The notes under the pieces are model-generated. The model ran no database searches. It worked only from the letters and a program-made list of their open reading frames with translations, and was not told the origin of the DNA. Positions 1 to 64,000 of a stretch of DNA of 64,000 nt are shown piece after piece. Where the stretch lies: contig NZ_LOAJ01000001.1 of the NCBI RefSeq assembly GCF_001542905.1, forward strand, positions 2,790,001 to 2,854,000, given 5' to 3'. A program made the position numbers and the translations under genes. This stretch comes from Halorubrum aethiopicum (lineage in GTDB: Archaea > Halobacteriota > Halobacteria > Halobacteriales > Haloferacaceae). Every line of letters starts with the position of its first letter. The stretch's first letter is position 1.

Positions 1-711
1 CCGCGGGCGGCCGACGGGACGCTCGGCGACGTCGACGACGCGACCGCCGACCGGGTCCCGGCGGCGGACCTGACGTTCGCCGCGCCCCTGGAGCGGTTCG
101 GCAAGCTCTGGGGGATCGGGCTGAACTACGAGGAGCACGCGGGCGACCTCGACGAGGACCGGCCGGAGGAGCCGGCGAGCTTCATGAAGCCCTCGACGGT
201 CCTCACCGGGCCCGGCGGCCCGATCCGGCTGCCGCCGACCGACCGGAGCGACCGGGTGACGGCGGAGGCGGAACTCGGCGTCGTGATGGGTCGGACGTGC
301 CGGAACGTCGCGGAGGCCGACGTCGACGACGTCGTCGCCGGCTACCTGCCGGTGATCGACATGACCGCCGAGGACGTGCTCCAGCGGAACCCGCGGTTCC
401 TCACGCGTGCGAAGAGCTTCGACACGTTCCTCGTTCCCGGCCCGGCCATCGTCGTGCCCGAGGAGCCGCTCGAGCTGTCGTCGCTGTCCGTGCGGACCGA
501 GGTGAACGGCGAAGTCGAGTCCGAAAACGAGATCCGGAACATGCTGTTTCCCCCCGCCGAGATCGTCTCGTTCCACTCGGGCGTGATGACGCTCGAGCCA
601 GGCGACCTCTTCAGCACCGGAACGCCCGGAGCCGCGCCCATCGAACCCGGCGACGACGTGCGCGCGGTCGTGGAGTCCATCGGATCGGTCGACGCGCCGG
701 TGACGCGGTAG
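1..711 (+). CDS. Fumarylacetoacetate hydrolase family protein, 5' truncated
   Basis: The reading frame is open from base 1, so the start codon lies outside the window. The visible 236 residues include GIGLNYEEHA and FMKPSTVLTGPGGPI, followed by AEAELGVVMGR. This is the usual order in the FAH / 2-hydroxyhepta-2,4-diene-1,7-dioate isomerase family, where acidic residues bind Mg2+ or Ca2+. Members cleave or isomerise beta-dicarbonyl acids from aromatic and sugar-acid breakdown; the substrate cannot be read from the sequence. The C-terminus (TGTPGAAP, then EPGDDVRAVVESIG) is complete. A stress-protein gene follows 63 bases later behind its own TATA-like box, so the two are probably separate transcripts. 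Family assignment is secure; exact activity is unknown. Confidence 0.88.
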   Translation, partial: PRAADGTLGDVDDATADRVPAADLTFAAPLERFGKLWGIGLNYEEHAGDLDEDRPEEPASFMKPSTVLTGPGGPIRLPPTDRSDRVTAEAELGVVMGRTCRNVAEADVDDVVAGYLPVIDMTAEDVLQRNPRFLTRAKSFDTFLVPGPAIVVPEEPLELSSLSVRTEVNGEVESENEIRNMLFPPAEIVSFHSGVMTLEPGDLFSTGTPGAAPIEPGDDVRAVVESIGSVDAPVTR

Positions 712-774
712 CGCCGCGGACGGCCGACCCGGCGTCGCAGAACCTTTATACGGAAACCCTCGCGATGTAGCGGT

Positions 775-1203
775 ATGTACCGAGTGCTGATTCCCGTCGG
801 CGACGACACCGACCGAGCGATGGCCGCCGCGGAGGCCGTGAGCGCGCTTCCGAGCGCCGCCGAGGAGGTGGAGGCGATCGTCGTGAACGTCTTCGAGGAG
901 TTCGACGTCACGGGAGAGGGCGGACAGGTGAAATCCGAGGACGTCTGGGACGAGACGAACTTCCCCGAGAGCGTGGACGCGGTCGTCGACCACCTCGAGT
1001 CGGCCGGGGTGACGGTCTCGAAGCGCCGCGAGCACGGCGACGTGACGAAGCGCATCCTCGCCGTGGCCGACGAGATCGACGCCGACGGGATCGTGATGGG
1101 CGGCCGAAGGCGGAGCCCGACCGGAAAGGTCCTGTTCGGGAGCACCACCCAGTCGGTGATGCTGTCGGCCGACTGCCCCGTGACCGTCTCGCTCACCGAA
1201 TAG
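775..1203 (+). CDS. Universal stress protein (UspA family)
   Basis: A 142-residue single-domain Usp. It opens with the beta strand MYRVLIPVGDDTDRAM and ends with the ATP-binding signature G-x2-G-x9-G-S/T, visible as GGRRRSPTGKVLFGS, followed by TQSVML and a final beta strand CPVTVSL. An intact signature suggests an ATP-binding Usp, unlike the second Usp near 6.5 kb. Length is normal for the family. A TATA-like stretch (CCTTTATACGG, about 741-751) sits roughly 27 bases before the start codon, which fits a leaderless or nearly leaderless mRNA. The cellular role of such proteins (stress or energy sensing) is known only in general terms. Confidence 0.9.
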   Translation: MYRVLIPVGDDTDRAMAAAEAVSALPSAAEEVEAIVVNVFEEFDVTGEGGQVKSEDVWDETNFPESVDAVVDHLESAGVTVSKRREHGDVTKRILAVADEIDADGIVMGGRRRSPTGKVLFGSTTQSVMLSADCPVTVSLTE

Positions 1204-1386
1204 CGTTTCTACCCTGACACGAACGGTCCGGCCCCTCGACACGTTCCGCACGATCGGTGTGTTCCCTCCCCTTCCACGCCGACGATCCCCCACTTCCGGA
1301 CCGGAACGCTGATCGATCGGATCACGCGATCGCGTGAGCCGGGACCCGACCGCCGGGGGAGTGGCGACTTGATTACAGGTACATGT

Positions 1387-1402
1387 TATTGATTAATCAA
1401 TA
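1387..1402. promoter_or_regulatory. 16-bp perfect palindrome upstream of the TRAP operon
   Basis: TATTGATTAATCAATA is an exact palindrome in the AT-rich part of the 255-base gap 1204-1458. It lies about 57-72 bases before the start of the solute-binding protein gene and upstream of the likely TATA box (CTTATTA, about 1424-1430). The position suits an activator or repressor of the transporter operon. No regulator gene is adjacent, so its partner is unknown. Confidence 0.5.
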
Positions 1403-1437
1403 GTTTTTGGAACAAACAGATACCTTATTATGTATCG

Positions 1438-1452
1438 ATGTGATCATCACAT
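1438..1452. promoter_or_regulatory. Inverted repeat ATGTGAT-C-ATCACAT just before the TRAP operon start
   Basis: Two perfect 7-base arms are separated by one base and end seven bases before the ATG at 1459. With the TATA-like box at about 1424-1430, transcription should begin near 1452-1459, so a protein bound here would cover the start site and most likely repress. The site is seen directly; its function is inferred. Confidence 0.5.
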
Positions 1453-1458
1453 TCGAAC

Positions 1459-2604
1459 ATGGCTGACAAAGACGTTAACCGACGAAAGTTCCTGTACGGT
1501 ACGGCTGCGGCGGGTGTAACCGGGCTCGCCGGCTGTAGCGGTGGCGGCGGCGGTGGCGGCGACGGATCGAGCGGCGACGGCTCCGGCGACGGATCGAGCG
1601 GCGACGGCTCCGGCGACGGGTCCAGCGGGGACGACGGCTCCGGCGACGGATCGAGCGAGACGAGCCTGGAACTCCGCGTCGGGACGTCCGCCGGCGGGAC
1701 TCAGGACGTCGGACTGGCGGTCGAGCGGGCCGTCAGCCAGGAGAGCGACACCCTGGAGTACTCGACGATCGAGAGCCCCGGATACATCGGGACCATCTAT
1801 CGGATGGCCCAAGAGCAGTTCAACGCCGGCATCACCGACAACAACTCGCTCAACAAGGCGCTCGACGAGACGGGCCAGTTCGGCGAGCAGCCGGTGTCGC
1901 GGATCCCCCAGTACGGCTTCTCGGCGTTCCCGTACAGCATCTACATCGTCGCCCGCGCCGACACGGACATCGAGACGTTCGACGACCTCGCGGGCGCGAA
2001 CGTCTACCCCGCCGAGCCGGGGTACTCGACGCGCGCGACGACGCTCGACGTCTGGTCACAGGACCCGACCGCGGACGTCTACGACCAGATGAACATCCAG
2101 GACATGGGCGTCGGCGACGCGCCCGGCGCGATGGAGGAGGGAACGATCGACGCCAGCATCGCGTACGGGACGCCCGGCGTGCGGTACACCGGCTTCGTCC
2201 AGGAGATGGCCTCGCGCGTCGACCTCAACTACGTCGAGCCCACGGACGCGCTCATCGAGTCCGCGGAGTCGTTCGCGGGTGCCGGAACGACCACCACGAG
2301 CTACGACGATTGGCCCATCGCGAACGCGGACATCGGGACCGACGAGGTGTTCACCTGGGACCTCGAGGTGCTCTACGCGTTCAACCCCGAGGCCAACCCC
2401 GACGCCGTCTACGAGCTGTGCCGCGTCGTCGACGAGCACAACGACGTCGTGAACGAGGGCGAGGCCCAGTTCAACGACTACGAGTCGACCGCCGACATGC
2501 TCGGGTACGCCCAGGAGCGGATCCCGGTCCACCCCGGCGCGGTACAGTACTACCAGGACAACGACGCGTGGGACGACAGCCTCCAGGAAGGCGAGAGCGC
2601 GTAA
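1459..2604 (+). CDS. TAXI-family TRAP transporter solute-binding lipoprotein
   Basis: The 381-residue protein is the extracytoplasmic binding component of a TRAP transporter. Its N-terminus has a twin-arginine motif (NRRKFLYG) and a lipobox ending LAGC, so it should be exported folded by Tat and anchored by lipid at Cys26. A Gly/Ser/Asp linker built from GDGSSGDGS-type repeats covers residues 27 to about 66. The mature domain starts LRVGTSAGGTQDVG and continues with YIGTIYRMAQEQFNAGITD and AEPGYSTRATTLD, as in TAXI (TRAP-associated extracytoplasmic immunogenic) proteins. The ligand is not evident; characterised TAXI systems are few. The fused permease gene follows after 69 bases, making a three-gene transporter operon. 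Confidence 0.9.
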   Translation: MADKDVNRRKFLYGTAAAGVTGLAGCSGGGGGGGDGSSGDGSGDGSSGDGSGDGSSGDDGSGDGSSETSLELRVGTSAGGTQDVGLAVERAVSQESDTLEYSTIESPGYIGTIYRMAQEQFNAGITDNNSLNKALDETGQFGEQPVSRIPQYGFSAFPYSIYIVARADTDIETFDDLAGANVYPAEPGYSTRATTLDVWSQDPTADVYDQMNIQDMGVGDAPGAMEEGTIDASIAYGTPGVRYTGFVQEMASRVDLNYVEPTDALIESAESFAGAGTTTTSYDDWPIANADIGTDEVFTWDLEVLYAFNPEANPDAVYELCRVVDEHNDVVNEGEAQFNDYESTADMLGYAQERIPVHPGAVQYYQDNDAWDDSLQEGESA

Positions 2605-2673
2605 CCCCCGTCGGCCTCCCCGCTTCGATCGCGTAGCCGACGAACGACACTACATTTCTATACGATACAACAA

Positions 2674-4665
2674 ATGGAAACACAAGCGGAACACACGACC
2701 GGACCGTCGAGTTGGCTTCGCGGCCTTGACATTACCGTCACGCTCGCCGCCGTCCTCTTCTGGGCGATAGCGCTCGGCTGGATACACACGCAGACGTGGT
2801 CGCCGGTAAAGTACGGCGTGATCTTCGTCGGCGGCATCATGACGGTGTACGCGCTCAACGAAACGAAGGAGTCGCTCGAGGAGGGCAGCTGGATCGATGC
2901 CTTGGTCCTGCTCCCGGCCGCCGGCGTGTTGATCACGGCCTCCGCGTACTTCTTCAGCAACTTCGACACCGTCTACCTCCTCCGACAGGGGTTCGCCACG
3001 CCCCACGAGTACATGCTCGCGCGGCTGGTGATCGTCTCGCTTCTGTACCTCACCTGGCGCGAGTTCGGAAACCTGTTCTTGGGGCTCGTCATCGGCGTGA
3101 TGGTGTACGCGATCTTCGGGGACAGCGTTCCCGGCGTCCTCGGACACGCCGGGATGAGCGAGCTGACGCTTCTTCAGGCGCTCGTCACCGACCTGTACGG
3201 CTTCTACGGGTCGCTGACCCAGCTGACCGCGTCGTGGATCGCGCCGTTCCTGCTGTACGCGGGGCTGCTGTTCGCGTACGGCGCGTTCGACCTGATCCTC
3301 CGGCTCGCCATCGTCGCGGCCGGTCGGATCCGGTCGGGCGTGGCACAGACCGCCGTCCTCTCCTCGGCGGTCATCGGCTCGATCAACGGTTCCTACACCG
3401 CGAACGCCGCGATGACCGGATCGTTCACCATCCCGACGATGAAGGAGAGCGGAATGGCCGGCCACCGGGCGGCCGCCATCGAGGCGGTCGCCTCGACGTC
3501 CGGACAGGTGCTTCCGCCGGTCATGGGCGCGTCCGCGTTCGTGATGGCGTCGTACCTCGGCGTCGCGTACCTCAACATCGTCGTCGCCGGGATCGTTCCC
3601 GCGGCCATCCTGGTCGCGTCCATCGCCATTGCGGTCCACTACACCGCGATCAGCGACGCGAGCGACCAGGACATGGAGTTCTCCGAGTTCTTCGACGAGG
3701 AGATGACCTCGAGCCAGAAGGTCTTCGAGGGGCTTCGCTTCGGGATCCCGTTCGGCATCCTGATCTACTACCTCGGATTCGCCCAGTACACGGTGATGAC
3801 GTCGGCTCTATACACCGTCATCGCGATGGTGCTCACCGGCGTCCTGATGCCGTCGGTACAGCGGCTCGTCGACGGCTCGGAGACGACCGCCGTCACGGAG
3901 TTCGTGAGCCAGGTCAAGAACACGATACACGGGTTCCGCCGCGGAGCCATCATCCTCGCGCCGATCGCGATCATCCTCGTGGTGGTGAGCGGCGTCGTGA
4001 ACCTCTTCTCGACGACCGGCGTCCCCGCGAAGATCGCGCTCCTGTTGATCAACCTCTCCGGCGGCGTCCTGCTCTTCGCCGTGCTGCTCGGGATGGCGGT
4101 CGCGATCGTGATGGGCGTCGGCATGCCGACGGTCGCCGCCTACGTCATCGTGGCCATCCTCATCGTTCCGACGTTCGTCTCGGACTTCGGGATCGCCCGC
4201 GAGACGGCCCACTACACGATGTTCTACGCGGCGATCCTCGCCGGGATCACGCCACCGGTGGCCACCGCGGCGGTGGTCGCGGCCGGGATAGCGGAGGCGA
4301 ACTTCTGGCGGACCTGCGGGGCCGCCCTGAAGATCGCCGCGCCGCTTTTCGTGTTGCCCGTCGCGTTCGTCTACAACCCGGGACTGATCTCGATGTCGCC
4401 GGGGGCGAACACGCTGTTCCTCGGGGCGCTCGTGATGATGGGCGCTATCACGATCATCTACGGGTTGAACTACCCGTTCGAGATGTCCGTCGGACGGCTC
4501 ACGCTCGCTCGGGTCGGGCTGTCCGTCGTCGGCGTCCTGGTCATGACGTACCCGATGCTGGCCGTGAAGCTCGCCGGGATCGCCGTCTTCGTCGCCGTCT
4601 TCGTCGGCGAGAAGGTGATGGTGCGCGGAATGACCCTGCCGTTCGGGTCGGGGGTGAACCAATGA
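2674..4665 (+). CDS. TRAP transporter fused permease (DctQM-type)
   Basis: The 663-residue polytopic membrane protein begins with a four-helix part (LDITVTLAAVLFWAIALGWI and following) that corresponds to the small DctQ subunit. It continues as the large DctM domain with NAAMTGSFTIPTMKESGM, ASTSGQVLPPVMGASAF and MGVGMPTVAAYVIVAILIVP, segments typical of TAXI-type fused permeases. It should drive Na+-coupled uptake of whatever the upstream lipoprotein binds. A further hydrophobic stretch at the C-terminus (roughly residues 570-640) adds helices beyond the core DctM part. The last codon overlaps the next gene in an ATGA, so the two are translationally coupled. Confidence 0.9.
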   Translation: METQAEHTTGPSSWLRGLDITVTLAAVLFWAIALGWIHTQTWSPVKYGVIFVGGIMTVYALNETKESLEEGSWIDALVLLPAAGVLITASAYFFSNFDTVYLLRQGFATPHEYMLARLVIVSLLYLTWREFGNLFLGLVIGVMVYAIFGDSVPGVLGHAGMSELTLLQALVTDLYGFYGSLTQLTASWIAPFLLYAGLLFAYGAFDLILRLAIVAAGRIRSGVAQTAVLSSAVIGSINGSYTANAAMTGSFTIPTMKESGMAGHRAAAIEAVASTSGQVLPPVMGASAFVMASYLGVAYLNIVVAGIVPAAILVASIAIAVHYTAISDASDQDMEFSEFFDEEMTSSQKVFEGLRFGIPFGILIYYLGFAQYTVMTSALYTVIAMVLTGVLMPSVQRLVDGSETTAVTEFVSQVKNTIHGFRRGAIILAPIAIILVVVSGVVNLFSTTGVPAKIALLLINLSGGVLLFAVLLGMAVAIVMGVGMPTVAAYVIVAILIVPTFVSDFGIARETAHYTMFYAAILAGITPPVATAAVVAAGIAEANFWRTCGAALKIAAPLFVLPVAFVYNPGLISMSPGANTLFLGALVMMGAITIIYGLNYPFEMSVGRLTLARVGLSVVGVLVMTYPMLAVKLAGIAVFVAVFVGEKVMVRGMTLPFGSGVNQ

Positions 4666-4907
4666 GCTCGACGAAGGACTCCACGGAGGACCAGGTCGAC
4701 ACGTCAAACGTCGGCGGTCTCGAGGAGATCATCCCGGAGCCGCTCATGCCCCTGTGGCGGCGGATCGAGTTGATCCAGCAGTTCCGCGAGACGCACGGGG
4801 ACACCTACGTGACGGTCCTCGAGGTGCTCACGGCGATCGTGCTCGCCGCCGGCTACGTCTGGTGGGCGTACATCTACTTCATCGCCGACAACACCGTGAC
4901 GATCTGA
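4662..4907 (+). CDS. Small one-helix membrane protein coupled to the TRAP permease
   Basis: An 81-residue ORF starts in the ATGA overlap with the permease stop. The first 60 residues are acidic and soluble (MSSTKDSTEDQVDTSNVGGL; then PLMPLWRRIELIQQFRETHG). One hydrophobic segment, VLEVLTAIVLAAGYVWWAYI, lies near residues 51-70 and is followed by a short tail. Overlap with the permease and normal codon use argue that it is real. It may be an accessory or stability subunit of the transporter; I recognise no named family. It is not a DctQ replacement, because the permease already contains a fused DctQ part. Confidence 0.75.
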   Translation: MSSTKDSTEDQVDTSNVGGLEEIIPEPLMPLWRRIELIQQFRETHGDTYVTVLEVLTAIVLAAGYVWWAYIYFIADNTVTI

Positions 4908-4931
4908 GGACGGGACGAACCGTCCCGGATC

Positions 4932-5117
4932 TCAGTCTTCCGCCCAGTAGAACAGCGACTCCGTTCCGGCGGTACAGCCCGGACACGCCGACGGAAGCGT
5001 TCGTCGGAGCCGTCCCATCTCGCCACAGGCCACGCACCGCCACATCGCGTATCGCGTCCCGGTGACGTCGACCACCCGACGGACGGGACCCTCCGGACTC
5101 CGGCCGGCGGTGCTCAC
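4932..5117 (-). CDS. Small zinc-ribbon protein
   Basis: A 61-residue protein with two Cys-x2-Cys knuckles, WRCVACGEMG and SACPGCTAG, about 18 residues apart, forming a rubredoxin- or rubrerythrin-like zinc ribbon common in small haloarchaeal proteins. The end (TESLFYWAED) is acidic and aromatic. Its start overlaps the stop of the upstream minus-strand gene by four bases, so the pair is an operon. It converges on the TRAP operon with only 24 bases between stops. Function is unknown; such ribbons usually bind nucleic acid or proteins. Confidence 0.7.
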   Translation of the reverse strand: MSTAGRSPEGPVRRVVDVTGTRYAMWRCVACGEMGRLRRTLPSACPGCTAGTESLFYWAED

Positions 5118-5371
5118 GCGTCCCCGTCGGACTGGAAGGGTTCGCCGACCGCGCGTCGCGGCAGCAGGCTCATCAGCTCCGTTCCGAGCTCCTCGGCCGA
5201 GGCGAACTCGGTCGCGGTCGATTCGCTCACCGTCTCGCCGAGGTTGACCTCGCCGTCCGCGAGTCGGATCGTCACGTCGTCACACGCCGTCGCGACCGCC
5301 GCGGGCCCGACTGGATACTCGAACTCCGAGATCACTCCATCGATCCGGTTTAACCTGATCGTTCGTGTCAT
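5114..5371 (-). CDS. Conserved haloarchaeal protein, DUF5789-like
   Basis: An 85-residue acidic protein beginning MTRTIRLNRIDGVISEFEYP. It has a small alpha/beta look, including VTIRLADGEVNLGETV and a helical FASAEELGTELMSLLPRRAV. Short proteins of this kind are widespread in haloarchaea and are grouped under DUF5789 in my recollection; I cannot confirm that by search. No catalytic motif is visible. It is the first gene of a two-gene operon with the zinc-ribbon gene (four-base overlap). Confidence 0.6.
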   Translation of the reverse strand: MTRTIRLNRIDGVISEFEYPVGPAAVATACDDVTIRLADGEVNLGETVSESTATEFASAEELGTELMSLLPRRAVGEPFQSDGDA

Positions 5372-5467
5372 ATCCGTCCGGGACGCTCCCGGACGATATG
5401 AACGTATCTCCTCCGCGGAGCGCTCCCGGGACGTTTATTTCCGACGGCGGCCCACCGTCGACATCGC

Positions 5468-6397
5468 ATGGCCGAGCCGATCCTCAAGTGGGCCGGCGGG
5501 AAACGGCAGCTCCTCGACGCGCTGTACGCGCGGTTCCCGGAGTCGTACGGCCGGTACCACGAGCCCTTCGTGGGCGGCGGCGCGCTCTTCTTCGACCTCG
5601 AGCCCGACGCGGGCACGATCAACGACGCGAACCCGCGGCTCGTCTCGCTGTACGAGCGGGTCCGCGACGAGCCGGACCGCCTCATCGAGCGGCTGGAGTC
5701 GTTCGCGGACCCCGAGGCGGACCCCGACCCGGACCTCCCGTACGCGGAGACGACCCAGCGCGGCCGCGAGGTGGAGAGCTACTACTACCAACAGCGCGCC
5801 CGGTTCAACGACCGGCCGTACACGGGCGAGTACGACCCCCTCGAGGAGGCCGCACTCTTCGTGTACCTGAACCGGACCTGCTACAACGGCCTCTACCGCG
5901 AGAACGCCGACGGCGGCTTCAACGTCCCGATCGGTCGGTACGCGGACCCGGACTGGGTCAAACGCGACCGGATCCGCCGGGCGAGCGAGGCGCTCGAGAG
6001 CGTCGAGATCTCCGACCGCGACTTCGAGTACGTCCTCGAGGCCGCCGACCCCGGCGACTTGGTGTACTTCGATCCCCCGTACGAACCGATGAGCCCGACC
6101 GCCGACTTCACCGCCTACAGCGCGGACGGGTTCGATCGTGAGGACCAGGAGCGGCTGATCGAGACCGCGACGACCCTCGACGACCGGGGGGTGAGCGTCA
6201 TCGTCTCGAACAGCGGGGTGACGTACGACCGGTACGCGGAGGCGGGCTTTCACGTCGACACCGTGGACGCGACCCGCGCGATCAACAGCGACGGCGACGG
6301 CCGGGAGGCGGTCGACGAGGTGATCGCGACGAACGTGCCCGAAGCCGACCGCCGCGACGCCGGCCAGCGCCCGCTGTCGACGTTCGAGGACGGCTGA
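5468..6397 (+). CDS. DNA adenine N6-methyltransferase, D12 (Dam-like) class
   Basis: The 309-residue protein has the class-alpha order of Dam-like enzymes. The SAM-binding start KWAGGKRQLLDAL lies near residue 7, FVGGGALFFDL follows, NRTCYNGLYREN is in the target-recognition part, and the catalytic DPPY occurs in YFDPPYEPMSPTADF. SNSGVTYDRY lies near the C-terminus. It should methylate adenine N6 in a short palindromic site, GATC if it behaves like Dam; the specificity cannot be read here. No restriction endonuclease, specificity subunit or second methyltransferase is adjacent, so it is a solitary enzyme. A TATA-like GTTTATTTCC (about 5434-5443) is spaced for a leaderless start at this ATG. 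Confidence 0.9.
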   Translation: MAEPILKWAGGKRQLLDALYARFPESYGRYHEPFVGGGALFFDLEPDAGTINDANPRLVSLYERVRDEPDRLIERLESFADPEADPDPDLPYAETTQRGREVESYYYQQRARFNDRPYTGEYDPLEEAALFVYLNRTCYNGLYRENADGGFNVPIGRYADPDWVKRDRIRRASEALESVEISDRDFEYVLEAADPGDLVYFDPPYEPMSPTADFTAYSADGFDREDQERLIETATTLDDRGVSVIVSNSGVTYDRYAEAGFHVDTVDATRAINSDGDGREAVDEVIATNVPEADRRDAGQRPLSTFEDG

Positions 6398-6488
6398 GCC
6401 GTCGCCCGGCGAACCGTCGAGAGCCGGCGAGCCGTCCGGGACCCGCCATCCGACGGGCTTTTTGACCTCCCCCGCCGTCGAGTCGGGT

Positions 6489-6938
6489 ATGACGAAGCTC
6501 GACATCGACCTCGTTCTCGCGCCCGTCGACGGCAGCGAGGCGTCCCACGAGGCCGTCGATTACGCGATCGGGATCGCGAGCGAGTACGGCGCGAGCGTCC
6601 ACGCGCTGTACGTCCTCGACGAGGAGGTCGTCCGGGCGTTGGAGTCCGGCTCGATAGACGAGCGCGACGTCGCAGAGGACACCGCGGCGTTCACGGAGTC
6701 GGTCGCGGAGCGCGCCGAGGCGGCCGGCGTCGGTCACAGCAACTCCATGGCGTACGGGTTCTCCACCGAGGTGAAGACGGTCCATCCCGGAAGCGTCGTC
6801 CTCGACACCGCAGAGGAGATCGAGTCCGACTTCATCGTCGTCCCCCGCGAGCCGGTCACCGGCGAGCCCGGGCAGGTGCTCGAGAAGGCCGCGGAGTACG
6901 TCCTGTTGTACGCGAGCCAGCCGGTCCTCTCGGTGTGA
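6489..6938 (+). CDS. Universal stress protein family, degenerate ATP motif
   Basis: A 149-residue Usp-fold protein beginning MTKLDIDLVLAPVDGSEASH. An in-frame start 27 bases upstream is possible, but this ATG puts the first beta strand at the usual place. The C-terminal region reads FIVVPREPVTGEPGQVLEKAAEYVLLYA, where ATP-binding family members have G-x2-G-x9-GS; the glycine/serine end is missing, so nucleotide binding is doubtful. The stop overlaps the GTG start of the following DUF63 membrane protein by four bases, indicating coupled translation. The pairing suggests a Usp partner of the membrane protein, which is an inference. Confidence 0.85.
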   Translation: MTKLDIDLVLAPVDGSEASHEAVDYAIGIASEYGASVHALYVLDEEVVRALESGSIDERDVAEDTAAFTESVAERAEAAGVGHSNSMAYGFSTEVKTVHPGSVVLDTAEEIESDFIVVPREPVTGEPGQVLEKAAEYVLLYASQPVLSV

Positions 6939-7801
6939 CCCCGGCGCTTCCCCCCGTGGCCACGGCTCCGACCCCCGCGACGCTCGGCGATCTCCCCTTT
7001 CTCCCGGCGGGGACGACGCTGCCCCCGCTCCCGTACCTCCTCGTCGCCCTCGTCGCGGGCGGCGGGGTCGCGGTCGCGCTTCGCCGCCGCCGACCGCGGG
7101 TCGCCGCCGCACACGTGCTCGCGTTGACCCCGTGGATCGCCCTCGGCTCCGCGCTCCACGTGCTGTACGTCGTGGGGACACTCCCCGGCGTCCTCGCGCC
7201 GTTCGGCGGGTCGCCGACGGTGTACCTCACGGTCGCGACGCTCGCGGGCGCGACCTGGCTGGTCGCCGACGCGGTCGCGGACGACGCTGGACGCGTCCCG
7301 GCCCTCCTCGCGGCCGCGGGAACGCTCGTCCTCGCTCCCGTCGTCGCCGCCGCGGTCGCGGGCGGCGTCTCCGGGCCGGGCGCGTACTGGTCGGCGGTCG
7401 CGGCGGTCGCTTCCGTCCCGGTCGCGGCGGTCGTCCGGCGGGCGCTCGGTCGAGTCGAGCCGGGCGTCGCCGTCACCGGCGGGGTCGGCGCGCTCGCCGT
7501 GTACGGGCACGCACTCGACGGCCTCTCGACCGCGGTCGGGGTGACGCAGCTCGGCTTCGGCGAGCGAAGTCCCCTCTCGCGGGTCATCCTCGAACTGGAC
7601 TGGGTACCGGCGGTGCCGGTGCTCGGCGAGGGGTGGCTGTTCCTCCTCGTCAAGCTGGCGGTCGCGAGCGCCGTGGTGTACCTCTTCGTGCCGTACGTCC
7701 GCGAGGAGCCGTCGGAGGGGCTGCTCCTCCTCGGCTTCGTCGCCGCGGTCGGACTCGGTCCGGCCGTCCACAACCTGCTTCTGTTCACCGTGACGGCCTG
7801 A
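6935..7801 (+). CDS. DUF63 family integral membrane protein
   Basis: A 288-residue polytopic protein with about seven or eight hydrophobic segments. The N-terminal part is proline-rich, and the second half contains VYGHALDGLSTAVGVTQLGFGERSPLSRVI. The conserved HALDG and the following Gly/Glu-rich loop are hallmarks of archaeal DUF63 proteins, whose function is unknown. Translation probably begins at the GTG inside the GTGA overlap with the Usp gene; a later GTG near 6956 is an alternative. The gene converges on the DUF2150-like gene. The 142-base gap between them is purine-rich on the plus strand with CGGAGAAC repeated, and I see no recognisable feature in it. Confidence 0.75.
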   Translation: MTPALPPVATAPTPATLGDLPFLPAGTTLPPLPYLLVALVAGGGVAVALRRRRPRVAAAHVLALTPWIALGSALHVLYVVGTLPGVLAPFGGSPTVYLTVATLAGATWLVADAVADDAGRVPALLAAAGTLVLAPVVAAAVAGGVSGPGAYWSAVAAVASVPVAAVVRRALGRVEPGVAVTGGVGALAVYGHALDGLSTAVGVTQLGFGERSPLSRVILELDWVPAVPVLGEGWLFLLVKLAVASAVVYLFVPYVREEPSEGLLLLGFVAAVGLGPAVHNLLLFTVTA

Positions 7802-7943
7802 GAGCGGAGACCGAGCGACGGCGGGCGGAGTCTCCGAGAACGAGTCGGGGAGGGGTTCGGGCGGAGCGGAGAACAGGATTCGGAGAACGAATCGGAGGAC
7901 GGGATCGGGCGGGGTCGGACGCGCGGCAGGGAACGGCGGCGGC

Positions 7944-8522
7944 TCAGTCCTCCTCGACGACCTCGGGGTCCTCGATGGCGGACTGGAGCGAGTCGAGCCC
8001 GTTGACCCACTCGGAGACGAGCCCGTACTCCAGTTCCTCGACGAGCTCCATGTCGAGCCGCTCGCCGTCGATGACCCGAGTGCCGGCCTGGACCACGTAT
8101 CCCAAGGCGGCGTCGAGGTCCTCGTCGGCCTCGGCGTCGGCCGCGGCGTGGACGAACTCGTCGACGTCGCCCTCGACGACGCCGCCGACGACGAACTCCT
8201 CGGCGGCGTAGAAGACGGGGACGAGCGAGGTCTGGACGCCGTCGATGAGCATGGTCTTGTCCTCGTCGTCGAAGGAGACCTCCGCGAGGACGATGTCGCT
8301 CACGTCCCGGATCTCCTCGACCGCGCGGTCCTCGTCGATGCGGTCCTCCTCCAGCGCCGCGAGGATCTTCGCGATCGCGATCGCGGCGTCGTCCTGGAGG
8401 TTCAAGAGCAGCCGCGCGGAGTCCTCGTTTTCGGGGTCGAGCTCCTCGTCGGCGAGCCTGTCGAGCCAGTTCTGCCAGCGCTCCTCGGAGTAGAACGTCT
8501 CCACCGCCTCGTCCTCGGTCAT
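7944..8522 (-). CDS. Acidic conserved protein, DUF2150-like
   Basis: I chose the start MTEDEAVETFYSEERWQNWL, nine codons inside the longest ORF, giving 192 residues. The sequence is very acidic and largely helical. It has YSEERWQNWLDRL near the N-terminus and DDAAIAIAKILAALEEDRI and YAAEEFVVGGVVEGDVDEF in the middle, which I associate with haloarchaeal DUF2150. No enzyme motif or membrane helix is seen, so it should be cytoplasmic. It is transcribed from the same strand as the following TatD-like gene, with 84 bases between them. Function unknown. Confidence 0.65.
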   Translation of the reverse strand: MTEDEAVETFYSEERWQNWLDRLADEELDPENEDSARLLLNLQDDAAIAIAKILAALEEDRIDEDRAVEEIRDVSDIVLAEVSFDDEDKTMLIDGVQTSLVPVFYAAEEFVVGGVVEGDVDEFVHAAADAEADEDLDAALGYVVQAGTRVIDGERLDMELVEELEYGLVSEWVNGLDSLQSAIEDPEVVEED

Positions 8523-8606
8523 ACCCCATACCTCACCCGGACGACTCAAAGGCCTTTCTTATCTGTGCCCCCGAGAGACGCCGTCACACCCGGCTGAGAA
8601 TCCGTC

Positions 8607-9458
8607 TCATTCCTCCAGCGTCGCCTCGGTGTCGATCCCGTACACCGCGGCGGGCGTCTCGACGTGCGCGCGCCGCACGGCCTCCTCGTACCCGGACTCG
8701 AGCAGCCAGCGGACCCGGCGCGGGACGGTCTTCGGGCCGAGCACCATCCCCGGCCTGTCGGGGTCGTCGACGAAGTCCGTCTCCATCAGGAACGGCTCGC
8801 CCGACTCCGCGGCGCGTTTCAGCCGGTCCTTCTCGCTCATCACGCTCGGGGTCGGGCCCGCGAGCCGCCCGGCCGCGTAGTGTTTCACCACCCTGTTCGG
8901 GTCGAGCCCGACCGACTCGGCGGCGTTCGCGAGGTCCGTGAGGTCCTCGCTCGCCTCCGTGTGAAGCTGGACGGCGCAACCGATCCCGGCGGCCCGCTCG
9001 AACGCGTGGCGGGTCACCGCGTTCGAGGCCTCCCACACCGCGTCGCTCACGTCGTAGTGGGGCCGCCCCGACTTGAGCGCCAGCGCGCGGCCGGCCTCGA
9101 CGAACTCGCTCGCGACGTCGATCCCCCCGGACATCAGGTCGCGCGCCTCCTCGGGCGCGAACCCGCGGTCGTCGACCAGCCGGCTCACGAGCCCCGGATG
9201 GACGCCGAGGACGGGCCACGCGCGGCCGGGCAGTGCCTCCGTCGCGTCGTCGACGACGTCGACCGTCTCCTCGAAGACCGCCCGGAAGTCGTCCGGCTCC
9301 TCGACGTCGACGCCGAGGAGCCACGAGGGTTTGTTTACGACGAGGAGGTGGGTGCCGCCGAGACGGACGAAGTCGTCGACTGCGTCGATGCCGCGGCCGT
9401 GCCGGGGGTCGAGGTGGAGGTGGTTGTCGAGCACCGGCGTGTCGAGGTCGTCGGTCAC
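8607..9458 (-). CDS. TatD-related metal-dependent hydrolase
   Basis: A 283-residue amidohydrolase-fold protein. The first metal-binding motif is DNHLHLDPRHG. Later ligands are visible in VLGVHPGLVSRL, AVQLHTEASEDL, VVKHYAAG and FLMETDFVDDP, the usual series along a TIM barrel in the archaeal branch of TatD-like proteins. Bacterial TatD has DNase activity; archaeal relatives are mostly untested, so the substrate is open. The gene is transcribed away from the membrane-protein gene at 9589, with 130 bases between their starts. Confidence 0.8.
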   Translation of the reverse strand: MTDDLDTPVLDNHLHLDPRHGRGIDAVDDFVRLGGTHLLVVNKPSWLLGVDVEEPDDFRAVFEETVDVVDDATEALPGRAWPVLGVHPGLVSRLVDDRGFAPEEARDLMSGGIDVASEFVEAGRALALKSGRPHYDVSDAVWEASNAVTRHAFERAAGIGCAVQLHTEASEDLTDLANAAESVGLDPNRVVKHYAAGRLAGPTPSVMSEKDRLKRAAESGEPFLMETDFVDDPDRPGMVLGPKTVPRRVRWLLESGYEEAVRRAHVETPAAVYGIDTEATLEE

Positions 9459-9588
9459 GTCTCGGATCGCGTCCCCGGATCGGATAGGCGTTCCGTGCGG
9501 GCACCGTCACGGACCCGGCCGACCGCGACCGCGACCGACGGCGCTCCCGGCGGAAACCCTCTTGTCGCGCCCCGCCGATAGCGGTCCC

Positions 9589-10065
9589 ATGTCCCGTCGC
9601 GTCACCGTCCTCGTCCTCCTCGCGCTCGGCGGCCTGCTGATGGCGAACCCGCTGTACCTCCCCGTGCCGGTCGCGGAGCCGACGACCGCGTACGCCCACG
9701 CGGTCCAGCCGGTCGGGCCCGAGACGCCCCCCTACGACGAGGCCGACGTGCGCGACCGCGACGACCTCGACGCCGACGCGCGCGACGCCTTCGATCGGGC
9801 CCGCGAGTCGCCCGACGGCGGGTTCACGGTGGAGGACCCGGACGAGCGGGCCGGGTCGCTGTCGTACCCGTCGGGCCCCACGCTCGGGAACGGACTGATC
9901 GTCGTCGCTCACGAGGGAACACGGTACGAGTTCTGGACCCGGTCGGTCGAGCGCGAGCCGGGCGCGGTCGTCCTCCAGCGACTGGTGGTTCAGCCGGTCG
10001 GCTTCCTCGCCGGGTTCCTGTCGGTCGTCGCGGCGGTCGCGGTCGGCGTCCGCGACCGGGACTGA
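9589..10065 (+). CDS. Membrane-anchored extracellular domain protein, unknown function
   Basis: A 158-residue protein with a signal-anchor helix (RRVTVLVLLALGGLLMANPL), an acidic outward-facing domain of about 95 residues and a C-terminal helix (FLAGFLSVVAAVAVGV) ending in a short charged tail. The ORF can be extended far upstream, but that part is antisense to the TatD-like gene. The ectodomain (YDEADVRDRDDLDADARDAF; then GNGLIVVAHEGTRYEFWT) resembles in layout the protein encoded at 34626-35399, so the two may be distant paralogues. Converges on the VEET-repeat gene with 36 bases between stops. Confidence 0.6.
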   Translation: MSRRVTVLVLLALGGLLMANPLYLPVPVAEPTTAYAHAVQPVGPETPPYDEADVRDRDDLDADARDAFDRARESPDGGFTVEDPDERAGSLSYPSGPTLGNGLIVVAHEGTRYEFWTRSVEREPGAVVLQRLVVQPVGFLAGFLSVVAAVAVGVRDRD

Positions 10066-10101
10066 GCGGGGACGGGAGGGACGGCGGAGCCGCCCCTCTC
10101 G

Positions 10102-10929
10102 TCACTTGTCTTCGTCGCCGTCGTCCGTTCCGCCGGCGTTCCCGTCGGCTTCGGTACCATCCTCGTTCTCGACGGCGTCCTCGTCGACGACCTCCTCGAT
10201 CCGCTTCTCGACGGTCTCCTCGACGGTGTCGCCTACCGTCTCCTCGACGGTCTCCTCCACGGTTTTCTCGACGGTCTCTTCTACGGTTTCCTCCATCGTC
10301 TCCTCGACCGTCTCCTCTACGGTTTCCTCGACGGTTCCCTCGACGGTCTCCTCGACGGTCTCACCGACCTGCTTTTCGACGGTCTCACCGACCTGCTTTT
10401 CGACGGTCTCACCGACCTGCTTTTCGACGGTCTCACCGACTTGCTCTTCGACGGTCTTTTCCACGGTCTCCTCGACCGTCTCGCCTACCGTCTCCTCGAC
10501 GGTGCGCTCGACGTCCTCCGAGACCCTCTCGACGGTTTCCTCGACGTCCTTCGTCACCTCGCCGACCTTCTCTTCTACCGTCTTCTCGACGTCCTCCGAG
10601 ACCTTGCCGACGCTCTCGTCGACCGCCTCCTCGACCTCGTCGGCGCGGGGCCGACGGTCGACGCGATCGTTCACCTCCTCGAGCCGTTCGATGACCGCGT
10701 CGACCTCGGCCCGCAGCGTCTCCTCGACGTTCTCCGTGACCTCCTCCGTCATCCACTCGGGATCGAACCGGGCCATCTTCCAGAAGACGTGGATGGCGTA
10801 GGAGACGAGCACGCCGAGCCCGAAGGCGATGCCGACCCGGTTGCCGACGACCGAGAAGAGGACGACGGCGACGAATATCATGAGGCCGTACGCCAGATCG
10901 ACGACGAAATCGACCCGGTTGGGGTTCAT
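10102..10929 (-). CDS. Membrane-anchored VEET-repeat coiled-coil protein
   Basis: The 275-residue protein has two close hydrophobic segments near residues 8-45 (VDLAYGLMIFVAVVLFSVV and GIAFGLGVLVSYAIHVFW). An acidic helical linker follows, then about 160 residues of near-perfect four-residue repeats of the type VEET, VEKT, VGET and VEKQ, and an acidic tail ending in DDGDEDK. The valine every fourth residue is unlike a plain heptad and resembles the longer-period coiled coils of surface or scaffold proteins. The repeat is also present in DNA (four 24-base units at 10353-10448), so it has grown by duplication. The cytoplasmic side is likely for the repeat. Function unknown. Confidence 0.7.
   Translation of the reverse strand: MNPNRVDFVVDLAYGLMIFVAVVLFSVVGNRVGIAFGLGVLVSYAIHVFWKMARFDPEWMTEEVTENVEETLRAEVDAVIERLEEVNDRVDRRPRADEVEEAVDESVGKVSEDVEKTVEEKVGEVTKDVEETVERVSEDVERTVEETVGETVEETVEKTVEEQVGETVEKQVGETVEKQVGETVEKQVGETVEETVEGTVEETVEETVEETMEETVEETVEKTVEETVEETVGDTVEETVEKRIEEVVDEDAVENEDGTEADGNAGGTDDGDEDK
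10353..10448 (-). repeat. 24-bp tandem repeat inside the VEET-repeat gene
   Basis: Four consecutive 24-base units start at 10353, 10377, 10401 and 10425. The first three are identical and the last has a few changes. Each encodes eight residues (VEKQVGET), so gain or loss of units would keep the frame. Confidence 0.85.
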
Positions 10930-11071
10930 CGGCGCTCCCCTCCGAGGTTCCCGATGGGTCCGGTCATTACGTTTCGCGTGTCCCTTCGTAGCCCAGCGGG
11001 TAATACCGATCGTTTCGTCGGACCGGCGCGGGACCCGGGAGGGCCCGCGGCCGAGGACCGCCGACCGGCGG

Positions 11072-12091
11072 TCAACGCGGGGACGCCGACGACTCCCGGG
11101 ACTCGAGGACTCGCTCCGTCGACTCGTCGACCTCGACCAGGTGACAGAGGGGGTTTCCGGGGTAGACGACGGGGTTCTCGAGGACGCCGATCAACAGCCC
11201 GGTGAAGGGCGCTTTCACGCCGACGGCGTCCTCCTTGAACGGGTTGGTGATCGTCGCGATCCGCTCGCCCTCCCGAACCAGCGAGCCGCTCTCGTAGTGG
11301 GTGTCGACGATGCCGCCGGAGTCGGCGCGGAGCCACGTCTTCTCTCCGGATCCCGCGACCACCGTGCGCCAGCCGGGCCAGCGGACGGACTCCGTCTCCA
11401 GCATTCCGTACTCCGCGAACGCCGACCGGACGCCGGCGAGCGCGTCGTCGATGAGGTGCCGCTGGAACCGGTGGGCCTCGCCCATCTCGACGGTGACCGT
11501 CGGGATCCCGTCCGCGGTCGCCTCCCCGCGGAGGGTTCCGCTCGGACCGTCGCTGTCGATTATCACGCTCGAGCCGAACGCCATCGCGAGGCGGTACACC
11601 CCCTCGTCGGTCATGTCGCCGCGGGCGTGGAGCATGTTCGTGCGTCCACGCGTCGAGGTGTGGAAGTCGATCCCGAAGTCGCACGGCTCGATGAAGTTCG
11701 AGTAGATCCGGTGGGCCATCCGCTTCGAGCTCGTCGACCCCGGCTTCCCCGGGAACGACCGGTTCAGGTCCCGGTCGTAGACGGGGAGGTACCGCTGTTG
11801 GGCGAGGAAGCCGGGCACGTTGAGCACGGGCAGACAGACGAGCGTGCCCCGGAGGTCAGAGAGGTCCCACTCGTGGGCGACCTCCCGGACGACCTCGATC
11901 CCGTTGAGCTCGTCGCCGTGCGAGGCCGCGGAGAGGAACGCGGTCGGGCCGTCGCGCTCGCCGTTGACGATCGTCACCGGGATGCGGACGGGGTCGCCGA
12001 GGTACGTCTCGCTGATACCGTAACGGATGTTCTGCGTCTCGCCGGGCGGGACCGCGCCGCCGTTGTACGTGAACGCCCGGTCGTTTCCCAT
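11072..12091 (-). CDS. Succinylglutamate desuccinylase / aspartoacylase family zinc hydrolase
   Basis: A 339-residue M14-type deacylase. The zinc ligands are seen as H58-x2-E61 in SHGDELNG and H144 in IDFHTSTRG. The substrate-binding DRDLNRSFPG follows the first motif, and VTVEMGEAHRF probably carries the catalytic Glu. The C-terminal third (GSLVREGERIATITNPF) looks like a small beta-barrel add-on seen in many archaeal members. Family enzymes remove N-acyl groups from acidic amino acids. It is divergently transcribed from the RimK-RimB fusion gene 120 bases away, and desuccinylase homologues neighbour rimK in many genomes, so an N-acyl- or glutamyl-peptide substrate is plausible. Confidence 0.85.
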   Translation of the reverse strand: MGNDRAFTYNGGAVPPGETQNIRYGISETYLGDPVRIPVTIVNGERDGPTAFLSAASHGDELNGIEVVREVAHEWDLSDLRGTLVCLPVLNVPGFLAQQRYLPVYDRDLNRSFPGKPGSTSSKRMAHRIYSNFIEPCDFGIDFHTSTRGRTNMLHARGDMTDEGVYRLAMAFGSSVIIDSDGPSGTLRGEATADGIPTVTVEMGEAHRFQRHLIDDALAGVRSAFAEYGMLETESVRWPGWRTVVAGSGEKTWLRADSGGIVDTHYESGSLVREGERIATITNPFKEDAVGVKAPFTGLLIGVLENPVVYPGNPLCHLVEVDESTERVLESRESSASPR

Positions 12092-12211
12092 GTCACACGC
12101 GAACCGGGGGTCGGGTATATACGTGACGCACGGGGTACGAACGTGTCAGACTGGTTTTAATCGTGTGAAACGATCGGACCAGTTTTCATCCCGGCCGTCA
12201 CACTCACCTCC
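12092..12211. promoter_or_regulatory. Divergent promoter region, desuccinylase / RimK
   Basis: This 120-base gap holds the promoters of two divergent genes. Two similar 14-base segments, GACTGGTTTTAATC (about 12150) and GACCAGTTTTCATC (about 12177), may be paired regulator sites. TATA-like candidates are GGTATATACG (12115-12124) for the minus-strand gene and GGTTTTAATC for the plus-strand gene. Assignment is tentative. Confidence 0.4.
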
Positions 12212-13564
12212 ATGACCACGGATCCGGTACGGGTGGGCGTGCTGTCGCTACACAACAGCAAGGAGACGAAGGCGATCTGTAACGCGGTCGAGGACCTCGG
12301 GCACGAGCCGGTGTGGCTCCGCGAGGAGAACGCGGCGATAAGCGTCGAGGACGGCGACGTGGCGGTCGAGCCCGCCGTCGACGTGATCGCGAACCGGCTG
12401 CTGTTGTCGAACACCGACCAGCCCGCCGAGCTCCTCGGGCTCGCGACGACCTTCGAGCGGATCCGGCCGATGCTCAACGAGCCGGACGCGGTGCTCGCGT
12501 CGATCCACAAGTTCGCGACCGCGGCGACGCTCGCCGACTGGAACATCCGCGTGCCCGACGCCCTGCTCGCGCTCTCGAACGACCGACTCAACGAGGACCG
12601 CGAGCGCTTCGGCGAGGTGGGCGTGTACAAGACCGCGATCGGCACCCACGGCGGCGGCACCTGGAAGGTCGACCTCACGGAGCGGGTGAACCCGAAGGTG
12701 GGCAACCGCCAGGCGTTCCTCCAGCAGCTCATCGACCGCGACGACGAGAAACACCGGGACCTGCGGGTGTACGTCGTCGGCGACGAGATCGTCGGGTCGA
12801 TGTACCGCTACGCGCCCGAGGGCGACTGGCGGACCAACGTCGCGCTCGGCGGCGCGGTCGAGGACGCCACCGACGACATGCCCGAGGAGGCCGCCGACAC
12901 CGCCCTGTACGCCGCGGAGGTGATGGGGCTCGACTACGCCGGCGTCGATCTCGTCGAGGGGTACGACGGCTGGTACGTCCTCGAGGTCAACCCCACCGCG
13001 GGGTTCAAGGGCCTCTTCCAGGCGACCGGCACGAGCCCCGCTCCGCACATCGCCAAGCTGGCGATCGAGACCGTCGACGGCGAGGTCGACGACGCGGACG
13101 TGGCCCGGCTCGCGGGCACGCTCGACGACTCCCGTCCCTCGTGTGCGCCGAAGCCGAAGTCGCGTCCGAGCGAACAGCCCGTCATCGGCTACATCGAGGA
13201 GGTCGTCGCCACGGGCACCTCCGGCTCGGTCCAGGCGTTCGCGAAGTCGGACACGGGCGCGACCCGGACCAGCATCGACACCTCGCTCGCAGCGGAGATC
13301 GGCGCGGGACCGATAAAGAGCATGACGCGGGTGAAGTCGGGCAGCGTGAAGGGCGGGAAGGCCCGCCCCGTCGTCGACCTCGTGATCGGGATCGGCGGCA
13401 ACCAACACACCGTCACCGCGAGCGTCGAGGACCGCGGGCACATGGAGTACCCGCTGCTTCTCGGCCGCGACATCCTCTCCGACTACCGCGTCAACGTCCG
13501 CAAGCGCGCGGACACGGACGAGACGGAGCGCGGCGAGTCGGGCGAGATCCTCGAGGAGGAGTAG
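12212..13564 (+). CDS. RimK-type glutamate ligase fused to a RimB-like retropepsin-fold protease domain
   Basis: A 450-residue two-domain protein. Residues 1 to about 300 form an ATP-grasp ligase: the nucleotide loop GTHGGGTWKVDL, the strand YVVGDEIVGSMYRY, the metal-binding DYAGVDLVEG and LEVNPTAGFKG. RimK adds glutamates to ribosomal protein S6 in bacteria; archaeal relatives make other amide or peptide bonds. Residues about 320-435 form a retropepsin-like domain known as RimB / ATP-dependent zinc protease. It has the active-site DTGA at D347 (FAKSDTGATRTSID), GGKARPVVDLVIGI and LLGRDILSDYRVNV. One polypeptide thus carries a probable ligase and a probable hydrolase. A Rieske gene follows after nine bases. 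Confidence 0.88.
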   Translation: MTTDPVRVGVLSLHNSKETKAICNAVEDLGHEPVWLREENAAISVEDGDVAVEPAVDVIANRLLLSNTDQPAELLGLATTFERIRPMLNEPDAVLASIHKFATAATLADWNIRVPDALLALSNDRLNEDRERFGEVGVYKTAIGTHGGGTWKVDLTERVNPKVGNRQAFLQQLIDRDDEKHRDLRVYVVGDEIVGSMYRYAPEGDWRTNVALGGAVEDATDDMPEEAADTALYAAEVMGLDYAGVDLVEGYDGWYVLEVNPTAGFKGLFQATGTSPAPHIAKLAIETVDGEVDDADVARLAGTLDDSRPSCAPKPKSRPSEQPVIGYIEEVVATGTSGSVQAFAKSDTGATRTSIDTSLAAEIGAGPIKSMTRVKSGSVKGGKARPVVDLVIGIGGNQHTVTASVEDRGHMEYPLLLGRDILSDYRVNVRKRADTDETERGESGEILEEE

Positions 13565-13573
13565 CGGGAGCCG

Positions 13574-13990
13574 ATGGCCGACGGAACGCGGATCGTCGAC
13601 CTCGAGGCGGTCCCCGAGAACGGGTCGTATCGCTTCACCGCGAAGGACCCGTTCGCGAACGAGACGGAGCTGATCCTCGTCCGCTGTGACGAGGATCCCG
13701 GGGTTCGCGCGTGGAGCAACACCTGCCCGCACGAGAGCCAGTCCCTCGACGTCGGCGACGGCGCGGCGATCCGGGACGACGCGATCGTCTGTCCGCGGCA
13801 CGGGTCGCACTTCGATACCTGCTCCGGCGAGTGCGACGACGGCCCGGCGGCCGGAACGACGCTCCCCGGCGTCGACCTCGCGGTCGAGGACGGCGAGATC
13901 CACCTGGCCGACGACCGGTACACGTTCCTCCACGAGGGGGGAACCGACGACGACGAGGGGCCGGGGTCGACGTCGCACCTCTCGCTTTGA
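13574..13990 (+). CDS. Rieske [2Fe-2S] protein
   Basis: A 138-residue soluble protein with the two Rieske ligand pairs, C-x-H in SNTCPHESQSL and C-x2-H in VCPRHGSHFD, about 16 residues apart. It binds a two-iron cluster through two Cys and two His, and probably acts as an electron carrier for an oxygenase or reductase. There is no signal peptide or membrane helix, so it is not the cytochrome bc-type subunit. The acidic tail GGTDDDEGPGSTSHLSL is a halophile-type extension. It starts nine bases after the RimK-RimB gene and is probably co-transcribed; the functional link is unclear. Confidence 0.85.
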   Translation: MADGTRIVDLEAVPENGSYRFTAKDPFANETELILVRCDEDPGVRAWSNTCPHESQSLDVGDGAAIRDDAIVCPRHGSHFDTCSGECDDGPAAGTTLPGVDLAVEDGEIHLADDRYTFLHEGGTDDDEGPGSTSHLSL

Positions 13991-14140
13991 ACCGGGAGGC
14001 GTTCGTTGAGCCGGGTCCCCCGAGGACGCCCCTCGTCGACGGTCCCGTCGGAGGGGTCGGCGAACCACCGATCCGTGTCGACTCGACCGGAGGGATCGTC
14101 CGGCCGCAAACTTATGGGGGAGAGCGACGAACCGTGAAAC

Positions 14141-14464
14141 ATGCTCGGACTGCCCTCCCCTTCGGTCGAGTGGATCGCGGTCGGATGCCTCGTCGCGGTC
14201 GCCGGCTGGCTGATCAGGTTCCGCGGGTGGACGTTCCTGCTCGCGGGGTACGACGGGACATCGTCCGTCCCCGACGAGGTCGTCGCGGAGACCGCGGGAA
14301 ACACCGTCCTCCGGATCGGACTGGCGGGGATCGCGATCGGCGTCGTCGTCGCGCTCGTCGACCCCCCGGCGTTCCTCCCGGCGGTGTACGCGGCCGCGGT
14401 GGTTTTCGCGGTCGCCCGACTGATCTACCGGTTCCACACGTACGCGCCGGCGAAGGCCGCCTGA
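14141..14464 (+). CDS. Three-helix membrane protein, DUF3784-like
   Basis: A 107-residue protein with about three hydrophobic segments: EWIAVGCLVAVAGWLI, IGLAGIAIGVVVALV and PAVYAAAVVFAVARLI. Between the first two lies FRGWTFLLAGYDGTSSVPDEV, a loop resembling the LiAGYN signature of DUF3784 proteins. Function unknown. It is preceded by a 150-base gap and ends two bases from the stop of the opposing glycosylase gene, one of the tightest convergent pairs in the window. Confidence 0.65.
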   Translation: MLGLPSPSVEWIAVGCLVAVAGWLIRFRGWTFLLAGYDGTSSVPDEVVAETAGNTVLRIGLAGIAIGVVVALVDPPAFLPAVYAAAVVFAVARLIYRFHTYAPAKAA

Positions 14465-14466
14465 GG

Positions 14467-15063
14467 CTACGACTCGTACTCCGCCCAGACGTACCGCGTC
14501 CCGTAGCTCCGGTAGGGTCGCCAGGCCTCGGCGATCTCGCGCATCTCCGTTCGCGACAGTTCCTCACCGTCGTTGTACACCCGCTCTATCCCCTTCCGCA
14601 CCGCGAGGTCGCCGAGCGGCAGCACGTCCTCGCGGCCGAGCGCGAAGATGAGGTACATCCGGGCGGTCCACTCGCCGACGCCGCGGATCTCCGTGAGCGC
14701 CTCGACGACCGCGTCGTCGTCGACGTCGGCGAGCCCCTCCCGGGTGAGGTCGCGCTCCCCGTCGCGGAACGCCGTCGCGGCCGATCGCAGGTACTCGACC
14801 TTCGTGCGGCTGAGCCCGGCGTCGCGGAGGGCGTCCTCGTCGGCGGCCAGCACGCGGTCGGGGGTCGGATCGCCGCCGAGGACGCCGAGGAACCGCTCGT
14901 GGATCGCCGCCGCGGAGGCGGTCGAGAGCTGCTGGTTCACGATCGAGGTACAGAGGCGAGCGAACTCGTCGTCGGCGGGCTCGACGGCGAGCCGGCCGTG
15001 GCGGTCGACGAGCGCGGCCATCGTCGGGTCCTCGCGTAGGGTCGCCGCGATTCGGTCGTCCAT
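14467..15063 (-). CDS. DNA-3-methyladenine glycosylase, AlkA-like (HhH-GPD)
   Basis: A 198-residue helix-hairpin-helix glycosylase. The hairpin EIRGVGEWTARMYLI is followed by LPLGDLAVRKG, in which the aspartate is the catalytic residue of the HhH-GPD superfamily. CTSIVNQQLSTASA near residue 38 is the conserved helix that lines the base pocket. There is no C-terminal four-cysteine iron-sulphur cluster, which separates it from EndoIII/MutY and supports an AlkA-like role: excision of alkylated purines in base-excision repair. It is shorter than E. coli AlkA because the N-terminal domain is missing, as is usual in archaea. Confidence 0.88.
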   Translation of the reverse strand: MDDRIAATLREDPTMAALVDRHGRLAVEPADDEFARLCTSIVNQQLSTASAAAIHERFLGVLGGDPTPDRVLAADEDALRDAGLSRTKVEYLRSAATAFRDGERDLTREGLADVDDDAVVEALTEIRGVGEWTARMYLIFALGREDVLPLGDLAVRKGIERVYNDGEELSRTEMREIAEAWRPYRSYGTRYVWAEYES

Positions 15064-15241
15064 CGACCCGACGTTGGGCGCGGAGACACGTGTACGTTTC
15101 CGGTCGCGGCCGGCGCCGGCGAGCCGACCGCCCGGCCACCCGCCCGTCTCCGACTACCCGTTCACCCACGAAATAAACTCTACTCTGGTTTTTCGTTTGG
15201 GAAATGGAAACGTTGAACCGGAGCGCTTGCGACCTTCCCGT

Positions 15242-17239
15242 ATGCGACTCGAAGACGTTCAGCGGATCGCGGTACTCGGGGCCGGAAACATGGGACACGG
15301 CATCGCCGAGGTCGCCGCGCTCGCCGGCTACGAGGTCGCGCTCCGCGACATCGAAGAGGAGCTGGTTCGGGACGGCTACGACCAGATCGAGTGGTCGCTC
15401 GGCAAGCTCGCCGAGAAGGACCGGATCGGCGACGGCGAGGCGGAGGCGGCGCTCGACCGCGTCGAGACGTTCGTCGACCTCGAAGACGCGCTCGCCGACG
15501 CCGACGTGGTGATCGAGGTCGTCCCCGAGAAGATGGCCATCAAGAAGGACGTGTACGACGAGGTGGTCGAGCACGTCCCGGAGGAGGCCGTCCTCGTCAC
15601 GAACACCTCGAGCCTCTCGATCACCGAGCTCTCGGAGGTCACGGACCGGCCCGAGCGCTTCTGCGGGATGCACTTCTTCAATCCGCCGGTCAGGATGGAC
15701 CTCGTCGAGGTCATCTCCGGGGCCCACACCGACGAGGAGACCCTCGAGCTGATCGAGGGGCTCGCCGAGGAGATGGGGAAGACGCCCGTGCGCGTCCGCA
15801 AGGACAGCCCGGGCTTCATCGTCAATCGCGTCCTCGTGCCGCTGATGAACGAGGCGGCGTGGATCGTCGAGTCCGGCGACGCGACGATCGAGACCGTCGA
15901 CTCCACGACGAAGTTCGACATGGGCCTGCCGATGGGGTCGTTCGAGCTCGCCGATCAGGTCGGCATCGACGTGGGATACCACGTGTTGGAGTACATGTAC
16001 GAGGCCCTCGGCGAGGCGTACCGTCCCTGCCCGCTCCTGGCGGAGAAGGTCGAAGAGGGGAACCTGGGCAAAAAGACCGGGAAGGGGTTCTACGACTACG
16101 AGGACGGCGAGGGCGCGCAGATCCCGACCGACGCGGTCGACGAGGAGGTTCGGCGACGGCTGCTCGCCGTGATGGCCAACGAGGTCGCCGGGCTGATCGG
16201 CGACGACGTGGCCGACGTCGCCGACATCGACGAGGCCGTGAAGCTCGGCGCGGGCTTCCCCGACGGACCTGCCAAACTGGCGGACGACGAGGGGATCGAG
16301 GAACTGGTCGAGACGCTCGACACCCTCCACGAGGCGACCGGCGAGGCGCGCTACGAGGCGACCGACCATCTTCGCGAGGCCGCCGAAGCGGGCGGGTTCC
16401 GCGGCGGGAGCGGCGCGGCCGCGGGGAGCGACGCGGACGGGGAGAGCGGCGCGGCCGAGTTCGAGGTGTTGAACGTCGCGGTCGACGGCCGGGTCGGCCA
16501 CGTCGAGATCGACCGTCCCCACCGGATGAACACGATAAGCGACGAGGTGCTCGACGAGCTCGCGGCCGCGATCGACCGTCTCGACGGCGACGACGACGTG
16601 CGGGCGATCCTCCTGTCGGGCGCGGGCGATCGGGCGTTCTCCGCGGGCGCGGACGTCCAGAGCATGGCCGCGGGCGGCGCGGACCCGATCCACGCCGTGG
16701 AGCTCTCCCGGCAGGGACAGGAGACGTTCGGGAAGCTCGAGGCGTCGGACAAACCCGTCGTCGCCGCGATCGACGGCTACTGTCTCGGCGGCGGGATGGA
16801 GCTTGCGACCGCGGCGGACCTGCGGGTCGCCTCCGAGCGCTCGGAGCTCGGCCAGCCGGAGCTGAACCTCGGACTGCTCCCCGGGTGGGGCGGCACCCAG
16901 CGGCTCGCCCGGATCGTCGGCGAGGGGCGCGCGAAGGAGATCATCCTCACCGCCGACCGCTACGACGCCGAGACGATGGCCGACTACGGCTTCGTGAACG
17001 AGGTCGTCGGGAACGACGAGCTCGACGACCGCGCCCGCGAGCTCGCCGAGCAGCTCGCCGGCGGCCCGCCGATCGCCCAGAAGTACACGAAGCGGGCGAT
17101 CCACGCCGGACGCACCGACGCCGACGCCGGACTGGAGGTGGAGGCGATGGGCTTCGGCCACGTGATGAACACCGACGACCTCATGGAGGGGGTCACGGCG
17201 TTCATGGGCGACGAGGAGCCGGAGTTCGAGGGGAAGTAG
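15242..17239 (+). CDS. Bifunctional 3-hydroxyacyl-CoA dehydrogenase / enoyl-CoA hydratase
   Basis: A 665-residue fusion. Residues 1 to about 390 are the NAD-dependent dehydrogenase: the Rossmann loop IAVLGAGNMGHGIAEVA, the catalytic-region FCGMHFFNPPVRMDLVEVI and PGFIVNRVLVPLMNEA. After an Ala/Gly/Asp linker near residue 395, residues about 415-665 are an enoyl-CoA hydratase with AGDRAFSAGADVQ, YCLGGGMELATAADLR and ELNLGLLPGWGGTQRLA, where the Glu residues activate water. The domain order is the reverse of bacterial FadB and matches archaeal enzymes used in fatty-acid beta-oxidation or crotonyl-CoA interconversion. The SDR gene that follows may belong to the same metabolism, but it has its own TATA-like box. 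Confidence 0.9.
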   Translation: MRLEDVQRIAVLGAGNMGHGIAEVAALAGYEVALRDIEEELVRDGYDQIEWSLGKLAEKDRIGDGEAEAALDRVETFVDLEDALADADVVIEVVPEKMAIKKDVYDEVVEHVPEEAVLVTNTSSLSITELSEVTDRPERFCGMHFFNPPVRMDLVEVISGAHTDEETLELIEGLAEEMGKTPVRVRKDSPGFIVNRVLVPLMNEAAWIVESGDATIETVDSTTKFDMGLPMGSFELADQVGIDVGYHVLEYMYEALGEAYRPCPLLAEKVEEGNLGKKTGKGFYDYEDGEGAQIPTDAVDEEVRRRLLAVMANEVAGLIGDDVADVADIDEAVKLGAGFPDGPAKLADDEGIEELVETLDTLHEATGEARYEATDHLREAAEAGGFRGGSGAAAGSDADGESGAAEFEVLNVAVDGRVGHVEIDRPHRMNTISDEVLDELAAAIDRLDGDDDVRAILLSGAGDRAFSAGADVQSMAAGGADPIHAVELSRQGQETFGKLEASDKPVVAAIDGYCLGGGMELATAADLRVASERSELGQPELNLGLLPGWGGTQRLARIVGEGRAKEIILTADRYDAETMADYGFVNEVVGNDELDDRARELAEQLAGGPPIAQKYTKRAIHAGRTDADAGLEVEAMGFGHVMNTDDLMEGVTAFMGDEEPEFEGK

Positions 17240-17318
17240 GGGCGCGTCCGCCGCCCGGAGCGATCGATCGCCGGGGGAAGAAGCTATATTCCGGTTGACA
17301 TCCAACGCCCACGCGAAC

Positions 17319-18089
17319 ATGAACGGAGTGGACGGGAAGACGGCGGTCGTCACGGGAGCGGGCTCCGGGATCGGACGGGCGACGGCCCGCCGCCTCGCGG
17401 AGGAGGGTGCCGACGTCGTCGTCGCGGACGTGGTCGAGGAGACCGGGAGGGAGACGGCCGAGTCGATAGCGGCCGACGGCGGGAACGCGACGTTCGTCGA
17501 GGTCGACGTCTCGGACGTCGAGTCGGTCGAGCGCATGGTCGACGTCGCCATCGAGACGTACGGGAGCCTCGACCTCGCGGTCAACAACGCGGGCATCCTC
17601 ACCGGGTTCGCCGAGGTCACCGACGTCACGGAGGAGCAGTGGGACACGCTGATGGACGTCAACCTCAAGGGCGTCTGGGCGTGTATGCGAGCCGAACTCG
17701 ACGTGATGGAAGAGGAGGGGAGCGGCGTCATCGTCAACGTTGCCTCGGAGGCCGGGCTCGTTGGAATGGGCGGGCTCTCCAGTTACTCGGCGAGCAAACA
17801 CGGCCTCGTCGGGCTGACGAAGACGGTCGCACTGGAGTACGCGGGCCGGGGCGTCCGGGTCAACGCCATCGCGCCGGGTCCGACCGACACGAACATCGCC
17901 GAGAACATGCGGGGCGGCGTCGATCCGTCCACGCTCCCCTTCGACACGTCGACGATGAGCGAGGTGCCGATGGGGCGGAGCGCGGATCCGGAGGAGATGG
18001 CCGGCGTGATCGCGTTCCTCTGTTCTTCGGACGCCTCCTACGTCACCGGCGTCACGATCCCGGTCGACGGCGGGCAGGCGGCGGATTGA
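17319..18089 (+). CDS. Short-chain dehydrogenase/reductase
   Basis: A 256-residue classical SDR: the cofactor motif VTGAGSGIGRATA, NNAG, and the catalytic Ser-Tyr-Lys set in ASEAGLVGMGGLSSYSASKHG, followed by VNAIAPGPTDTNI. The acidic residue after the second strand (VVVADVV) points to NAD rather than NADP. It probably oxidises a hydroxyacyl or secondary alcohol; the substrate is not visible. I start at the ATG of MNGVDG rather than an upstream TTG, because the TATA-like GCTATATTCC at about 17283-17292 is then correctly spaced for a near-leaderless mRNA. Confidence 0.88.
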   Translation: MNGVDGKTAVVTGAGSGIGRATARRLAEEGADVVVADVVEETGRETAESIAADGGNATFVEVDVSDVESVERMVDVAIETYGSLDLAVNNAGILTGFAEVTDVTEEQWDTLMDVNLKGVWACMRAELDVMEEEGSGVIVNVASEAGLVGMGGLSSYSASKHGLVGLTKTVALEYAGRGVRVNAIAPGPTDTNIAENMRGGVDPSTLPFDTSTMSEVPMGRSADPEEMAGVIAFLCSSDASYVTGVTIPVDGGQAAD

Positions 18090-18158
18090 GCGAGTACGAT
18101 CGCCGTCCAAGCGCAGTCGTTTCGACACGTCACGGAATGGGAGGTCGGGCTACGCGAA

Positions 18159-18502
18159 GTGCTAATAGAACGGCCGTTTCGTTAGTGATCGGGGTGATAA
18201 GAAAGAGATCGTTGCTGGGGCGGTGAACATCACCAAAGCCCCAGCCGTGAGGACTCGGGGGCCTCGCTGTGCTCCTCGCTCGCTTCGCTCGCTGCGGTGC
18301 TTACTTCGGCCGCCTTCGCCCTCACGGCTGCCCCTTTGAGTCCCATCCCCACCGCACAGCCACCGCACCTCACGCCTCCCCAGCCTCGCTGCTCACTTCG
18401 TTCGCAGCGTCCCTCGCGGGCTGACTCGCGGTCGTCAAGGACGACCGCTCGCAGGCGCGCCACCGCTCCGGCGATCGTTCGTTGCTTCGCCTGTACTGAC
18501 CG
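18159..18502 (+). repeat. Structured intergenic element, copy A
   Basis: First of three copies of a non-coding element. The left end GTGCTAATAGAACGG and the right end CTGTACTGACCG match the other copies. Paired arms at 18242-18252 and 18320-18330 (11 bases) form the main stem. Smaller hairpins lie at 18388-18408 (GCTGC/GCAGC) and 18428-18448 (nine-base arms, loop AAG). The stem sequences differ from copies B and C but still pair. The element fills most of the convergent gap between the SDR gene and asd (18090-18547). No credible ORF is present; short ORFs on either strand follow the repeat, not codon bias. Confidence 0.8.
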
Positions 18503-18547
18503 CACGGCCGCTGGGTCGGCGTAGAGTCGTCGGATTCCGTTCCCGGA

Positions 18548-19591
18548 TCAGACGTAGCCTTCCTCGACGAGCAGCTCGCCGTTCAGGATCGACGCGCCGG
18601 CCGCGCCGCGGATCGTGTTGTGTGCGAGACAGTTGTACTGGACCCCCTTCGTCGTCGACTCGACGCCGCCGGCGACGATCCCCATCCCGTCGGCGTACGT
18701 CCGGTCGAGGCGGGGCTGCGGGCGGTCCGGCTCGTCGGGGCCGAACACCTTGATCAGCTGATCCGGCGAACTCGGCAGGTCCGCGCTCTCGAACCCGCGC
18801 ATGGCCTCGCGGACCGCCTCCGGCTCGGGGCTCTCGGCCAGGTCGGCGAACACGTTCTCGAGGTGGCCGTCGAGGGTGGGGATCCGGTTACAGGAGGCGG
18901 CCACGTCGGCGTCGTGGAGGCTGAGTTCCGCGCCGTCGAACGAGCCGAGCAGCTTGCGCGACTCCGTCTCCATCTTGTCCTCCTCGCCGCCGATGTGCGG
19001 GATGGCGTTGTCGAGGATCTCCATCGACGTGACGCCGGAGTAGCCCGCGCCGGAGACCGCCTGGAGCGTCGAGACGTGGACCGCCTCCAGCCCGAACTCG
19101 TCGAGCGCCGCCAGCGTGGGCACCATCGTGATCGTCGAGCAGTTCGGGTTCTTCACCAACGCGCCGTCCCAGCCGCGCTCGTCGCGCTGGACGTCGATCA
19201 GTCCGAGGTGGTCCGGGTTGATCTCGGGGATCGTGAGCGGGACGTCTTCGGCCATCCGGTCGTTCGAGGAGTTCGAGGAGACGACGTACCCCTCCTCGAG
19301 GAACGGCGGCTCGACCTCGGCGGCGACCGAGGAGGGGAGCGAGGAGAAGAGCAGGTCGACGTCGGCGTCGGCGATCGCCGCCGGCTCGGTCGCGACGACC
19401 TCCATTTCGGCGACGTCGTCGGGGATCGGCGTGTCGACGCGCCACTTCGCGGCCTCGCGGTACGTCAGTCCCGCGCTCTCGGGGCTCGCCGTCACGGCCG
19501 CCAGTTCGAACGTCGGGTGGCTATCGAGCAGTTGGATGAATCGCTGACCGACCGCACCGGTCGCACCGAGGATACCGACTCGTACAGTCAT
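18548..19591 (-). CDS. asd: Aspartate-semialdehyde dehydrogenase
   Basis: A 347-residue enzyme that reduces aspartyl-4-phosphate to aspartate semialdehyde with NADPH, the branch point to lysine, threonine and methionine. Visible features are the cofactor loop VGILGATGAVGQRF at the N-terminus, SSLPSSVAAEVEPPF, the catalytic Cys151 in KNPNCSTITMVPT and LQAVSGAGYSGV downstream. The C-terminal region (GGVESTTKGVQYNCLAHNTI) fits the archaeal/fungal class of the enzyme. No other amino-acid biosynthesis gene is adjacent. Its stop faces repeat copy A. Confidence 0.95.
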   Translation of the reverse strand: MTVRVGILGATGAVGQRFIQLLDSHPTFELAAVTASPESAGLTYREAAKWRVDTPIPDDVAEMEVVATEPAAIADADVDLLFSSLPSSVAAEVEPPFLEEGYVVSSNSSNDRMAEDVPLTIPEINPDHLGLIDVQRDERGWDGALVKNPNCSTITMVPTLAALDEFGLEAVHVSTLQAVSGAGYSGVTSMEILDNAIPHIGGEEDKMETESRKLLGSFDGAELSLHDADVAASCNRIPTLDGHLENVFADLAESPEPEAVREAMRGFESADLPSSPDQLIKVFGPDEPDRPQPRLDRTYADGMGIVAGGVESTTKGVQYNCLAHNTIRGAAGASILNGELLVEEGYV

Positions 19592-19949
19592 TGGGTGACC
19601 CTGAGAGACAGTCGCATAAGTGCGTTCGGATACGCGTCCGCCGGGGCGGCGGGCGGCGCGGCGGCGACGACCGACGGTTTAACACCGTCCGTCGTCTACG
19701 ACCGGTCGCGTGCCCTCAGTCCCCGCCCGAGTACTCCCGGCTGGGAGCGATGACCGCGCGGAGAACCCAGGCACGTGACATCCGGTCGCGGAAGCGACCC
19801 GCCCGTCGCCGCGCAGGCGACCGCCCGCCACGAGGGTTTCCCGGTCGACGCGGCACGCCGCCGGAGATGAGACCGGTCGTTAGTGTCGCGGGCGACATTT
19901 CGAGACTCTCCAGCGCCTGCTCTGTTCGTTTTAGTTGAAGACCTCGAAT

Positions 19950-20155
19950 ATGCCGAATAGCGGGCTAGTCGTCTCGGACACGTCCCCGCTTTGAACCTCG
20001 CACTCATCGACCGACTTGACCTCCTCGAAGCACAGTTCTCCGACGTAACGGTTCCACAGCAGGTTTGGGATGAATTGACCGAGGGGCAGGATTGCTCCGA
20101 ACACGGTAACCGAATATGGTTGAAAGTAGATCGATCCCCTAATCGCAAGACGTAA
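19950..20155 (+). pseudogene. Remnant of a PIN-domain toxin gene (DUF3368-like), frameshifted
   Basis: Frame one from the ATG at 19950 reads MPNSGLVVSDTSPL and hits TGA at 19992. Reading on in the next frame from 19991 gives LNLALIDRLDLLEAQFSDVT, then VPQQVWDELTEG and a stop at 20153-20155. The joined peptide matches the start of DUF3368-type PIN nucleases (VVSDTSPLLNLA, then VPxxVWDE), so one base has been lost in CTT-TTG. The rest of the domain, with the later acidic residues, is missing. The bases just before (about 19919-19960) read LFVLVEDLEYAE then stop, similar to the tail of small antitoxins that overlap such toxins. The rest of the 600-base gap 19592-20192 shows nothing else recognisable. 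Confidence 0.6.
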
Positions 20156-20192
20156 CGGGGATTGTCTACTTCAGAAAGTATCGGCAAAAGCA

Positions 20193-20267
20193 TGGGTCGG
20201 GGCGGATTCGAACCGCCGACCTGCTCCGTGTGAAGGAGCCGTCATAACCGGACTAGACCACCGACCC
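20193..20267 (-). tRNA. tRNA-Val (CAC)
   Basis: On the minus strand the sequence folds as a cloverleaf. The acceptor GGGTCGG pairs with CCGACCC, the D-arm contains GTCTAGTCCGGTTATGAC, the anticodon stem GCTCC/GGAGC holds the loop TTCACAC with anticodon CAC, and the T-arm GGCGG-TTCGAAT-CCGCC is standard. The discriminator base is A (20193) and CCA is not encoded. No intron is seen. Confidence 0.95.
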
Positions 20268-20374
20268 GTACGGTCCACCGTTCCCGACCTCGGGACTTAA
20301 GGGTTGCTTTGTCGCTCACGTTCGAGCCGTACCGGACACGTACCTTCTTGCCCGCGCGGGTCCACGATCCGCCC

Positions 20375-20614
20375 ATGTCCATCCGACTGTACGCCCTCGA
20401 GGGATGCCCGTGGTGTGAGAAGGTCCACGACGCGCTCGCCGACGCCGGCATCGAGTACGAGACGACGTGGGTCGAGGCGTTACACTCCGACCGCGACGAG
20501 GTCAAACGCGTGAGCGGACAGCGCGGCGTCCCGGTCCTCGTCGACGACGAGCGCGGCGTGACGATGGCCGAGAGCGCGAACGTTCTGGAGTACGTCGAGC
20601 GAACGCTCGCATGA
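20375..20614 (+). CDS. Glutaredoxin-family protein
   Basis: A 79-residue thioredoxin-fold protein with the redox pair CPWC in LYALEGCPWCEKVHDALADA, the cis-proline segment RGVPVLVDDERG and the helix MAESANVLEYVERTL. This is the size and order of a minimal glutaredoxin / glutathione S-transferase N-terminal-like domain. In haloarchaea, which use gamma-glutamylcysteine as the main thiol, it probably reduces mixed disulphides of that thiol; a GshA-like gene is found at 56.4 kb. The start shown gives a normal N-terminal beta strand, while a longer ORF upstream lacks coding character. The stop overlaps the next ATG by four bases. Confidence 0.88.
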   Translation: MSIRLYALEGCPWCEKVHDALADAGIEYETTWVEALHSDRDEVKRVSGQRGVPVLVDDERGVTMAESANVLEYVERTLA

Positions 20615-21144
20615 CGATCTACACCGGCCGCGGCGACGACGGCGAGACGGACTTACGCGACATGAGTCGGGTGTCGAAGTCCAGCCACCGGATCGAGGCG
20701 TACGGCACCGTCGACGAGGCGAACGCGCTGATCGGGACCGTCCGCCCCACCGGCCACGACGACCTCGACGAGATGCTCGAGGCGGTCCAGAACCACCTCC
20801 ACGTGGTCCAGGCCGATCTCGCGAACCCCGATCCGGACCCCGACGACCCGTCCGTCGAATCGGACCACGTCGAGCGGGTGGAGGAGTGGATCGACGCGTT
20901 CGACGAGGAGCTGGAGCCGCTACGGTCGTTCGTGCTGCCCGGCGGCGGTCCCGCGGGCGCGGCGCTCCACCACGCCCGAACGGTGGTCCGCCGGGCCGAG
21001 CGGCGGACGGTCGAACTCGCGGCCTCGGAGCCGATAAACGAGACGACCGTCACCTATCTCAACCGACTCTCGGACCTGTGTTTCACCCTCGGACGGGTGG
21101 CGAACGCGCGCGACGGCGAGCCCGAGGAGTCGCCGTCGTACTGA
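20611..21144 (+). CDS. Cob(I)alamin adenosyltransferase, PduO type
   Basis: A 177-residue helical-bundle enzyme that transfers the 5'-deoxyadenosyl group of ATP to cob(I)alamin. Diagnostic segments are the ATP-binding N-terminus YTGRGDDGETDLRDMSRVSK, IEAYGTVDEANALIG, FVLPGGGPAGAALHHARTVVRRAER and TYLNRLSDLCFTLGRVAN. It acts in coenzyme B12 synthesis or salvage. It is translationally coupled to the glutaredoxin gene (ATGA), an arrangement that may reflect the need for a reductant for cobalamin; that is an inference. Confidence 0.93.
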   Translation: MTIYTGRGDDGETDLRDMSRVSKSSHRIEAYGTVDEANALIGTVRPTGHDDLDEMLEAVQNHLHVVQADLANPDPDPDDPSVESDHVERVEEWIDAFDEELEPLRSFVLPGGGPAGAALHHARTVVRRAERRTVELAASEPINETTVTYLNRLSDLCFTLGRVANARDGEPEESPSY

Positions 21145-21259
21145 GCGAATCATCGCCGTCGACGCGCGCCGGGCGTCGGATCCACCTCTCGAGACGCGAG
21201 AGACATCCTCGCACGCGATCTCCACAAAGCATATATTCGTCCTCGACCAAAGGACAGAT

Positions 21260-21538
21260 ATGAGCAAGCACTTCGAGGACGCACGGTACTACCTGGGTCG
21301 AGCGGCCGAACACGCGAAGGCGGGCGTCAAAGAGGAACTCGCGCCGCTCCAGGAGCGGGTCTCGAAGCTCGTCGGCGACGAGCCCGAGGAGGAGCCGGAG
21401 CCGTCGCGGCTGGAGAAGCTCCAGACCGACCTCAAAGCACTCGAGGAGCGCGCCGAGGGCGAGGCTCGCGAAGCCGTGAAGTCGGCGCGCGAGCGCGTCG
21501 AGGCGTACCGCAAGCGCGACGAGCAGCCGGCCGAATAG
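21260..21538 (+). CDS. Small haloarchaeal coiled-coil protein
   Basis: A 92-residue charged helical protein: MSKHFEDARYYLGRAAEHAK, then VKEELAPLQERVSKLVGD, a short EEEPEP hinge and LEKLQTDLKALEERAEGEAR. There is no membrane segment or enzyme motif. I recognise the pattern as a common uncharacterised haloarchaeal family (DUF7553-like), but cannot confirm the number. A TATA-like CATATATTCG lies near 21229-21238, about 22-31 bases before the ATG, so it is its own transcription unit. Confidence 0.7.
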   Translation: MSKHFEDARYYLGRAAEHAKAGVKEELAPLQERVSKLVGDEPEEEPEPSRLEKLQTDLKALEERAEGEAREAVKSARERVEAYRKRDEQPAE

Positions 21539-21603
21539 TCCGGAGCGGACACGGGCGGTCTCTCGTTTTGGCTCGTTAACTCCCGTCAGCCGTAGATCCG
21601 TTT

Positions 21604-21981
21604 CCGTTTCGGTCAGTGTAGACGAAGGGGTGAGCGATCCATGGTCGCGGTGGCGTCGCCGGCGGCGGAGCCGCCGGCTTCAAGCGAGAGCTTCGCTCTC
21701 GCCCTGCGCCTCCGAGTGCCCTGGAGGGGCACGAGGAGCCCGCGAGCGAGGCTGGGGAGGCGTGAGGTGCGGGACCGTGCGGGGCGGGGTGGGACTCGAA
21801 GGGGCAGCCGGCTCCGGGAAGACGGCCGACGCAAGGACCGCAGGAGCGAACGCAGTGAGCGACGAGGACCGCAGCGAGGCCCTCGACCGGAGCCGGCTGG
21901 GGCTTCGGCGGTAGTCACCGCGCCAGCAACGATCCTCTTCTATCCATCCGATTCTCCCACAAAACACCGTTCTATAAGCAC
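21604..21981 (-). repeat. Structured intergenic element, copy B (inverted)
   Basis: Read on the minus strand this copy starts GTGCTTATAGAACGG and ends CTACACTGACCGAAACGG, matching the ends of copies A and C. The main stem uses arms 21887-21898 and 21806-21817 (12 bases). A small hairpin GTGCCC/GGGCAC lies at 21716-21732, in the same relative place as hairpins of different sequence in A and C. An extra GC-rich palindrome at 21658-21678 is identical to one in copy C but placed elsewhere in the element. It sits between the convergent genes ending at 21538 and 22064. No credible coding sequence. Confidence 0.8.
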
Positions 21982-22063
21982 GTCGACGCTCACGATCGTT
22001 TAATCACGAACGCGAGAGATCTCTCGTGACCAGCCTCATGTTTCCTCGGAGCGAAACACCCGT

Positions 22064-22459
22064 CTACAGGCCGTGATACGCCTCGATCGCCTCTCGATAC
22101 GTCTCCGGGATCGGCCGCGAGGATCCCTCGTCGTCGACGGCGACCTGGACCGACTCCGCCTCGGCGACCACGTCTCCTCCGGTCCGGACCTCGTAGGTCA
22201 TCGGCACGCTCGACTCGCCGAGTTCGGGCACGTCGACCTCGACGGCCACCGTCCCGTCTCCGAGTTCGACCGGCCGCCGGAACTGGATCGACACCGACGC
22301 GAGGACGGTCGCTACGCCCGAGAGGTCCGCCGAGAGGACGTCCCGGAAGTAGTCCGTCCGAGCCTGTTCGAGGTACGTCGCGTACACGGCGTTGTTGACG
22401 TGTCCCATCGCGTCGATGTCGCGGAATCGAACGGGGATCTCCGTGGTGTACGTGCTCAT
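22064..22459 (-). CDS. Acyl-CoA thioesterase, 4-hydroxybenzoyl-CoA thioesterase family
   Basis: A 131-residue hot-dog-fold protein. The N-terminal VRFRDIDAMGHVNNAVYATY carries the family motif, in which the Asp of DAMGHVNN is catalytic and the following helix starts the hot dog. VSIQFRRPVELGDGTVAVEV and SVPMTYEVRTGGDVVAE complete the sheet. It hydrolyses acyl-CoA thioesters; chain or aryl specificity cannot be inferred. It is not linked by operon to the beta-oxidation fusion 5 kb away. It is transcribed in the same direction as phoU, 69 bases downstream of it. Confidence 0.88.
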   Translation of the reverse strand: MSTYTTEIPVRFRDIDAMGHVNNAVYATYLEQARTDYFRDVLSADLSGVATVLASVSIQFRRPVELGDGTVAVEVDVPELGESSVPMTYEVRTGGDVVAEAESVQVAVDDEGSSRPIPETYREAIEAYHGL

Positions 22460-22528
22460 GTCGGGTTCTCTTCGGGCCGCGGTATGTACGCGTCGGATCC
22501 CGGCGGGGAGGCCCCTCGCGACCGGGAG

Positions 22529-23203
22529 TCAGTACAGCAGCTCGTCGTCGTTCTCGATCATGTACAGCGCGCGGGCGGCGATGTTGACCGCGTGATCGCC
22601 CACGCGCTCGAGGTCGCGGATCGTCAACAGCAGCCGCGAGACGTTCGCCATCGTCGCCTCAACGTCGGCCTCCTCGTCGAGGTGGTCCTGCTCTATCAGG
22701 TCGCGGACGACGAGGTCGCTCGCCGCCTCGCAGGCGGCGTCGAGGTCGTCGTCCATCTCGGCGACCTCGTGACACCGGCTCGGGTCGGACTCGGCGTAGG
22801 CGGCCATCGCGACGTCGAGCATCTCCAGGGTGTCGTCGCCGATCCGCTGGACGTCGACGTCCGGGAACACCTCGCGTTCCGCCTCGCCGGCGTACTCGCC
22901 GAGGTTGGTCGCGAGGTCGGCGATCCGCTCGAGGTCGGTGATGATCTTGAACGAGGCCGCGATGAATCGGAGGTCGCCGGCGACCGGCTGTTGAAGCGCG
23001 ATGAGGTCCGTACACTGCTGTTCTAACTCCAGATAGAGCTCGTTGACCTCGGCGTCGCCCGTGATCACGCGCTCGCCGAGTTCGGCGTCCCGCCGCTCGA
23101 GAGCGTCGAGGCCCATCCGGAGCCGGTCGGCGACGAGCTCGCTCATGTAGAGCACGTCGTCGCGGAGGTTCTCCAGTTTCGTCTGATACTGTTCCCGTGG
23201 CAT
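22529..23203 (-). CDS. phoU: Phosphate signalling complex protein PhoU
   Basis: A 224-residue protein of two similar three-helix PhoU repeats. The conserved metal-binding E/D-rich stretches are visible as SFKIITDLERIADLATNLGEY in the first repeat and LLLTIRDLERVGDHAVNIAAR in the second. PhoU represses phosphate uptake through the Pst transporter. No pst genes are next to it here. The start at MPREQYQTKLENL was preferred over 24 extra upstream codons, because the run GGTTAAAAACACG (23231-23243) is a better promoter than coding sequence. Confidence 0.93.
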   Translation of the reverse strand: MPREQYQTKLENLRDDVLYMSELVADRLRMGLDALERRDAELGERVITGDAEVNELYLELEQQCTDLIALQQPVAGDLRFIAASFKIITDLERIADLATNLGEYAGEAEREVFPDVDVQRIGDDTLEMLDVAMAAYAESDPSRCHEVAEMDDDLDAACEAASDLVVRDLIEQDHLDEEADVEATMANVSRLLLTIRDLERVGDHAVNIAARALYMIENDDELLY

Positions 23204-23416
23204 CGTCTCGGTCGAAGACCACGCCGAACGGTTAAAAACACGTCGGCGATCGCCCGACGGCGATCGCACGGTCACCCGCGCCGCCGGGCGGTCGGCGAGC
23301 CGGAATCACACCCCATGACGGGCGACGCGATCGGGTCGGACGGGCCGCTCACCGTTTCCCCGGCAACCGACTCGGGAAGCCGCCAGAGGGAAGTGCCGTC
23401 CGACGCTGTATCGGGC

Positions 23417-24844
23417 ATGCCGATCCCTCGCGACCCGGTCGACGCCCTCGGACGGCTCCTCGATCGCTGGGGGATCATCGACGCCGAGCGGTTCCGCCCC
23501 ACGCTCGATCTCGCCTGGCCGCGCGTGGTGACCGGGTTCGCGATCATGTCCAAACAGACCGCGGACCTGGCGATGGTCGGGATCGCCATCGGCACCGCCG
23601 GGACGGCCGGGCTGGCGTTCGCGCTCGGCTACTGGAGCATCGTCGTCCTGCTGGGGCTCGGCCTCGCCGGCGGGACGGTGAGCCTCGTCTCGCAGAACTA
23701 CGGGGGCGGTCGGACGGAGCGCGCCTCGCGCGTGGTCACGCAGAGCGCGCTGCTCGCGGCGGCGATGTCGCTGCCGGTCATGGCGCTCTTCGTGGGGTTC
23801 GCGCCCGAGCTGATCGGCGTCCTCGGGGCCGGGCCCGACCCGCTGCGGTACGGGACGGTGTACCTGCTGTACGTCACGCCCGCCGTGCTCTTCGAGACGC
23901 TGAACCTCATCGCCAGCCGGACGTACACCGGCGTCGGCGACACGTTCACCGAGATGGTCGCCCGGACGGGGGGCGCGGTGCTCAACGTCGTGCTCAGCGC
24001 CCTGTTCATCTTCGGGCTCGACATGGGCGTCGCCGGCGTCGCGCTGGGGACGACGCTCTCGACCGGCGCGGTGACGGTCGTGCTCGGCTGGGGGATGCTC
24101 GGCCGCTCGTACGGGAGCCTGGGGATGGAACCCAGTCCCGTCCCGATCGCCGTCACCGGCTCGGTCGTGGACGCGGCGATCGTCCGACAGCTGCTCGAGG
24201 TCTCCGCCCCGGAGATCGGCCGGCGGCTCGCACAGGGGCTCGTGGTCTTCCCGCTCCTGTGGGTCGCCTCCTCGTTCGGGCCGGTGGTCGTCACGGCCCT
24301 CGAGGTCGCCCGGCGGGTCCGCGCGATGATAAACAGCGTCAACTGGGGGATGTCGCTGGCGTCGAGCTCGCTCGTCGGCCAGCGGCTCGGGGCCGACGAG
24401 GAGGAGGAGGCCGGGGCCTACGGGGCGGAGATCATCCGGCTCGCGATGGTGATCTACGTGGCCCTCGCTGCGGTCGTGATCCTGCTCGCGTCGCCGCTCG
24501 CGGAGCTGTTCGTCTCCGGGCCCGAGGAGGTCGCCGCGACCGCGGCGTTCATCGGTGTCGCCGCCGTGAGCGCCGTCGGACTCGGCCTCGACGGAACGGC
24601 CTCGGGCGCGCTCGTGGGCGCGGGCGACACCCGCTGGCCCTTCGTCGCCTCGCTGCTCGGCCGGTACGCCTTCGCGCTCCCCGCGGCGCTCCTCGGGCTC
24701 GTCACGCCGCTCGGCGTCGTCGGGCTCTACCTGGCGCTGATCCTGGAGCCGTTCGTTCCGGGGCTGATCAACTACGGGCTGTTCCGGTCCGGCCGCTGGA
24801 AGGTCGTCAGCCGGCGCTACCGGTCGGGCGCGGGAAGCGACTGA
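23417..24844 (+). CDS. MATE-family efflux transporter
   Basis: A 475-residue, 12-helix exporter of the multidrug and toxin extrusion family, which expels cationic compounds in exchange for Na+ or H+. Typical segments are RFRPTLDLAWPRVVTGFAIM, SLVSQNYGGGRTERASRVV, LFETLNLIASRTYTGVGDTF and FPLLWVASSFGPVVVTALEV. I start at MPIPRDP, which leaves about 30 residues before helix one. An ATG at 23315 would add 34 residues with weaker third-position GC bias. A second, more distant MATE gene lies at 31.8-33.3 kb on the other strand. Confidence 0.85.
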   Translation: MPIPRDPVDALGRLLDRWGIIDAERFRPTLDLAWPRVVTGFAIMSKQTADLAMVGIAIGTAGTAGLAFALGYWSIVVLLGLGLAGGTVSLVSQNYGGGRTERASRVVTQSALLAAAMSLPVMALFVGFAPELIGVLGAGPDPLRYGTVYLLYVTPAVLFETLNLIASRTYTGVGDTFTEMVARTGGAVLNVVLSALFIFGLDMGVAGVALGTTLSTGAVTVVLGWGMLGRSYGSLGMEPSPVPIAVTGSVVDAAIVRQLLEVSAPEIGRRLAQGLVVFPLLWVASSFGPVVVTALEVARRVRAMINSVNWGMSLASSSLVGQRLGADEEEEAGAYGAEIIRLAMVIYVALAAVVILLASPLAELFVSGPEEVAATAAFIGVAAVSAVGLGLDGTASGALVGAGDTRWPFVASLLGRYAFALPAALLGLVTPLGVVGLYLALILEPFVPGLINYGLFRSGRWKVVSRRYRSGAGSD

Positions 24845-24906
24845 GGGGGTCGTCCCGTTGTGCGGTCGCCACACTCTCCGAACGCCTCCTCCGAGGAGAA
24901 CGCTCC

Positions 24907-25725
24907 CTACGACGAGAACGACGCCGCGACGGTCGAGACGTCGGCGAACGCCGTGTCGTCGAGATCGGTCACGTCCTCGACGAACGACTCGAGTTCGGCG
25001 ACGAACGGGGCGCGGCCGGCACACTGCGGGTGTAAAAGCAGCGTCAGGACGCCCTCCTCGACGTGGTCGCGCATCCAGTCCAGCTCCGTCCGCCACCGGT
25101 GGAACACGTCCGGCTCGTGGCCGTAGGAGACGAACTGCGGGTCGGAGGCCACGGGGAACAGTTGAAGCCAGTCGTCGCGGTGCCACGGGACCGGGACCGT
25201 GACGATGTCGGTCCGCTCGCCGCGACGGTACGGCCGATCGGGCTCGACGGTTCCCGGTTCGCGGAGGTAGTACGGCCGGAGGTCGCGCTCGGTACCGCTC
25301 GAGTCCCACTCGAAGCCGAACTCCCGGAGCAGGTCGACGGTGTGTTCCGAGAAGCCGCCGGCGGGGTTCCGGAAGCCGGTCGGCGTCTCGCCGGTCAACT
25401 CCTCTATCGCCTCGATGCCGCGGACGAAGTCGCGTCGCTCGGCCTCCCGGGAGCCGAAGGAGGGGAGCGGATCGTGGCTCCAGCCGTGATGTTGGATCTC
25501 GTGGCCGCGGTCGTAGATCGCGCCGCAGGCCTCTGGAAAGCTCTCTATCGTGTGTCCCGGAACGAACCACGTCGAGGGGACGCCGGTCCGGTCGTGGAGG
25601 TCGAGCAGCCGCGGGACGCAGGTCTCGGCGCCGTACACGCCCCACGAGCGGTACTCCGGCATCCCGGCGCTCGTCCAGCCGGAAACGGCGTCGAAGTCGT
25701 ACGTGAGACAGACGCTGTGTGACAT
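24907..25725 (-). CDS. Polysaccharide deacetylase family protein
   Basis: A 272-residue NodB-homology protein. The first metal and catalytic motif is LTYDFDAVSG, the His pair is in GHEIQHHGWSHDPL, and TPTGFRNPAGGFSEHTVDLL is the substrate-groove motif. LTLLLHPQCAGRAPFV near the end carries the last His. It lacks a signal peptide, so it should act in the cytoplasm, perhaps on an N-acyl or amide substrate as in the PuuE-like branch rather than on cell-wall polymers. A TATA-like GGCATAAATC (25748-25757) precedes the start by about 25 bases. Confidence 0.85.
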   Translation of the reverse strand: MSHSVCLTYDFDAVSGWTSAGMPEYRSWGVYGAETCVPRLLDLHDRTGVPSTWFVPGHTIESFPEACGAIYDRGHEIQHHGWSHDPLPSFGSREAERRDFVRGIEAIEELTGETPTGFRNPAGGFSEHTVDLLREFGFEWDSSGTERDLRPYYLREPGTVEPDRPYRRGERTDIVTVPVPWHRDDWLQLFPVASDPQFVSYGHEPDVFHRWRTELDWMRDHVEEGVLTLLLHPQCAGRAPFVAELESFVEDVTDLDDTAFADVSTVAASFSS

Positions 25726-25905
25726 ACCGCGTACTCTTCGGCGGGAGGCATAAATCTTCGAGGCGGTTGAAATCTTCCCGAAACGATAGGTCTTGCGTAC
25801 GAGACGTAGAGGACGTAGTCAGCACCGGGAACTGCGTTGTTTTCTCAAAGCGTGTACTGAATTAGCTGATATAGTTGGCTTACATATCAATCGCGGTTGC
25901 TCTCA

Positions 25906-26448
25906 TTAGTTGGTGGTGCGGAAAGACCGAAGCCGTCTGAACACCCGAATTCCAAGATGGGCCGCAATTATCGGTAGAGCAGTCAGGACAAGAAGTCCAA
26001 AGGTGAATTGCCACGCTTCTCCGAGTGAAAATCCGTTAGGAGAAATCCCGTCCATCACACCGAATCCGAAGGCAAGTCCTGATAGTAGTGCAAGCAAAAC
26101 AGAATATCTCAGATTGAACACAAGCCGTTGGGTGCTTGTATATTTCTGGTAAACCTGTTCAGGATCGTCGTACATATTGATAGCCGCAATACGGCCCGCA
26201 GATTCGTAGGTCAGATAGCCCGCAACTATCGACATAAGTAGTAGAACGACAGAAGCTACCAGATACCAGCTTGACCCGATTGCCTGTTGAAGCGTTGGAT
26301 TGAGACTGCTTAGGTATCCACCAACTGTCAGATAAATGCCGATGAGAATTAGGTCAAGTCGTAGCAATCGAAATGCGTTGTCTGCGACGAACTCGGCACT
26401 TTCCCGTGTCACGTCAAAGTCCGAATCTGCCTCTTTTTTGGGGGTCAT
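25906..26448 (-). CDS. Low-GC four-helix membrane protein
   Basis: A 180-residue protein with four hydrophobic segments: RLDLILIGIYLTVGGYL, SSWYLVASVVLLLMSIVAGY, YSVLLALLSGLAFGFGVM and FTFGLLVLTALPIIAAHLGI. Charged N- and C-termini both probably face the cytoplasm. A cytoplasmic loop between helices two and three carries MYDDPEQVYQKYTSTQRLV. GC is roughly one half in this gene and its 180-base upstream gap, clearly below neighbouring genes, and it uses AT-ending codons. That marks it as recently acquired, possibly as a membrane effector or immunity-type protein; I do not recognise the family. Confidence 0.7.
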   Translation of the reverse strand: MTPKKEADSDFDVTRESAEFVADNAFRLLRLDLILIGIYLTVGGYLSSLNPTLQQAIGSSWYLVASVVLLLMSIVAGYLTYESAGRIAAINMYDDPEQVYQKYTSTQRLVFNLRYSVLLALLSGLAFGFGVMDGISPNGFSLGEAWQFTFGLLVLTALPIIAAHLGIRVFRRLRSFRTTN

Positions 26449-26749
26449 ACCCTATTATGTGAGCCGCCCCTGACAAGTACCTACTGCCTGTCCGGGCGTC
26501 CCCTGCGATCGAAGAGAGCGGCGGCTCACGGCCAGATTACATCATTAGTTTACTGTACTGACCGATCTGGAACAGCTGAAGTCCTACGTTCTGTGCGAGA
26601 TCTGCGTCCTGTACTCAGCAGGGTGTTGAAACGCATCAGCAAGTACGGATTTCGACGCAACCACCTTCGATGTCCGCTCGACGGGCCGACGGAATCGTGC
26701 CTCCAGGCGTCCTCACGGAGCTCTTCGGGGAGGACCCCGACCGCTCAGT
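26449..26749. other. Intergenic region of mixed composition, no gene seen
   Basis: This 301-base stretch changes from AT-rich near 26450-26600 to the usual high GC after 26680. It contains CTGTACTGACCG at 26553-26564, the same 12 bases as the right end of repeat copy A, but none of the rest of that element. A 65-codon ORF across it has no family features. It may hold the border of the segment that brought in the low-GC gene. Confidence 0.4.
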
Positions 26750-29002
26750 TCACTCCTGTGCGTCGACGACCGCGACGCCGGCGAGGTTGACGATGTCTTT
26801 CACCTCGTCGCCGCGCTGGAGGACGTGGACCGGCTCGTCCATGCCGACCAGCATGGGGCCGATGGCCTCCGCGCCGCCGAGCCGCTGGAGCAGCTTGTAC
26901 CCGATATTGCCGGCCTCGAGGTTCGGGAACACGAGCACGTTCGCGGCCTCGTCGAGCTCGGAGAACTCGTAGGTCCCGTTGAGGATCTCGTCGACGACGG
27001 CGGTGTCCGCCTGCATCTCCCCGTCGACCGGGAAGTCGACCTCGGGGTCCTCGTGGAGGAGCTCGACCGCCTCCCGCGGCTTCCGGGTACCCTCGTTGTC
27101 GACGCTCCCGAAGTTCGAGTACGAGAGGACCGCCGCGCGCGGTTCGACGTTGAACCGCCGGGCGAGGTCGGCGGTGTGGCGGGTGATCTCCGCGAGCGTC
27201 TCCCGGTCGGGGTCCTGGTTGACGGTCGTGTCCGCACAGAACACCACGCGGTTCTTGAACGTCAGCATGTAGACGCCGGCGACGGTGTCGGTGTCGGCCG
27301 CGGAGCCGATCACCTGAAGCGGCGGCCGGAGCGCCGACGGGTAGTGGTGGGTGAGCCCGGTCAACATCGCGTCGGCGTCGCCCGCCTTCACCATGACGCT
27401 CCCGAGGTAGTTCGTGTCCCGTCGGACGAGCTCGTTCGCCTCGCGCCGGGTGATCCCCTTCCGCTTCCGGAGCTCGTGGAGCCGGTCGCCGTACGCCGTG
27501 ACGTCCCGCTCGTCGGGGTCCACGATCTCCGGCCGGAACGAGAGCCCGAGCTCGTCCGCCGTCCGGGCGATCTCGTCGGCGTCGCCGAGCAACACCGGCT
27601 CGGCGATCCCCTGTTCGGAGAGCTGGTAGGCTGCCCGGATCATCTTCTCGTCCGTCCCCTCGGCGAGCGCGATCCGCTTCGGGTCGCTTTTCGCCTTGTT
27701 CAACACGACCCGCATCATCTCGCGGGACTTGCCGAGCCGCGCCTCGAGGCGCTCGCGGTACCGCTCGAGGTCGATATCGGTCCGCGCGGAGCCGGAGACC
27801 ATGGCCGCCTGCGCGACCGCGGGCGCGACCTCGAAGAGCACGCGGGGGTCGAGCGGCTTCGGGATGACGTAGTCGGGGCCGAACTGGAGCGGGTCGTCGC
27901 CGTACGCCTTCACGACGGCGTCGGGGACGTCCTTCCGAGCAAGCTCCGCGAGCGCCTCAGCGGCGGCGCGTTTCATCTCCTCGTTGATCTCGGTCGCGCG
28001 CACGTCGAGCGCGCCGCGGAAGAGGAACGGGAACCCGAGGACGTTGTTCACCATGTTCGGGTAGTCGGACCGGCCCGTCGCCATGATCACGGTGTCGTCG
28101 CGGGCGGCCTTGGCGTCCTCGTAGGTGATCTCCGGGTCCGGGTTCGCCATCGCGAAGAGGATCGGATCGGACGCCATCGACCGGACCATCTCCTGGGAGA
28201 CGATCCCGCCGACCGAGAGGCCGACGAACACGTCCGCGCCCGCCATCGCGTCCGCGAGGTCGCCGCCCTCGACGTCGCTCGCGAACTCCCGTTTGTACTC
28301 GTTGACCTCGCCGGCGTCCGCCCGCGCCTCCGTGATGATCCCGGAGGAGTCACACATCGTGATGTTCTCGCGTTTCGCGCCGAGCGAGACGTAAAACCGC
28401 GCGGTCGCGATGGCGGACGCGCCCGCCCCCGAGAAGACGATCTCGAGGTCGGAGAGGTCCTTGTCGACGATGTCCGCCGCGTTCATCAGCGCCGCGCCGG
28501 AGATGATCGCGGTCCCGTGCTGGTCGTCGTGGAAGACGGGGACGTCCATCTCCTCGCGGAGGCGTTCCTCGATCTCGAAGCACTCGGGCGCCTTGATGTC
28601 CTCGAGGTTGATCCCGCCGAAGGTGGGCTCCATCGCGGAGACCGCGGTACAGAACGGGTCGACCTCCTCGATGTCCAGCTCGATGTCGAAGACGTCGATG
28701 TCGGCGAACCGCTTGAACAGGACGCCTTTCCCCTCCATGACCGGCTTCGACGCGGCCGCGCCGATGTCGCCGAGTCCGAGGACGGCGGAGCCGTTCGAGA
28801 CGACGGCCACCATGTTCCCCTTCGCCGTGTACTCGAAGACGGACTCCGGGTCGGCGGCGATGTCGCGACACGGCGCGGCGACTCCCGGAGAGTACGCCAG
28901 CGAGAGGTCCCGCTGGGTGTTCGTGGGCTTCGTCGTCGATATCTCGATCTTCCCCGGCGGCTCCGACCGGTGATACTCGCGTGCGTCGTCGTCCAATCCC
29001 AT
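26750..29002 (-). CDS. NADP-dependent malic enzyme with phosphate-acetyltransferase-like C-domain (MaeB type)
   Basis: A 750-residue protein. Residues 1 to about 420 are malic enzyme: [55 protein letters not shown], the metal-site HDDQHGTAI and the nucleotide loop [20 protein letters not shown]. Residues about 430-750 resemble phosphotransacetylase ([19 protein letters not shown]; then [20 protein letters not shown]), a regulatory or structural add-on in MaeB-type enzymes that normally lacks acetyltransferase activity. It converts malate to pyruvate and CO2, feeding gluconeogenesis and NADPH supply. The start [15 protein letters not shown] was chosen over 29 upstream codons that lack the family pattern. 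Confidence 0.93.
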
Positions 29003-29164
29003 GGGTACCCCCTTTCGGGAACGGAGTAAAAAGCTATCCGTACCCGTCGAGAGTTGCTTTCGACACGCGTCTAACATCGGTGACATCATCGGTCGACCGG
29101 GTCCTCCGGACCGCGTTCGAACCGATCCCGACCGGACGCGTCGATCCGCTCGCGATCGGCGCGA

Positions 29165-30475
29165 TCACCGGTCCGTTCCGAAGAGGTCGTCGGACCGGTC
29201 CTCGGGGTCTCGCCCCTCGTCGGGGGACTCCCACAGGTCCGACTCCCCCGAACCCGCGGACCCGTCGTCATCGCCCGTTCCGTCCGGTCCCTCGTCACCT
29301 CCCGGTCCGCCGCCACTTCCCGATTCGCTGTCACCGCCCGACTCACCGCCACCGCCCGACTCACCGCCACCGCCCGACTCGTCGTCGCCGCTCGACCCGC
29401 CCGACGCGTTCGGGTCGATCTCCCGATCCAGCATCGCGAGGTCCGGGTCGATGCCGCCGAGCGTCGAGACCTCGTAGGCGATCAGGTAGGTCCGGGTGAG
29501 GAGCCGGACGGGGAGAAGCAGGATCAGGAGCGCGAGCAGCGCGACGACGACGACGACCGCGAGCACCGCGAGTCCGGCGGTCGTCCCGGTCACCGCCGGC
29601 AACCCGCCCAGGAGTCCGCCGGCGATCAGCACGACGACGCCGGCGAACACCGCGACGAGCCCGCCGACGAAGAGGAAGACGAAGCTCTCGGCCACGGAGA
29701 TGCCGACGCCCAGGAAGAAGTGGACGACGAGATACAGGAGGAACTCGACCCACGACTCGCGGAGCGTCGGGAGGAACCGCCCCCACCCCGCGAGGACGCC
29801 CTCGTCGCGGAGGACCATCACCGGAACGACGAACTCGTAGGTGAACCGGAGCACGAAGAGCACGACGACGGCGAGCAGGACCGTGAGCGCCACGAGCGCG
29901 CCGATCCCCCACGTCGAGAGCCCGGCGACGGCCGACCCCAGCGCGTCCGCGGGCCCCCAGCCGACGTCCACCTCGGTCAACACGGCGACGACGACGGGGA
30001 TCGCCAGCAGCAGGCTGATCAGCGTCGAGAAGACGAACAGCCCGAGCGCCTGTCGCAGACGCTCGACGAACGGTCTCCAGAGCCGAACCTCGTTCGTGCG
30101 GAGCGCGTCGTAGAAGACCAGGCGCAGCGATATCGACGCGACCGAGACCGCGACCGCGACGACGACGATGACCGCCGCGATCGCGACGAGGAGGTTCGCG
30201 TCGACCGCTTCGAGCCCGACGTCCCCCTGGAGCCCGTTCGGTCCGAAGAGCGGTTCGCCGCTCGGGCCCTCCGTCGGCTCCCCTACCGGCCCTCCCGGAC
30301 CGGTCGCGAACTCGGGGTTCGGGAAGAAGGGGACCGAGACGTTCGTGCGTACGCCACCTCCCATCAGGAGGACGAGGAGGGCGAGCTTCGCCCAGCGAAC
30401 GAGGCTGAACGGGAACAGGAACCTACGGGTGGCCTCGACCGCGTCGTCCACGGCGTCGACGGCGCTCCAACTCAT
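29165..30475 (-). CDS. Haloarchaeal multi-pass membrane protein with acidic Gly/Ser tail
   Basis: A 436-residue protein. The start MSWSAVDAVDDAVEATRRFL is preferred because the TATA-like ATATATAT at about 30499-30506 then fits a leaderless mRNA. About seven hydrophobic segments are seen, with FSLVRWAKLALLVLLMGGG first and GLAVLAVVVVVALLALLILL near the end. A central segment has RFTYEFVVPVMVLRDEGVLAGWGRF, which resembles the DUF7544-type haloarchaeal family. The last 75 residues form a Gly/Ser/Glu/Asp-rich tail with GGGESGGGGE repeats, then DLWESPDEGRDPEDRSDDLF. The tail is probably cytoplasmic and unstructured. Function unknown. Confidence 0.65.
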   Translation of the reverse strand: MSWSAVDAVDDAVEATRRFLFPFSLVRWAKLALLVLLMGGGVRTNVSVPFFPNPEFATGPGGPVGEPTEGPSGEPLFGPNGLQGDVGLEAVDANLLVAIAAVIVVVAVAVSVASISLRLVFYDALRTNEVRLWRPFVERLRQALGLFVFSTLISLLLAIPVVVAVLTEVDVGWGPADALGSAVAGLSTWGIGALVALTVLLAVVVLFVLRFTYEFVVPVMVLRDEGVLAGWGRFLPTLRESWVEFLLYLVVHFFLGVGISVAESFVFLFVGGLVAVFAGVVVLIAGGLLGGLPAVTGTTAGLAVLAVVVVVALLALLILLLPVRLLTRTYLIAYEVSTLGGIDPDLAMLDREIDPNASGGSSGDDESGGGGESGGGGESGGDSESGSGGGPGGDEGPDGTGDDDGSAGSGESDLWESPDEGRDPEDRSDDLFGTDR

Positions 30476-30636
30476 GTCCGGCCGTTTCACGGGCCTCCCA
30501 TATATATCATCTTCACGCGGGTCCGTGGTCCGCGCGGGGTTTCGTCCCCACGCCGCCACCCGATCTCCGTGCTTCCGGTCCGGCTCGGCGCCGCCGAGCC
30601 GCAGTACTTTACCCCGGAGCCGACCAACGCCCGGCC

Positions 30637-31428
30637 ATGAAGGTCCGCGGCGAACGCGAGTGTCGCGACTGCGGGTGCCGCTGGTCGTACTACGAGACCG
30701 GGAGCGTCGAGTGTCCCGACTGCGGGAGCCTCAAGAGCGTCGGGACCGCGGACCGCGCGGTCCACACCGACACGCCCGTCTCCCTCGATTTGAGCGCCCA
30801 CCGCGCCCGGTTCGGCGAGGCGCGCGGGACGCTCCCGGCGGAGGGCGTCGACGAGCTGAAACGCGACCTCCGCGAGTACGTCCGCAAGCGGGGGTTCATC
30901 CGCGGCGGCGAGCTCCGGCGACTGGACGCCACGTACCTCGCGGCGCGCGAACTGCTCGAGGCGGTCGACGTCCACGACCGCCTGCGCGACCCGACGGACG
31001 CGGACCGGGAGTACCTCCTCGCGCTGCTCGCCGGCGCGGCGGAGGGCGATCGACCGACGACGACCGCCGTTCCCGAGACCGTTCGCGAGGCTCGGGGAAT
31101 GGCCGCCGCCCGCGCCGTCGACGAGTACCGCGAGGACCTGTCGACGTTCCTCGACGCGCTGGCGCGGGACGGGTCGGACGGCGACGAGCCGTCGGTGACG
31201 GTCGCCGACGCCGACGGTGACCCGGCGGGGCGCGTCCCGCCGGCACGCGAGGTCCTCGAACGCCTCCGCGACCGGACGAAACGCGTCGAGGCGCTCGGCG
31301 GCGACGTCGCGCCGGAGACCGCCGACGCCCTCGTCGAGGCGGCGAACGCCCTCGGCGACTACGTTCGGACCGGAGACGACGCGTCCCTCGACCGCGCCCG
31401 CGACCGCCTCGACGCGGCCGAGGCGTAG
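30637..31428 (+). CDS. Zinc-ribbon protein with helical C-domain, haloarchaeal
   Basis: A 263-residue protein. The N-terminus has a zinc ribbon ECRDCGCRWSYYETGSVECP, followed by DCGS, with four cysteines in C-x2-C pairs about 16 residues apart. It is followed by a charged helical domain containing ELKRDLREYVRKRGFIRGGE and RLDATYLAARELLEAVDVHD, and then AREVLERLRDRTKRVEALGG. There are no membrane segments. The ribbon suggests nucleic-acid or ribosome binding; conserved haloarchaeal proteins of this layout are annotated only as DUFs. It is divergent from the membrane-protein gene at 30475, sharing a 161-base promoter region. Confidence 0.7.
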   Translation: MKVRGERECRDCGCRWSYYETGSVECPDCGSLKSVGTADRAVHTDTPVSLDLSAHRARFGEARGTLPAEGVDELKRDLREYVRKRGFIRGGELRRLDATYLAARELLEAVDVHDRLRDPTDADREYLLALLAGAAEGDRPTTTAVPETVREARGMAAARAVDEYREDLSTFLDALARDGSDGDEPSVTVADADGDPAGRVPPAREVLERLRDRTKRVEALGGDVAPETADALVEAANALGDYVRTGDDASLDRARDRLDAAEA

Positions 31429-31523
31429 CGCGCCCGTCCTCCCGGCGCGCGGTCCCGTCGACCTCCTCTCACGCCTGATACTCTCGGGCGTACGTTCAAA
31501 TGCCCGGACTCGAACCGCCGACC

Positions 31524-31751
31524 ATGCCCGGATTCGACGTCCACGAGCACCGACACGCGCTGAAACAGCTCCGGGACACCGGCGACACGAGCCTCTGGGA
31601 GAGCCGGAAGGACGTGGCGTGTCCGGCCTGCGAGGAGCCGTTCGACCGGCTCTTCACGACCGGTCGAACCGCGACCCGATTCCCCGAGAACGACGGGGCC
31701 CGCTTCTGTCTCGTGCGCGACGACGACGCGATCCACGTGTTCCGGCACTGA
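31524..31751 (+). CDS. Small Cys-pair haloarchaeal protein ('flagella cluster protein'-like)
   Basis: A 75-residue protein starting MPGFDVHEHRHALKQLRDTG. A single C-x2-C knuckle is seen in VACPACEEPFDRLF, and the C-terminal TRFPENDGARFCLVRDDDAI supplies one more Cys, so it may hold a zinc ion or form a redox site. Similar proteins are annotated in haloarchaea as flagella cluster proteins because a homologue lies near archaellum genes, but no motility genes are present here. I use the second ATG; the ORF could begin 24 bases earlier. It converges on the MATE gene with 28 bases between stops. Confidence 0.65.
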   Translation: MPGFDVHEHRHALKQLRDTGDTSLWESRKDVACPACEEPFDRLFTTGRTATRFPENDGARFCLVRDDDAIHVFRH

Positions 31752-31779
31752 GTTCCGTCTCCGCCGGCGCTGAGCCCGA

Positions 31780-33345
31780 TCAGTCCTCCCCGACCGAATC
31801 GACGCCGGGTGCGGGCTCCTCGATGTACCGGTTCGCCCACGTCCCGCGGGAGAACCACGCCACGCCGACGACCGCGCCGAGGACGTTCCCGAGCGCCATC
31901 CCGACCCAGACGCCGGTCGCGCCCCACCCCGCGACGAACACGAGGTAGCCCACGCTGGCGACGCGGCCGACCCAGAGCGTGAGCACGGAGATCACCATCG
32001 CGGTCTTCGTGTTCCCCGCCCCGCGGAACGCCCCGAGGATCACCTGCGAGACGCCGATGAAGGCGAACTCCACGGACCGGATCCGGACGTACTCGGCGGC
32101 GTAGGAGACGGTCGCCGGCGCGTCGGGAACGTCGCCGAGGAAGACGGAGACGATCGGCTCGGTGAACGTCGCCGCGACCACGGCGACGAGGAACATCACG
32201 CCGGCCCCGGTCGTCGCCGCGACCCGCACGGCGCGGCCCGCGCGGTCGGCGCGGTCCGCCCCGAGGTTCTGTCCGACCATCGTGTCGATGGCGCGGCCGA
32301 GCCCCATCGCCGGGAGGAACACGAGCGAGATGAGCCGGTTGCCGAGCCCGTAGGCGGCGACCACGGGCGGCGAGAACGTCACGACCATCGCGGTGAGCGT
32401 GATCATCGCCAGCGCGCTCGTCGTCTGCTCGACGCTGGAGGGCAACCCCAATCGAGAGATGTCCCCGATGAACGCGAGGTCCGGCCGCAGGTCCGCGAGG
32501 CCCACGTCGGGGCCGAGGTCGGTCGCGAACAGCGCCCAGATCCCGATCCCGGTGGCGACCCCCCGAGAGAGGATCGTCGCCAGCGCGGCACCCTCGACGC
32601 CGTACCCGGCGAAGCCCGTCGCCGCGAGAAGCGACGCCTCGAGCGCGATCGGGTCGAGGGCGACCGATTCGAGCGCCCCGGCCCCCGGCAGCGACGCGAG
32701 CCAGCCGAAGAGCGGGTTGTCCGCGAACCCGAAGATCAGGAACGGGTCGAGGAGGACGTTCAGGAGCACGGAGACGAACATCACCGCCATCGGGGTCCGG
32801 GTGTCGCCGTACCCCCGCATCAGCGCCGAGAAGACGAAGAAGCCGAACATCAGCGGGATCCCGAGGAAGATCACCTCCATGTAGTCGGCCGCGAGCGGGA
32901 TCACGGTCGCCGCGGTCTCGGCGTCGCTCGGCAGCAGCGCCAGCGCCGGGCGGGTGTAGAAGTAGCCGCCGATCCCGATGAACACGGAGAGCACCGCCAC
33001 CGTGACGATGGTCTGGCCGGCGACGAGCCCCGCCGACTCGTCGCCCTTCGCGCCCGTGTACTGCGCGACGAGGATCGCGCCGGCGGTGGTGAACCCGCCC
33101 GCGACCGCGATGAGCAGGAAGATGAGCGGGAACGCGAGGCTGATCGCGCCGACGGCCTCGGCCGAGAGCCGGCCGAGGTACAGCGTGTCGACGACGTTGT
33201 ACGTCACCTGAAGCAGCTGGATGACGACGATGGGCCACGCGAGCCGGAACAGCGGCCGGAGGAGGCCGCCCTCGGTGATCGAGTCCTCGGCGGACCCGTC
33301 GTCGTCAGGGACGTCTCCGGACGGGGTGGAGGGCTCGTCGGTCAC
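31780..33345 (-). CDS. MATE-family efflux transporter (NorM-like)
   Basis: A 521-residue exporter with 12 predicted helices after an acidic 25-residue N-tail (MTDEPSTPSGDVPDDDGSAE). Family segments are FRLAWPIVVIQLLQVTYNVV, GGFTTAGAILVAQYTGAKGD, LMRGYGDTRTPMAVMFVSVL and RLGLPSSVEQTTSALAMITL. It should exchange a cation gradient for organic cations. It differs clearly from the other MATE protein at 23.4 kb, which has SLVSQNYGGG in place of ILVAQYTGAK, so it is not a recent duplicate. The neighbouring minus-strand gene upstream encodes a mechanosensitive channel. Confidence 0.9.
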   Translation of the reverse strand: MTDEPSTPSGDVPDDDGSAEDSITEGGLLRPLFRLAWPIVVIQLLQVTYNVVDTLYLGRLSAEAVGAISLAFPLIFLLIAVAGGFTTAGAILVAQYTGAKGDESAGLVAGQTIVTVAVLSVFIGIGGYFYTRPALALLPSDAETAATVIPLAADYMEVIFLGIPLMFGFFVFSALMRGYGDTRTPMAVMFVSVLLNVLLDPFLIFGFADNPLFGWLASLPGAGALESVALDPIALEASLLAATGFAGYGVEGAALATILSRGVATGIGIWALFATDLGPDVGLADLRPDLAFIGDISRLGLPSSVEQTTSALAMITLTAMVVTFSPPVVAAYGLGNRLISLVFLPAMGLGRAIDTMVGQNLGADRADRAGRAVRVAATTGAGVMFLVAVVAATFTEPIVSVFLGDVPDAPATVSYAAEYVRIRSVEFAFIGVSQVILGAFRGAGNTKTAMVISVLTLWVGRVASVGYLVFVAGWGATGVWVGMALGNVLGAVVGVAWFSRGTWANRYIEEPAPGVDSVGED

Positions 33346-33412
33346 TGTGTGATAACCGCTCAGTCGACGTATCAGGCTTCCGATCGCGGAACTCGGGGCC
33401 CGACGGGGCGTC

Positions 33413-34546
33413 TCACGGCCCTTCGCGTTCGTCGGGCGAGTCGGGATCGGCGGGGGATCCCGGATCGACGGGCGGGTCGGATTCGGCGGGCGAGTCGGAA
33501 CCTCCGGCCGGCCCGGACTCGGTCACCGGGTCGGGTTCGGTCGCGGAGGCGGGCGTCGCGTCGGATCCGGCGGCTGCGTCGGAGTCGGCGGGCGACTCGG
33601 AGTCGGCGGACGGGTCGGAACCGGCGGTCGCGTCGGCCCCGGCGACCGTCTCGCGGACGCCGACCTCGGCGACGCCGGAGGTGTCGTCGAAGACGAGGTG
33701 GCGGTGCGGGTACGCCATCTCCACGTCGGCGTCGGCGAGCCGCTCGCGGATCCGGATGTTCACGTCCGACTGGACCTTCCCGAGCTTGTACGGTTTCTTC
33801 ACCCAGTAGCGGAGCCGCAACAGCACGCCGTCGTCGCCGAACTCGTGGATCCGGCAGTCCGGGCTCGCGGTGTAGCGGGCCACCCCGATCCGGATGTCCG
33901 GGCCGCCGTCGATGACGGCGTCGCAGTCGCGGGCGGCGCGCTCGATGAGCCGGCGGGCCTCCGTCACGTCGCACTCGTAGGTGACGAGCACGTCGATGCT
34001 CCGCCGGGTGCGCTCGTCCTCCGCGGAGTAGTTCGTCACGTCGCGCTCGCGCATCGCGCCGTTCGGGACGACCCGGAACGTGTTGTCGACGGTGAATATC
34101 TTCGTGTACCGGATGGTGATGTCCTCGACGAACCCCTGGGTCCCGTCGTCGAGCTCGACCATGTCGCCGATCTCGAACGGCTGGTCGGCGAGGACGAACA
34201 CGCCGTTGATGAAGTTCCCGACCAGCGGCGCGAGGATGATACCCACCACCGCCGAGAGGACGGCGGTCCCGATCAACAGATCGGTGAACTGGAACCCGAC
34301 GACCCAGAGCCCGGTGAGGAACGCGGCCACGATCGTCCCGACGCGAACGCCGCGAACGACGGTCTGTGCGACGCTCTGCCGCGAGAACCGTCGCGCCACC
34401 GGCCGGCCGATGACCCGCACGATGATCCGCGCGAGCGCCGCGCCCGCGACGACCGAGAGGACGACGACGAGCAGCCGCACGCCGGGGATCGCGGCGAGCC
34501 ACGAGGACCACTCGACGATCGGGGCGGTGCCCGCCGGTTGCGCCAT
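33413..34546 (-). CDS. Small-conductance mechanosensitive channel family protein (MscS)
   Basis: A 377-residue protein. Three membrane helices are followed by the MscS core: VVGIILAPLVGNFINGVFVL is the pore-lining TM3, and DQPFEIGDMVELDDGTQGFV with EDITIRYTKIFTVDNTFRVV begins the cytoplasmic beta domain. GNFINGVF and VPNGAMRE are close to the family consensus. The channel should open on hypo-osmotic shock, an obvious need for a halophile. The last 75 residues are a Ser/Asp/Pro-rich tail (PADSDAAAGSDATPASATEP) beyond the usual end and probably disordered. Upstream context is unrelated. Confidence 0.9.
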   Translation of the reverse strand: MAQPAGTAPIVEWSSWLAAIPGVRLLVVVLSVVAGAALARIIVRVIGRPVARRFSRQSVAQTVVRGVRVGTIVAAFLTGLWVVGFQFTDLLIGTAVLSAVVGIILAPLVGNFINGVFVLADQPFEIGDMVELDDGTQGFVEDITIRYTKIFTVDNTFRVVPNGAMRERDVTNYSAEDERTRRSIDVLVTYECDVTEARRLIERAARDCDAVIDGGPDIRIGVARYTASPDCRIHEFGDDGVLLRLRYWVKKPYKLGKVQSDVNIRIRERLADADVEMAYPHRHLVFDDTSGVAEVGVRETVAGADATAGSDPSADSESPADSDAAAGSDATPASATEPDPVTESGPAGGSDSPAESDPPVDPGSPADPDSPDEREGP

Positions 34547-34625
34547 ACCTCCACCGCGTCGTCCACGCGAAAAAGCGTTTCCTCCGGGAGGCGGATCGGT
34601 CCTCGTGACTCGGACGCGGTCTCCG

Positions 34626-35399
34626 TCAGCCGCTCCAGCGGTCGTAGGCGTACAGTCCGCTCCCGGCGAGCGCCAGGACGACGCCGACCGACGCGACGCC
34701 CAGGCCGACGACGAAACCGGCGAACCCGGGACCGAAGTCGTCGACGTGGCCGGTGACGTACACGCTGTAGAGCGTGTCTCCCCTCCAGATCGGCGTGGGA
34801 AGCCGGTCGACGTAGGGGTCGTTCGCGCCGGGGCGGTACCCCGGGTCCGCCTCCGTGGAGCCGTTCACCACCTCGTCGATCGTCCGTCGCTCTCCGGCGT
34901 CGAGCTCCTCGTAGCGGGGGGCCTCCTCGGCGACCGCGTCCGCGACCGGGACGAGCGAGACGGGCTCGGCGCGGACGGTCGAGCCGTCCTCCGTGACGGT
35001 CAGCCGGTAGTACCCCTCGGTCCCCGCGTCGCTGTCGCGGACGAACGCGTACTCGGCGTCGATCGCCTCGAGGTCGGCGCGAGCGCCGGGGTCGGACGCC
35101 GTCGCCGACCCGGTCGCCATCGCCGACTCCAGCGCGCGGCGGGTGGCGTTGACCGACCGATACTCGTCGCCGTGGCGGGCGGTGAGCCGGTAGTCCGCGA
35201 GCGCGACCGCGTCGCCGTGGCGGTCGACGAGGCGCTCCCGGTCGGACTCGTTGCCGAGGTCGATCGGCTCGGCCGCGTATATCTGTGAGGACTGTGCCGG
35301 CGGGGACGTGGCCTCCGCCGCCAGGCCGAGGTACTGCGGTGCCGGGAGGCACAACAGCCCGACGGCGACGAGCAGGAGGGCTACTCGGCGGCGATCCAT
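34626..35399 (-). CDS. Membrane-anchored extracellular protein, unknown function
   Basis: A 257-residue protein with a signal-anchor helix (RRRVALLLVAVGLLCLPAPQ), an acidic ectodomain of about 190 residues and a C-terminal helix (FAGFVVGLGVASVGVVLALAGSGLYAYDRW). The ectodomain alternates beta-like segments (YRSVNATRRALES, GYYRLTVTEDGSTVRAEPVS) and has APRYEELDAGERRTIDEVV, followed by WRGDTLYSVYVTG. The last part aligns loosely with the smaller protein at 9589-10065 (Y-x-E/D ... ER/AR ... ID/FD ... G-x-Y). I recall the shared type as DUF7979-like, unconfirmed. Monocistronic; function unknown. Confidence 0.6.
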   Translation of the reverse strand: MDRRRVALLLVAVGLLCLPAPQYLGLAAEATSPPAQSSQIYAAEPIDLGNESDRERLVDRHGDAVALADYRLTARHGDEYRSVNATRRALESAMATGSATASDPGARADLEAIDAEYAFVRDSDAGTEGYYRLTVTEDGSTVRAEPVSLVPVADAVAEEAPRYEELDAGERRTIDEVVNGSTEADPGYRPGANDPYVDRLPTPIWRGDTLYSVYVTGHVDDFGPGFAGFVVGLGVASVGVVLALAGSGLYAYDRWSG

Positions 35400-35539
35400 C
35401 GACAGGGGCGTTCACGCCTTCGTTTCAAGTGTCTTGTGGGGACCGGGCGGTCGGGGGACCCGGACGATCCCGCGGTGAGCGACCGTCGTCGAGGCGGCTC
35501 ATGGGAAACGATAACACCCGTCCGATCGAAACCGGCCGT

Positions 35540-36415
35540 ATGTCCGATCCGCTCGACCGCGACGACGCCCCGAACGACCGCGACGCCGACACCCCGCACG
35601 ACGACTCCGACGCTCCACTCGGCCGTGACGACGACATCAACGCCACCCCGCTCGACCGCGGCCCGTCCGCCCCGAGCCACGAGGTCTTCGCGCGGCGGCC
35701 GACGTTCAGCGTCACCCACGAGTCGACGCCGAGCGGGACGCTCATCGCGGGCTTCTCCTCGTACGGTCTCGCCGGGCTCACCGCCGTCGACTACCTGATC
35801 GAACACCTCGAGTTGGAGGTCAAAGGCCACGTCACCGCCGAGGGGCTCCCCTCCATCACCCCCTTCAAGAAGGGCCGGCCGCGCCACCCCACCCGGCTGT
35901 ACTCCGCGGACGACGTGGACGTGACCGTCCTCGTCGCCGAGCAGTTCGTCCCCTCGGTCCTCGGCGAGTCGCTCGCGACGTCGGTCCTCGAGTGGACGGC
36001 CGCCAACGACGTCGACGAGGTCGCCGTCCTCTCCGGGGTTCCGATCCCCCACGGCCCCGACGCCCACCGGACGTTCTACGTCGCCACGGACGACTACCGC
36101 GAGAGCCGGCTCGCAGACGCGGAGGTCCCGCCGATGGAGTCCGGCTTCCTCGACGGGGTGAACGCCGCGCTGCTCGAACGGGGCATGGACTCGCCGCTCG
36201 GCGTCGGCCTGTTCGTCACGCCCGTCCACGCGCAGGCCCCCGACGTGGAGGCGGCGGTCAGGCTCGTCGAGACGGCGACCGACCTCTACGGGCTCGACGT
36301 CGACGCCGGTCCCCTCGAGGCGTTCGCGGCCGAGATACGCCGCCACTACGAGGACCTCGCCGAGCGGATCGAGGAGCGCGAACCGGAGGGCACCTACGAC
36401 CGGATGTACATGTGA
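35540..36415 (+). CDS. PAC2 family protein (proteasome-assembly-chaperone-like)
   Basis: A 291-residue protein. The core FSVTHESTPSGTLIAGFSSY, GLAGLTAVDYLIEHLELEVK, VTVLVAEQFVPSVLGESLAT and EVAVLSGVPIPHGPDAHRTF is the PAC2 / COG2047 pattern, an ATP-grasp-superfamily-related fold found in eukaryotic proteasome chaperone PAC2. The archaeal role is not established, though assembly or quality control is often suggested. About 50 N-terminal residues are acidic and low-complexity (DAPNDRDADTPHDDSDAPLG). ATG 35501 would add 13 residues; I prefer 35540 only weakly. Confidence 0.85.
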   Translation: MSDPLDRDDAPNDRDADTPHDDSDAPLGRDDDINATPLDRGPSAPSHEVFARRPTFSVTHESTPSGTLIAGFSSYGLAGLTAVDYLIEHLELEVKGHVTAEGLPSITPFKKGRPRHPTRLYSADDVDVTVLVAEQFVPSVLGESLATSVLEWTAANDVDEVAVLSGVPIPHGPDAHRTFYVATDDYRESRLADAEVPPMESGFLDGVNAALLERGMDSPLGVGLFVTPVHAQAPDVEAAVRLVETATDLYGLDVDAGPLEAFAAEIRRHYEDLAERIEEREPEGTYDRMYM

Positions 36416-36463
36416 GACGGCATCCGCGCCGTCGCCGACGTATCCGGCTCCAGAATCACGTAC

Positions 36464-36479
36464 AACTCAACTCATAGTA
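36464..36479 (-). promoter_or_regulatory. Possible TrmB-type half-consensus site before trmB
   Basis: On the minus strand this reads TACT-N7-GAGTT, one base from the TACT-N7/8-GAGTA motif described for Halobacterium TrmB. It lies about 35-50 bases before the trmB start, upstream of a TATA-like AAAGCTATAC (36481-36490). That would fit autoregulation. One mismatch in a nine-base motif is weak evidence. Confidence 0.35.
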
Positions 36480-36513
36480 AAAAGCTATACCGGATGCGAC
36501 CGTCGGACCGAAC

Positions 36514-37566
36514 ATGGCAGACGATCTCCGGGCGACGCTCGATCACGTCGGGGACCGGTTCAACCTGGGAGAGTACGAGATCGACGCGTACCTCGCGGTG
36601 TTGGAACACGGCGAGTTGACCGCGAGCGACATTGCCGATCGGACCGACATCCCGCAGCCGCGGGTGTACGACACGGTGCGGAGCCTCGCGGACCGCGGGC
36701 TCGTCGAGCTCCGCGAGTCGCGCCCGATGAAGATCGTGGCGGTCGACCCGGAGGACGCGTTCGACGAACTCCGCTCGTCGTTCGCGGAGATGGTCGACGA
36801 GCTCGAGGCGCGCTACACCGCGCCGACCCGCGAGACGGAGGCGGTGTCGCTCGTGAAGTCCCGCTCGACCATCCTGCGCTACCTCGAGGAGGTGATACGC
36901 GGCGCGGAGTACGAGCTCGCCGTCTCGCTCACGCCCGACCTCCTCCGTCGGTTCCGCGAGGATCTCGAAGAGAAGGTGGAAAACGGCGTGAGCGTCGAGC
37001 TCCTCGTGACGCCGGCCTCCCGCGCGCCGGACCCCGCGGAGTTCGACTACCTCGAGGTCGCGACCACCGCTCGCGCGCGCAGGGGTATCACCACGCCGGT
37101 CCTCGCGGTCGGCGACGGGGAGTACTCCGTGTACGCGACCCAGGACGCCCTCCGAGACGACCGCGAGCGGTACGGCGTCATCTTCAACCGCTCCGCGCTC
37201 GGCTTCCTCGTCTCCGGCTTCTTCGGGACGGTCCTGTGGACGACCGCGGAGACGCTCGCGGCCGACGGGAAGGCCCGCCCCTTCCCGCGGCGGTACGCCT
37301 CGATCCGGCGGGCGGTCAAGGACGTTCGCGAGTTCGACGGCGACGACTTCTACGCGACCGTCGAGGGTCGCGACATCGAGACGGGCAGGTCCGTCACGGT
37401 CCGGGGGCGCGTCGTCGACGTCGCGTTCGAGGACACGGAGGAGGTCGCCTCGCTCGTCGTCGAGACCGACGACGGCCGCGTCGAGATCGGCGGCCGCGTC
37501 GCCGCCCTGGAGGACGTCGAGGGTCAGGTGATCGTGATCGGCCGCGAGGAGCCCCCGGAGATCTGA
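36514..37566 (+). CDS. trmB: TrmB family transcriptional regulator of sugar metabolism
   Basis: A 350-residue protein with the N-terminal winged-helix domain ([60 protein letters not shown]). A coiled helix follows, then the sugar-binding domain, with [20 protein letters not shown] at its start and a C-terminal beta domain ([20 protein letters not shown]). This is full TrmB architecture and close to halobacterial TrmB as I remember it. That protein represses gluconeogenesis genes and activates glycolytic ones without glucose, binding TACT-N7/8-GAGTA. A perfect copy of that motif is found at 52376 in this window. The gene is probably monocistronic and converges on a YdjM-like gene. Confidence 0.85.
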
Positions 37567-37599
37567 CCGGGACCGCCCCGAGCGCGACGACCGTCGGCC

Positions 37600-38657
37600 T
37601 CAGACGGGGAGGATACCGACCAGCACCGTCGAGAACGAGAACGCCTCCTCCGCGAGGTACACCGCCGCGTACCCCACCAGCGCGGCCGTGATCCCGGCGA
37701 GCGCCGAGAAGGTCCCCCGAACGCCGACGGCGGGCCGGCGGGCCGGCGGCGGGACGCGTCCGGCCGCGAGAGCGAGACGGGGCGCGGGATCGACGCGGAT
37801 CCGGGCGTCAGCGACATCCCGCCGCAGACGACGCCGACCGCGAGGATCGAGAACACGAAGTGGTACGACACCTCGAGCGTCGGCGGCACCATGAGGACGG
37901 CCGCGACCCCGTAGGCCAGCCCGGCCGCGGCGCGCGGGTCGATCGCCTCCCGCCACGACCGACCGGTCACGGTCGCGACCGCGACCGCCGCGAGCCAGAC
38001 GACGGCCAACTCGAGCGCGAACGCGCCGAGGAGGTGGACCGTCGGATCCCCGTGGAGCAGCACGCGGCCGTCGAGGACGCGGACGCCGAGGGGGTAGAAC
38101 AGCTGCGGCGGCTCGCCGGTGACCAGATCGCCCCACGGGTGCGAACACAGTCCGAGGACGGCCGCGGCGGCGACGGCCCGCCCGGAGAGGTCGGTCCGCA
38201 GCCGGGCAAGCGTCGCGACGGCGAGCCCGCCGACCGCGAACGTCCCGAGGACGACCAGCCCGAGCGTGCCGTTCAGGGACGCGCCGACCCGGACCAGCGC
38301 GGCCAGGACGCCGACGGCGAGGAGGGAGCCGGCCGTCCGAGCGGCGGGTCGACGGTCCCACGCGACCGCCCAGAGCCCGAACGCGCCCCCGGCGATCACC
38401 GACACGACGAGCGAGTGGGTCACCGCGCGGTGAACGTCGCGGGTGGCGTCCCAGAGCGTGCTGGGTCGCGTCAGCGACTCCGCGGTGAGGCGTCCGAAGT
38501 CGATGGCGACCGCCGCGTACGCCATGTCGACGTCGGGGAGCGCGGCGAACGCCCCGGCGACCGCGCCGAGCGCCAGCGCGCGCTCCGCGGGCCAGCCCAG
38601 CCGGTCCGCGAGGAGGGCCGCGAGGGCGAACGCGAGCAGCGCGTGACCGACGAACAC
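37600..38657 (-). pseudogene. Metal-dependent hydrolase-like membrane protein (YdjM / DUF457), frameshifted near the C-terminus
   Basis: From a GTG at 38657 (FVGHALLAFALAALLADRLG) the frame encodes a polytopic protein with the family motifs AALPDVDMAYA, DVHRAVTHSLVVSVIAGG and GLCSHPWGDLVTGEPPQLFY, whose His and Asp residues may bind metal. Near 37740 the frame is lost: the original frame runs on to 37524 as Arg/Ser-rich shadow sequence, while TFSALAGITAALVGYAAVYL, EEAFSFSTVLVGILPV continues one frame over to a stop at 37600. The break coincides with an 8-bp tandem duplication (37731-37746); removing one unit restores SRRRPAVGVRGTFSALAG. It could be a natural mutation, a switching site or a sequencing error. 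Only the last helix pair is affected, so partial function is possible. Confidence 0.75.
37731..37746. repeat. 8-bp tandem duplication that breaks the YdjM-like gene
   Basis: CGGGCCGG occurs twice in tandem. Eight bases is not a multiple of three, and deleting one unit joins the two halves of the reading frame exactly. The high GC of the unit also makes it a likely place for sequencing or polymerase slippage. Confidence 0.85.
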
Positions 38658-38780
38658 GTTCGCGCGGTAGGGCGGCGAGGGAGATAAGCGGCTCGCAGGT
38701 CGCGTGTGAGCGTTCCCCGGTCCGGGTGTGAGCACGGCGCATTCGGTATTCACTTACCGACGCGCGCGACATGGAGCGGT

Positions 38781-40118
38781 ATGGACGTTCACGTCACCCG
38801 GTCCGCGGTCGACGGGACGGCTCGCGCGCCGCCCTCGAAGAGCTACACGCACCGCGCGCTGCTCGCGGCGGGATACAGCGACGGCGCCACGGTGGCCTCG
38901 CCGCTCGTCTCCGCGGACACGCGCGCGACCGCCCGCGCCGTGACCGCCTTCGGCGGCGCCGTCGACCCGACTCCCGCGGAGTGGAGCGCTGAGACCGACG
39001 CGGTCGAAGTCGAGGGGTTCGACGGCCGGCCCGCGGTCCCCGACGACGTCATCGACTGCGGGAACTCGGGGACGACGACCCGACTCGTGACCGGCACCGC
39101 CGCGCTCGGCGACGGCGGCACCGTCCTCACCGGGGACTCCTCGCTCCGGTCGCGCCCGCAGGGACCGCTGCTCGACGCCCTCACCGATCTCGGCATCCGC
39201 GCCGAGTCGACCCGCGGGAACGGACAGGCCCCGCTCGTCGTCTTCGGGCCGCTCTCGGGCGGCGAGGTGGCGATCCCCGGCGACGTCTCCTCGCAGTACG
39301 TCACCGCCCTGCTCATGGCCGGCGCGGTCACCGACGACGGGATCGAGGTGTCGCTGACGACGGAGCTCAAGTCTGCCCCCTACGTCGACATCACGCTCGA
39401 ACTGCTCGCCGACTTCGGGATCGACGCCGAGCCGGTGGGCAGCGACACCGCCGACGGCGCGGCGGGGTTCTCGGTCCCCGGCGGACAGACGTACGCCCCG
39501 GAGGGCGGCCGGTACGCGGTCCCCGGCGACTTCTCGTCGATCTCGTACCTCGTCGCCGCGGGCGCGGTCGCCGCCGACCCCGACGGCGCGGTCCGTATCG
39601 AGGGCGCTCGACCGAGCGCGCAGGGCGACGCCGCCATCGTCGAGATCGCGGAGCGGATGGGCGCGGCGATCGAGTGGGACCGCGAGTCGGGCGTCATCAC
39701 GGTCGAGCGGTCCGCGCTCTCCGGCGTCGAGGTCGACGTCGGCGACACGCCCGACCTGCTCCCGACGATCGCGGCGCTCGGCGCGGTCGCCGACGGCGAC
39801 ACGCGGATCACCAACTGCGAGCACGTCCGCTACAAGGAGACCGACCGGGTGGCCGCGATGGCCGAGGAGCTGGCGAGGATGGGCGCGGAGACCACGGAGG
39901 AGCCGGACACGCTGACGGTCCACGGCTCCGAGAGCGACCTCCGCGGCGCGACCGTCGACGGCCGGGCGGACCACCGGATCGTGATGGCGCTCGCGGTCGC
40001 CGCGCTCGCCGCGGAGGGCACGACGACGATCCGCGGCGGGGAACACGTCGACGTCTCGTTCCCGACGTTCTTCGAGACGATGGCCGACCTCGGCGCGACG
40101 GTCGACCGGGCGGAGTGA
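38781..40118 (+). CDS. aroA: 3-phosphoshikimate 1-carboxyvinyltransferase (EPSP synthase)
   Basis: A 445-residue enzyme that joins shikimate-3-phosphate with phosphoenolpyruvate in the chorismate pathway. The substrate-binding lysine is in [13 protein letters not shown] at the N-terminus. [56 protein letters not shown], the catalytic [18 protein letters not shown] and [13 protein letters not shown] are all present and intact. The start [18 protein letters not shown] fits family length; a longer ORF begins 75 bases upstream in a promoter-like region. No other shikimate genes are nearby. Confidence 0.96.
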
Positions 40119-40144
40119 CCGGACCGGGACCCGAACGACCCCGC

Positions 40145-41233
40145 CTACCCGCCCGCCGCCGGCAGCCGAACCGTGACGACCCCGCCGTCGCCGTCGGCCC
40201 GGTCGCCGATCGAGAGGCTCCCGTCGTAGTGTTCGATCACCCACTTCGCGAGCCAGAGCCCGAGCCCGCTGCTGTGTTGGAGCTGCGTCTCGGTCCGGTC
40301 CTCGTTGATGAGCGCCATCTCGTCGTCCGGGAAGCCGTCGCCGTCGTCGAGGATCTCGACCCGAACCGTGCCGTCGGTCCGCTCCCCGCGGACGGCGACC
40401 GCGGGCGGGTCGCCGCCGTGTTCGAACGCGTTGTCCATCAGCTCCGCGAGCGCCGTGTCGACGTGGTCGCCCGCCAGCGCGGTACACCCCTCGTCGAGAT
40501 CGGTCTCGAGCGTCCCGTCCGGGTACTCCTCCTCCCAGTCGGATCGTCGGTCCTCGAGCGCCGCCGCGAGGTCGACCGCCGTTCGCTCGTCGTCCCGCTC
40601 GAGGACGTCGTCGAAGACGCGGATCTTGGACTGCGTGTCGCCGAGGTCGGCTCCGATATCCGCGATCCGTCGGCCGAGGTCGAGGTCGGAACCGGTCCCC
40701 GTATCGCCCCCGTCGGCGTCGGGGTCGCCCGCGGCGGAGAGCCGTTCGCCGTAGCCGATCAGGAGCTGGGCGGCGTGTCGCAGGTCGTGGCGGACGAACC
40801 GGTTCATCACCGCGGCCTTCTGTCGCTGTTTCACGAGCCGCCGGGCGCGGATCCGCCGCACGTCGTTGAAGCCGATCAGGACGTGTGCGAACGCGCTGAC
40901 GGCGACGACGAGCGCTCCGGCAACGAGGGGTTCGACCACGCTCCCGCCGCCGGCGACCTGAAAGGAGTACACCAACACCAGGACGGCGGAGGTCGCGACG
41001 ACGCCGAGGGCGTTCCAGCCGGCGATCCGCAGCAGGTGTCGCGACTCGACGTCGGTTCGATACCCTATCGGCCCGGTGACCGCGAAGGCGATCCCGAAGA
41101 GGAGCGTCAGGCCGGTGACGACGACGTCCGCGATCCCGGCCGTGCCGGTCGCGAACCCGCGGAGCGCGATCGCCGCCAACCCCGCGCCGGTGAGGCTGAT
41201 GACGAGCGCGCCCGTGAGACGGCTCGTGTCCAT
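40145..41233 (-). CDS. Membrane-bound histidine kinase
   Basis: A 362-residue sensor kinase. About five hydrophobic segments in the first 130 residues (LTGALVISLTGAGLAAIALR and DVVVTGLTLLFGIAFAVTG among them) form a membrane sensor with no extracellular domain. The phospho-acceptor box is VMNRFVRHDLRHAAQLLIGY. The ATP-binding domain follows, with LAELMDNAFEHGGDPPAVAV (N box), VEILDDGDGFPDDEM (G1) and SSGLGLWLAKWVIEHYDGSL (G2). No response-regulator gene is adjacent, as is common in haloarchaea, where kinases act through distant partners. It converges on aroA with 26 bases between stops. Confidence 0.88.
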   Translation of the reverse strand: MDTSRLTGALVISLTGAGLAAIALRGFATGTAGIADVVVTGLTLLFGIAFAVTGPIGYRTDVESRHLLRIAGWNALGVVATSAVLVLVYSFQVAGGGSVVEPLVAGALVVAVSAFAHVLIGFNDVRRIRARRLVKQRQKAAVMNRFVRHDLRHAAQLLIGYGERLSAAGDPDADGGDTGTGSDLDLGRRIADIGADLGDTQSKIRVFDDVLERDDERTAVDLAAALEDRRSDWEEEYPDGTLETDLDEGCTALAGDHVDTALAELMDNAFEHGGDPPAVAVRGERTDGTVRVEILDDGDGFPDDEMALINEDRTETQLQHSSGLGLWLAKWVIEHYDGSLSIGDRADGDGGVVTVRLPAAGG

Positions 41234-41315
41234 GGAACCTGTCACCGAGTCAGACACACATAACCGTGATGGATCGGATCGTTTCGGTCCCTCGAAACGA
41301 GGCTCCGAACCGCCG

Positions 41316-42221
41316 CTAGATCACCCGCTTGCCGAAGGCGCTGGCGGCCAGTTCGGTCGCGAGCTCCGCCGTCTCGTTGTGCTGGTCGAGCGTCGGGTTC
41401 ACCTCGACGAGCTCCATCGACCGGAGGCAGTCGGCGTCGTCGACGATCTCCATCGCGCTGTGGGCCTCCCGGTAGGTGACCCCGCCGCGGACTGGCGTCC
41501 CCACGCCGGGGGCCTCCTTGGGGTCGAGCCAGTCGAGGTCGAGGCTGATGTGGACGCCGTCGACGCCCGCGGAGGCCGCGTCGAGCGCGTCCTCCGTCAC
41601 GTCCGTGATCCCCCGCTCGTCGATGTCGGACATCGTGTAGGCGGCGAAGCCGTGCTCGCGCAGCAGCTCCACCTCCGCGCCGTCGACGGAACGCAGCCCG
41701 ACCAAGGCGACGTTCTCCGGCTCGAGTCCCGCCGCGTTCGCCCACTCGGTGTCCGCGAACTCGCCGATCCCGAGCGCCGCGGCGAGAGGCATCCCGTGGA
41801 CGTTGCCCGAGGGCGTCGTCGACGGGGTGTTGAGGTCGGCGTGGGCGTCGAACCACACCGCGCCGACGTCGGCGTCGCGGGCGGCTCCCACGAGCGAGCC
41901 GATCGCGATCGAGTGGTCGCCGCCGAGCGCCAGCGGGACCGCCCCCTCCGCGAGCGTCTCGTCCACCTCGTCGGCGAGCCGGCGACACACGTCCGCGACC
42001 TCGTGGAGGAACTTCGCGTCGCCCTCCGTCGGGGCGTCGGTGTCCGGGTCCCGCTCCTCGGCGCGGGGGACGGAGAGATCCCCCGCGTCGACGACCTCGA
42101 CGCCCGCGCCCTCGAGTTCGTCGGCGAGGCCGCCGTAGCGGATCGCCGACGGTCCCATGTCGACCCCGCGTCGGTTGGCTCCGTAGTCGGTCGGCGCGCC
42201 GATGATTCTGACTCTCGTCAT
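41316..42221 (-). CDS. rocF: Arginase
   Basis: A 301-residue ureohydrolase that splits arginine into ornithine and urea using two Mn2+ ions. The metal-binding motifs are all present: ALGGDHSIAIGS, WFDAHADLNTP and SLDLDWLDPKEAPGVGTP, followed by SMELVEVNP. The N-terminal IGAPTDYGANRRGVDMGPSA and SGNVHGMPLAAALG are typical of arginase rather than agmatinase, which supports the gene name. It allows arginine to be used as carbon and nitrogen source. No transaminase, urease or arginine transporter gene is adjacent. It is transcribed in the same direction as the kinase gene but with an 82-base gap. Confidence 0.9.
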   Translation of the reverse strand: MTRVRIIGAPTDYGANRRGVDMGPSAIRYGGLADELEGAGVEVVDAGDLSVPRAEERDPDTDAPTEGDAKFLHEVADVCRRLADEVDETLAEGAVPLALGGDHSIAIGSLVGAARDADVGAVWFDAHADLNTPSTTPSGNVHGMPLAAALGIGEFADTEWANAAGLEPENVALVGLRSVDGAEVELLREHGFAAYTMSDIDERGITDVTEDALDAASAGVDGVHISLDLDWLDPKEAPGVGTPVRGGVTYREAHSAMEIVDDADCLRSMELVEVNPTLDQHNETAELATELAASAFGKRVI

Positions 42222-42313
42222 ATCGGTAGGGGAACCCGCCGCCGCTTGAAAGGCGTGGATCCGTGAACGGTCCGATCCGTCACGGTTTCCTCGTCGCCGT
42301 CGAACGACCGCAC

Positions 42314-42610
42314 ATGGGCGGGAACGACGCGGACGGGACCGGCGCGGGCGGAAGCGACGCGGACGGGTCCGGCACGGAGGGGAACAACGCGAACGGCGGC
42401 GACCGCGAGCCGGGACCGGTCGCTCCGGAGGAGATCGGTCCGGCCGGGGCGATGATCGCCGTCGCGTTCACGGGGTCGGTGATCGCCTTCGCCGGGTTCG
42501 GCCTGCTGGTTCTCCTCGGCGAGGTCGGACTCGTCCTCGTCGCGGTCGGGCTCCTCGCCGTGCTGGCGAGCCCCGCGGCGTACTTTCGATATCGACAGCT
42601 CTACCGGTGA
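42314..42610 (+). CDS. Small two-helix membrane protein with acidic Gly-rich head
   Basis: A 98-residue protein. The first 45 residues are hydrophilic and rich in Gly, Asp and Asn (GGNDADGTGAGGSDADGSG). The second half, AGAMIAVAFTGSVIAFAGFG and LLVLLGEVGLVLVAVGLLAV, forms two membrane helices and ends with the basic tail YFRYRQLYR. A GTG at 42263 could add 17 residues. It starts about 90 bases from the divergent arginase gene. No family recognised; similar small haloarchaeal membrane proteins are common. Confidence 0.6.
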   Translation: MGGNDADGTGAGGSDADGSGTEGNNANGGDREPGPVAPEEIGPAGAMIAVAFTGSVIAFAGFGLLVLLGEVGLVLVAVGLLAVLASPAAYFRYRQLYR

Positions 42611-42643
42611 GCCGGGGACCGAGCGACTCGCACGGCCGATCAA

Positions 42644-42650
42644 CTTATAA
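42644..42650 (+). promoter_or_regulatory. TATA box of the HTH regulator gene
   Basis: CTTATAA lies 46 bases before the ATG at 42696. It predicts a start near 42672-42676 and a short 5' leader of about 20 bases. Confidence 0.5.
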
Positions 42651-42695
42651 GGGACTTCCATCGCCTTTATGCGGGGTCGCCATCTACTCGCACCC

Positions 42696-43229
42696 ATGTC
42701 ATCGATCGAACTCACGTCGAGTCAGAAGAGCATCCTCTCGGCGCTCATCAACCTCTACGGGGAGGAGGAGGACGCCGTCAAGGGGGAAGCGATCGCCGAG
42801 GAGGTCGACCGCAACCCGGGGACCATCCGGAACCAGATGCAGAGCCTGAAGGCGCTCCAGCTCGTCGAGGGCGTCCCCGGCCCGAAGGGCGGGTACAAAC
42901 CCACCTCGAACGCCTACGAGGCGCTCGACATCCAGCGGATGGACGAGCCCGCACACGTCCCGATCAAACACGAGGGCGAGACCGTCGAGGGCGTGAACGT
43001 CGACGGGATCGACCTCTCGAGCGTCCACCACCCGGAGCTCTGCCGCGCGGAGATCCACGTCCAGGGGTCGGTACGCCGCTTCCACGAGGGCGACTCGGTG
43101 ACCGTCGGTCCCACCCCGCTCTCGAAGCTGCTCATCGACGGCACCGTCGACGGCAAGGACGACACCGCGAACGTCCTCATCCTCCGCATCGACGACATGC
43201 ACGCGCCCGCCGGCGAAGCCGCGCACTGA
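42696..43229 (+). CDS. HTH transcriptional regulator (COG2524-like N-terminal part)
   Basis: A 177-residue protein. The winged helix is SIELTSSQKSILSALINLYG, then EAIAEEVDRNPGTIRNQMQS and LKALQLVEGVPGPKGGYKPT. A second domain of about 100 residues contains DGIDLSSVHHPELCRAEIHV and GDSVTVGPTPLSKLLIDGTV. The order matches the N-terminal half of predicted archaeal regulators (COG2524) that normally end in CBS domains; the CBS part is absent here. The effector is unknown. The start MSSIELTS is nine codons inside the longest ORF and fits the helix-turn-helix position and the TATA box at 42644. Confidence 0.75.
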   Translation: MSSIELTSSQKSILSALINLYGEEEDAVKGEAIAEEVDRNPGTIRNQMQSLKALQLVEGVPGPKGGYKPTSNAYEALDIQRMDEPAHVPIKHEGETVEGVNVDGIDLSSVHHPELCRAEIHVQGSVRRFHEGDSVTVGPTPLSKLLIDGTVDGKDDTANVLILRIDDMHAPAGEAAH

Positions 43230-43330
43230 CGAGTCGTACGAAACCATCGAGGATCGCGATCGATACGGAGGGGAGTCAGTGGACCTGTTTCTCTCACGAC
43301 CCGAAAGCGGCGCGTCTGGGTGTCGATGAG

Positions 43331-43369
43331 AGAAGGGTAGAAGGGTTAGTTACGTTGAGATACCCTTCT
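43331..43369. repeat. Duplicated 8-mer with inverted copy (possible hairpin)
   Basis: AGAAGGGT is repeated in tandem at 43331-43346, and its reverse complement ACCCTTCT lies at 43362-43369. The second copy can form an 8-bp stem with a 15-base loop. It lies about 100 bases after the HTH gene stop and could end transcription; the function is unproven. The rest of 43230-43408 shows no gene. Confidence 0.4.
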
Positions 43370-43408
43370 TCGGACACGATATGACGTGAAACAGGTGGTC
43401 ACCAAACA

Positions 43409-43789
43409 GTGCTTATAGAACGGGTATTTCATCGGTGATCGAGGTAATGAAAAAGAGATCGTTGCTGGCGCGGTGAACTCCTTCAAAGCCCCAGCCGGCT
43501 CCGGTCGAGGGCCTCGCTGTGCTCCTCGCTCACTTCGTTCGCTGCGGTGTCGCCGGCGGCTCCGCCGCCGGCTGCCCGTGGCGCGTAGCGCCACGCTGCT
43601 TGCGTCGGCCGTCTTCCCGGAGCCGGCTGGGGCTTTGAGTCCCACCCGCACAGCACCGCACCTCACACCTCCCCAGCCTCGCGGCTCCTTTCAGTCGCCG
43701 CGTCCCTCGCGGGCTCCTCGCGAGCCGATGGCTCGCTCGGAGGCGCGCCACCGCTCCGGCGATCACTCACCTTCGGCTGTATTGAACGG
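43409..43789 (+). repeat. Structured intergenic element, copy C
   Basis: The longest copy. The left end is GTGCTTATAGAACGG and the right end is near CTGTATTGAACGG. Arms 43485-43504 and 43617-43636 are perfect 20-base complements enclosing a 112-base loop that itself contains a GC-rich palindrome (43552-43572). Further hairpins lie at 43681-43701 (GCGGC/GCCGC) and 43720-43736 (GCGAGCC-GAT-GGCTCGC). Each has a counterpart of different sequence in copy A or B. It lies between the convergent HTH and NADH-dehydrogenase genes. The bases from 43790 to 43938 contain further GAGCGAAGCGAGC-type sequence and no gene. Confidence 0.82.
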
Positions 43790-43938
43790 TGGGCATCGAG
43801 CATCCGCGAGCGAAGCGAGCGGTTCACCGACGGAGCCGTCGAAGACGGCGCAGTCGGCTTTTTCCCTCCAGGTTTTTCGAGGAGCGGTTCCCGAAGCGAA
43901 CGCAGTGAGCGAGGGCACCCGACGAGAAAAAGGTGGTC

Positions 43939-45120
43939 TTACATGTCGCCGAACGCGCTCACGCCGCGGCCGGTCGAGGAGACCTTCGCGATCCACCGCG
44001 AGGCGATCGCCTTCTTCAGGAGTTTCGCCGGAGTGCCGCCGAACGTCTTGATCGGCATGCCGACCACGTCGTGGGCGACCGCCTCCTCGCCGACGGAGAT
44101 CACGGTGCCCTTGTCCTCGTGTTGCCACGACTGGAGCGGCGCGCCGCGGGCGGCCCGCGCGAGGTTCTCGCCGGCGACCTCCGCGGCCTGCCAGGCGGCC
44201 TGCGCGGTCGGCGGCGCGACATCGTCGCCGCCCTGGTCGATCAGGGCGGTGTCGCCGATGGCGAACACGCGGTCGTCGCTCGTGGTGAAGTCTGACTCCG
44301 CGAACACCCGGTTCGAGCGGTCGTCCTTCTCGATCTCGACCGCGTCGAGCTCCGCCTGACCGGTGATGCCGCCGGTCCAGATCAACACGTCGTACGTCAG
44401 CTCCTCGGGCTCCTCCTCGTCGCCGCCGCCGAGGTACACCGCGTCCTCGTCGGCCTTCGAGATGAAGTCGCCGGTGAGGATCTCCACGTCCGCGTCCACG
44501 AGCCGCTGGCGGAGCGCACCCTGTATCTGCGGGTCGTTGCCGGGGAACACCTCGTCTAACCCCTCGACGAGCTTGATGTCTATCGGGGCGCGGTGTTTGT
44601 CGCGGTACTCCGCGATCTCGCCGGCGGTCTGGATCCCCGAGAGCCCCGCGCCGCCGACGACGACGGTGGCGGGCTCGGAGCGGGTCGCGTTGCCGGCGGC
44701 CTCGCGGACGTCGTCGTGGATCGCCTGCGCGTCCGCGAGGCTCTTGAGCTGGTAGGCGTGTTCCTTCAGGCCGTCGATGCCGAAGAAGGCGGTGGTGGAG
44801 CCGATCGCCAGGAGCAGGTAGTCGTACTCGACCGTCTCCTCGCCGTCGGTCTCGACGACCTGCTCGTCGGTGTCGACGTCGACGACGCGGCCCTGAACGA
44901 ACTCGCCGTCCTCGGACATGATCTCGCCGACGGGGATGGTGATGCTGTCCTCGACGGCGGGGTTCCGGATCGCGCGGTGGACCTCGTGTAAGACGAGGTG
45001 GTAGTCGTGTTCGGAGATCCAGGTGAGCTCCGCCTCGCCCTCGCCGACCTCGTCCTCGAACGCCTTCACCGCCCCGGCACCGGCGTAGCCGGAGCCGACG
45101 ACGACGACCTGAGTTGTCAT
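43939..45120 (-). CDS. Type II NADH dehydrogenase-like FAD oxidoreductase
   Basis: A 393-residue two-dinucleotide-domain flavoprotein. The FAD loop is VVVVGSGYAGAGAVKAF at the N-terminus, the NAD loop is VVVGGAGLSGIQTAGEIAEY in the middle, and the second FAD contact is DDRVFAIGDTALIDQGG. It ends in a helical region (GTPAKLLKKAIASRWIAKVS) that can bind the membrane surface. It should pass electrons from NADH to menaquinone without pumping ions. Sulphide:quinone reductase is less likely because the required cysteine pair is not seen. The gene is monocistronic in appearance. Confidence 0.85.
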   Translation of the reverse strand: MTTQVVVVGSGYAGAGAVKAFEDEVGEGEAELTWISEHDYHLVLHEVHRAIRNPAVEDSITIPVGEIMSEDGEFVQGRVVDVDTDEQVVETDGEETVEYDYLLLAIGSTTAFFGIDGLKEHAYQLKSLADAQAIHDDVREAAGNATRSEPATVVVGGAGLSGIQTAGEIAEYRDKHRAPIDIKLVEGLDEVFPGNDPQIQGALRQRLVDADVEILTGDFISKADEDAVYLGGGDEEEPEELTYDVLIWTGGITGQAELDAVEIEKDDRSNRVFAESDFTTSDDRVFAIGDTALIDQGGDDVAPPTAQAAWQAAEVAGENLARAARGAPLQSWQHEDKGTVISVGEEAVAHDVVGMPIKTFGGTPAKLLKKAIASRWIAKVSSTGRGVSAFGDM

Positions 45121-45208
45121 GGATATCGATCCGCAGTGCGCGGGTAAAGACGCTTTGGAACCGCTCTCGCGTCGCGCCGGCGCGGGATCCCGACGGCCCC
45201 GCAGTCCG

Positions 45209-46051
45209 TCAGATCGAGAGCCCGGCGTGCCAGCGGTCGACCCCGGCCTCGCGTTTGACCTCGTCCATGCGCGCGAGCAGCTTCACGGCGAGGCTCGCGG
45301 TCTCGGCCGCCCGCGACTCCCCCTCGGTCCGGAACTCGCCGGTGACCCGGTTGGCGTACACCGAACACACCGCGCCCGCCCGCAGGCCGTACACGTTCGC
45401 GATCGTCAGGATCGCGGAGGCCTCCATCTCGATGTTCTTCACGTTCGCGTCCCGGAGTTCGGCGACCAGCGCGTCGGAGCCGGCGGCCTCGAACCCCTCG
45501 AAGCCCGGTCGACCCTGTCCGGCGTAAAACGAGTCCGCGCTCATCGTGATCCCGGCGTGGTAGTCGTAGCCGAGCCGCTCGGCGGCGGCGACGAGCGCGG
45601 AGACGACCTCCCCGTCGGCGGCCGCCGGGTAGTCCTCGCGGACGTACTCGTCGCTCGTCCCCTCCTGGCGGACCGCGCCGGTCGTGATCACCAGGTCGCC
45701 GACGGCCATGTCCGGCTGGATCGCGCCGCAGGAGCCGACCCGGATGAACGTGTCGACGCCGACGCGCGCCAGTTCCTCGACCGCGATGGCGGCGGACGGC
45801 GAGCCGATCCCGGTGGAGGTCACCGAGATCGGCGCGTCGTCGTAGCTCCCGGTCGCGGTGCGGTACTCGCGGTGGGCGGCGACCTCCTCGTGGTCGTCCC
45901 ACAGCGCGGTGATCTTGTCGACCCGCTCGGGGTTGCCGGGGAGGAGCACGGCGTCGGCGACGTCGCCCGCGGCGACCTCGAGGTGGTACTGGACCTCGTC
46001 GTTCGGGTCCTCGCTGCCGCCGGCCGCCGGCGCGTCGTCCTCGTCGGTCAT
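45209..46051 (-). CDS. Nucleoside phosphorylase (uridine phosphorylase-like)
   Basis: A 280-residue PNP/UDP-family enzyme that splits a nucleoside with phosphate into base and ribose-1-phosphate. Segments seen are DAVLLPGNPERVDKITALWD (phosphate site), TSTGIGSPSAAIAVEELARV, FIRVGSCGAIQPDMAVGDLV and the ribose-binding NIEMEASAILTIANVYGLRA. The closest pattern is uridine phosphorylase. It is the last gene of the nucleoside uptake and salvage cluster, 89 bases after the cytidine deaminase gene, so cytidine could be deaminated to uridine and then cleaved here. The first 20 residues are an acidic extension. Confidence 0.88.
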   Translation of the reverse strand: MTDEDDAPAAGGSEDPNDEVQYHLEVAAGDVADAVLLPGNPERVDKITALWDDHEEVAAHREYRTATGSYDDAPISVTSTGIGSPSAAIAVEELARVGVDTFIRVGSCGAIQPDMAVGDLVITTGAVRQEGTSDEYVREDYPAAADGEVVSALVAAAERLGYDYHAGITMSADSFYAGQGRPGFEGFEAAGSDALVAELRDANVKNIEMEASAILTIANVYGLRAGAVCSVYANRVTGEFRTEGESRAAETASLAVKLLARMDEVKREAGVDRWHAGLSI

Positions 46052-46140
46052 GTCCCCGACCTTCGCCGAGGCGTTTAAAAGGCGTTCCGACTCGGGAACG
46101 TCTCCCCGAGCGAGCCCGTGCGGACGGTCGCGCGCCGAGC

Positions 46141-46542
46141 TCAGCGGTTCCGCGCGTCGTCGAGCGTCCCCTGGCTTATCGTGTTCGGGAGCAGCTCGCC
46201 GAGGGTGTACTCGCTCGTCTCGCCGTCGCCCTCGTCACAGACCACGGGGAGGTCCTCGTCCGCGAACTCGGCGAGGCTCTGTCGGCACATCCCGCAGGGC
46301 GTGACGCCGTCGCGGACGCCCGAGGCGACGGCGAGCCGGTCGAACTCCCGGTGGCCGTTCTTCACCGCCTCCGCGAGCGCCACCTCCTCGGCGTGGAGGC
46401 TGTTGGAGTAGTTGGCGTTCTCGATGTTACAGCCGGTGTAGACGGTGCCGTCGGCGGTGCGGAGCGCCGCCCCGACGCGGTACTCGGAGTACGGGACGTG
46501 GGCGTCGGCGAGGGCGTCGCGGGCGGCCTCGATCAGGTCCAT
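46141..46542 (-). CDS. cdd: Cytidine deaminase
   Basis: A 133-residue zinc enzyme that converts cytidine or deoxycytidine to uridine or deoxyuridine. The zinc and catalytic residues are H50 and E52 in SLHAEEVALAEAV and C83 and C86 in TPCGMCRQSL. The first ligand is His, as in E. coli, rather than the Cys usual in short homotetrameric enzymes. CNIENANYSNSLHAEE is the substrate-binding segment. It sits between the GNAT gene (57 bases upstream) and the phosphorylase gene, in one transcription direction with the nucleoside ABC transporter. Confidence 0.93.
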   Translation of the reverse strand: MDLIEAARDALADAHVPYSEYRVGAALRTADGTVYTGCNIENANYSNSLHAEEVALAEAVKNGHREFDRLAVASGVRDGVTPCGMCRQSLAEFADEDLPVVCDEGDGETSEYTLGELLPNTISQGTLDDARNR

Positions 46543-46599
46543 GTCCGACCCTCGACCGGCGACCCGATAAGCGGTCGGGTCGACGCTCGAGCGACGACC

Positions 46600-47202
46600 T
46601 CACCGGCCGGTGTCGTACTTGTAGGTCGCCGTCTCCGGGTCTATCCCGAAGTCCTCGGCGGACTCGGTGGTCTCCTCCGATCCGCCCTCGTCCCCGTCGT
46701 CGGAGCCGCCGGCGTCCGCGTTCTTGAACGCCTCCCGCAGCTCCTCGGGCATCTCGAAGTCGTCGATGCCGACGCGGAGGCCGACCACGCCGCCGCCGAG
46801 GAACTCGCGTTTCTCCGTCAGCCGGTCCGAGAGCGCCGCCGGGAGGGCGTCGGTGTCGACCGTCTCGAAGCCGAACTGCGTCAGGTAGTCGGGCTGGTCG
46901 GTGAGCACGTACACCGTCTCGAACCCCTCGGCGGCCGCGGTGTCGACCAGCCGCTCGACGACGTGGGCTCCGACGCCGCGACCCCGCCACTCCGGGAGGA
47001 CGCCGATCCCGGTGAGCTCGATCCGTTCCGCGTCCTCGCCCCGGTGGAGTCGGAGCCGACCGAAGCCGGCCCGGTCGCCGGTCTCCTCGTCGACCGCGAT
47101 CACGTAGTCCCGTGACCGGAAGGCGACGTCGTCGAGCCCGAGCCGCTCGATCGCGTCCAGTAACCACGCCTCGTCACGGTTCTTGGCGTCGCGGACGTAC
47201 AT
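46600..47202 (-). CDS. GNAT-family N-acetyltransferase
   Basis: A 200-residue protein with the GNAT acetyl-CoA motif: ELTGIGVLPEWRGRGVGAHV (motif A with R-G-x-G) followed by VERLVDTAAAEGFETVYVLT. FGRLRLHRGEDAERI is the preceding strand. The C-terminal 60 residues (EAFKNADAGGSDDGDEGGSE, DPETATYKYDTGR) are acidic. The substrate is unknown. It sits inside the nucleoside cluster, between the last ABC permease gene (84 bases) and cdd. It may modify a nucleoside-derived compound or be an unrelated passenger. Confidence 0.8.
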   Translation of the reverse strand: MYVRDAKNRDEAWLLDAIERLGLDDVAFRSRDYVIAVDEETGDRAGFGRLRLHRGEDAERIELTGIGVLPEWRGRGVGAHVVERLVDTAAAEGFETVYVLTDQPDYLTQFGFETVDTDALPAALSDRLTEKREFLGGGVVGLRVGIDDFEMPEELREAFKNADAGGSDDGDEGGSEETTESAEDFGIDPETATYKYDTGR

Positions 47203-47286
47203 ACGCCGTCCTACGCGGCCGGGGATAAAAACGGTTTGCCGGCCGATCGTCGACGGTCGGGAGAGGAAAACCTCCCGGTACCGTCC

Positions 47287-48342
47287 TCAGTCTCCCTCGT
47301 CGTACGGCTCCCCGACCGCGGCGGGCACGCGCGTGTACCCGACCACGGCGAGGACGACGAGCACCGCGACGTACGGGAAGAGTCCGGTGATGCTTCCGGG
47401 CAGCGAGATGCCGATGGTCTGGAGCTGGATCTGGAGCATGTCCATCGCGCCGAACAGGAGCGACGCGCCGTAGGCACCGAGCGGGTTGTAGTTCCCGAAC
47501 AGGTACGCGACGATAGCGATCCAGCCGCGGCCGTCGACCATCGTGACGCCGGTCCCGGTGAATCCGCTGCCGATGCCGATCGACAGGACGGCCCCGCCGA
47601 GACCCGCCATGACGCCCGAGAAGATCACGGTCACGTAGCGGACACGGTTCACGTCGACTCCGGCCGTATCGAGCGCTTCGGGGTTCTCGCCGGCGGCCTG
47701 AACCCAGTAGCCGTAGCGGGTGCGGAACAGCACGACCCAGGCGACGACGGTCAGGACGATGGTGAGGATCACGAGCGGCGAGGCGTCGAAAAACAATCGA
47801 CCGAGGACCGGAACCTCGGAGAGGATCGGCACCGCCACGTTGTCGATGTTCGGAAGCGACGGGCTGGAGACTCCACCCCAGACGACGGTGGCGATGAACG
47901 GCCCGAACCCGAGACCGATGAACCACATCGCCAGGCCGGCGACGATCTGCTCCGCCTCGTATCGGATGAGCAGGACGGCGAAGACGACCGCCATCAGCCC
48001 GCAGACGACCGCGGCCGTCACCAGTCCGATCCAGAGGTCGCCCTGCGTGACGGGGTCGCTTCCGGACGTCACCCACGCCGAGACGGCACCGAGCAGCGCG
48101 CCGAATATCATGAACCCTTCCAGGCCGATGTTGAACACGCCGCTCTTCTCGGCGTAGAGACCGCCGATGGCGGCCAGCGCGATGGGCGTCGCGGCCTGGA
48201 GCGCGCGTTCGAGCGCTCCGACCGTCACGAGCTCCGACCCCGGTACGTCGGCGAAGAGGAACGCCGCCAGGGCGATCGCGAGGACGACGAGACTGCCGGG
48301 GAGGACGCGCCCGCCGTCAAACAGGTCACCGAGACGGGTCAT
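47287..48342 (-). CDS. Nucleoside ABC transporter permease (second permease)
   Basis: A 351-residue membrane protein of the BPD_transp_2 type used by BMP-family nucleoside importers. Segments are ATPIALAAIGGLYAEKSGVF, NIGLEGFMIFGALLGAVSAW and YWVQAAGENPEALDTAGVDV. About nine or ten helices are present. NIGLEG and GENPEAA-like motifs are the usual cytoplasmic coupling region for the ATPase. Its start overlaps the stop of the partner permease by four bases, so the two are produced together as the heterodimeric channel. Confidence 0.9.
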   Translation of the reverse strand: MTRLGDLFDGGRVLPGSLVVLAIALAAFLFADVPGSELVTVGALERALQAATPIALAAIGGLYAEKSGVFNIGLEGFMIFGALLGAVSAWVTSGSDPVTQGDLWIGLVTAAVVCGLMAVVFAVLLIRYEAEQIVAGLAMWFIGLGFGPFIATVVWGGVSSPSLPNIDNVAVPILSEVPVLGRLFFDASPLVILTIVLTVVAWVVLFRTRYGYWVQAAGENPEALDTAGVDVNRVRYVTVIFSGVMAGLGGAVLSIGIGSGFTGTGVTMVDGRGWIAIVAYLFGNYNPLGAYGASLLFGAMDMLQIQLQTIGISLPGSITGLFPYVAVLVVLAVVGYTRVPAAVGEPYDEGD

Positions 48343-49472
48343 TCGCCGTCACCTCCGAGGCTGGTGTACCGGCCGGCCGTGCGAAACAGCTCCGGCGCCG
48401 CGACGAACAGGACGATGAGACCGATGACCCCGTCGACCAGCTCGCTCGGCACGTCCAGCGTGAAGCCGATGTACTGGCCGCCGGCGTCGAGTCCCCCGAA
48501 CAGCAGGCCGGCGGGGACGACCCCGAGCGGATTGTTCGCTGCGAGGAGGCTCACCGCGATGGCGTCGAATCCGAACGTGGGGAAGGTGTTGGGGTCGCTG
48601 TAGTAGCCGAGGACCATCACCGCGAACAGCGCGCCGGCGAGGCCGGCGACCATCCCGGAGATGGTCATGGTGCTGACGACCATCCGGTTCGGATCGACGC
48701 CGGAGTACTTCGCGGCGGGCTCCTGATATCCGCTCGTGACCAGGTCGTAGCCGAACCCGGTTCGAGCCATCAACACGTAGACCGCGACGACCGTCAACAG
48801 CGCGATGGCCAACCCGATGACCGAGAACGACGGGCTGCCGAACGCGAAGCCGGGGAGGTCCACGTACGCCGGGAACTGCTCGGTGTTCGGGGCCGCCGCG
48901 CTCGGCGGGCGGAGGTATGCGTCCAACAGGAAGTAGACCACGCCGGAGGCGATGAAGTTCAACATGATGGTCGTGATGACCTCGTTCGCGCCCGCGTACG
49001 CCTTCATCACGCCGGGGAGCGCCGCGTACGCGCCGCCGGCGACCACGGCGGCCACGGCGGCTAGCGCCATCAGAACGACGCCGACGGCGACGCCGGCCGG
49101 GAGCAGCGGTGCCAGAAACAGGATCGTCAGGGTCGCGGCGAACCCGCCGACGACGAACTGGCCCTGGACGCCGATGTTGAACACGCCGGCGCGGAACGCG
49201 ACGGCGACGGCGACGCCGGTCAGGATGAGCATGGTCGACTGCCGGAGCATGAACGCGACGTTCGAGAGGCTCCCGACCGCCCCGTAGACGAGCGAGTAGA
49301 CGAACTCGCCGGCGTCGTATCCCGCGACGGCGACGATGCCCGCGCCGATGACGAACGCGAGCGTGGTCGAGACGACCGCGATGGCGATACGTTCGAGGAC
49401 GGACGCCGCGAGCATACGGTCGGCGATGCGGTCGGCGACCGCCCGGACGCCGGACGACTCGGCGTCGCTCAC
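48339..49472 (-). CDS. Nucleoside ABC transporter permease (first permease)
   Basis: A 377-residue membrane protein, partner of the permease downstream. Typical parts are FRAGVFNIGVQGQFVVGGFA, ANEVITTIMLNFIASGVVYF and SGYQEPAAKYSGVDPNRMVV, where the last is the ATPase-coupling loop (E-P-A-A). The pair corresponds to the YufP and YufQ / NupP and NupQ proteins of Gram-positive bacteria. Overlaps of four bases at both ends tie it to the ATPase gene upstream and the second permease gene downstream. Confidence 0.9.
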   Translation of the reverse strand: MSDAESSGVRAVADRIADRMLAASVLERIAIAVVSTTLAFVIGAGIVAVAGYDAGEFVYSLVYGAVGSLSNVAFMLRQSTMLILTGVAVAVAFRAGVFNIGVQGQFVVGGFAATLTILFLAPLLPAGVAVGVVLMALAAVAAVVAGGAYAALPGVMKAYAGANEVITTIMLNFIASGVVYFLLDAYLRPPSAAAPNTEQFPAYVDLPGFAFGSPSFSVIGLAIALLTVVAVYVLMARTGFGYDLVTSGYQEPAAKYSGVDPNRMVVSTMTISGMVAGLAGALFAVMVLGYYSDPNTFPTFGFDAIAVSLLAANNPLGVVPAGLLFGGLDAGGQYIGFTLDVPSELVDGVIGLIVLFVAAPELFRTAGRYTSLGGDGE

Positions 49473-51034
49473 GCGTGTTCCTCCGTGTCGACGACGACGG
49501 TATTTGGTCCGCTCAGCGTCTGCCCGGCCATCATGAGACCCAGGTCCTCCTCCGTCACGTCCTCGGGATCGACGACGTCGACGAACTCCCCCTCGTACAT
49601 GACCGCGATCCGGTCGGAGAGCTGTTTGATCTCGTCGAGCTTCGAGGAGACGAGCACGGTCGCGACGCCCTCGTCGCGTATCTCGCGGAGCCGCTCGTGG
49701 ATGAACTCGATGGAGCCGATGTCGACGCCCCGCGTCGGGTGCGCCGTCACGAGCAGCGACAGGTCACGCTCGAGCTCCCTGCCGACGATGAACTTCTGCT
49801 GGTTGCCGCCCGAGAGCGACTCGGCGGTCGCGTCGGGGTTCCGCGGTCGAACGTCGTACTCCTCGATGATCCGGTCGGCGTGGTCGCCGATCGCGCCCCA
49901 GTCGAGGAACGACCCGTCGGCGTACGGCTCGATGGTCTGATTTCCCAACAGCGCGTTTCTGACGAGGCTGTACTCCTGGACCAGCCCCTCCACCGTCCGG
50001 TCGCCCGGAACGTACGCGATGCCGGACTCGATCCGGTCGCGGCGGCTCGCCTCCGTGATCTCCTCGCCGAACAGCGAGACGGTGCCGTTCTCGGCGTAGC
50101 GCATTCCGGTGACGGCCTCGATGAGTTCCTGCTGGCCGTTCCCTTCCACGCCGGCGATGCCCAGGATCTCGCCCTCGCGAACGGCGAGGCTCACGTCCCG
50201 GACCTGTCGGAGCCCACGTTCGTCCTCGACGGCGAGGCCGTCGACGGAGAGGGCCACGTCACCCGGCGATCCGTCCCGCGGCTCCACGTCGAACAGCACC
50301 TCGCGGCCGACCATCATCCGTGCGAGCTCGTTCCGCGTGGTCCCGTCGGCCTCGACCGTGCCGACGGCCGCTCCATCCCTGAGGACGGTGATGCGGTCGG
50401 CCGCTCCCATCGCCTCGTCCAGCTTGTGGGTGATGAAGATGATCGACCGGCCGTCGGCGGTGAGCTCCTCCATCACGTCGAACAGGCCCTCGATCTCCTG
50501 TGGCGTCAGGACCGCCGTCGGCTCGTCGAAGATGAGCGTCTCCGCGCCGCGATAGAGGCTCTTGACGATCTCGACGTGCTGTTGTATCCCCAAGCCGAGC
50601 TCCTCGACTCTGGTGTCGAGGTGCTCGTCGACCGAGAAGCCGTAGGTGTCGCAGATCTCCGCGACGCGTTCGCGGGCACTGCTGTCGTCGACGAGTCCGC
50701 GCTTCGACGGTTCGTGACCGAGGACGATGTTCTGGAGGACCGTCATGGTGTCCACGAGCTGGAAGTGCTGGTGGATCATGCCGATCCCGGTGCCGATGGC
50801 GTCCCGCGGGGAGTCGAACGCCCGCGGTTGCCCGTCGACGTTCACCGTCCCCTCGTCGGGATCGTACAGGCCGTACAGGACCTTCATCAGCGTCGTCTTC
50901 CCCGCGCCGTTCTCGCCGATCACGGCGTGGACCGACCCACGCTCCAAGGCCAGGTCGACGGCATCGTTGGCGACGACGTCGCCGAACCGTTTCGTGATGC
51001 TGGTGAGTTCGACCGCGTACGTGTCGTCCGTCAT
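49469..51034 (-). CDS. Nucleoside ABC transporter ATPase (duplicated NBD)
   Basis: A 521-residue protein with two fused nucleotide-binding domains, as in sugar and nucleoside importers. The first has Walker A GENGAGKTTLMKVLYGLYDP, Q-loop HQHFQLVDTMTV and Walker B ETLIFDEPTAVLTPQEI. The second has a degenerate P-loop (GIAGVEGNGQQELIEAVTGM), the signature ESLSGGNQQKFIVGREL and SLLVTAHPTRGVDIGSIEFI in place of a clear Walker B glutamate. The second site may therefore be weak. The gene follows the BMP lipoprotein gene by 66 bases and overlaps the first permease gene by four. Confidence 0.93.
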   Translation of the reverse strand: MTDDTYAVELTSITKRFGDVVANDAVDLALERGSVHAVIGENGAGKTTLMKVLYGLYDPDEGTVNVDGQPRAFDSPRDAIGTGIGMIHQHFQLVDTMTVLQNIVLGHEPSKRGLVDDSSARERVAEICDTYGFSVDEHLDTRVEELGLGIQQHVEIVKSLYRGAETLIFDEPTAVLTPQEIEGLFDVMEELTADGRSIIFITHKLDEAMGAADRITVLRDGAAVGTVEADGTTRNELARMMVGREVLFDVEPRDGSPGDVALSVDGLAVEDERGLRQVRDVSLAVREGEILGIAGVEGNGQQELIEAVTGMRYAENGTVSLFGEEITEASRRDRIESGIAYVPGDRTVEGLVQEYSLVRNALLGNQTIEPYADGSFLDWGAIGDHADRIIEEYDVRPRNPDATAESLSGGNQQKFIVGRELERDLSLLVTAHPTRGVDIGSIEFIHERLREIRDEGVATVLVSSKLDEIKQLSDRIAVMYEGEFVDVVDPEDVTEEDLGLMMAGQTLSGPNTVVVDTEEHA

Positions 51035-51100
51035 TTCGTGTGCGTCATACAGTGTTCTCGGGGGTCGTGGTGAAAATACTACGAGGAGTCATGCCCTCGG

Positions 51101-52360
51101 TCAGCAGCCGCCGGCGCTACACGGAACCGTAATGTCGCCGTCGATGATTCCCTGCTTGCTCTCCTCGAGGTTCTGGGTGACGACGTCGGGGAGCTGGTCG
51201 CCGACGGTGTCGCCGAGGACGACCTTGACGGCGTCCTCCTCGAGACCGAGCACGTTCGCGCCCTGAACCGCCGACCAGTTATCCTGGACGACGGCCTCGG
51301 CGACCTCGTAGGTCCCCTCGTTGATGTACTTCACCGCCGACCCCATGATCACGTCGCTGTAGTCGGGGAGCGTCACGGACTGGTCCGCGTCGACCCCGAC
51401 GGCGAAGCGGTTCGCGTCCTGTGCGGCCTGGAAGACGCCCTGCCCGGCCGCGGCGGCGGCGTGGTAGACGATGTCCGCGCCCGCGTCGTACTGCGACGTG
51501 GCGATGTTGTTGGCCGTCTGGGTGTCGGTGTAGTTGCCGATGTACCCGACCCGGACCTCCATCTCGTCGTCGACCCACTGTGCGCCCGCTCGGTAGGCCC
51601 GCTCGAAGGCGTTGATGAGCGACCCGTCGACGCCGCCGACGAAGCCGATCACCTTGTCGTCGGGAGTGAGCGTGTTCCCCTCGTGGGAGAGTTCGCGCGT
51701 GGTCATCGTCGCCGCCAGGACGCCCGCCTGGAAGGACATCTCGTGGTTCGCCCACGTGTACCCCGCGACGTTCGGCTGATCGACGGAGGCGTTGATCAGC
51801 ATCCAGTTCTGATCGGGGTACTCCTCGGCGTTCGTCTGGAGCGCCTGCGTGTGGTTGTAGCTGACGAGGACGATGAGGTCGTAGTCCGGGTCGCCGCTCT
51901 CGGCCAGCTGCGACTGGACGGTCTGATAGTTCGACTGGTTGGTCTCCTCGACCTGCTGTATCTCGATATCGTACTCCTCGGCGGCCGACTCCAGGCCCTG
52001 GAGCGCCAGGTCGTTGAACGCCTGATCGCCGAACCCGGCCGGACTGGAGACGATGGCGACGTTGGTCGTCCCACCGGAGCCGTCCGACCCTCCCGAGTCG
52101 GATTCGGAGTTCGTATCGGATCCCGAGCCGGAGTCGGAATCCGAGTCAGAGTCGGAATCCGAGTCAGAGTCGGAATCGGACCCGGAATCAGAATCCGACC
52201 CGGATCCGGAGCCCCCGTCGTCGGTCAAACATCCAGCCAGCCCGGCCACGCCGACGAGCCCCGCCCCCGTCCTCAGGACGTCCCGTCGCCGCGGAACCCC
52301 GTCGCTCGTCTCGCCCGTCGTGTCGGCCTCAGACCTTTCGCGTGTATTCGTATCGACCAT
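51101..52360 (-). CDS. BMP-family nucleoside-binding lipoprotein
   Basis: A 419-residue Tat lipoprotein and first gene of the uptake operon. The N-terminus has RRRDVLRTGAGLVGVAGLAG-C (twin arginine and lipobox). A linker of about 40 residues made almost only of Ser, Asp and Gly follows (SGSDSDSGSDSDSDSDSDSD). The binding domain is of the PnrA/BmpA/Med type: NVAIVSSPAGFGDQAFNDLA, SYNHTQALQTNAEEYPDQNW, KVIGFVGGVDGSLINAFERA and the ligand-site AVGVDADQSVTLPDYSDVIM. Such proteins bind purine or pyrimidine nucleosides. The ATG at 52360 fits the TATA box at 52395-52400; the ORF extends upstream without family sequence. Confidence 0.92.
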   Translation of the reverse strand: MVDTNTRERSEADTTGETSDGVPRRRDVLRTGAGLVGVAGLAGCLTDDGGSGSGSDSDSGSDSDSDSDSDSDSDSDSGSGSDTNSESDSGGSDGSGGTTNVAIVSSPAGFGDQAFNDLALQGLESAAEEYDIEIQQVEETNQSNYQTVQSQLAESGDPDYDLIVLVSYNHTQALQTNAEEYPDQNWMLINASVDQPNVAGYTWANHEMSFQAGVLAATMTTRELSHEGNTLTPDDKVIGFVGGVDGSLINAFERAYRAGAQWVDDEMEVRVGYIGNYTDTQTANNIATSQYDAGADIVYHAAAAAGQGVFQAAQDANRFAVGVDADQSVTLPDYSDVIMGSAVKYINEGTYEVAEAVVQDNWSAVQGANVLGLEEDAVKVVLGDTVGDQLPDVVTQNLEESKQGIIDGDITVPCSAGGC

Positions 52361-52375
52361 GATCGTTTTCCGACT

Positions 52376-52391
52376 TACTCTCTTTCGAGTA
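52376..52391 (-). promoter_or_regulatory. TrmB-type operator TACT-N7-GAGTA at the nucleoside-operon promoter
   Basis: TACTCTCTTTCGAGTA matches the Halobacterium TrmB recognition motif without mismatch and is nearly palindromic (TACTC-N6-GAGTA). It lies between the TATA box (52395-52400) and the start codon (52360), a position where TrmB is reported to repress. A trmB gene is present at 36514. The site is seen directly; the binding protein is inferred. Confidence 0.6.
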
Positions 52392-52394
52392 CCA

Positions 52395-52400
52395 TTATAA
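52395..52400 (-). promoter_or_regulatory. TATA box of the nucleoside uptake operon
   Basis: TTATAA on the minus strand lies 35-40 bases before the lipoprotein ATG and predicts transcription start near 52370, within or next to the TACT-N7-GAGTA site. Confidence 0.55.
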
Positions 52401-52682
52401 GCGTTGGCCATGATTACTGATACGATCGGTCCTGGACGGAACGTGTGAACTACTTCTTTCTCACAGATTTCGGGCATCATCCGTCGGCTGAGGGCGATAC
52501 GTTGGCATTTAGCACGGACTCCGACGCGCCACACGCACCCGTGATGGTTATTACACGAAACGTTACACGAACCCACAGAGCGGTTCACGTTCCCGTCGGG
52601 ACGTACCGTTCGGCCGAACGTTTCGCGACCGACGCGGCGTTCGCGGCGCTCTCGGAACGGTCCCACCTCTAGGGGGCGATGC
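52401..52682. other. Upstream region of the nucleoside operon with short repeats
   Basis: This 282-base stretch lies between the promoter and the metallo-hydrolase gene stop. It holds two arms TGTGA (52444-52448) and TCACA (52461-52465), a possible activator site about 45-65 bases upstream of the TATA box. It also has two tandem 12-base near-copies of TTACACGAAACG at 52551-52574. An ORF of 75 codons across it lacks haloarchaeal codon bias in its first half and is not called. Confidence 0.4.
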
Positions 52683-53414
52683 TCAACCGTCGACGGACCG
52701 CTCGTCGAGCGCGACCGGGATCGATCGGGCGGCGACGTCGGCGGCGAACGCCTCGGCGTCCGCCTCCAGGTCGTCGAAGGCGTCGTAGTGGATCGGCACG
52801 ACGAGATCCGGAGCCATGCGTTCGGCGAGGTCCGCGGCGGCGTGACGGTCGGAGACGATCCCGCCGCCGCCGATGTTCGCGAGGAGGACGCTCACGTCGA
52901 GTTCGGCGAGCGCGTCGAGCGCGTCGCCGTCGCCGGGCCAGAGCACGGTCCGGTCCCCGACGGAGAACAGGAAACCGCAGCCGAAGCCCTCCGGGTGCGG
53001 GACCGTCCCGTCGTCGCTCGCGCAGGGGCCGTCCGGCTCGTTGTGCGCGGCCACCGTCCAGACGGGGACCGTCCCGTCGTCGGTCTCGACATCGACGCGG
53101 GCCTCGTCGTCGACGCGGACCACGTCGTAGTCGGCTGCGAGCGCCTCGATCGGCTCCACGTCGCGGCCGATCCGGTCGGGCTCGACGCCCTCGTAGATCA
53201 CGAGCGTCGCGTCCGCGTCGGCGACGGAGCGGATCCCCGCGGGGTCGTAGTGGTGGTCGTGGGTCACGAGGACGACGTCGCCGTCGCGGGCCCAGTAGTC
53301 GTCGAGGACGCCGTATCGACCGGGGTCCGTGTACACCACCGGGCCGCCGGCGGAGACGCGGGCGGTCGCGTAGCCGAGCCACTCGACGGCGAGGTCGTCG
53401 TATCTGACGGTCAT
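52683..53414 (-). CDS. MBL-fold metal-dependent hydrolase (UlaG-like)
   Basis: A 243-residue metallo-beta-lactamase-fold protein. It starts with VEWLGYATARVSAGGPVVYT, then DVVLVTHDHHYDPAGIRSV, where the H-x-H/D-H motif is slightly altered (THDHHYD). It continues with VLWPGDGDALDALAELDVSV and LVVPIHYDAFDDLEADAEAF. It resembles the L-ascorbate-6-phosphate lactonase / UPF0173 branch. The substrate is unknown. I begin at MTVRYDDLAVEW, which gives the standard first strand. The gene upstream on the same strand starts its stop 35 bases away, so they may be co-transcribed. Confidence 0.83.
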   Translation of the reverse strand: MTVRYDDLAVEWLGYATARVSAGGPVVYTDPGRYGVLDDYWARDGDVVLVTHDHHYDPAGIRSVADADATLVIYEGVEPDRIGRDVEPIEALAADYDVVRVDDEARVDVETDDGTVPVWTVAAHNEPDGPCASDDGTVPHPEGFGCGFLFSVGDRTVLWPGDGDALDALAELDVSVLLANIGGGGIVSDRHAAADLAERMAPDLVVPIHYDAFDDLEADAEAFAADVAARSIPVALDERSVDG

Positions 53415-53449
53415 GTCGCGTGATCCGGTCGGTCTCCCCTTGAGCGTGG

Positions 53450-54313
53450 CTATCCGTCCTCGGCCCCGTCGCCGACGACGAGCTCCCACGCCCCCTCGAC
53501 GCCGGCCGCCGGACCGACGACGTGTTCGGGGACGAGCGGCATCGGGACGGGCACGAACCCGGCGGCGCGCATCGCCGCGAAGCCGCTCGCGGTCTCGACG
53601 ACAGTCCCGTCGTCGCCGCGACGCACGCGGAACCGCTTGTCCGCCGGGTCTCGACGGTAGACGTACGGGAACGCTCCGGCCGGCGGGGTTCGGAGGCTCT
53701 CCACGCCGCCGAGCACCGCCACCACCCGATCGTCGACCTCACAGACCAGTCGCGGGACGCTCGGTCGACCGTCCGGACCGGTCGACGCCGCGTCGACGCC
53801 GCCGACGGACGGGACCGGTCCCGCCGGCGTGTCCGTCTCGCGCCAGCGGAACGTCGGGTCGGCGTCCGATCCCCGCGAGACGCCGTCGGGGCCGTCGAGG
53901 TCGTCGACGCGGACGCAGGCGTATCCCCTGGCGGCTCCGGGGATCGATCCGGTGTCGACGGGGATCCGGTCGGGTCCCTCGTGGAACGTCCGGCGGCCGT
54001 CCGCCTCGTCGACGAGCAGCGGCGGGTCCGTGAGCAGCGACCGAACCGCGGACGCGACGCCGTCGTCCGTGACGACGAACAGGGCGCGACGGTCGCGTTC
54101 GAGCGCGTGCCCGAGTCGGGAGGCGACGGTCGTCGGCGTCGCGTCGGCGTCGGTGAGCGGTTCGATCCCGAAGCGCTCCTCGTCCCGCACAGCGACCGCC
54201 GGCGGCTCCGCTCGGGTCCCCGGACGGGTGACGTCGTATCCGCGCGCCGCGAGGCGGCTCGCCGCCGCCTCCGTGAGCCGCCGCCGCGCCGCGTCGCCGA
54301 GGGGATCGGGCAT
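53450..54313 (-). CDS. Haloarchaeal conserved protein, unknown function
   Basis: A 287-residue acidic soluble protein. An N-terminal helical part (RRRLTEAAASRLAARGYDVT) leads into an alpha/beta domain with RLGHALERDRRALFVVTDDG and LLTDPPLLVDEADGRRTFHE. A proline- and glycine-rich middle follows, then RLVCEVDDRVVAVLGGVESL and PYVYRRDPADKRFRVRRGDD. No catalytic motif, membrane helix or metal site is obvious. It lies between the DNA ligase gene (63 bases) and the metallo-hydrolase gene (35 bases) in the same direction. I do not recognise the family. Confidence 0.65.
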   Translation of the reverse strand: MPDPLGDAARRRLTEAAASRLAARGYDVTRPGTRAEPPAVAVRDEERFGIEPLTDADATPTTVASRLGHALERDRRALFVVTDDGVASAVRSLLTDPPLLVDEADGRRTFHEGPDRIPVDTGSIPGAARGYACVRVDDLDGPDGVSRGSDADPTFRWRETDTPAGPVPSVGGVDAASTGPDGRPSVPRLVCEVDDRVVAVLGGVESLRTPPAGAFPYVYRRDPADKRFRVRRGDDGTVVETASGFAAMRAAGFVPVPMPLVPEHVVGPAAGVEGAWELVVGDGAEDG

Positions 54314-54376
54314 ACGGGCGGCTACGGGACCGACCCGGAAGCGGCTTTCGCGTGGTCCGTACTGCTGCCGCCCGGT

Positions 54377-56269
54377 TCACTCGGCGTCGTCGCCGGCCTC
54401 GCTGCCGCCGTCCGCGAGCCGCGCGACCCGTTCGAGGGCGTCGACGTCCTCGACGGACTTGTCCTCGCGGACGCCGACGAACCGGGGGAACCGGAGCGCG
54501 TAGCCGGAGCCGTACGTCGGGGACGTCTGGATCTCCTCGTAGCCGACCTCGAGGACGACCTCGGGCCGGATCCGGAGGTCGGTTCCCGACTCGGCGACGA
54601 CGTGCGGCTCCAGCCGCTCCGTGAGCTCCTCGAGCTCCTCGTCGGAGAGGCCCGTCGCGACCTTCCCGATCGGCTCGTAGCCGTCGCCGTCGCGGACCGC
54701 GAGCAGGAACGTCCCGAACAGCTCCGCGCGGCGACCCTCGCCCCACTCCGCGCCGACGACGACCGCGTCGAGCGTCTCGACGTCCGGCTTCCGTTTCAGC
54801 CAGTCGCGCCCGCGGTCGCCGGGCGTGTACGCCGACGCCGGGTTCTTCAGCATGACGCCCTCGTGGCCCGCCTCGAGGGCCGCCGACTCGATCCGGGCGA
54901 CCGCCGCCGCGTCGTCGACGACCCGCAGGTCCGCCGCCGCGTCGGGGAGGACCTCGACGAGCCGGTCGTGCCGGGCACGAAGGGGCTGCTGGAGGAGCTC
55001 CTCGGGGTCCTCGGGGGCGTCGTCGCCGTCGTCCGCGTCCGCGCGCTCGGTGTCACCGCCCGCGAGCAGGCAGTCGAACGCGTGGAGCCGGCAGGTCACC
55101 GCCTCGCGCATCCGGTCCACGTCGTGTTTCCGGCGGAACCGGCGGAGCACCTCCTGGAACGGGAGCGGCGAGCCGTCGTCGTCGACGGCGACGACCTCCC
55201 CGTCGAGGACGACCGGGGCGTCGACGCGGTCCGCCACGTACTCGACGATCTCCGGAAGGGCCTCCGTCACGTCGTCCATGTTCCGCGAGTAGAGCCGCGG
55301 CCCGAAGCCGTCGGGCCCCGGCGCGTAGTGGACCTGGACGCGCGCGCCGTCGAACTTCGTCTCGACGGCGACCTCCCCGAACGACTCGACCGCGTCGGCC
55401 GCGGTCCCCGCCTGCGCCAGCATCGCCTGGACCGGCCTGCCGACCCGGATCCGCTCGGCGTTCAGCCCCTCGAGCCCCTCCTCGCGGGCGAGACGCGCGA
55501 CCCGGCCGTAGTCGTTCGTCACCTGGAGGGCGCGCTCGACGGCCGCGCGCGCCTCGTCGGTCGCTCGATTCGCGGCGTCCTCGTCGTCCGCGTCATCCTC
55601 GTCGTCCGCGTCGTCCTCGTCGTCTTCATCGGCCGCGTTCGCCGGTTCCTCGTCCCCTTCGGCGGGCGCGGTCGTCGTGTCCTCCGCCTCGTCGTCCGTG
55701 TCGTCGGGCTCCGCGAGGAACGCTTCGGCGACCGCGTCCCGCACGGTGCCCTCGCCGACGCCGACCCGCATCTCGCCGAGCACCAGCCGCGCGAGCGTCT
55801 TCGCCTCCGCCGGGTCACACCGGTTGAACAGCCCGAACAGCGCGTCGACCTTCCGGGACTCGCTCCCCTCGCCCGTCGCGGCCGCGAGCTCGCGGAGCGT
55901 CCCGTCCACCTCCGCGACCGAGGGCGGGTCGCTCCCGCCGCCGAACGCCGAGAGCCCCCGCTGGCCGCCGAAGTCGAAGCCGGCGGCGACCGCGCCGATC
56001 TCCCCGCGCTCGGCGAGCCGCGCCTCCACGTCGTCGGCGGTGACGTTCGGGCCGGCCGCGCGGGCGATGGCCTCCCGACACGAGGCGGGGCCGATATCGA
56101 GGGTACGGTCGTCGTGTGCGGGGTACGTCCGCCCGAGCAGGAAGCGGGTCACGGTCTCGAGGTCGTCGCCGGCGTCGACGAGCAGGTCCGCGACGATCGC
56201 CGTCGTCTCGAGGTCGGCCGGCTCGGCCTCCAGTTCCTCCATCCGCTCGGCGAACGCGGCGAACTCCAT
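54377..56269 (-). CDS. lig: ATP-dependent DNA ligase (archaeal type)
   Basis: A 630-residue replicative ligase. The N-terminal DNA-binding domain begins MEFAAFAERMEELEAE and includes LGEMRVGVGEGTVRDAVAEA. The adenylation domain has the AMP-accepting lysine, about residue 305, in VETKFDGARVQVHYA, and DAPVVLDGEVVAVDDDG, GVMLKNPASAYTPGDRGRDW and KRKPD are the later motifs. The OB domain ends with YALRFPRFVGVREDKSVEDV. Between residues about 187 and 232 there is an acidic insert (DEDDEDDADDEDDADDEDAA) that other archaeal ligases lack; it separates the first two domains. It joins Okazaki fragments and repair nicks. Confidence 0.95.
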   Translation of the reverse strand: MEFAAFAERMEELEAEPADLETTAIVADLLVDAGDDLETVTRFLLGRTYPAHDDRTLDIGPASCREAIARAAGPNVTADDVEARLAERGEIGAVAAGFDFGGQRGLSAFGGGSDPPSVAEVDGTLRELAAATGEGSESRKVDALFGLFNRCDPAEAKTLARLVLGEMRVGVGEGTVRDAVAEAFLAEPDDTDDEAEDTTTAPAEGDEEPANAADEDDEDDADDEDDADDEDAANRATDEARAAVERALQVTNDYGRVARLAREEGLEGLNAERIRVGRPVQAMLAQAGTAADAVESFGEVAVETKFDGARVQVHYAPGPDGFGPRLYSRNMDDVTEALPEIVEYVADRVDAPVVLDGEVVAVDDDGSPLPFQEVLRRFRRKHDVDRMREAVTCRLHAFDCLLAGGDTERADADDGDDAPEDPEELLQQPLRARHDRLVEVLPDAAADLRVVDDAAAVARIESAALEAGHEGVMLKNPASAYTPGDRGRDWLKRKPDVETLDAVVVGAEWGEGRRAELFGTFLLAVRDGDGYEPIGKVATGLSDEELEELTERLEPHVVAESGTDLRIRPEVVLEVGYEEIQTSPTYGSGYALRFPRFVGVREDKSVEDVDALERVARLADGGSEAGDDAE

Positions 56270-56393
56270 ACCCCGGCTCGGCGATCGGCGGGCAAAAACG
56301 CGCCGATGCGGGACGAGCGGCCGACGAGCGGGAAGCGAACCGGATCGCTCCGGGTCGGGGCTCTTTTATAACCGCAGGCCGTCGGGCCATCGC

Positions 56394-57935
56394 ATGAGTA
56401 CCGAGTCGACCCTCGCCGACGGGGTTCACGAGGCGCTGGCCGTCGACGCGGAGGCGTTCGCCGCGCGCGCCGAGGAGGAGGCGGAGGTCGTCAAACAGGG
56501 GTTACACGACGGGGCGTTCGACAACCACCAGTCGATCGTCGGCTTCGAGTACGAGTTCTACGCGGTCGCCGACGGCCGCTGGAGCGAGGAGTCCCGCGCG
56601 GGCGAGTACGCCCTGATGCGCGTGCCCCGCAGGCTCCTGGAGCTGATGGGCTTCGAGAAGGAGCTCGGGCTCCACAACGCGGAGATGTCGACGAGCCCGC
56701 AACCCCTCTCGGATCACGGCCTGCGCGCGCAGCTCGCGGAGGTCCGCGCCCGGCTGGAGGCCGCGGAGAACACCGCCGAGGTCGAGGGGATGCGGCTCGT
56801 CTCCGACGGCGTCTGGACCATCCCGCCGGCGGGCGAGACCGCCCGCGAGTACCTCACCGACAGCGTCGACCTCGACGGCGTGACCGTCGCGGCGAACATG
56901 AGCGACGCCGTCCGCTACCACGCGATGGCCAACGCCGGCGACGACGCGCCCGTGACGCTTTCGGCCCCGGGCGTCACGCTGGAGGCCGACACGGTGATGC
57001 CGGAGAGCCTCATCACCTCGATCCAGCCGCACTACCAGGTCGCCCAGGCCGACACGCTGCCGGTTCACTTCCGATACGCGCTCCGGATCGCGGGACCGCT
57101 CCTGGCCCTCGGCGTGAACTCGCCGCTGCTCCCGCCGGACCTCTACGACGACGGCTGGGACGCGGAGCGGATCCTGACCGAGGGCGCGACCGAGAACCGC
57201 GTCCACGTGTTCGAGTCCGTGCTCAACGCCCGAACCGACGCCGACAAGGTCCGGTTCCCGCGCGACCTCCACGACGTCGAGACCGCCGTCGACCGGATCG
57301 CCGGCGACGAGACGCTCGTCCCCATGCCCGAACCGTCCGGCACCGACCGCTTCGACGACGACTTCGCCACCTTCCGGACGAAACACGGCACCTACTGGCG
57401 GTGGGTCCGCCCGGTGTTCGAGGGGGCGAGCCGCTCGAGCGCGAACGCCCGGATCGAGTTCCGCCCGGTTCCCGCCCAGCCGACCGTCCGGGACTCGATC
57501 GCGTTCCAGGCCGCGTTCGCGGGGTTGATGGGGGCGCTGCCGCGCCGTGAACACCCCGTCATCGGGCTCGAGTGGGAGACGGCGCGGGACAACTTCTACG
57601 CCGCGGTCGCCGACGGCCTCGACGCCGACATGGAGTGGATCGGCTACGACGGCGAGCACACGACGGATGCCGAGACGATGTACGCGGACCTCCTCGACCA
57701 CGCGGCCGCCGGGCTCCGGACCGCGGGCTGTTCGGAGTCGGAGGCGGAGTCGTGGCTCGCTCCCCTCCGCTACCGGGTCGACGCCGGCGTCACTCCGGCC
57801 GACTGGAAGCGCGCCGGCGTCCGGGAGCGGCTCGCGGCGGGCGAACCGTTCGCCGACGCGGTCCACGACACCCAGCGGGCGTACATCGAACGACAGGCGG
57901 ACACCCTCATCCACGGCGGCTTCTCCGAGTGGTGA
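56394..57935 (+). CDS. gshA: Glutamate-cysteine ligase family protein (GshA-like)
   Basis: A 513-residue protein. The N-terminal part has NHQSIVGFEYEFYAVADGRW, resembling the G-x-E-x-E active-site strand of GCS2-type ligases. HNAEMSTSPQPLSDHGLRAQ, SIQPHYQVAQADTLPVHFRY and SRSSANARIEFRPVPAQPTV follow. This matches, as I recall, the haloarchaeal enzyme that makes gamma-glutamylcysteine, the main low-molecular thiol of these organisms. A TATA-like CTTTTATAAC (56363-56372) spaces the ATG for a leaderless mRNA. Assignment rests on the pattern and general knowledge; a different GCS2-fold ligase is possible. Confidence 0.65.
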   Translation: MSTESTLADGVHEALAVDAEAFAARAEEEAEVVKQGLHDGAFDNHQSIVGFEYEFYAVADGRWSEESRAGEYALMRVPRRLLELMGFEKELGLHNAEMSTSPQPLSDHGLRAQLAEVRARLEAAENTAEVEGMRLVSDGVWTIPPAGETAREYLTDSVDLDGVTVAANMSDAVRYHAMANAGDDAPVTLSAPGVTLEADTVMPESLITSIQPHYQVAQADTLPVHFRYALRIAGPLLALGVNSPLLPPDLYDDGWDAERILTEGATENRVHVFESVLNARTDADKVRFPRDLHDVETAVDRIAGDETLVPMPEPSGTDRFDDDFATFRTKHGTYWRWVRPVFEGASRSSANARIEFRPVPAQPTVRDSIAFQAAFAGLMGALPRREHPVIGLEWETARDNFYAAVADGLDADMEWIGYDGEHTTDAETMYADLLDHAAAGLRTAGCSESEAESWLAPLRYRVDAGVTPADWKRAGVRERLAAGEPFADAVHDTQRAYIERQADTLIHGGFSEW

Positions 57936-57962
57936 GGCGGGCGGATCGGGGAACCGACGGCG

Positions 57963-58022
57963 ACGCGGCCGCTGAACGCCGGCCGGAGACGACGCGGCGA
58001 CTGAACGCCGGCCGGAGACGAC
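57963..58022 (+). repeat. 29-bp tandem repeat upstream of the sensor kinase
   Basis: CTGAACGCCGGCCGGAGACG begins at 57972 and again at 58001, with similar flanks (GACGCGGC), a period of 29 bases. The repeat contains CCGGCCGG palindromes. It lies in the 176-base gap between the GshA-like gene and the histidine-kinase gene. No function is evident. Confidence 0.6.
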
Positions 58023-58111
58023 ACGACGACCGAACCCCGAAGGGGACGGCGGGACCGCGCGGTCGGCCCACTTAAGTATCGAACGGGAGAGGATCCGGTA
58101 GAGACGATCAC

Positions 58112-59833
58112 ATGCCGTGGCAGTCGACCCCGTACGTTCTCCTGCTCTTTCTGTCCGCGCTCGTGGCGTCGCTGTGGGCGGGGTACGCGATCCTGTCGGT
58201 TCCCGCGGAGCGCCGGAACCGCACGGTCACGACGTTCGTCGTCCTCTGTCTCTCGGCGGCGGTGTGGGCCGCGACGTACGCGATCCAGATCGCGAGCACC
58301 GGCCTCGAGGCGAAGCTGTTCGCCTACCGGCTGTTACACGTCGGCGCGGCCGCGACCCCGTCCGCGTGGCTGGCGTTCGCGCTGGCGTACACCGGCCGGG
58401 GGGACCGGCTCACCCCGGCGGTCGGCGCGACGCTGGCGGCGATCCCCGCCGCGCTGGTCGCGCTGCTCTTCGCGAACCCGTACTCGCTGGTCCTCGTCGA
58501 CGCCGAACTGGTCACGGCCGGGTCGCTGACGCGGCTGGAGACGACGCTCGGGCCGGCGTACCACCTCCATCTCGCCTTCTCGTACGTCGCGGTCGTCGCC
58601 GGGGCGGCGCTCGTCGTGGCGCACGCGCTCCGCTCCGGCGAGCGGATCAGACGGCAGGCGGGGCTGCTCATCGGCGGAGCGCTGGTCCCGCTCGCGTTGA
58701 ACGTGTTCGAGGTCCTCTCCGTGCCGCCGTTCGGGACGGCCGCCGTGAACCTGACTCCCGTCTCGCTGTCGCTCTCGACGGCGTGTTTCGGGGTGGCCGT
58801 GTTCCGCTACCGGCTCTTCGATCTGACGCCCATCGCCTCGCGGGTCGTACTCGCGGAGATGGACGACGGCGTGGTCGTCCTCGACGCCGACGGGACGATA
58901 GTCGACGTCAACCCGGCGGCGGAGAGCGTCGTCGGCGAGCGGGAGGCGGCGATCGGCGCGCCGGTCTCGACGAAGCTCCCGGAGTACGACCGGCTCGAGG
59001 CCGAAGACGACGCCGTCCTCGCGACCCGGGAGGGCCCCGACGGGGAGCGGTTCCTCCGACTGAGCCGGTCGCCGCTGGAGCGGGGCGGCGAGACGTACGG
59101 CCGGGTCGTCCTGATCGGCGACGTGACCACGATAGAGGAGCAGCGCCGGACCCTCGAGGAGCGGAACGAGCGGCTGGACGCCTTCGCGGGGGTCGTCTCA
59201 CACGACCTCCGGAACCCGCTCTCCGTCGTCTCCGGGTACGCCGAGCTCGCGAGCGAGACGGGCGATCCGGAGCACTTCGAGCGGATCCACGACACCGTCG
59301 ACCGCATGACCGAGTTCCTCGAGGACCTGTTACAGCTCTCGAGGCGGGGCGAGACCGTGACCGACTTCGAGCCGGTCCCGCTTCGAGAGCTGCTCGAGGC
59401 GGTCGAGACCGACATCGCGGACGACGACCTCGCGGTGGTCGTCGACGGAGCGGTCGCCGACGCGGTCGTGCTCGCCGACCGCGCCCGTCTCCGGCAGGTC
59501 CTCGACAACCTCCTGCGGAACGCCCGCGACCACGCCGACGGGCCGGTGACCGTGACCGTCGGCGGGCTTCCGGACGGGTTCTTCCTCGCGGACGACGGCC
59601 CCGGGATCCCCGCGGACGAGCGCGAGAGCGTCTTCGACGTCGGGTTCACGACGCGCGAGTCGGGGACCGGGTTCGGGCTGACGATCGTCCGCGACGTCGT
59701 CGAGGCCCACGGCTGGTCGATCGAGGCGACGGAGAGCGAGGGTGGCGGCGCGCGGTTCGAGGTCGTCGGCGTCGAGTTCGCCGGATCCGGAGACGGTGAG
59801 GAGGCGATCGGGACGCCCCCCGAGCCGCCGTGA
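58112..59833 (+). CDS. Histidine kinase with N-terminal 7TM sensor and PAS domain
   Basis: A 573-residue sensor. Residues 1 to about 225 carry seven or eight hydrophobic segments (PYVLLLFLSALVASLWAGYA first) with NLTPVSLSLSTACFGVAVFR at the end, the His_kinase_7TM layout common in haloarchaea. Residues about 245-345 are a PAS domain (MDDGVVVLDADGTIVDVNPA). The dimerisation box is FAGVVSHDLRNPLSVVSGYA, and the ATPase domain has QVLDNLLRNARDHADGPVTV, LADDGPGIPADERESVFDVG and SGTGFGLTIVRDVVEAHGWS. The signal is unknown. No partner regulator is adjacent, and it converges on purK with 34 bases between stops. Confidence 0.92.
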   Translation: MPWQSTPYVLLLFLSALVASLWAGYAILSVPAERRNRTVTTFVVLCLSAAVWAATYAIQIASTGLEAKLFAYRLLHVGAAATPSAWLAFALAYTGRGDRLTPAVGATLAAIPAALVALLFANPYSLVLVDAELVTAGSLTRLETTLGPAYHLHLAFSYVAVVAGAALVVAHALRSGERIRRQAGLLIGGALVPLALNVFEVLSVPPFGTAAVNLTPVSLSLSTACFGVAVFRYRLFDLTPIASRVVLAEMDDGVVVLDADGTIVDVNPAAESVVGEREAAIGAPVSTKLPEYDRLEAEDDAVLATREGPDGERFLRLSRSPLERGGETYGRVVLIGDVTTIEEQRRTLEERNERLDAFAGVVSHDLRNPLSVVSGYAELASETGDPEHFERIHDTVDRMTEFLEDLLQLSRRGETVTDFEPVPLRELLEAVETDIADDDLAVVVDGAVADAVVLADRARLRQVLDNLLRNARDHADGPVTVTVGGLPDGFFLADDGPGIPADERESVFDVGFTTRESGTGFGLTIVRDVVEAHGWSIEATESEGGGARFEVVGVEFAGSGDGEEAIGTPPEPP

Positions 59834-59867
59834 CCGCCGGTTCGGACGGGCGAACGCGGGCGTCCGC

Positions 59868-61037
59868 CTACTCGCGGAACGTCAGCCCGGCGCGAAACTC
59901 CCGCGCCCGCGACAACAGCGCGTCGCGGGCGGCCGACTCCGGCTCCGCGCCCTCGTCGGTCAGCGTCAGGTGGCCCATCTTCCGGAGCGGGCGCGCCTCC
60001 TCTTTGCCGTACCAGTGGAGCGAGGCGTCCGGTGCGTCGAGGACCGTCTCGACGCCGCGGAGGGTCGCGGGCCGGCTCCCGTCCGTGTCCCCGAGCACGT
60101 TCGCGGTCACCGCGGGCGCGACGAGGTCGGTCGGGCCGAGCGGCCAGCCGAGCACGGCGCGGACGTGGTTCTCGAACTGCGAGGTCCGCGTCCCCTCGAT
60201 CGTCCAGTGACCGGAGTTGTGCGGGCGCGGCGCGATCTCGTTGACGAGCACGTCGCCCTCGCGGGTCTCGAACAGCTCGATCCCGTAGACGCCGCGCCCG
60301 TCGAGGAAGTCGAGGACGTCCTCGGCGACCGCCTCGGCGCGGGCGATCACGTCGTCGTCAGCGCGGGCGGGAGCCACGCTCTCGCGGAGGATCTCCTCGC
60401 GGTGGACCGTCTCCGTCACGGGGTAGGTCCGGGTCGCGCCGTCGGCCCCCTTCAGTCCCATCACGGCGATCTCGCGCTCGAAGTCGACGAACCGCTCGGC
60501 CATCGCGTCGCCGCCGACGTCCGCGAGCGCGTCGGCCGCCTCCTCGGGTTCGTGGACCGGGACGTTCCCGCGGCCGTCGTAGCCGCCGCGGCGGGCCTTG
60601 AGCATGACGCCGCCGAACTCCTCGACGACGCGCTCGAGCCCCTCGGCGGTCGCGACCGCGGCGAACTCCGGCACGGGGATCCCGGCGTCCGCGAGCGCCT
60701 CCGTCTGGACCAGCTTGTCCTGGATCGTCTCGAGTGTCGCCGGGTCCGGCTGGACGGGCACGTCGTGTTCCGCGCCCGCCGCCGCCAGCACGTCGGGGTC
60801 GGCGAGCTCGATCTCGAAGGTGAGCGCGTCGACGCGCGCGGCGAGGTCGCGGATCCCCTCGGGGTCGTCGAAGTCGGCGACGATCTGGTCGCGGGCGACC
60901 CCGGAGGCGGGACACTCCGGTGTGGGGTCGAGGACGACCACGTCGACGCCGAGCGGCGAGGCCGCCTCCGCGAGCATCCGTCCGAGCTGTCCGCCGCCGA
61001 CGACGCCCAGGGTCGGGCCGGGCAGGGTGATCGACAT
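59868..61037 (-). CDS. purK: 5-(carboxyamino)imidazole ribonucleotide synthase
   Basis: A 389-residue ATP-grasp enzyme of purine synthesis that carboxylates AIR with bicarbonate and ATP to N5-CAIR. Features are the N-terminal GVVGGGQLGRMLAEAASPLG, QDKLVQTEALADAGIPVPEF, the ATP loop KARRGGYDGRGNVPVHEPEE, RFVDFEREIAVMGLKGADGA and the metal-binding NEIAPRPHNSGHWTIEGTRT. PurE, which takes the product onward, is not in the window in this direction; haloarchaea often keep purE nearby, so its absence is a small oddity. A TATA-like GAATAAATATT lies at 61062-61072. Confidence 0.95.
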   Translation of the reverse strand: MSITLPGPTLGVVGGGQLGRMLAEAASPLGVDVVVLDPTPECPASGVARDQIVADFDDPEGIRDLAARVDALTFEIELADPDVLAAAGAEHDVPVQPDPATLETIQDKLVQTEALADAGIPVPEFAAVATAEGLERVVEEFGGVMLKARRGGYDGRGNVPVHEPEEAADALADVGGDAMAERFVDFEREIAVMGLKGADGATRTYPVTETVHREEILRESVAPARADDDVIARAEAVAEDVLDFLDGRGVYGIELFETREGDVLVNEIAPRPHNSGHWTIEGTRTSQFENHVRAVLGWPLGPTDLVAPAVTANVLGDTDGSRPATLRGVETVLDAPDASLHWYGKEEARPLRKMGHLTLTDEGAEPESAARDALLSRAREFRAGLTFRE

Positions 61038-61108
61038 CTACCCGGAATATCGCACGTCGACGAATAAATATTCCTGAATACGCCGATCGATACCCACGTT
61101 CGTGGATC

Positions 61109-62026
61109 TCAGTTCCCGTCGTCAACCCGCGCCTCCTCGCCCGCCAGCATCTCGAGCACCTGCATCACGCCCGAGTTGTCGTCGCGGCCCATGTCGTTTT
61201 GGACCATGGACTTGTACAGCTCGTGGGCGAGTTCGGTCTGGGGCATCGGCGAGCCGAACGCCTCGCCGGCGTCCGTCGCGATCCGGAGGTCCTTGTACTG
61301 GTACTCCGCGAAGAAGCCCGGATCGAAGTCGCCGCGGATCATCGATTCGGCGCGGTTGTCCAGCGTCCAACACCCCGCCGCGCCGCCGCTGATCGCGTCC
61401 ACGACCGCCTGGAGGTCCGCGCCCGCGTTGTGGGCGAACACCAGCGCCTCGCTCACCGCGACCATCTGGGCGGAGACGACGATCTGGTTACACGCCTTCG
61501 TCGTCTGTCCCGCCCCGCTCGGCCCGCAGTGCGTCACCGTCTCGCCCATGACCTCGAGGGCGTCCCGCCACTCCTCGAGGACGTCCTCGTCGCCGCCGAC
61601 CATGATCGAGAGCGTGCCCTCGATCGCGCCCGACTCGCCGCCCGAGATCGGCGCGTCGAGCACGTCGACGCCCGCCTCGCCGAGCCGCTCCGCGACCGCC
61701 TCCGCGACCGTCGGCGAGATGGTCGAGTGGTCGATGAGAGTGGTTCCGGGAGTCACGCCGTCGATGACCGGCTCGGGTTCGTCGCCCTCGCCGAGCACCA
61801 CGTCCTCGACCGCGGGCGAGTCGGGGAGACAGAGGAAGACGACGTCGCTCCGCTCGGCGACGCCCGCGGGCGATCCCCCGTCCTCGCCCCCGTACGCGAC
61901 GAGCTCCCCGACCGATTCGGCCGAGCGGTTGTGTCCCACGACGTCGTACCCCGCGTCGAGGAGGTTCTTCGCCATCGGCAGGCCCATGATACCGAGTCCG
62001 ACGAATCCGGCGGTGGCTGTCGCCAT
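61109..62026 (-). CDS. NAD(P)-dependent beta-hydroxyacid dehydrogenase (3-hydroxyisobutyrate / tartronate semialdehyde reductase family)
   Basis: A 305-residue enzyme. The dinucleotide loop is GFVGLGIMGLPMAKNLLDAG and the substrate motif is DAPISGGESGAIEGTLSIMV. The catalytic lysine is in SGAGQTTKACNQIVVSAQMV, and GFFAEYQYKDLRIATDAGEA is the C-terminal family segment. Relatives reduce tartronate semialdehyde or oxidise 3-hydroxyisobutyrate; sequence alone does not decide. HNRSAESV after the second strand fits NADP. It is 71 bases upstream of purK on the same strand, but the link is not obvious. Confidence 0.88.
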   Translation of the reverse strand: MATATAGFVGLGIMGLPMAKNLLDAGYDVVGHNRSAESVGELVAYGGEDGGSPAGVAERSDVVFLCLPDSPAVEDVVLGEGDEPEPVIDGVTPGTTLIDHSTISPTVAEAVAERLGEAGVDVLDAPISGGESGAIEGTLSIMVGGDEDVLEEWRDALEVMGETVTHCGPSGAGQTTKACNQIVVSAQMVAVSEALVFAHNAGADLQAVVDAISGGAAGCWTLDNRAESMIRGDFDPGFFAEYQYKDLRIATDAGEAFGSPMPQTELAHELYKSMVQNDMGRDDNSGVMQVLEMLAGEEARVDDGN

Positions 62027-62090
62027 ACGTCCCGTGTCGTCGAACGGCGCATAAACCTGATCCCGGCGGCCGTCTCCGCCTCGCCGGACG

Positions 62091-62834
62091 CTACACCGAG
62101 ACGGTCGCGAGGTCGCTCTCCAGCTCCTCGACGAACTCGTTGTACGCCTCGACGAAGCCCGCGAACGGCTCGGCGTACTCGCGCACGTCGGCCGCTGAGG
62201 GGGCCTCGTACTGCGAGAGGAGGTAGAGCCCGCCGGAGCCGCCGACGCGGAGGTACGACACCGATCCCTCCTCCCACTTCAGCTCCCAGCGGTCCCCGCC
62301 GACGCGGGCGGTGAACGTCCCGTACTCGTCGCCCTCGTAGCGGTACACCTCGCCGGCGATGACGCCGCAGGTCTCGCGGATCGAGTCGAGCACCCGGTCG
62401 CGCTCGGCGACGACCCCGTCGGTCGAGGCGGGCTCCGGGAACTCCGCGGAGACGCCGTCGAGCACGCCCGACAGCGAGTCGACGTACGCGTTCCAGGCGG
62501 CCACCATGTTCGGGTAGTCCTCGAGGGCGGCCGACAGCCCCGCGGGATCGGGGGGCTGTTTCGTCGAGACGACGTAGGTGTCCGAGCCGCGCTTCGGGGA
62601 GAACAGCAGGAACTCCAGCTCGCCGGCCTCGTGTTTGACGGTCCACTCGCCGGCGTCGGTCTCCAGCGTCTCCCGGCCGTAGTCGCCGCCCTGGAGCTTC
62701 GCGAGCCGGTAGGCGATCCCACCGGCGTGGTCGCGGACCGCGGCGACCAACTCGTCGCGCCGGTCCGCCACCGCCTCCGCGTCGGACACGTCGAGGTCGA
62801 TGCCGAGCCCGGCCGTCTCGGAAGGGGAACTCAC
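62091..62834 (-). CDS. Haloarchaeal conserved acidic protein
   Basis: A 247-residue soluble protein with two similar halves. The first contains GEWTVKHEAGELEFLLFSPK and the second DRWELKWEEGSVSYLRVGGS, each followed by a strand (GSDTYVVSTKQPP; GGLYLLSQYEAPS) and a helix (LSAALEDYPNMVAAWNAYVD; VREYAEPFAGFVEAYNEFVE). The half-repeat suggests an internal duplication of an alpha/beta unit. There is no motif for catalysis and no membrane helix. It lies between the truncated tubulin-family gene (start side, 45 bases) and the dehydrogenase gene on the same strand. Function unknown. Confidence 0.7.
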   Translation of the reverse strand: MSSPSETAGLGIDLDVSDAEAVADRRDELVAAVRDHAGGIAYRLAKLQGGDYGRETLETDAGEWTVKHEAGELEFLLFSPKRGSDTYVVSTKQPPDPAGLSAALEDYPNMVAAWNAYVDSLSGVLDGVSAEFPEPASTDGVVAERDRVLDSIRETCGVIAGEVYRYEGDEYGTFTARVGGDRWELKWEEGSVSYLRVGGSGGLYLLSQYEAPSAADVREYAEPFAGFVEAYNEFVEELESDLATVSV

Positions 62835-62879
62835 GTCCCGACGGGGGCGACGAACGGGGTTAACCGGTTCGGTCGGGAA

Positions 62880-64000
62880 CTACTCGGTTCGATCCGGGAT
62901 CGACGCGCGGATCTCGCGGATCCGCTCGGGCTCGTCGATCCCCGACCGCAACACGATCGCGAACACCGCCTCGCCGTCGGGGACCGGCGCGTCCCCGCTC
63001 AAGATCGCGCCGGAGCCGGTCTCCTCGGCGAGCCACCGCCGCCCGTCGGCGATCGCCTCCCGGTTGAGCCAGGCGGGCGGCCCGCCGACGACGAGCAGGG
63101 TCCGGTCGGCGCGGCCCTCGGGGACCTCGACCGTGTTCTTCCCGCGGGTCGCCTTCCGGATGACCGTCTCGACGGCCGACACCGCGGCGCTCGTGTCCAC
63201 CTTCTCCGGCTCCGAGGAGCCGAACAGCCCGAGTCCGAACCGCGACTCCGTCTTCGGGGACTCGACCGCCTGGGTCGCGTAGCCCAGCGCGGCGATCTCC
63301 CCGTCGTCGCCGACCGCGCGGGCGACGTCGCTGGCGTCGAGCACCTGCTGGGGGGTGACGGCGTCCTCGTCGCCCTCGCCGGCCCCGAACAGCGCCGCGA
63401 TCCGGTCGGCGACGACCCCGTTCAGCCGGTCGCGAGCGTCCGCCACCGTCTCGCCGCCGCCGAGCCACGCGTCCGTGTCGAAGGGGAAGACGGCGGCCGT
63501 CCGCTCCGAGAGCGCCCCGAGCGTCCGGGCCGCGTTCCGCTCCGCGAGCGGCCGTCGCGGGCTCGGGCCCCCCTCGTCGCCGTCCCTCGGTGTCGCCCCC
63601 GTCTCCGCGTTCGGGTCGCTCTCGGCGGGCGTCGGGAGGACCGCGACCGCGTACACCGGCGCGTCGTACAGCGTCTCGAGCTCCGCGGCGAGCGCCGGGG
63701 CCGCGCCGCCGCCGGCCGCGCCGCCGACCCCGACGACGAGGAGGAACGCCTCGGCGAGCGACGGGCGCTGGTCGTCGAGCGCGCGACCGAGCTCGCTCGC
63801 GTGGACCTCGCCGAGCTCCCGGCCGGCGTGGAGGTCGCCGTCGAGCCCGTCGCCGCCGGCGGCGTCCCCGAACCGGTACCGGCGCTCCTCGCCGAGCGCC
63901 TCCAGCGAGTCGAGCGCCGCCATGTCCGTGTCGAACGCGGAGACGCCGTGGAGGAAGGGATCCCCGTCGTGGTCGGCCGCGAGCCGGTCCGCGATCCGGC
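62880..64000 (-). CDS. Tubulin/FtsZ family protein, divergent CetZ-like, 5' truncated
   Basis: The frame is open to the window edge, beginning RIADRLAADHDGDPFLHGVS, so the start lies beyond 64000. The visible 373 residues resemble the haloarchaeal CetZ layout: DLHAGRELGEVHASEL, then LLVVGVGGAAGGGAAPALAA and a strand APVYAVAVLPTPAESD. The tubulin signature, normally GGGTGSG, reads GGAAGGG, so GTP phosphate contacts are altered. NAARTLGALSERTAAVFPFD and ATQAVESPKTESRFGLGLFG follow. The C-terminus (DRTLLVVGGPPAWLNREAIA) lacks the FtsZ tail. CetZ1 and CetZ2 of Haloferax control cell shape; this looks like a non-canonical member with reduced GTP binding. Role unknown. Confidence 0.78.
   Translation of the reverse strand, partial: RIADRLAADHDGDPFLHGVSAFDTDMAALDSLEALGEERRYRFGDAAGGDGLDGDLHAGRELGEVHASELGRALDDQRPSLAEAFLLVVGVGGAAGGGAAPALAAELETLYDAPVYAVAVLPTPAESDPNAETGATPRDGDEGGPSPRRPLAERNAARTLGALSERTAAVFPFDTDAWLGGGETVADARDRLNGVVADRIAALFGAGEGDEDAVTPQQVLDASDVARAVGDDGEIAALGYATQAVESPKTESRFGLGLFGSSEPEKVDTSAAVSAVETVIRKATRGKNTVEVPEGRADRTLLVVGGPPAWLNREAIADGRRWLAEETGSGAILSGDAPVPDGEAVFAIVLRSGIDEPERIREIRASIPDRTE

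Follow-up and report, generated by a model that had tools for sequence, protein, structure and literature searches.

The gene at positions 10102 to 10929 of the window, i.e. the whole stretch of 64,000 nucleotides from Halorubrum aethiopicum that was analysed, belongs to a widespread family of haloarchaeal proteins in which an array of four-residue repeats (tetrads) is held in register by selection while its length is free, and whose genes are linked to genes for PiT phosphate transporters in most lineages. We tentatively propose that a membrane hairpin, to which a length-adjustable, self-associating helical array would be attached, forms the core of these proteins and acts as an accessory subunit that regulates or stabilises one subtype of PiT. 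The features of the locus are as follows:

10102..10929, minus strand: whole coding sequence (ATG at 10929, stop at 10102, 275 aa)
10747..10929, minus strand: putative two-helix membrane hairpin and conserved juxtamembrane WKMARFDPEWMT, residues 1-61
10525..10746, minus strand: hendecad-like helical segment, V/I/L spaced by either 4 or 3 residues, residues 62-135 (predicted from the spacings and a modelled helix at 57-90)
10645..10695, minus strand: VIERLEEVNDRVDRRPR motif, residues 79-95 (recognized from the sequences of relatives)
10189..10524, minus strand: strict tetrad array, 28 tetrads V-[EG]-[EK]-[TQ], residues 136-247
10357..10440, minus strand: recent expansion of a 24-base unit, VGET-VEKQ in three identical copies followed by VGET, residues 164-191 (from the codon table)
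10105..10188, minus strand: acidic low-complexity C-terminal tail, residues 248-275
11072..12091, minus strand: AstE/AspA-type gene (PF24827), upstream neighbour on the same strand, given as context and not claimed as a partner

Protein layout and distribution of the family

The protein starts with two hydrophobic helices (residues 3-54) that are separated by a short turn, and the second helix continues into WKMARFDPEWMT (residues 50-61). The AlphaFold2 model of the window protein places helices at residues 3-28 and 30-54 with a pLDDT of ~80, which fits a membrane hairpin and agrees with the membrane anchor proposed in the first-pass annotation, a short reading of the same DNA. Judged by the positive-inside rule, the N- and C-terminal ends of the hairpin are predicted to face the cytoplasm. 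Seventeen positions in the hairpin region are invariant among 27 diverse rows (D7, D11, Y14, G15, A35, G39, H47, W50, K51, M52, R54, F55, D56, P57, W59, M60 and T61).

In residues 62-135, V/I/L/M are mostly 3 or 4 residues apart, in 4-4-3-like steps. The strict array follows (residues 136-247, ~112 residues), in which V recurs at an exact spacing of four residues 28 times (once as M and once as I), while the residues in between are mostly E or G, E or K, and T or Q. A single repeat of ~160 residues had previously been described here; this description merged two regimes, of which the first contains three-residue steps and only the second is strict. Identity at a lag of four within residues 55-275 amounts to 91 matches, compared to 35.5 +/- 4.9 after shuffling (10000 shuffles, maximum 54). 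The earlier observation of an in-frame 24-base DNA repeat holds as well: the codons of VGET-VEKQ are the same in three consecutive 24-base units and in a fourth VGET, while the remaining tetrads have diverged in their codons. The three identical units are a recent expansion. The array is single-copy in its own genome, as a 10-fold GT-N10 pattern searched on both strands hit only the target gene and one simple repeat on another contig. On the opposite strand, an open frame of 231 codons with SSTV repeats (window positions 10106-10801, plus strand) is a mirror of the repeat and of the codon make-up, and nothing about it indicates a gene.

A profile of the N-terminal 64 residues (E <= 1e-4) detected the family in 274 of the 391 genomes of the class (~70%) and in 67 of 84 genera, with E-values down to 1e-38; when the full protein was used, 74 of 97 relatives yielded a homologue. 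The named genomes closest to that of the window are mostly from Halorubrum species, H. halodurans heading the list. No match outside the order was obtained in a phylum-wide draw of 294 genomes, all 40 matches being located inside the order, and none of the viral contigs searched contained a match. In Halorubrum, 45 of 46 genomes possess exactly one copy and one possesses none. These copies represent distinct ancient types at distinct loci (the AstE/AspA locus, the BrkB locus and others), as if they were substituting for one another.

Comparison of the whole protein with Pfam and NCBIfam yielded seven and twelve matches, respectively, every one of them below the curated cut-off. The hairpin alone likewise gave only matches below every cut-off in the profile libraries, and matches to PHROGs profiles were weak. 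These weak library matches (Pfam, NCBIfam, PHROGs) fall mostly on the low-complexity tail. The names GvpQ, ZorA, DUF445 and EcsC were rejected, as all of these matches are below cut-off and outside the hairpin. Searching the PDB by sequence returned weak matches only (the tail of ribosomal L17, MreB and a designed protein), and no match was found with the hairpin profile. The plasmid copies inspected are annotated as 'hypothetical protein' or carry no annotation, and a search of open-licence papers turned up nothing on the family or on long tetrad arrays. The excerpt of PMC10869688 concerning Haloferax cell-shape factors offered no testable resemblance to the family, and these factors were set aside. 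Taken together, this is a well-defined and widespread, yet unnamed and unannotated family of haloarchaeal membrane proteins.

Gene neighbourhood and a candidate role beside PiT

Neighbours were counted at 100 loci comprising 97 distinct targets; L060, L091 and L160 had been left out beforehand, the first as a chance match from a bacterium, the second for standing at the end of a contig and the third as a placeholder of 10 bases. A PiT gene adjoins 45 of the 58 targets outside Halorubrum types A and B, in 31 cases downstream on the same strand and in 14 cases upstream and divergent. The PiT neighbour cluster was verified as PF01384 (representative E 6e-40). In contrast, PiT is near none of the 32 targets of Halorubrum type B and none of the 7 of type A, the window's own type (L036, which bears a type A label in the tree through a loose text rule, is not of type A). 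Conserved PiT linkage is thus a property of the loci outside these two types. In a second set of 40 further genomes, PiT is located within 1.5 kb of the hairpin match in at least 27, with 18 and 9 cases in the same two arrangements. PiT is present in all 40 of these genomes, which were chosen for having the target, and with 204 PiT genes (5.1 per genome) we estimate that chance would link ~0.2 of the 40. Three plasmid records annotate the next gene as 'inorganic phosphate transporter', and in one of them 50 bases separate target and PiT. PiT-linked rows occur in both halves of the 124-row tree, which has few columns and many unresolved forks; we therefore take the link to be probably ancient and its absence from Halorubrum to be a loss. 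A gene for a universal stress protein is often nearby also.

At the window locus the target follows the AstE/AspA-type gene, runs towards a convergent gene for a small membrane protein and has no PiT beside it. The AstE/AspA neighbour is found at 7 of 7 Halorubrum type A (clade A) loci and at no other locus examined. A general link to the window neighbours (AstE/AspA, TatD, DUF2150) was accordingly rejected, being confined to the type A loci. The genome of H. aethiopicum contains three PiT genes, all located elsewhere and without the target beside them.

Short members of the family, of 114 to 182 residues and with fewer than 10 tetrads, also exist. Within the set of 97 targets, 11 of 14 short members are linked to PiT (one of them being L061, whose array contains an unsequenced gap, so that its 7 tetrads are a minimum), compared to 34 of 83 with arrays. 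Since short members are PiT-linked too, it is the hairpin core rather than the array that follows PiT. In L061 (Halogranum rubrum), a run of N stands in the array and the frame is shifted behind it; repeats of this kind break assemblies and gene calls.

From these data we infer a model, which we regard as tentative. The core, consisting of the two-helix membrane hairpin and a cytoplasmic juxtamembrane motif K-M-x-R-F-D-P-x-W-M-T, would contact PiT and serve one PiT subtype as an accessory subunit, with a regulatory or a stabilising function. The acidic, valine-striped helical array would project from the hairpin into the cytoplasm as a stalk or bundle, and self-association along its valine stripe would cluster or space the complex. 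As a self-association element the array may be optional, its length being adjustable in evolution while the four-residue register stays fixed. As the Halorubrum gene is not beside PiT, a re-targeted role or a role with PiT in trans has to be assumed for the window member; its PiT role is an extrapolation from relatives, and it was probably unlinked secondarily. The 117 of 391 class genomes that lack the family speak against a role with PiT, as do the PiT genes of the own genome that stand without the target. If correct, the model would provide the first proposal of a function, as an accessory part of PiT, for an unannotated protein of ~70% of the sampled haloarchaeal genomes.

PiT genes linked to the target mostly align to positions ~1-332 of PF01384, while most other PiT paralogues align up to position 350. 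The alignment end at ~332 suggests a PiT subtype. One PiT gene of this kind is present in the own genome (G000:C1:275761-276633), again with no target beside it.

Bacterial DUF47/PhoU-like regulators are also encoded beside PiT. The family resembles them in this adjacency and in its possible regulatory role but differs in architecture, as they are soluble helical domains rather than a hairpin with a repeat array. No PhoU-type profile appeared among the Pfam matches up to E 0.1, and no sequence relation to DUF47/PhoU was found.

Alternatively, the protein could be a structural scaffold at the membrane, i.e. a filament or bundle below it, whose tetrads would assemble either with a steep right-handed twist or as an antiparallel bundle; PiT would then be linked through co-regulation, with no functional tie. 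We consider this rather unlikely, even though long arrays dominate (at least 10 tetrads in 83 of the 97 distinct targets) and persist in Halorubrum without PiT linkage. The AlphaFold2 model of a relative with 66 tetrads would also suit a scaffold, since its array is split into three helices (110-200, 208-271 and 277-333; pLDDT ~65-80 along much of these helices), the arrangement of a bundle folded back on itself. However, the pTM of this model is 0.39, and a Foldseek comparison of this model and that of the window protein with the PDB and viral models revealed no match at E <= 0.001, the best match of the 66-tetrad model being a designed three-helix bundle (E 0.47). Moreover, linkage that is kept across the tree in two orientations argues for more than coincidence, and short members lacking a long array persist. 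We therefore continue to favour an accessory subunit of PiT.

Register, length and geometry of the array

Absence of the repeat from all relatives, a possibility raised in the first-pass annotation, is not what we observed: among 124 distinct relatives, 104 carry a strict run of at least 10 tetrads and 39 a run of at least 30, the longest strict run having a median of 23 and a maximum of 66 tetrads. The suspicion of variable length proved right, as arrays range from 4 to 66 tetrads across species, although short-read assemblies may miscount them. In the tails of these relatives, 4072 of 4544 spacings between V/I/L/M are exactly 4 and 281 are 3, while spacings of 5 or 2 are almost missing (17/4544). 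Where 10 or more tetrads follow one another, V occupies position 1 in 98% and position 3 holds E in 66% or K in 19%, and 184 different tetrads occur.

In 332 ordered close pairs, with positions classed by one sequence of each pair only, residue change per aligned codon was 0.029 at the first tetrad position and 0.134-0.172 at the other three, i.e. the valine changes ~5x less than neighbouring array residues. Synonymous change was similar at all four positions (0.25-0.32), and within the window gene the valine codons vary almost only at the third base. Of 211 gaps inside the arrays of close pairs, 190 span a multiple of 4 residues, compared to 12 of 78 gaps in the acidic tail next to them; because alignment of a period-4 repeat itself tends to produce gaps of this size, we use the result as supporting evidence and no more. 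The four-residue register is thus under selection, while length is free.

The VIERLEEVNDRVDRRPR segment, with its VDRRPR motif, precedes the array in the window protein and in Halorubrum type A, follows it in Halohasta (L045, L047) and stands at the end of several short members. The array has thus expanded on either side of the same element.

Single alpha-helix (ER/K) domains are charged helical repeats with a four-residue rhythm. The array differs from them by its few basic residues, ~25% valine and net negative charge (mean -0.26 per residue), and in place of alternating acidic and basic residues at i and i+4 with few aliphatics it has V at nearly every position 1.

If a straight helix has 3.63 residues per turn, a stripe that recurs every 4.0 residues drifts by 9.2 degrees per residue, corresponding to the 40 degrees per tetrad calculated before and to a full turn in ~39 residues. 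The computed pitch of the tetrad stripe is ~59 A, as compared to 147 A for heptads. The 'gently twisted' helix once envisaged does not survive this calculation, since a pitch of ~59 A is steeper than that of any coiled coil in the excerpt of PMC4786415. That excerpt expects the upper limit of coiled-coil periods at ~3.9, gives 3.8 as the most extreme local period known and places 4.0 outside the accessible range, in keeping with the earlier remark that a strict period of four is unusual for a coiled coil. Consequently, the arrays differ from ordinary coiled coils, or else the limit does not apply generally. The canonical range (mean 3.33 to ~3.9) does not include the array; residues 62-135 come nearer. 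The excerpt of PMC9369452 contributed no information on four-residue periods.

Right-handed coiled coils with hendecad (11/3), pentadecad (15/4) or 19/5 repeats, as covered by the excerpt of PMC4786415, resemble the array in that an aliphatic period above 3.63 results in a right-handed stripe, and hendecads share the 4-4-3 steps of residues 62-135. However, the array keeps to exactly 4.0 for up to 264 residues, beyond the ~3.9 limit given there. Transmembrane helix dimers of the small-xxx-small (GxxxG-like) type are comparable in their four-residue contact spacing and right-handed helix pair, but according to the excerpt of PMC13207528 they are short membrane helices with small residues, whereas the array is long, acidic, soluble and built on valine.

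The AlphaFold2 monomer of the window protein has a mean pLDDT of 65.5, combining a hairpin of fair confidence with long helices of low confidence, and pLDDT drops to ~40 at residues 180-200 of the array. Judged by the models, the array is likely helical, although its helix propensity is mediocre (0.53 compared to 0.38 kcal/mol for GCN4-p1). It is conceivable, if improbable, that the arrays constitute a new class of fibrous helical protein with a period of exactly four, forming a steep right-handed superhelix (pitch ~59 A) or a bundle that absorbs the drift of 40 degrees per tetrad otherwise. Molar KCl would stabilise such a fold, and its length would be tuned by steps of 12 bases. If so, this would be a natural coiled-coil-like fold beyond the periods regarded as accessible. 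The hydrophobic periods that helices can support are predicted by coiled-coil theory, and 4.0 is not among them; a family with hundreds of exactly spaced residues is a natural test, for which arrays of 4 to 66 tetrads provide a ready-made length series.

A disordered, sticky polyanionic brush, in which the valines would act as weak hydrophobic stickers in 4 M KCl and bring about condensation or crowding at the membrane, appears unlikely. Arrays rich in V and T with low helix propensity, net negative charge and freely variable length would be compatible with a brush, as would the pLDDT values that are often below 60 in the models. Yet disordered stickers need no exact register, while spacings of 5 or 2 are almost missing and the valine is strongly kept; furthermore, AlphaFold assigns helix rather than coil. 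A further alternative, that slippage of the DNA and unequal exchange, in units of 12 and 24 bases, are the main source of the strict period and that the protein tolerates this period rather than needs it, is more improbable still: identical 24-base units in the window and array gaps in multiples of four residues, as a 12-base unit predicts and as alignment also favours, are outweighed by the low amino-acid change of the valine at like synonymous change, by its codons varying almost only at the third base, by the rarity of such gaps in the acidic tail and by a single consensus maintained across an order.

Elsewhere in the window, positions 51101-52666 (minus strand) encode an ordinary lipoprotein-like protein that is probably substrate-binding and whose lipobox is followed by a long linker of SD/SG repeats, and ~2.7 copies of a 29-base direct repeat are located at 57961-58039, apparently between genes.

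Follow-up and report, generated by a model that had tools for sequence, protein, structure and literature searches.

Organization of the transporter locus

The window analyzed here, a 64-kb stretch of Halorubrum aethiopicum DNA, harbors a four-gene ABC transporter operon that opens with a BMP-family lipoprotein gene (bmp), together with neighboring genes that include two for nucleoside salvage and, about 15 kb from a palindrome in the bmp promoter, a trmB gene. The features considered below are as follows.

36514..37566, plus strand: trmB, the proposed regulator (NF047392, 608.7 bits; PF01978 and PF11495)
45209..46051, minus strand: uridine phosphorylase-like nucleoside phosphorylase, a neighbor with its own promoter-like box (PF01048; TIGR01718 at 263.4 bits, just below the cut-off of 280.3)
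46141..46542, minus strand: cytidine deaminase, a neighbor with its own promoter-like box (TIGR01354, above cut-off)
46600..47202, minus strand: GNAT acetyltransferase, a neighbor (Pfam PF00583)
47203..47286, minus strand: intergenic stretch ahead of the GNAT gene, containing the TATA-like box CCGTTTTTATCC that is kept in H. cibi; proposed separate salvage-side promoter
47287..48342, minus strand: ABC permease 2, which closes the conserved four-gene operon (Pfam PF02653)
48339..49472, minus strand: ABC permease 1 (Pfam PF02653)
49469..51034, minus strand: ABC transporter ATPase with two ABC domains (Pfam PF00005, two stretches)
51101..52360, minus strand: BMP/PnrA-like substrate-binding lipoprotein, which opens the operon (Pfam PF02608, 157.5 bits; solved BMP-family relatives)
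52376..52391, no strand assigned: proposed TrmB operator TACTC-N6-GAGTA (pattern search; matrix maximum 17.6 bits, shuffle p 0.0005)
52394..52400, minus strand: TATA box TTATAAT of the bmp promoter (from the sequence; lines up with that of the orthologues in Haloferax and Halorubrum)

The composition of a BMP/PnrA-type importer is complete, comprising a BMP binding protein, a double ATPase and two permeases, and the order of these four genes is common to Haloferax and other Halorubrum. Membership of this family and the proximity of a cytidine deaminase and a nucleoside phosphorylase point to a nucleoside as the probable substrate; related importers are also annotated for vitamin B6, on weak matches below cut-off. 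The BMP lipoprotein itself carries a long Ser-Asp repeat linker after the lipobox (52100-52215), which by composition resembles the serine-aspartate repeats of surface proteins.

The boundary between the transporter and the salvage genes is of particular relevance, as the preliminary description had treated them as one uptake and salvage operon. The gaps before the GNAT, cytidine deaminase and phosphorylase genes measure 84, 57 and 89 bp, respectively, and each contains a TATA-like box that is kept in H. cibi. The genes flanking the transporter share 86-97% identity with their counterparts in H. cibi, H. aquaticum and Halobellus captivus, whereas the transporter between them reaches only 53-69% identity and is inverted in those genomes. 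Because of these separate boxes and of the contrast in identity between flanks and transporter, the salvage genes are read as an independent neighbor and the transporter of the window resembles an exchanged cassette that carries a promoter of its own. Within the compared stretch from 43939 to 53489, the part between the GNAT gene and a metallo-hydrolase gene has the appearance of an in-place exchange of the transporter cassette. Salvage genes were not found within the available flanks of the Haloferax-type operon, and in relatives they do not lie downstream of this transporter. We therefore regard the joint operon as doubtful and tentatively assign the palindrome to the four-gene transporter operon, with co-transcription of the GNAT, cytidine deaminase and phosphorylase genes by read-through being possible.

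A perfect palindrome in the core promoter of bmp

The defining feature of the bmp promoter is a perfect palindrome, TACTC-N6-GAGTA (10/10), that spans 52376-52391 and lies 15 nt from the bmp start codon (ATG at 52360), such that the order on the minus strand is AACGCTTATAATGG-TACTCGAAAGAGAGTA-AGTCGGAAAACGATC-ATG. As the site is palindromic, TACT-N7-GAGTA, the pattern that the preliminary description had placed between the TATA box and the start of bmp, can be read on both strands at these positions, and it occurs at no other place in the window, where dinucleotide shuffles predict 0.03 matches. The end coordinate given earlier, 52400, takes in the TATA box TTATAAT besides the palindrome. With the TATA box centered near 52397 and the usual archaeal spacing, bmp transcription would start near 52370 and the palindrome would cover about -6 to -21. 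In Hbt. salinarum, TrmB recognizes TACT-N7-8-GAGTA, with sites upstream of the promoter activating and downstream sites repressing (PMC4158304). By this rule the bmp palindrome, positioned downstream of the TATA box and ahead of the start codon, occupies a repressor position, in agreement with the first assessment of the site.

Specificity of the motif

A scan of the genome for TACT-N7/8-GAGTA, proposed at the outset as a check, left this loose pattern at chance level. The loose pattern gave nine forward and eight reverse matches against eight and eight for the reversed control, with 8 of 13 matching loci falling within called genes, and was rejected as stand-alone evidence since its matches stay at the control level. 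The strict palindrome is more informative, and the case for an operator rests on this palindrome, on where it lies and on its partial conservation.

An independent view of the motif was provided by gapII and ppsA, both of which are bound by TrmB in Haloarcula and Halobacterium (PMC10817205). In many haloarchaeal genomes these two genes are preceded by TACTC-N6-GAGTA/T at a constant position ahead of a TATA-like box, and a matrix was built from 42 such gapII/ppsA promoter sites of other haloarchaea. The site at 52376-52391 reaches the maximum of this matrix, 17.6 bits, a score to be read with the preselection of the 42 sites at no more than two mismatches, by which the matrix leans to the consensus. 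H. aethiopicum has a site of this type before its own ppsA and, more weakly, before gapII. Genome-wide, WACTC-N6-GAGTW occurs 23 times, 19 of them within called genes; the remaining four are in the promoters of ppsA and bmp, on a small contig (C3) and at a further, ambiguous position. On the chromosome, the ambiguous site apart, the intergenic palindrome is thus confined to a known TrmB target, ppsA, and to bmp. A hand estimate from base composition and intergenic fraction puts the chance expectation per genome at 0.16 perfect and 0.63 WACTC-type intergenic palindromes. The promoter of the genome's own BMP paralogue (G000:C1:2246204-2247184) is without the operator. Palindromes with one mismatch were rejected as a predictor of the regulon, given that 44 of the 60 examined are intragenic; many of the others lie in poorly called regions.

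Conservation among orthologous promoters

The region aligns with the bmp promoter in the closest orthologues (77-84% protein identity). In Haloferax marisrubri, denitrificans and sulfurifontis the arrangement is TATA-TACTC-N6-GAGTG-16 nt-ATG, a 9/10 palindrome at the homologous position that scores 14.9 bits on the 42-site matrix (shuffle p 0.001-0.002); these three species are closely related and hence count as one lineage. Other Halorubrum orthologues (83-84% protein identity) keep TACTC or TATTC while the second half has decayed, which leaves a half-site at most, with non-significant matrix scores, and most of the remaining, more distant orthologous promoters are without the palindrome. The distant transporter type of H. 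cibi, H. aquaticum and Halobellus captivus has a weaker site (10.5 bits), located on the upstream side of the TATA box. Two genomes of another family (G078 and G086) also had palindrome-like sites close to the start.

In 392 genomes, the combination of a TATA-like box with TACTC-N6-GAGT behind it was tallied by hand at approximately 64 sites versus approximately 39 for the reversed control. Four of these sites are the orthologous bmp promoter, so that the combination recurs before the orthologous gene in two genera, and among the 30 loci read only those four could be linked with a conserved gene whose start follows the site at 15-17 nt. In two of these cases the scripted start call was overlapping and out of frame, and the true ATG lies at 16 nt. 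The erosion of the palindrome in other Halorubrum and its absence from most distant orthologues count against TrmB control, which at the bmp promoter is considered likely but lineage-specific.

TrmB as the candidate regulator

The preliminary description had located a full-length trmB at 36514-37566, and the search results uphold this identification: the encoded protein scores 608.7 bits against the NCBIfam equivalog NF047392 (cut-off 500), and its residues Y52, D53, G327 and E333 align with Y50, D51, G320 and E326 in the structure of Pyrococcus furiosus TrmB (3qph), where the Y/D pair contacts DNA and the G/E pair binds sugar (PMC4158304). Judged by sequence, the gene is a true haloarchaeal TrmB. 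The genome also encodes two more proteins with PF11495, the TrmB sugar-binding domain (G000:C1:1208782-1209534 and G000:C1:1709980-1710702).

The reading we favor, and regard as probable though well short of certain, is that the palindrome is an operator for haloarchaeal TrmB, which in its sugar-free form represses the four-gene nucleoside-type importer and releases it when sugar is present. Sugar-free TrmB would bind just downstream of the TATA box and, once bound, would hinder recruitment of the polymerase at the bmp promoter, leaving the importer repressed at scarce glucose and released with sugar available. Binding by TrmB, the repressing sign and the sugar response at this promoter are all inferred from the site and from work on relatives. 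Har. hispanica TrmB binds mainly in the absence of glucose (PMC10817205); because a downstream site represses, import is predicted to be off when sugar is short. Such repression would fit three reported responses, namely the repression of a sugar MFS transporter by Har. hispanica TrmB without glucose (PMC10817205), the increase in pentose catabolic genes when trmB is deleted in Haloarcula and glucose is absent, and, in Halobacterium, a suppression of purine synthesis that depends on TrmB. The bmp promoter is likely a new target of a known regulator.

Comparison with characterized systems places this candidate within a familiar framework. It shares with Halobacterium salinarum TrmB (VNG1451C) the haloarchaeal equivalog, the TACT-N7-8-GAGTA motif and the downstream repressor geometry (PMC4158304, PMC3794607), whereas the targets reported in Halobacterium serve central carbon, amino acid, cofactor and purine synthesis and the target here is a nucleoside-type ABC importer. 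The palindromic motif is likewise that of Haloarcula hispanica TrmB (HAH_1548), found there at gapII, ppsA and fbp; however, none of the 15 ChIP-seq binding sites of that protein is at a nucleoside transporter (PMC10817205), and in the genes it represses the motif lies over the BRE and not, as here, downstream of the TATA box. Repression of an ABC importer through a core-promoter palindrome has a precedent in P. furiosus TrmB at the trehalose/maltose ABC operon (PMC4158304), although the palindrome there is TACT-N3-AGTA, trmB is encoded beside the importer genes rather than about 15 kb away, and the transported sugars are the inducers.

Alternative explanations

The palindrome could instead be the operator of another regulator, either one of the other PF11495 proteins or an unrelated repressor, perhaps nucleoside-responsive. 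Besides the presence of these two proteins, this explanation draws on Halorussus and related genomes (L017, L021, L023 and L198), whose orthologous promoters carry a different palindrome-like sequence, TTTAC...GTAAA, at the TATA box or immediately behind it; this is possibly another operator, and it would imply that operators change at the bmp promoter. We nonetheless consider a different regulator rather unlikely, as the motif equals that of ppsA and gapII promoters in many haloarchaea and the transporter operon is without any regulator gene. OxsR, a characterized TrmB-domain regulator, was rejected as the binder on the grounds that its motif is CG-rich.

A palindrome that arose by chance and is bound by no regulator, its likeness to Haloferax being partly coincidence or core promoter sequence, would agree with the chance-level frequency of the loose motif, the mostly intragenic one-mismatch palindromes and the many orthologues that have no site. 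It is made improbable by a 10/10 match placed exactly between TATA box and start and by the aligned 9/10 palindrome in the Haloferax lineage.

Very unlikely, finally, is the reading first proposed, in which TrmB switches uptake and salvage as a joint operon and the ribose of nucleosides supplies carbon at sugar shortage. Although a ribose-1,5-bisphosphate isomerase homologue (G000:C1:324423-325322; TIGR00511, 479 bits), an enzyme of the haloarchaeal route from nucleoside ribose to central carbon (PMC9700705), means that a ribose route may exist, each salvage gene is preceded by its own promoter-like box and in relatives lies away from this type of transporter, no palindrome with one mismatch or fewer among those listed lies near the isomerase gene, and glucose-free binding at a downstream site would shut import at sugar shortage and open it with sugar.

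Possible rewiring of the bmp promoter

Control of the bmp operon by TrmB, if real, would extend the regulon of this model archaeal metabolic regulator to nucleoside uptake, and the predicted sign, with import off at sugar shortage, is both counter-intuitive and testable. A wider proposal, which we advance tentatively and with some doubt, is that some haloarchaea have connected nucleoside import to the TrmB circuit in a sense opposite to carbon catabolite repression, sugar being permissive, with exchange of the transporter cassette accompanied by gain, erosion or replacement of the operator between sister lineages. The orthologous bmp promoters, which have all, half or none of the palindrome, offer a natural series for the study of archaeal regulon rewiring.

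Related sequences were also observed away from bmp. The intergenic site on the smallest contig of the H. aethiopicum genome reads AACTC-N6-GAGTT (G000:C3:48020-48035) and is possibly a further TrmB-like site, and in three genomes of another haloarchaeal genus (L271, L272 and L273) the sequence TTATAGTATTACTCTGAGG(A/G)GAGT is kept approximately 77 nt before a 132-aa open frame.
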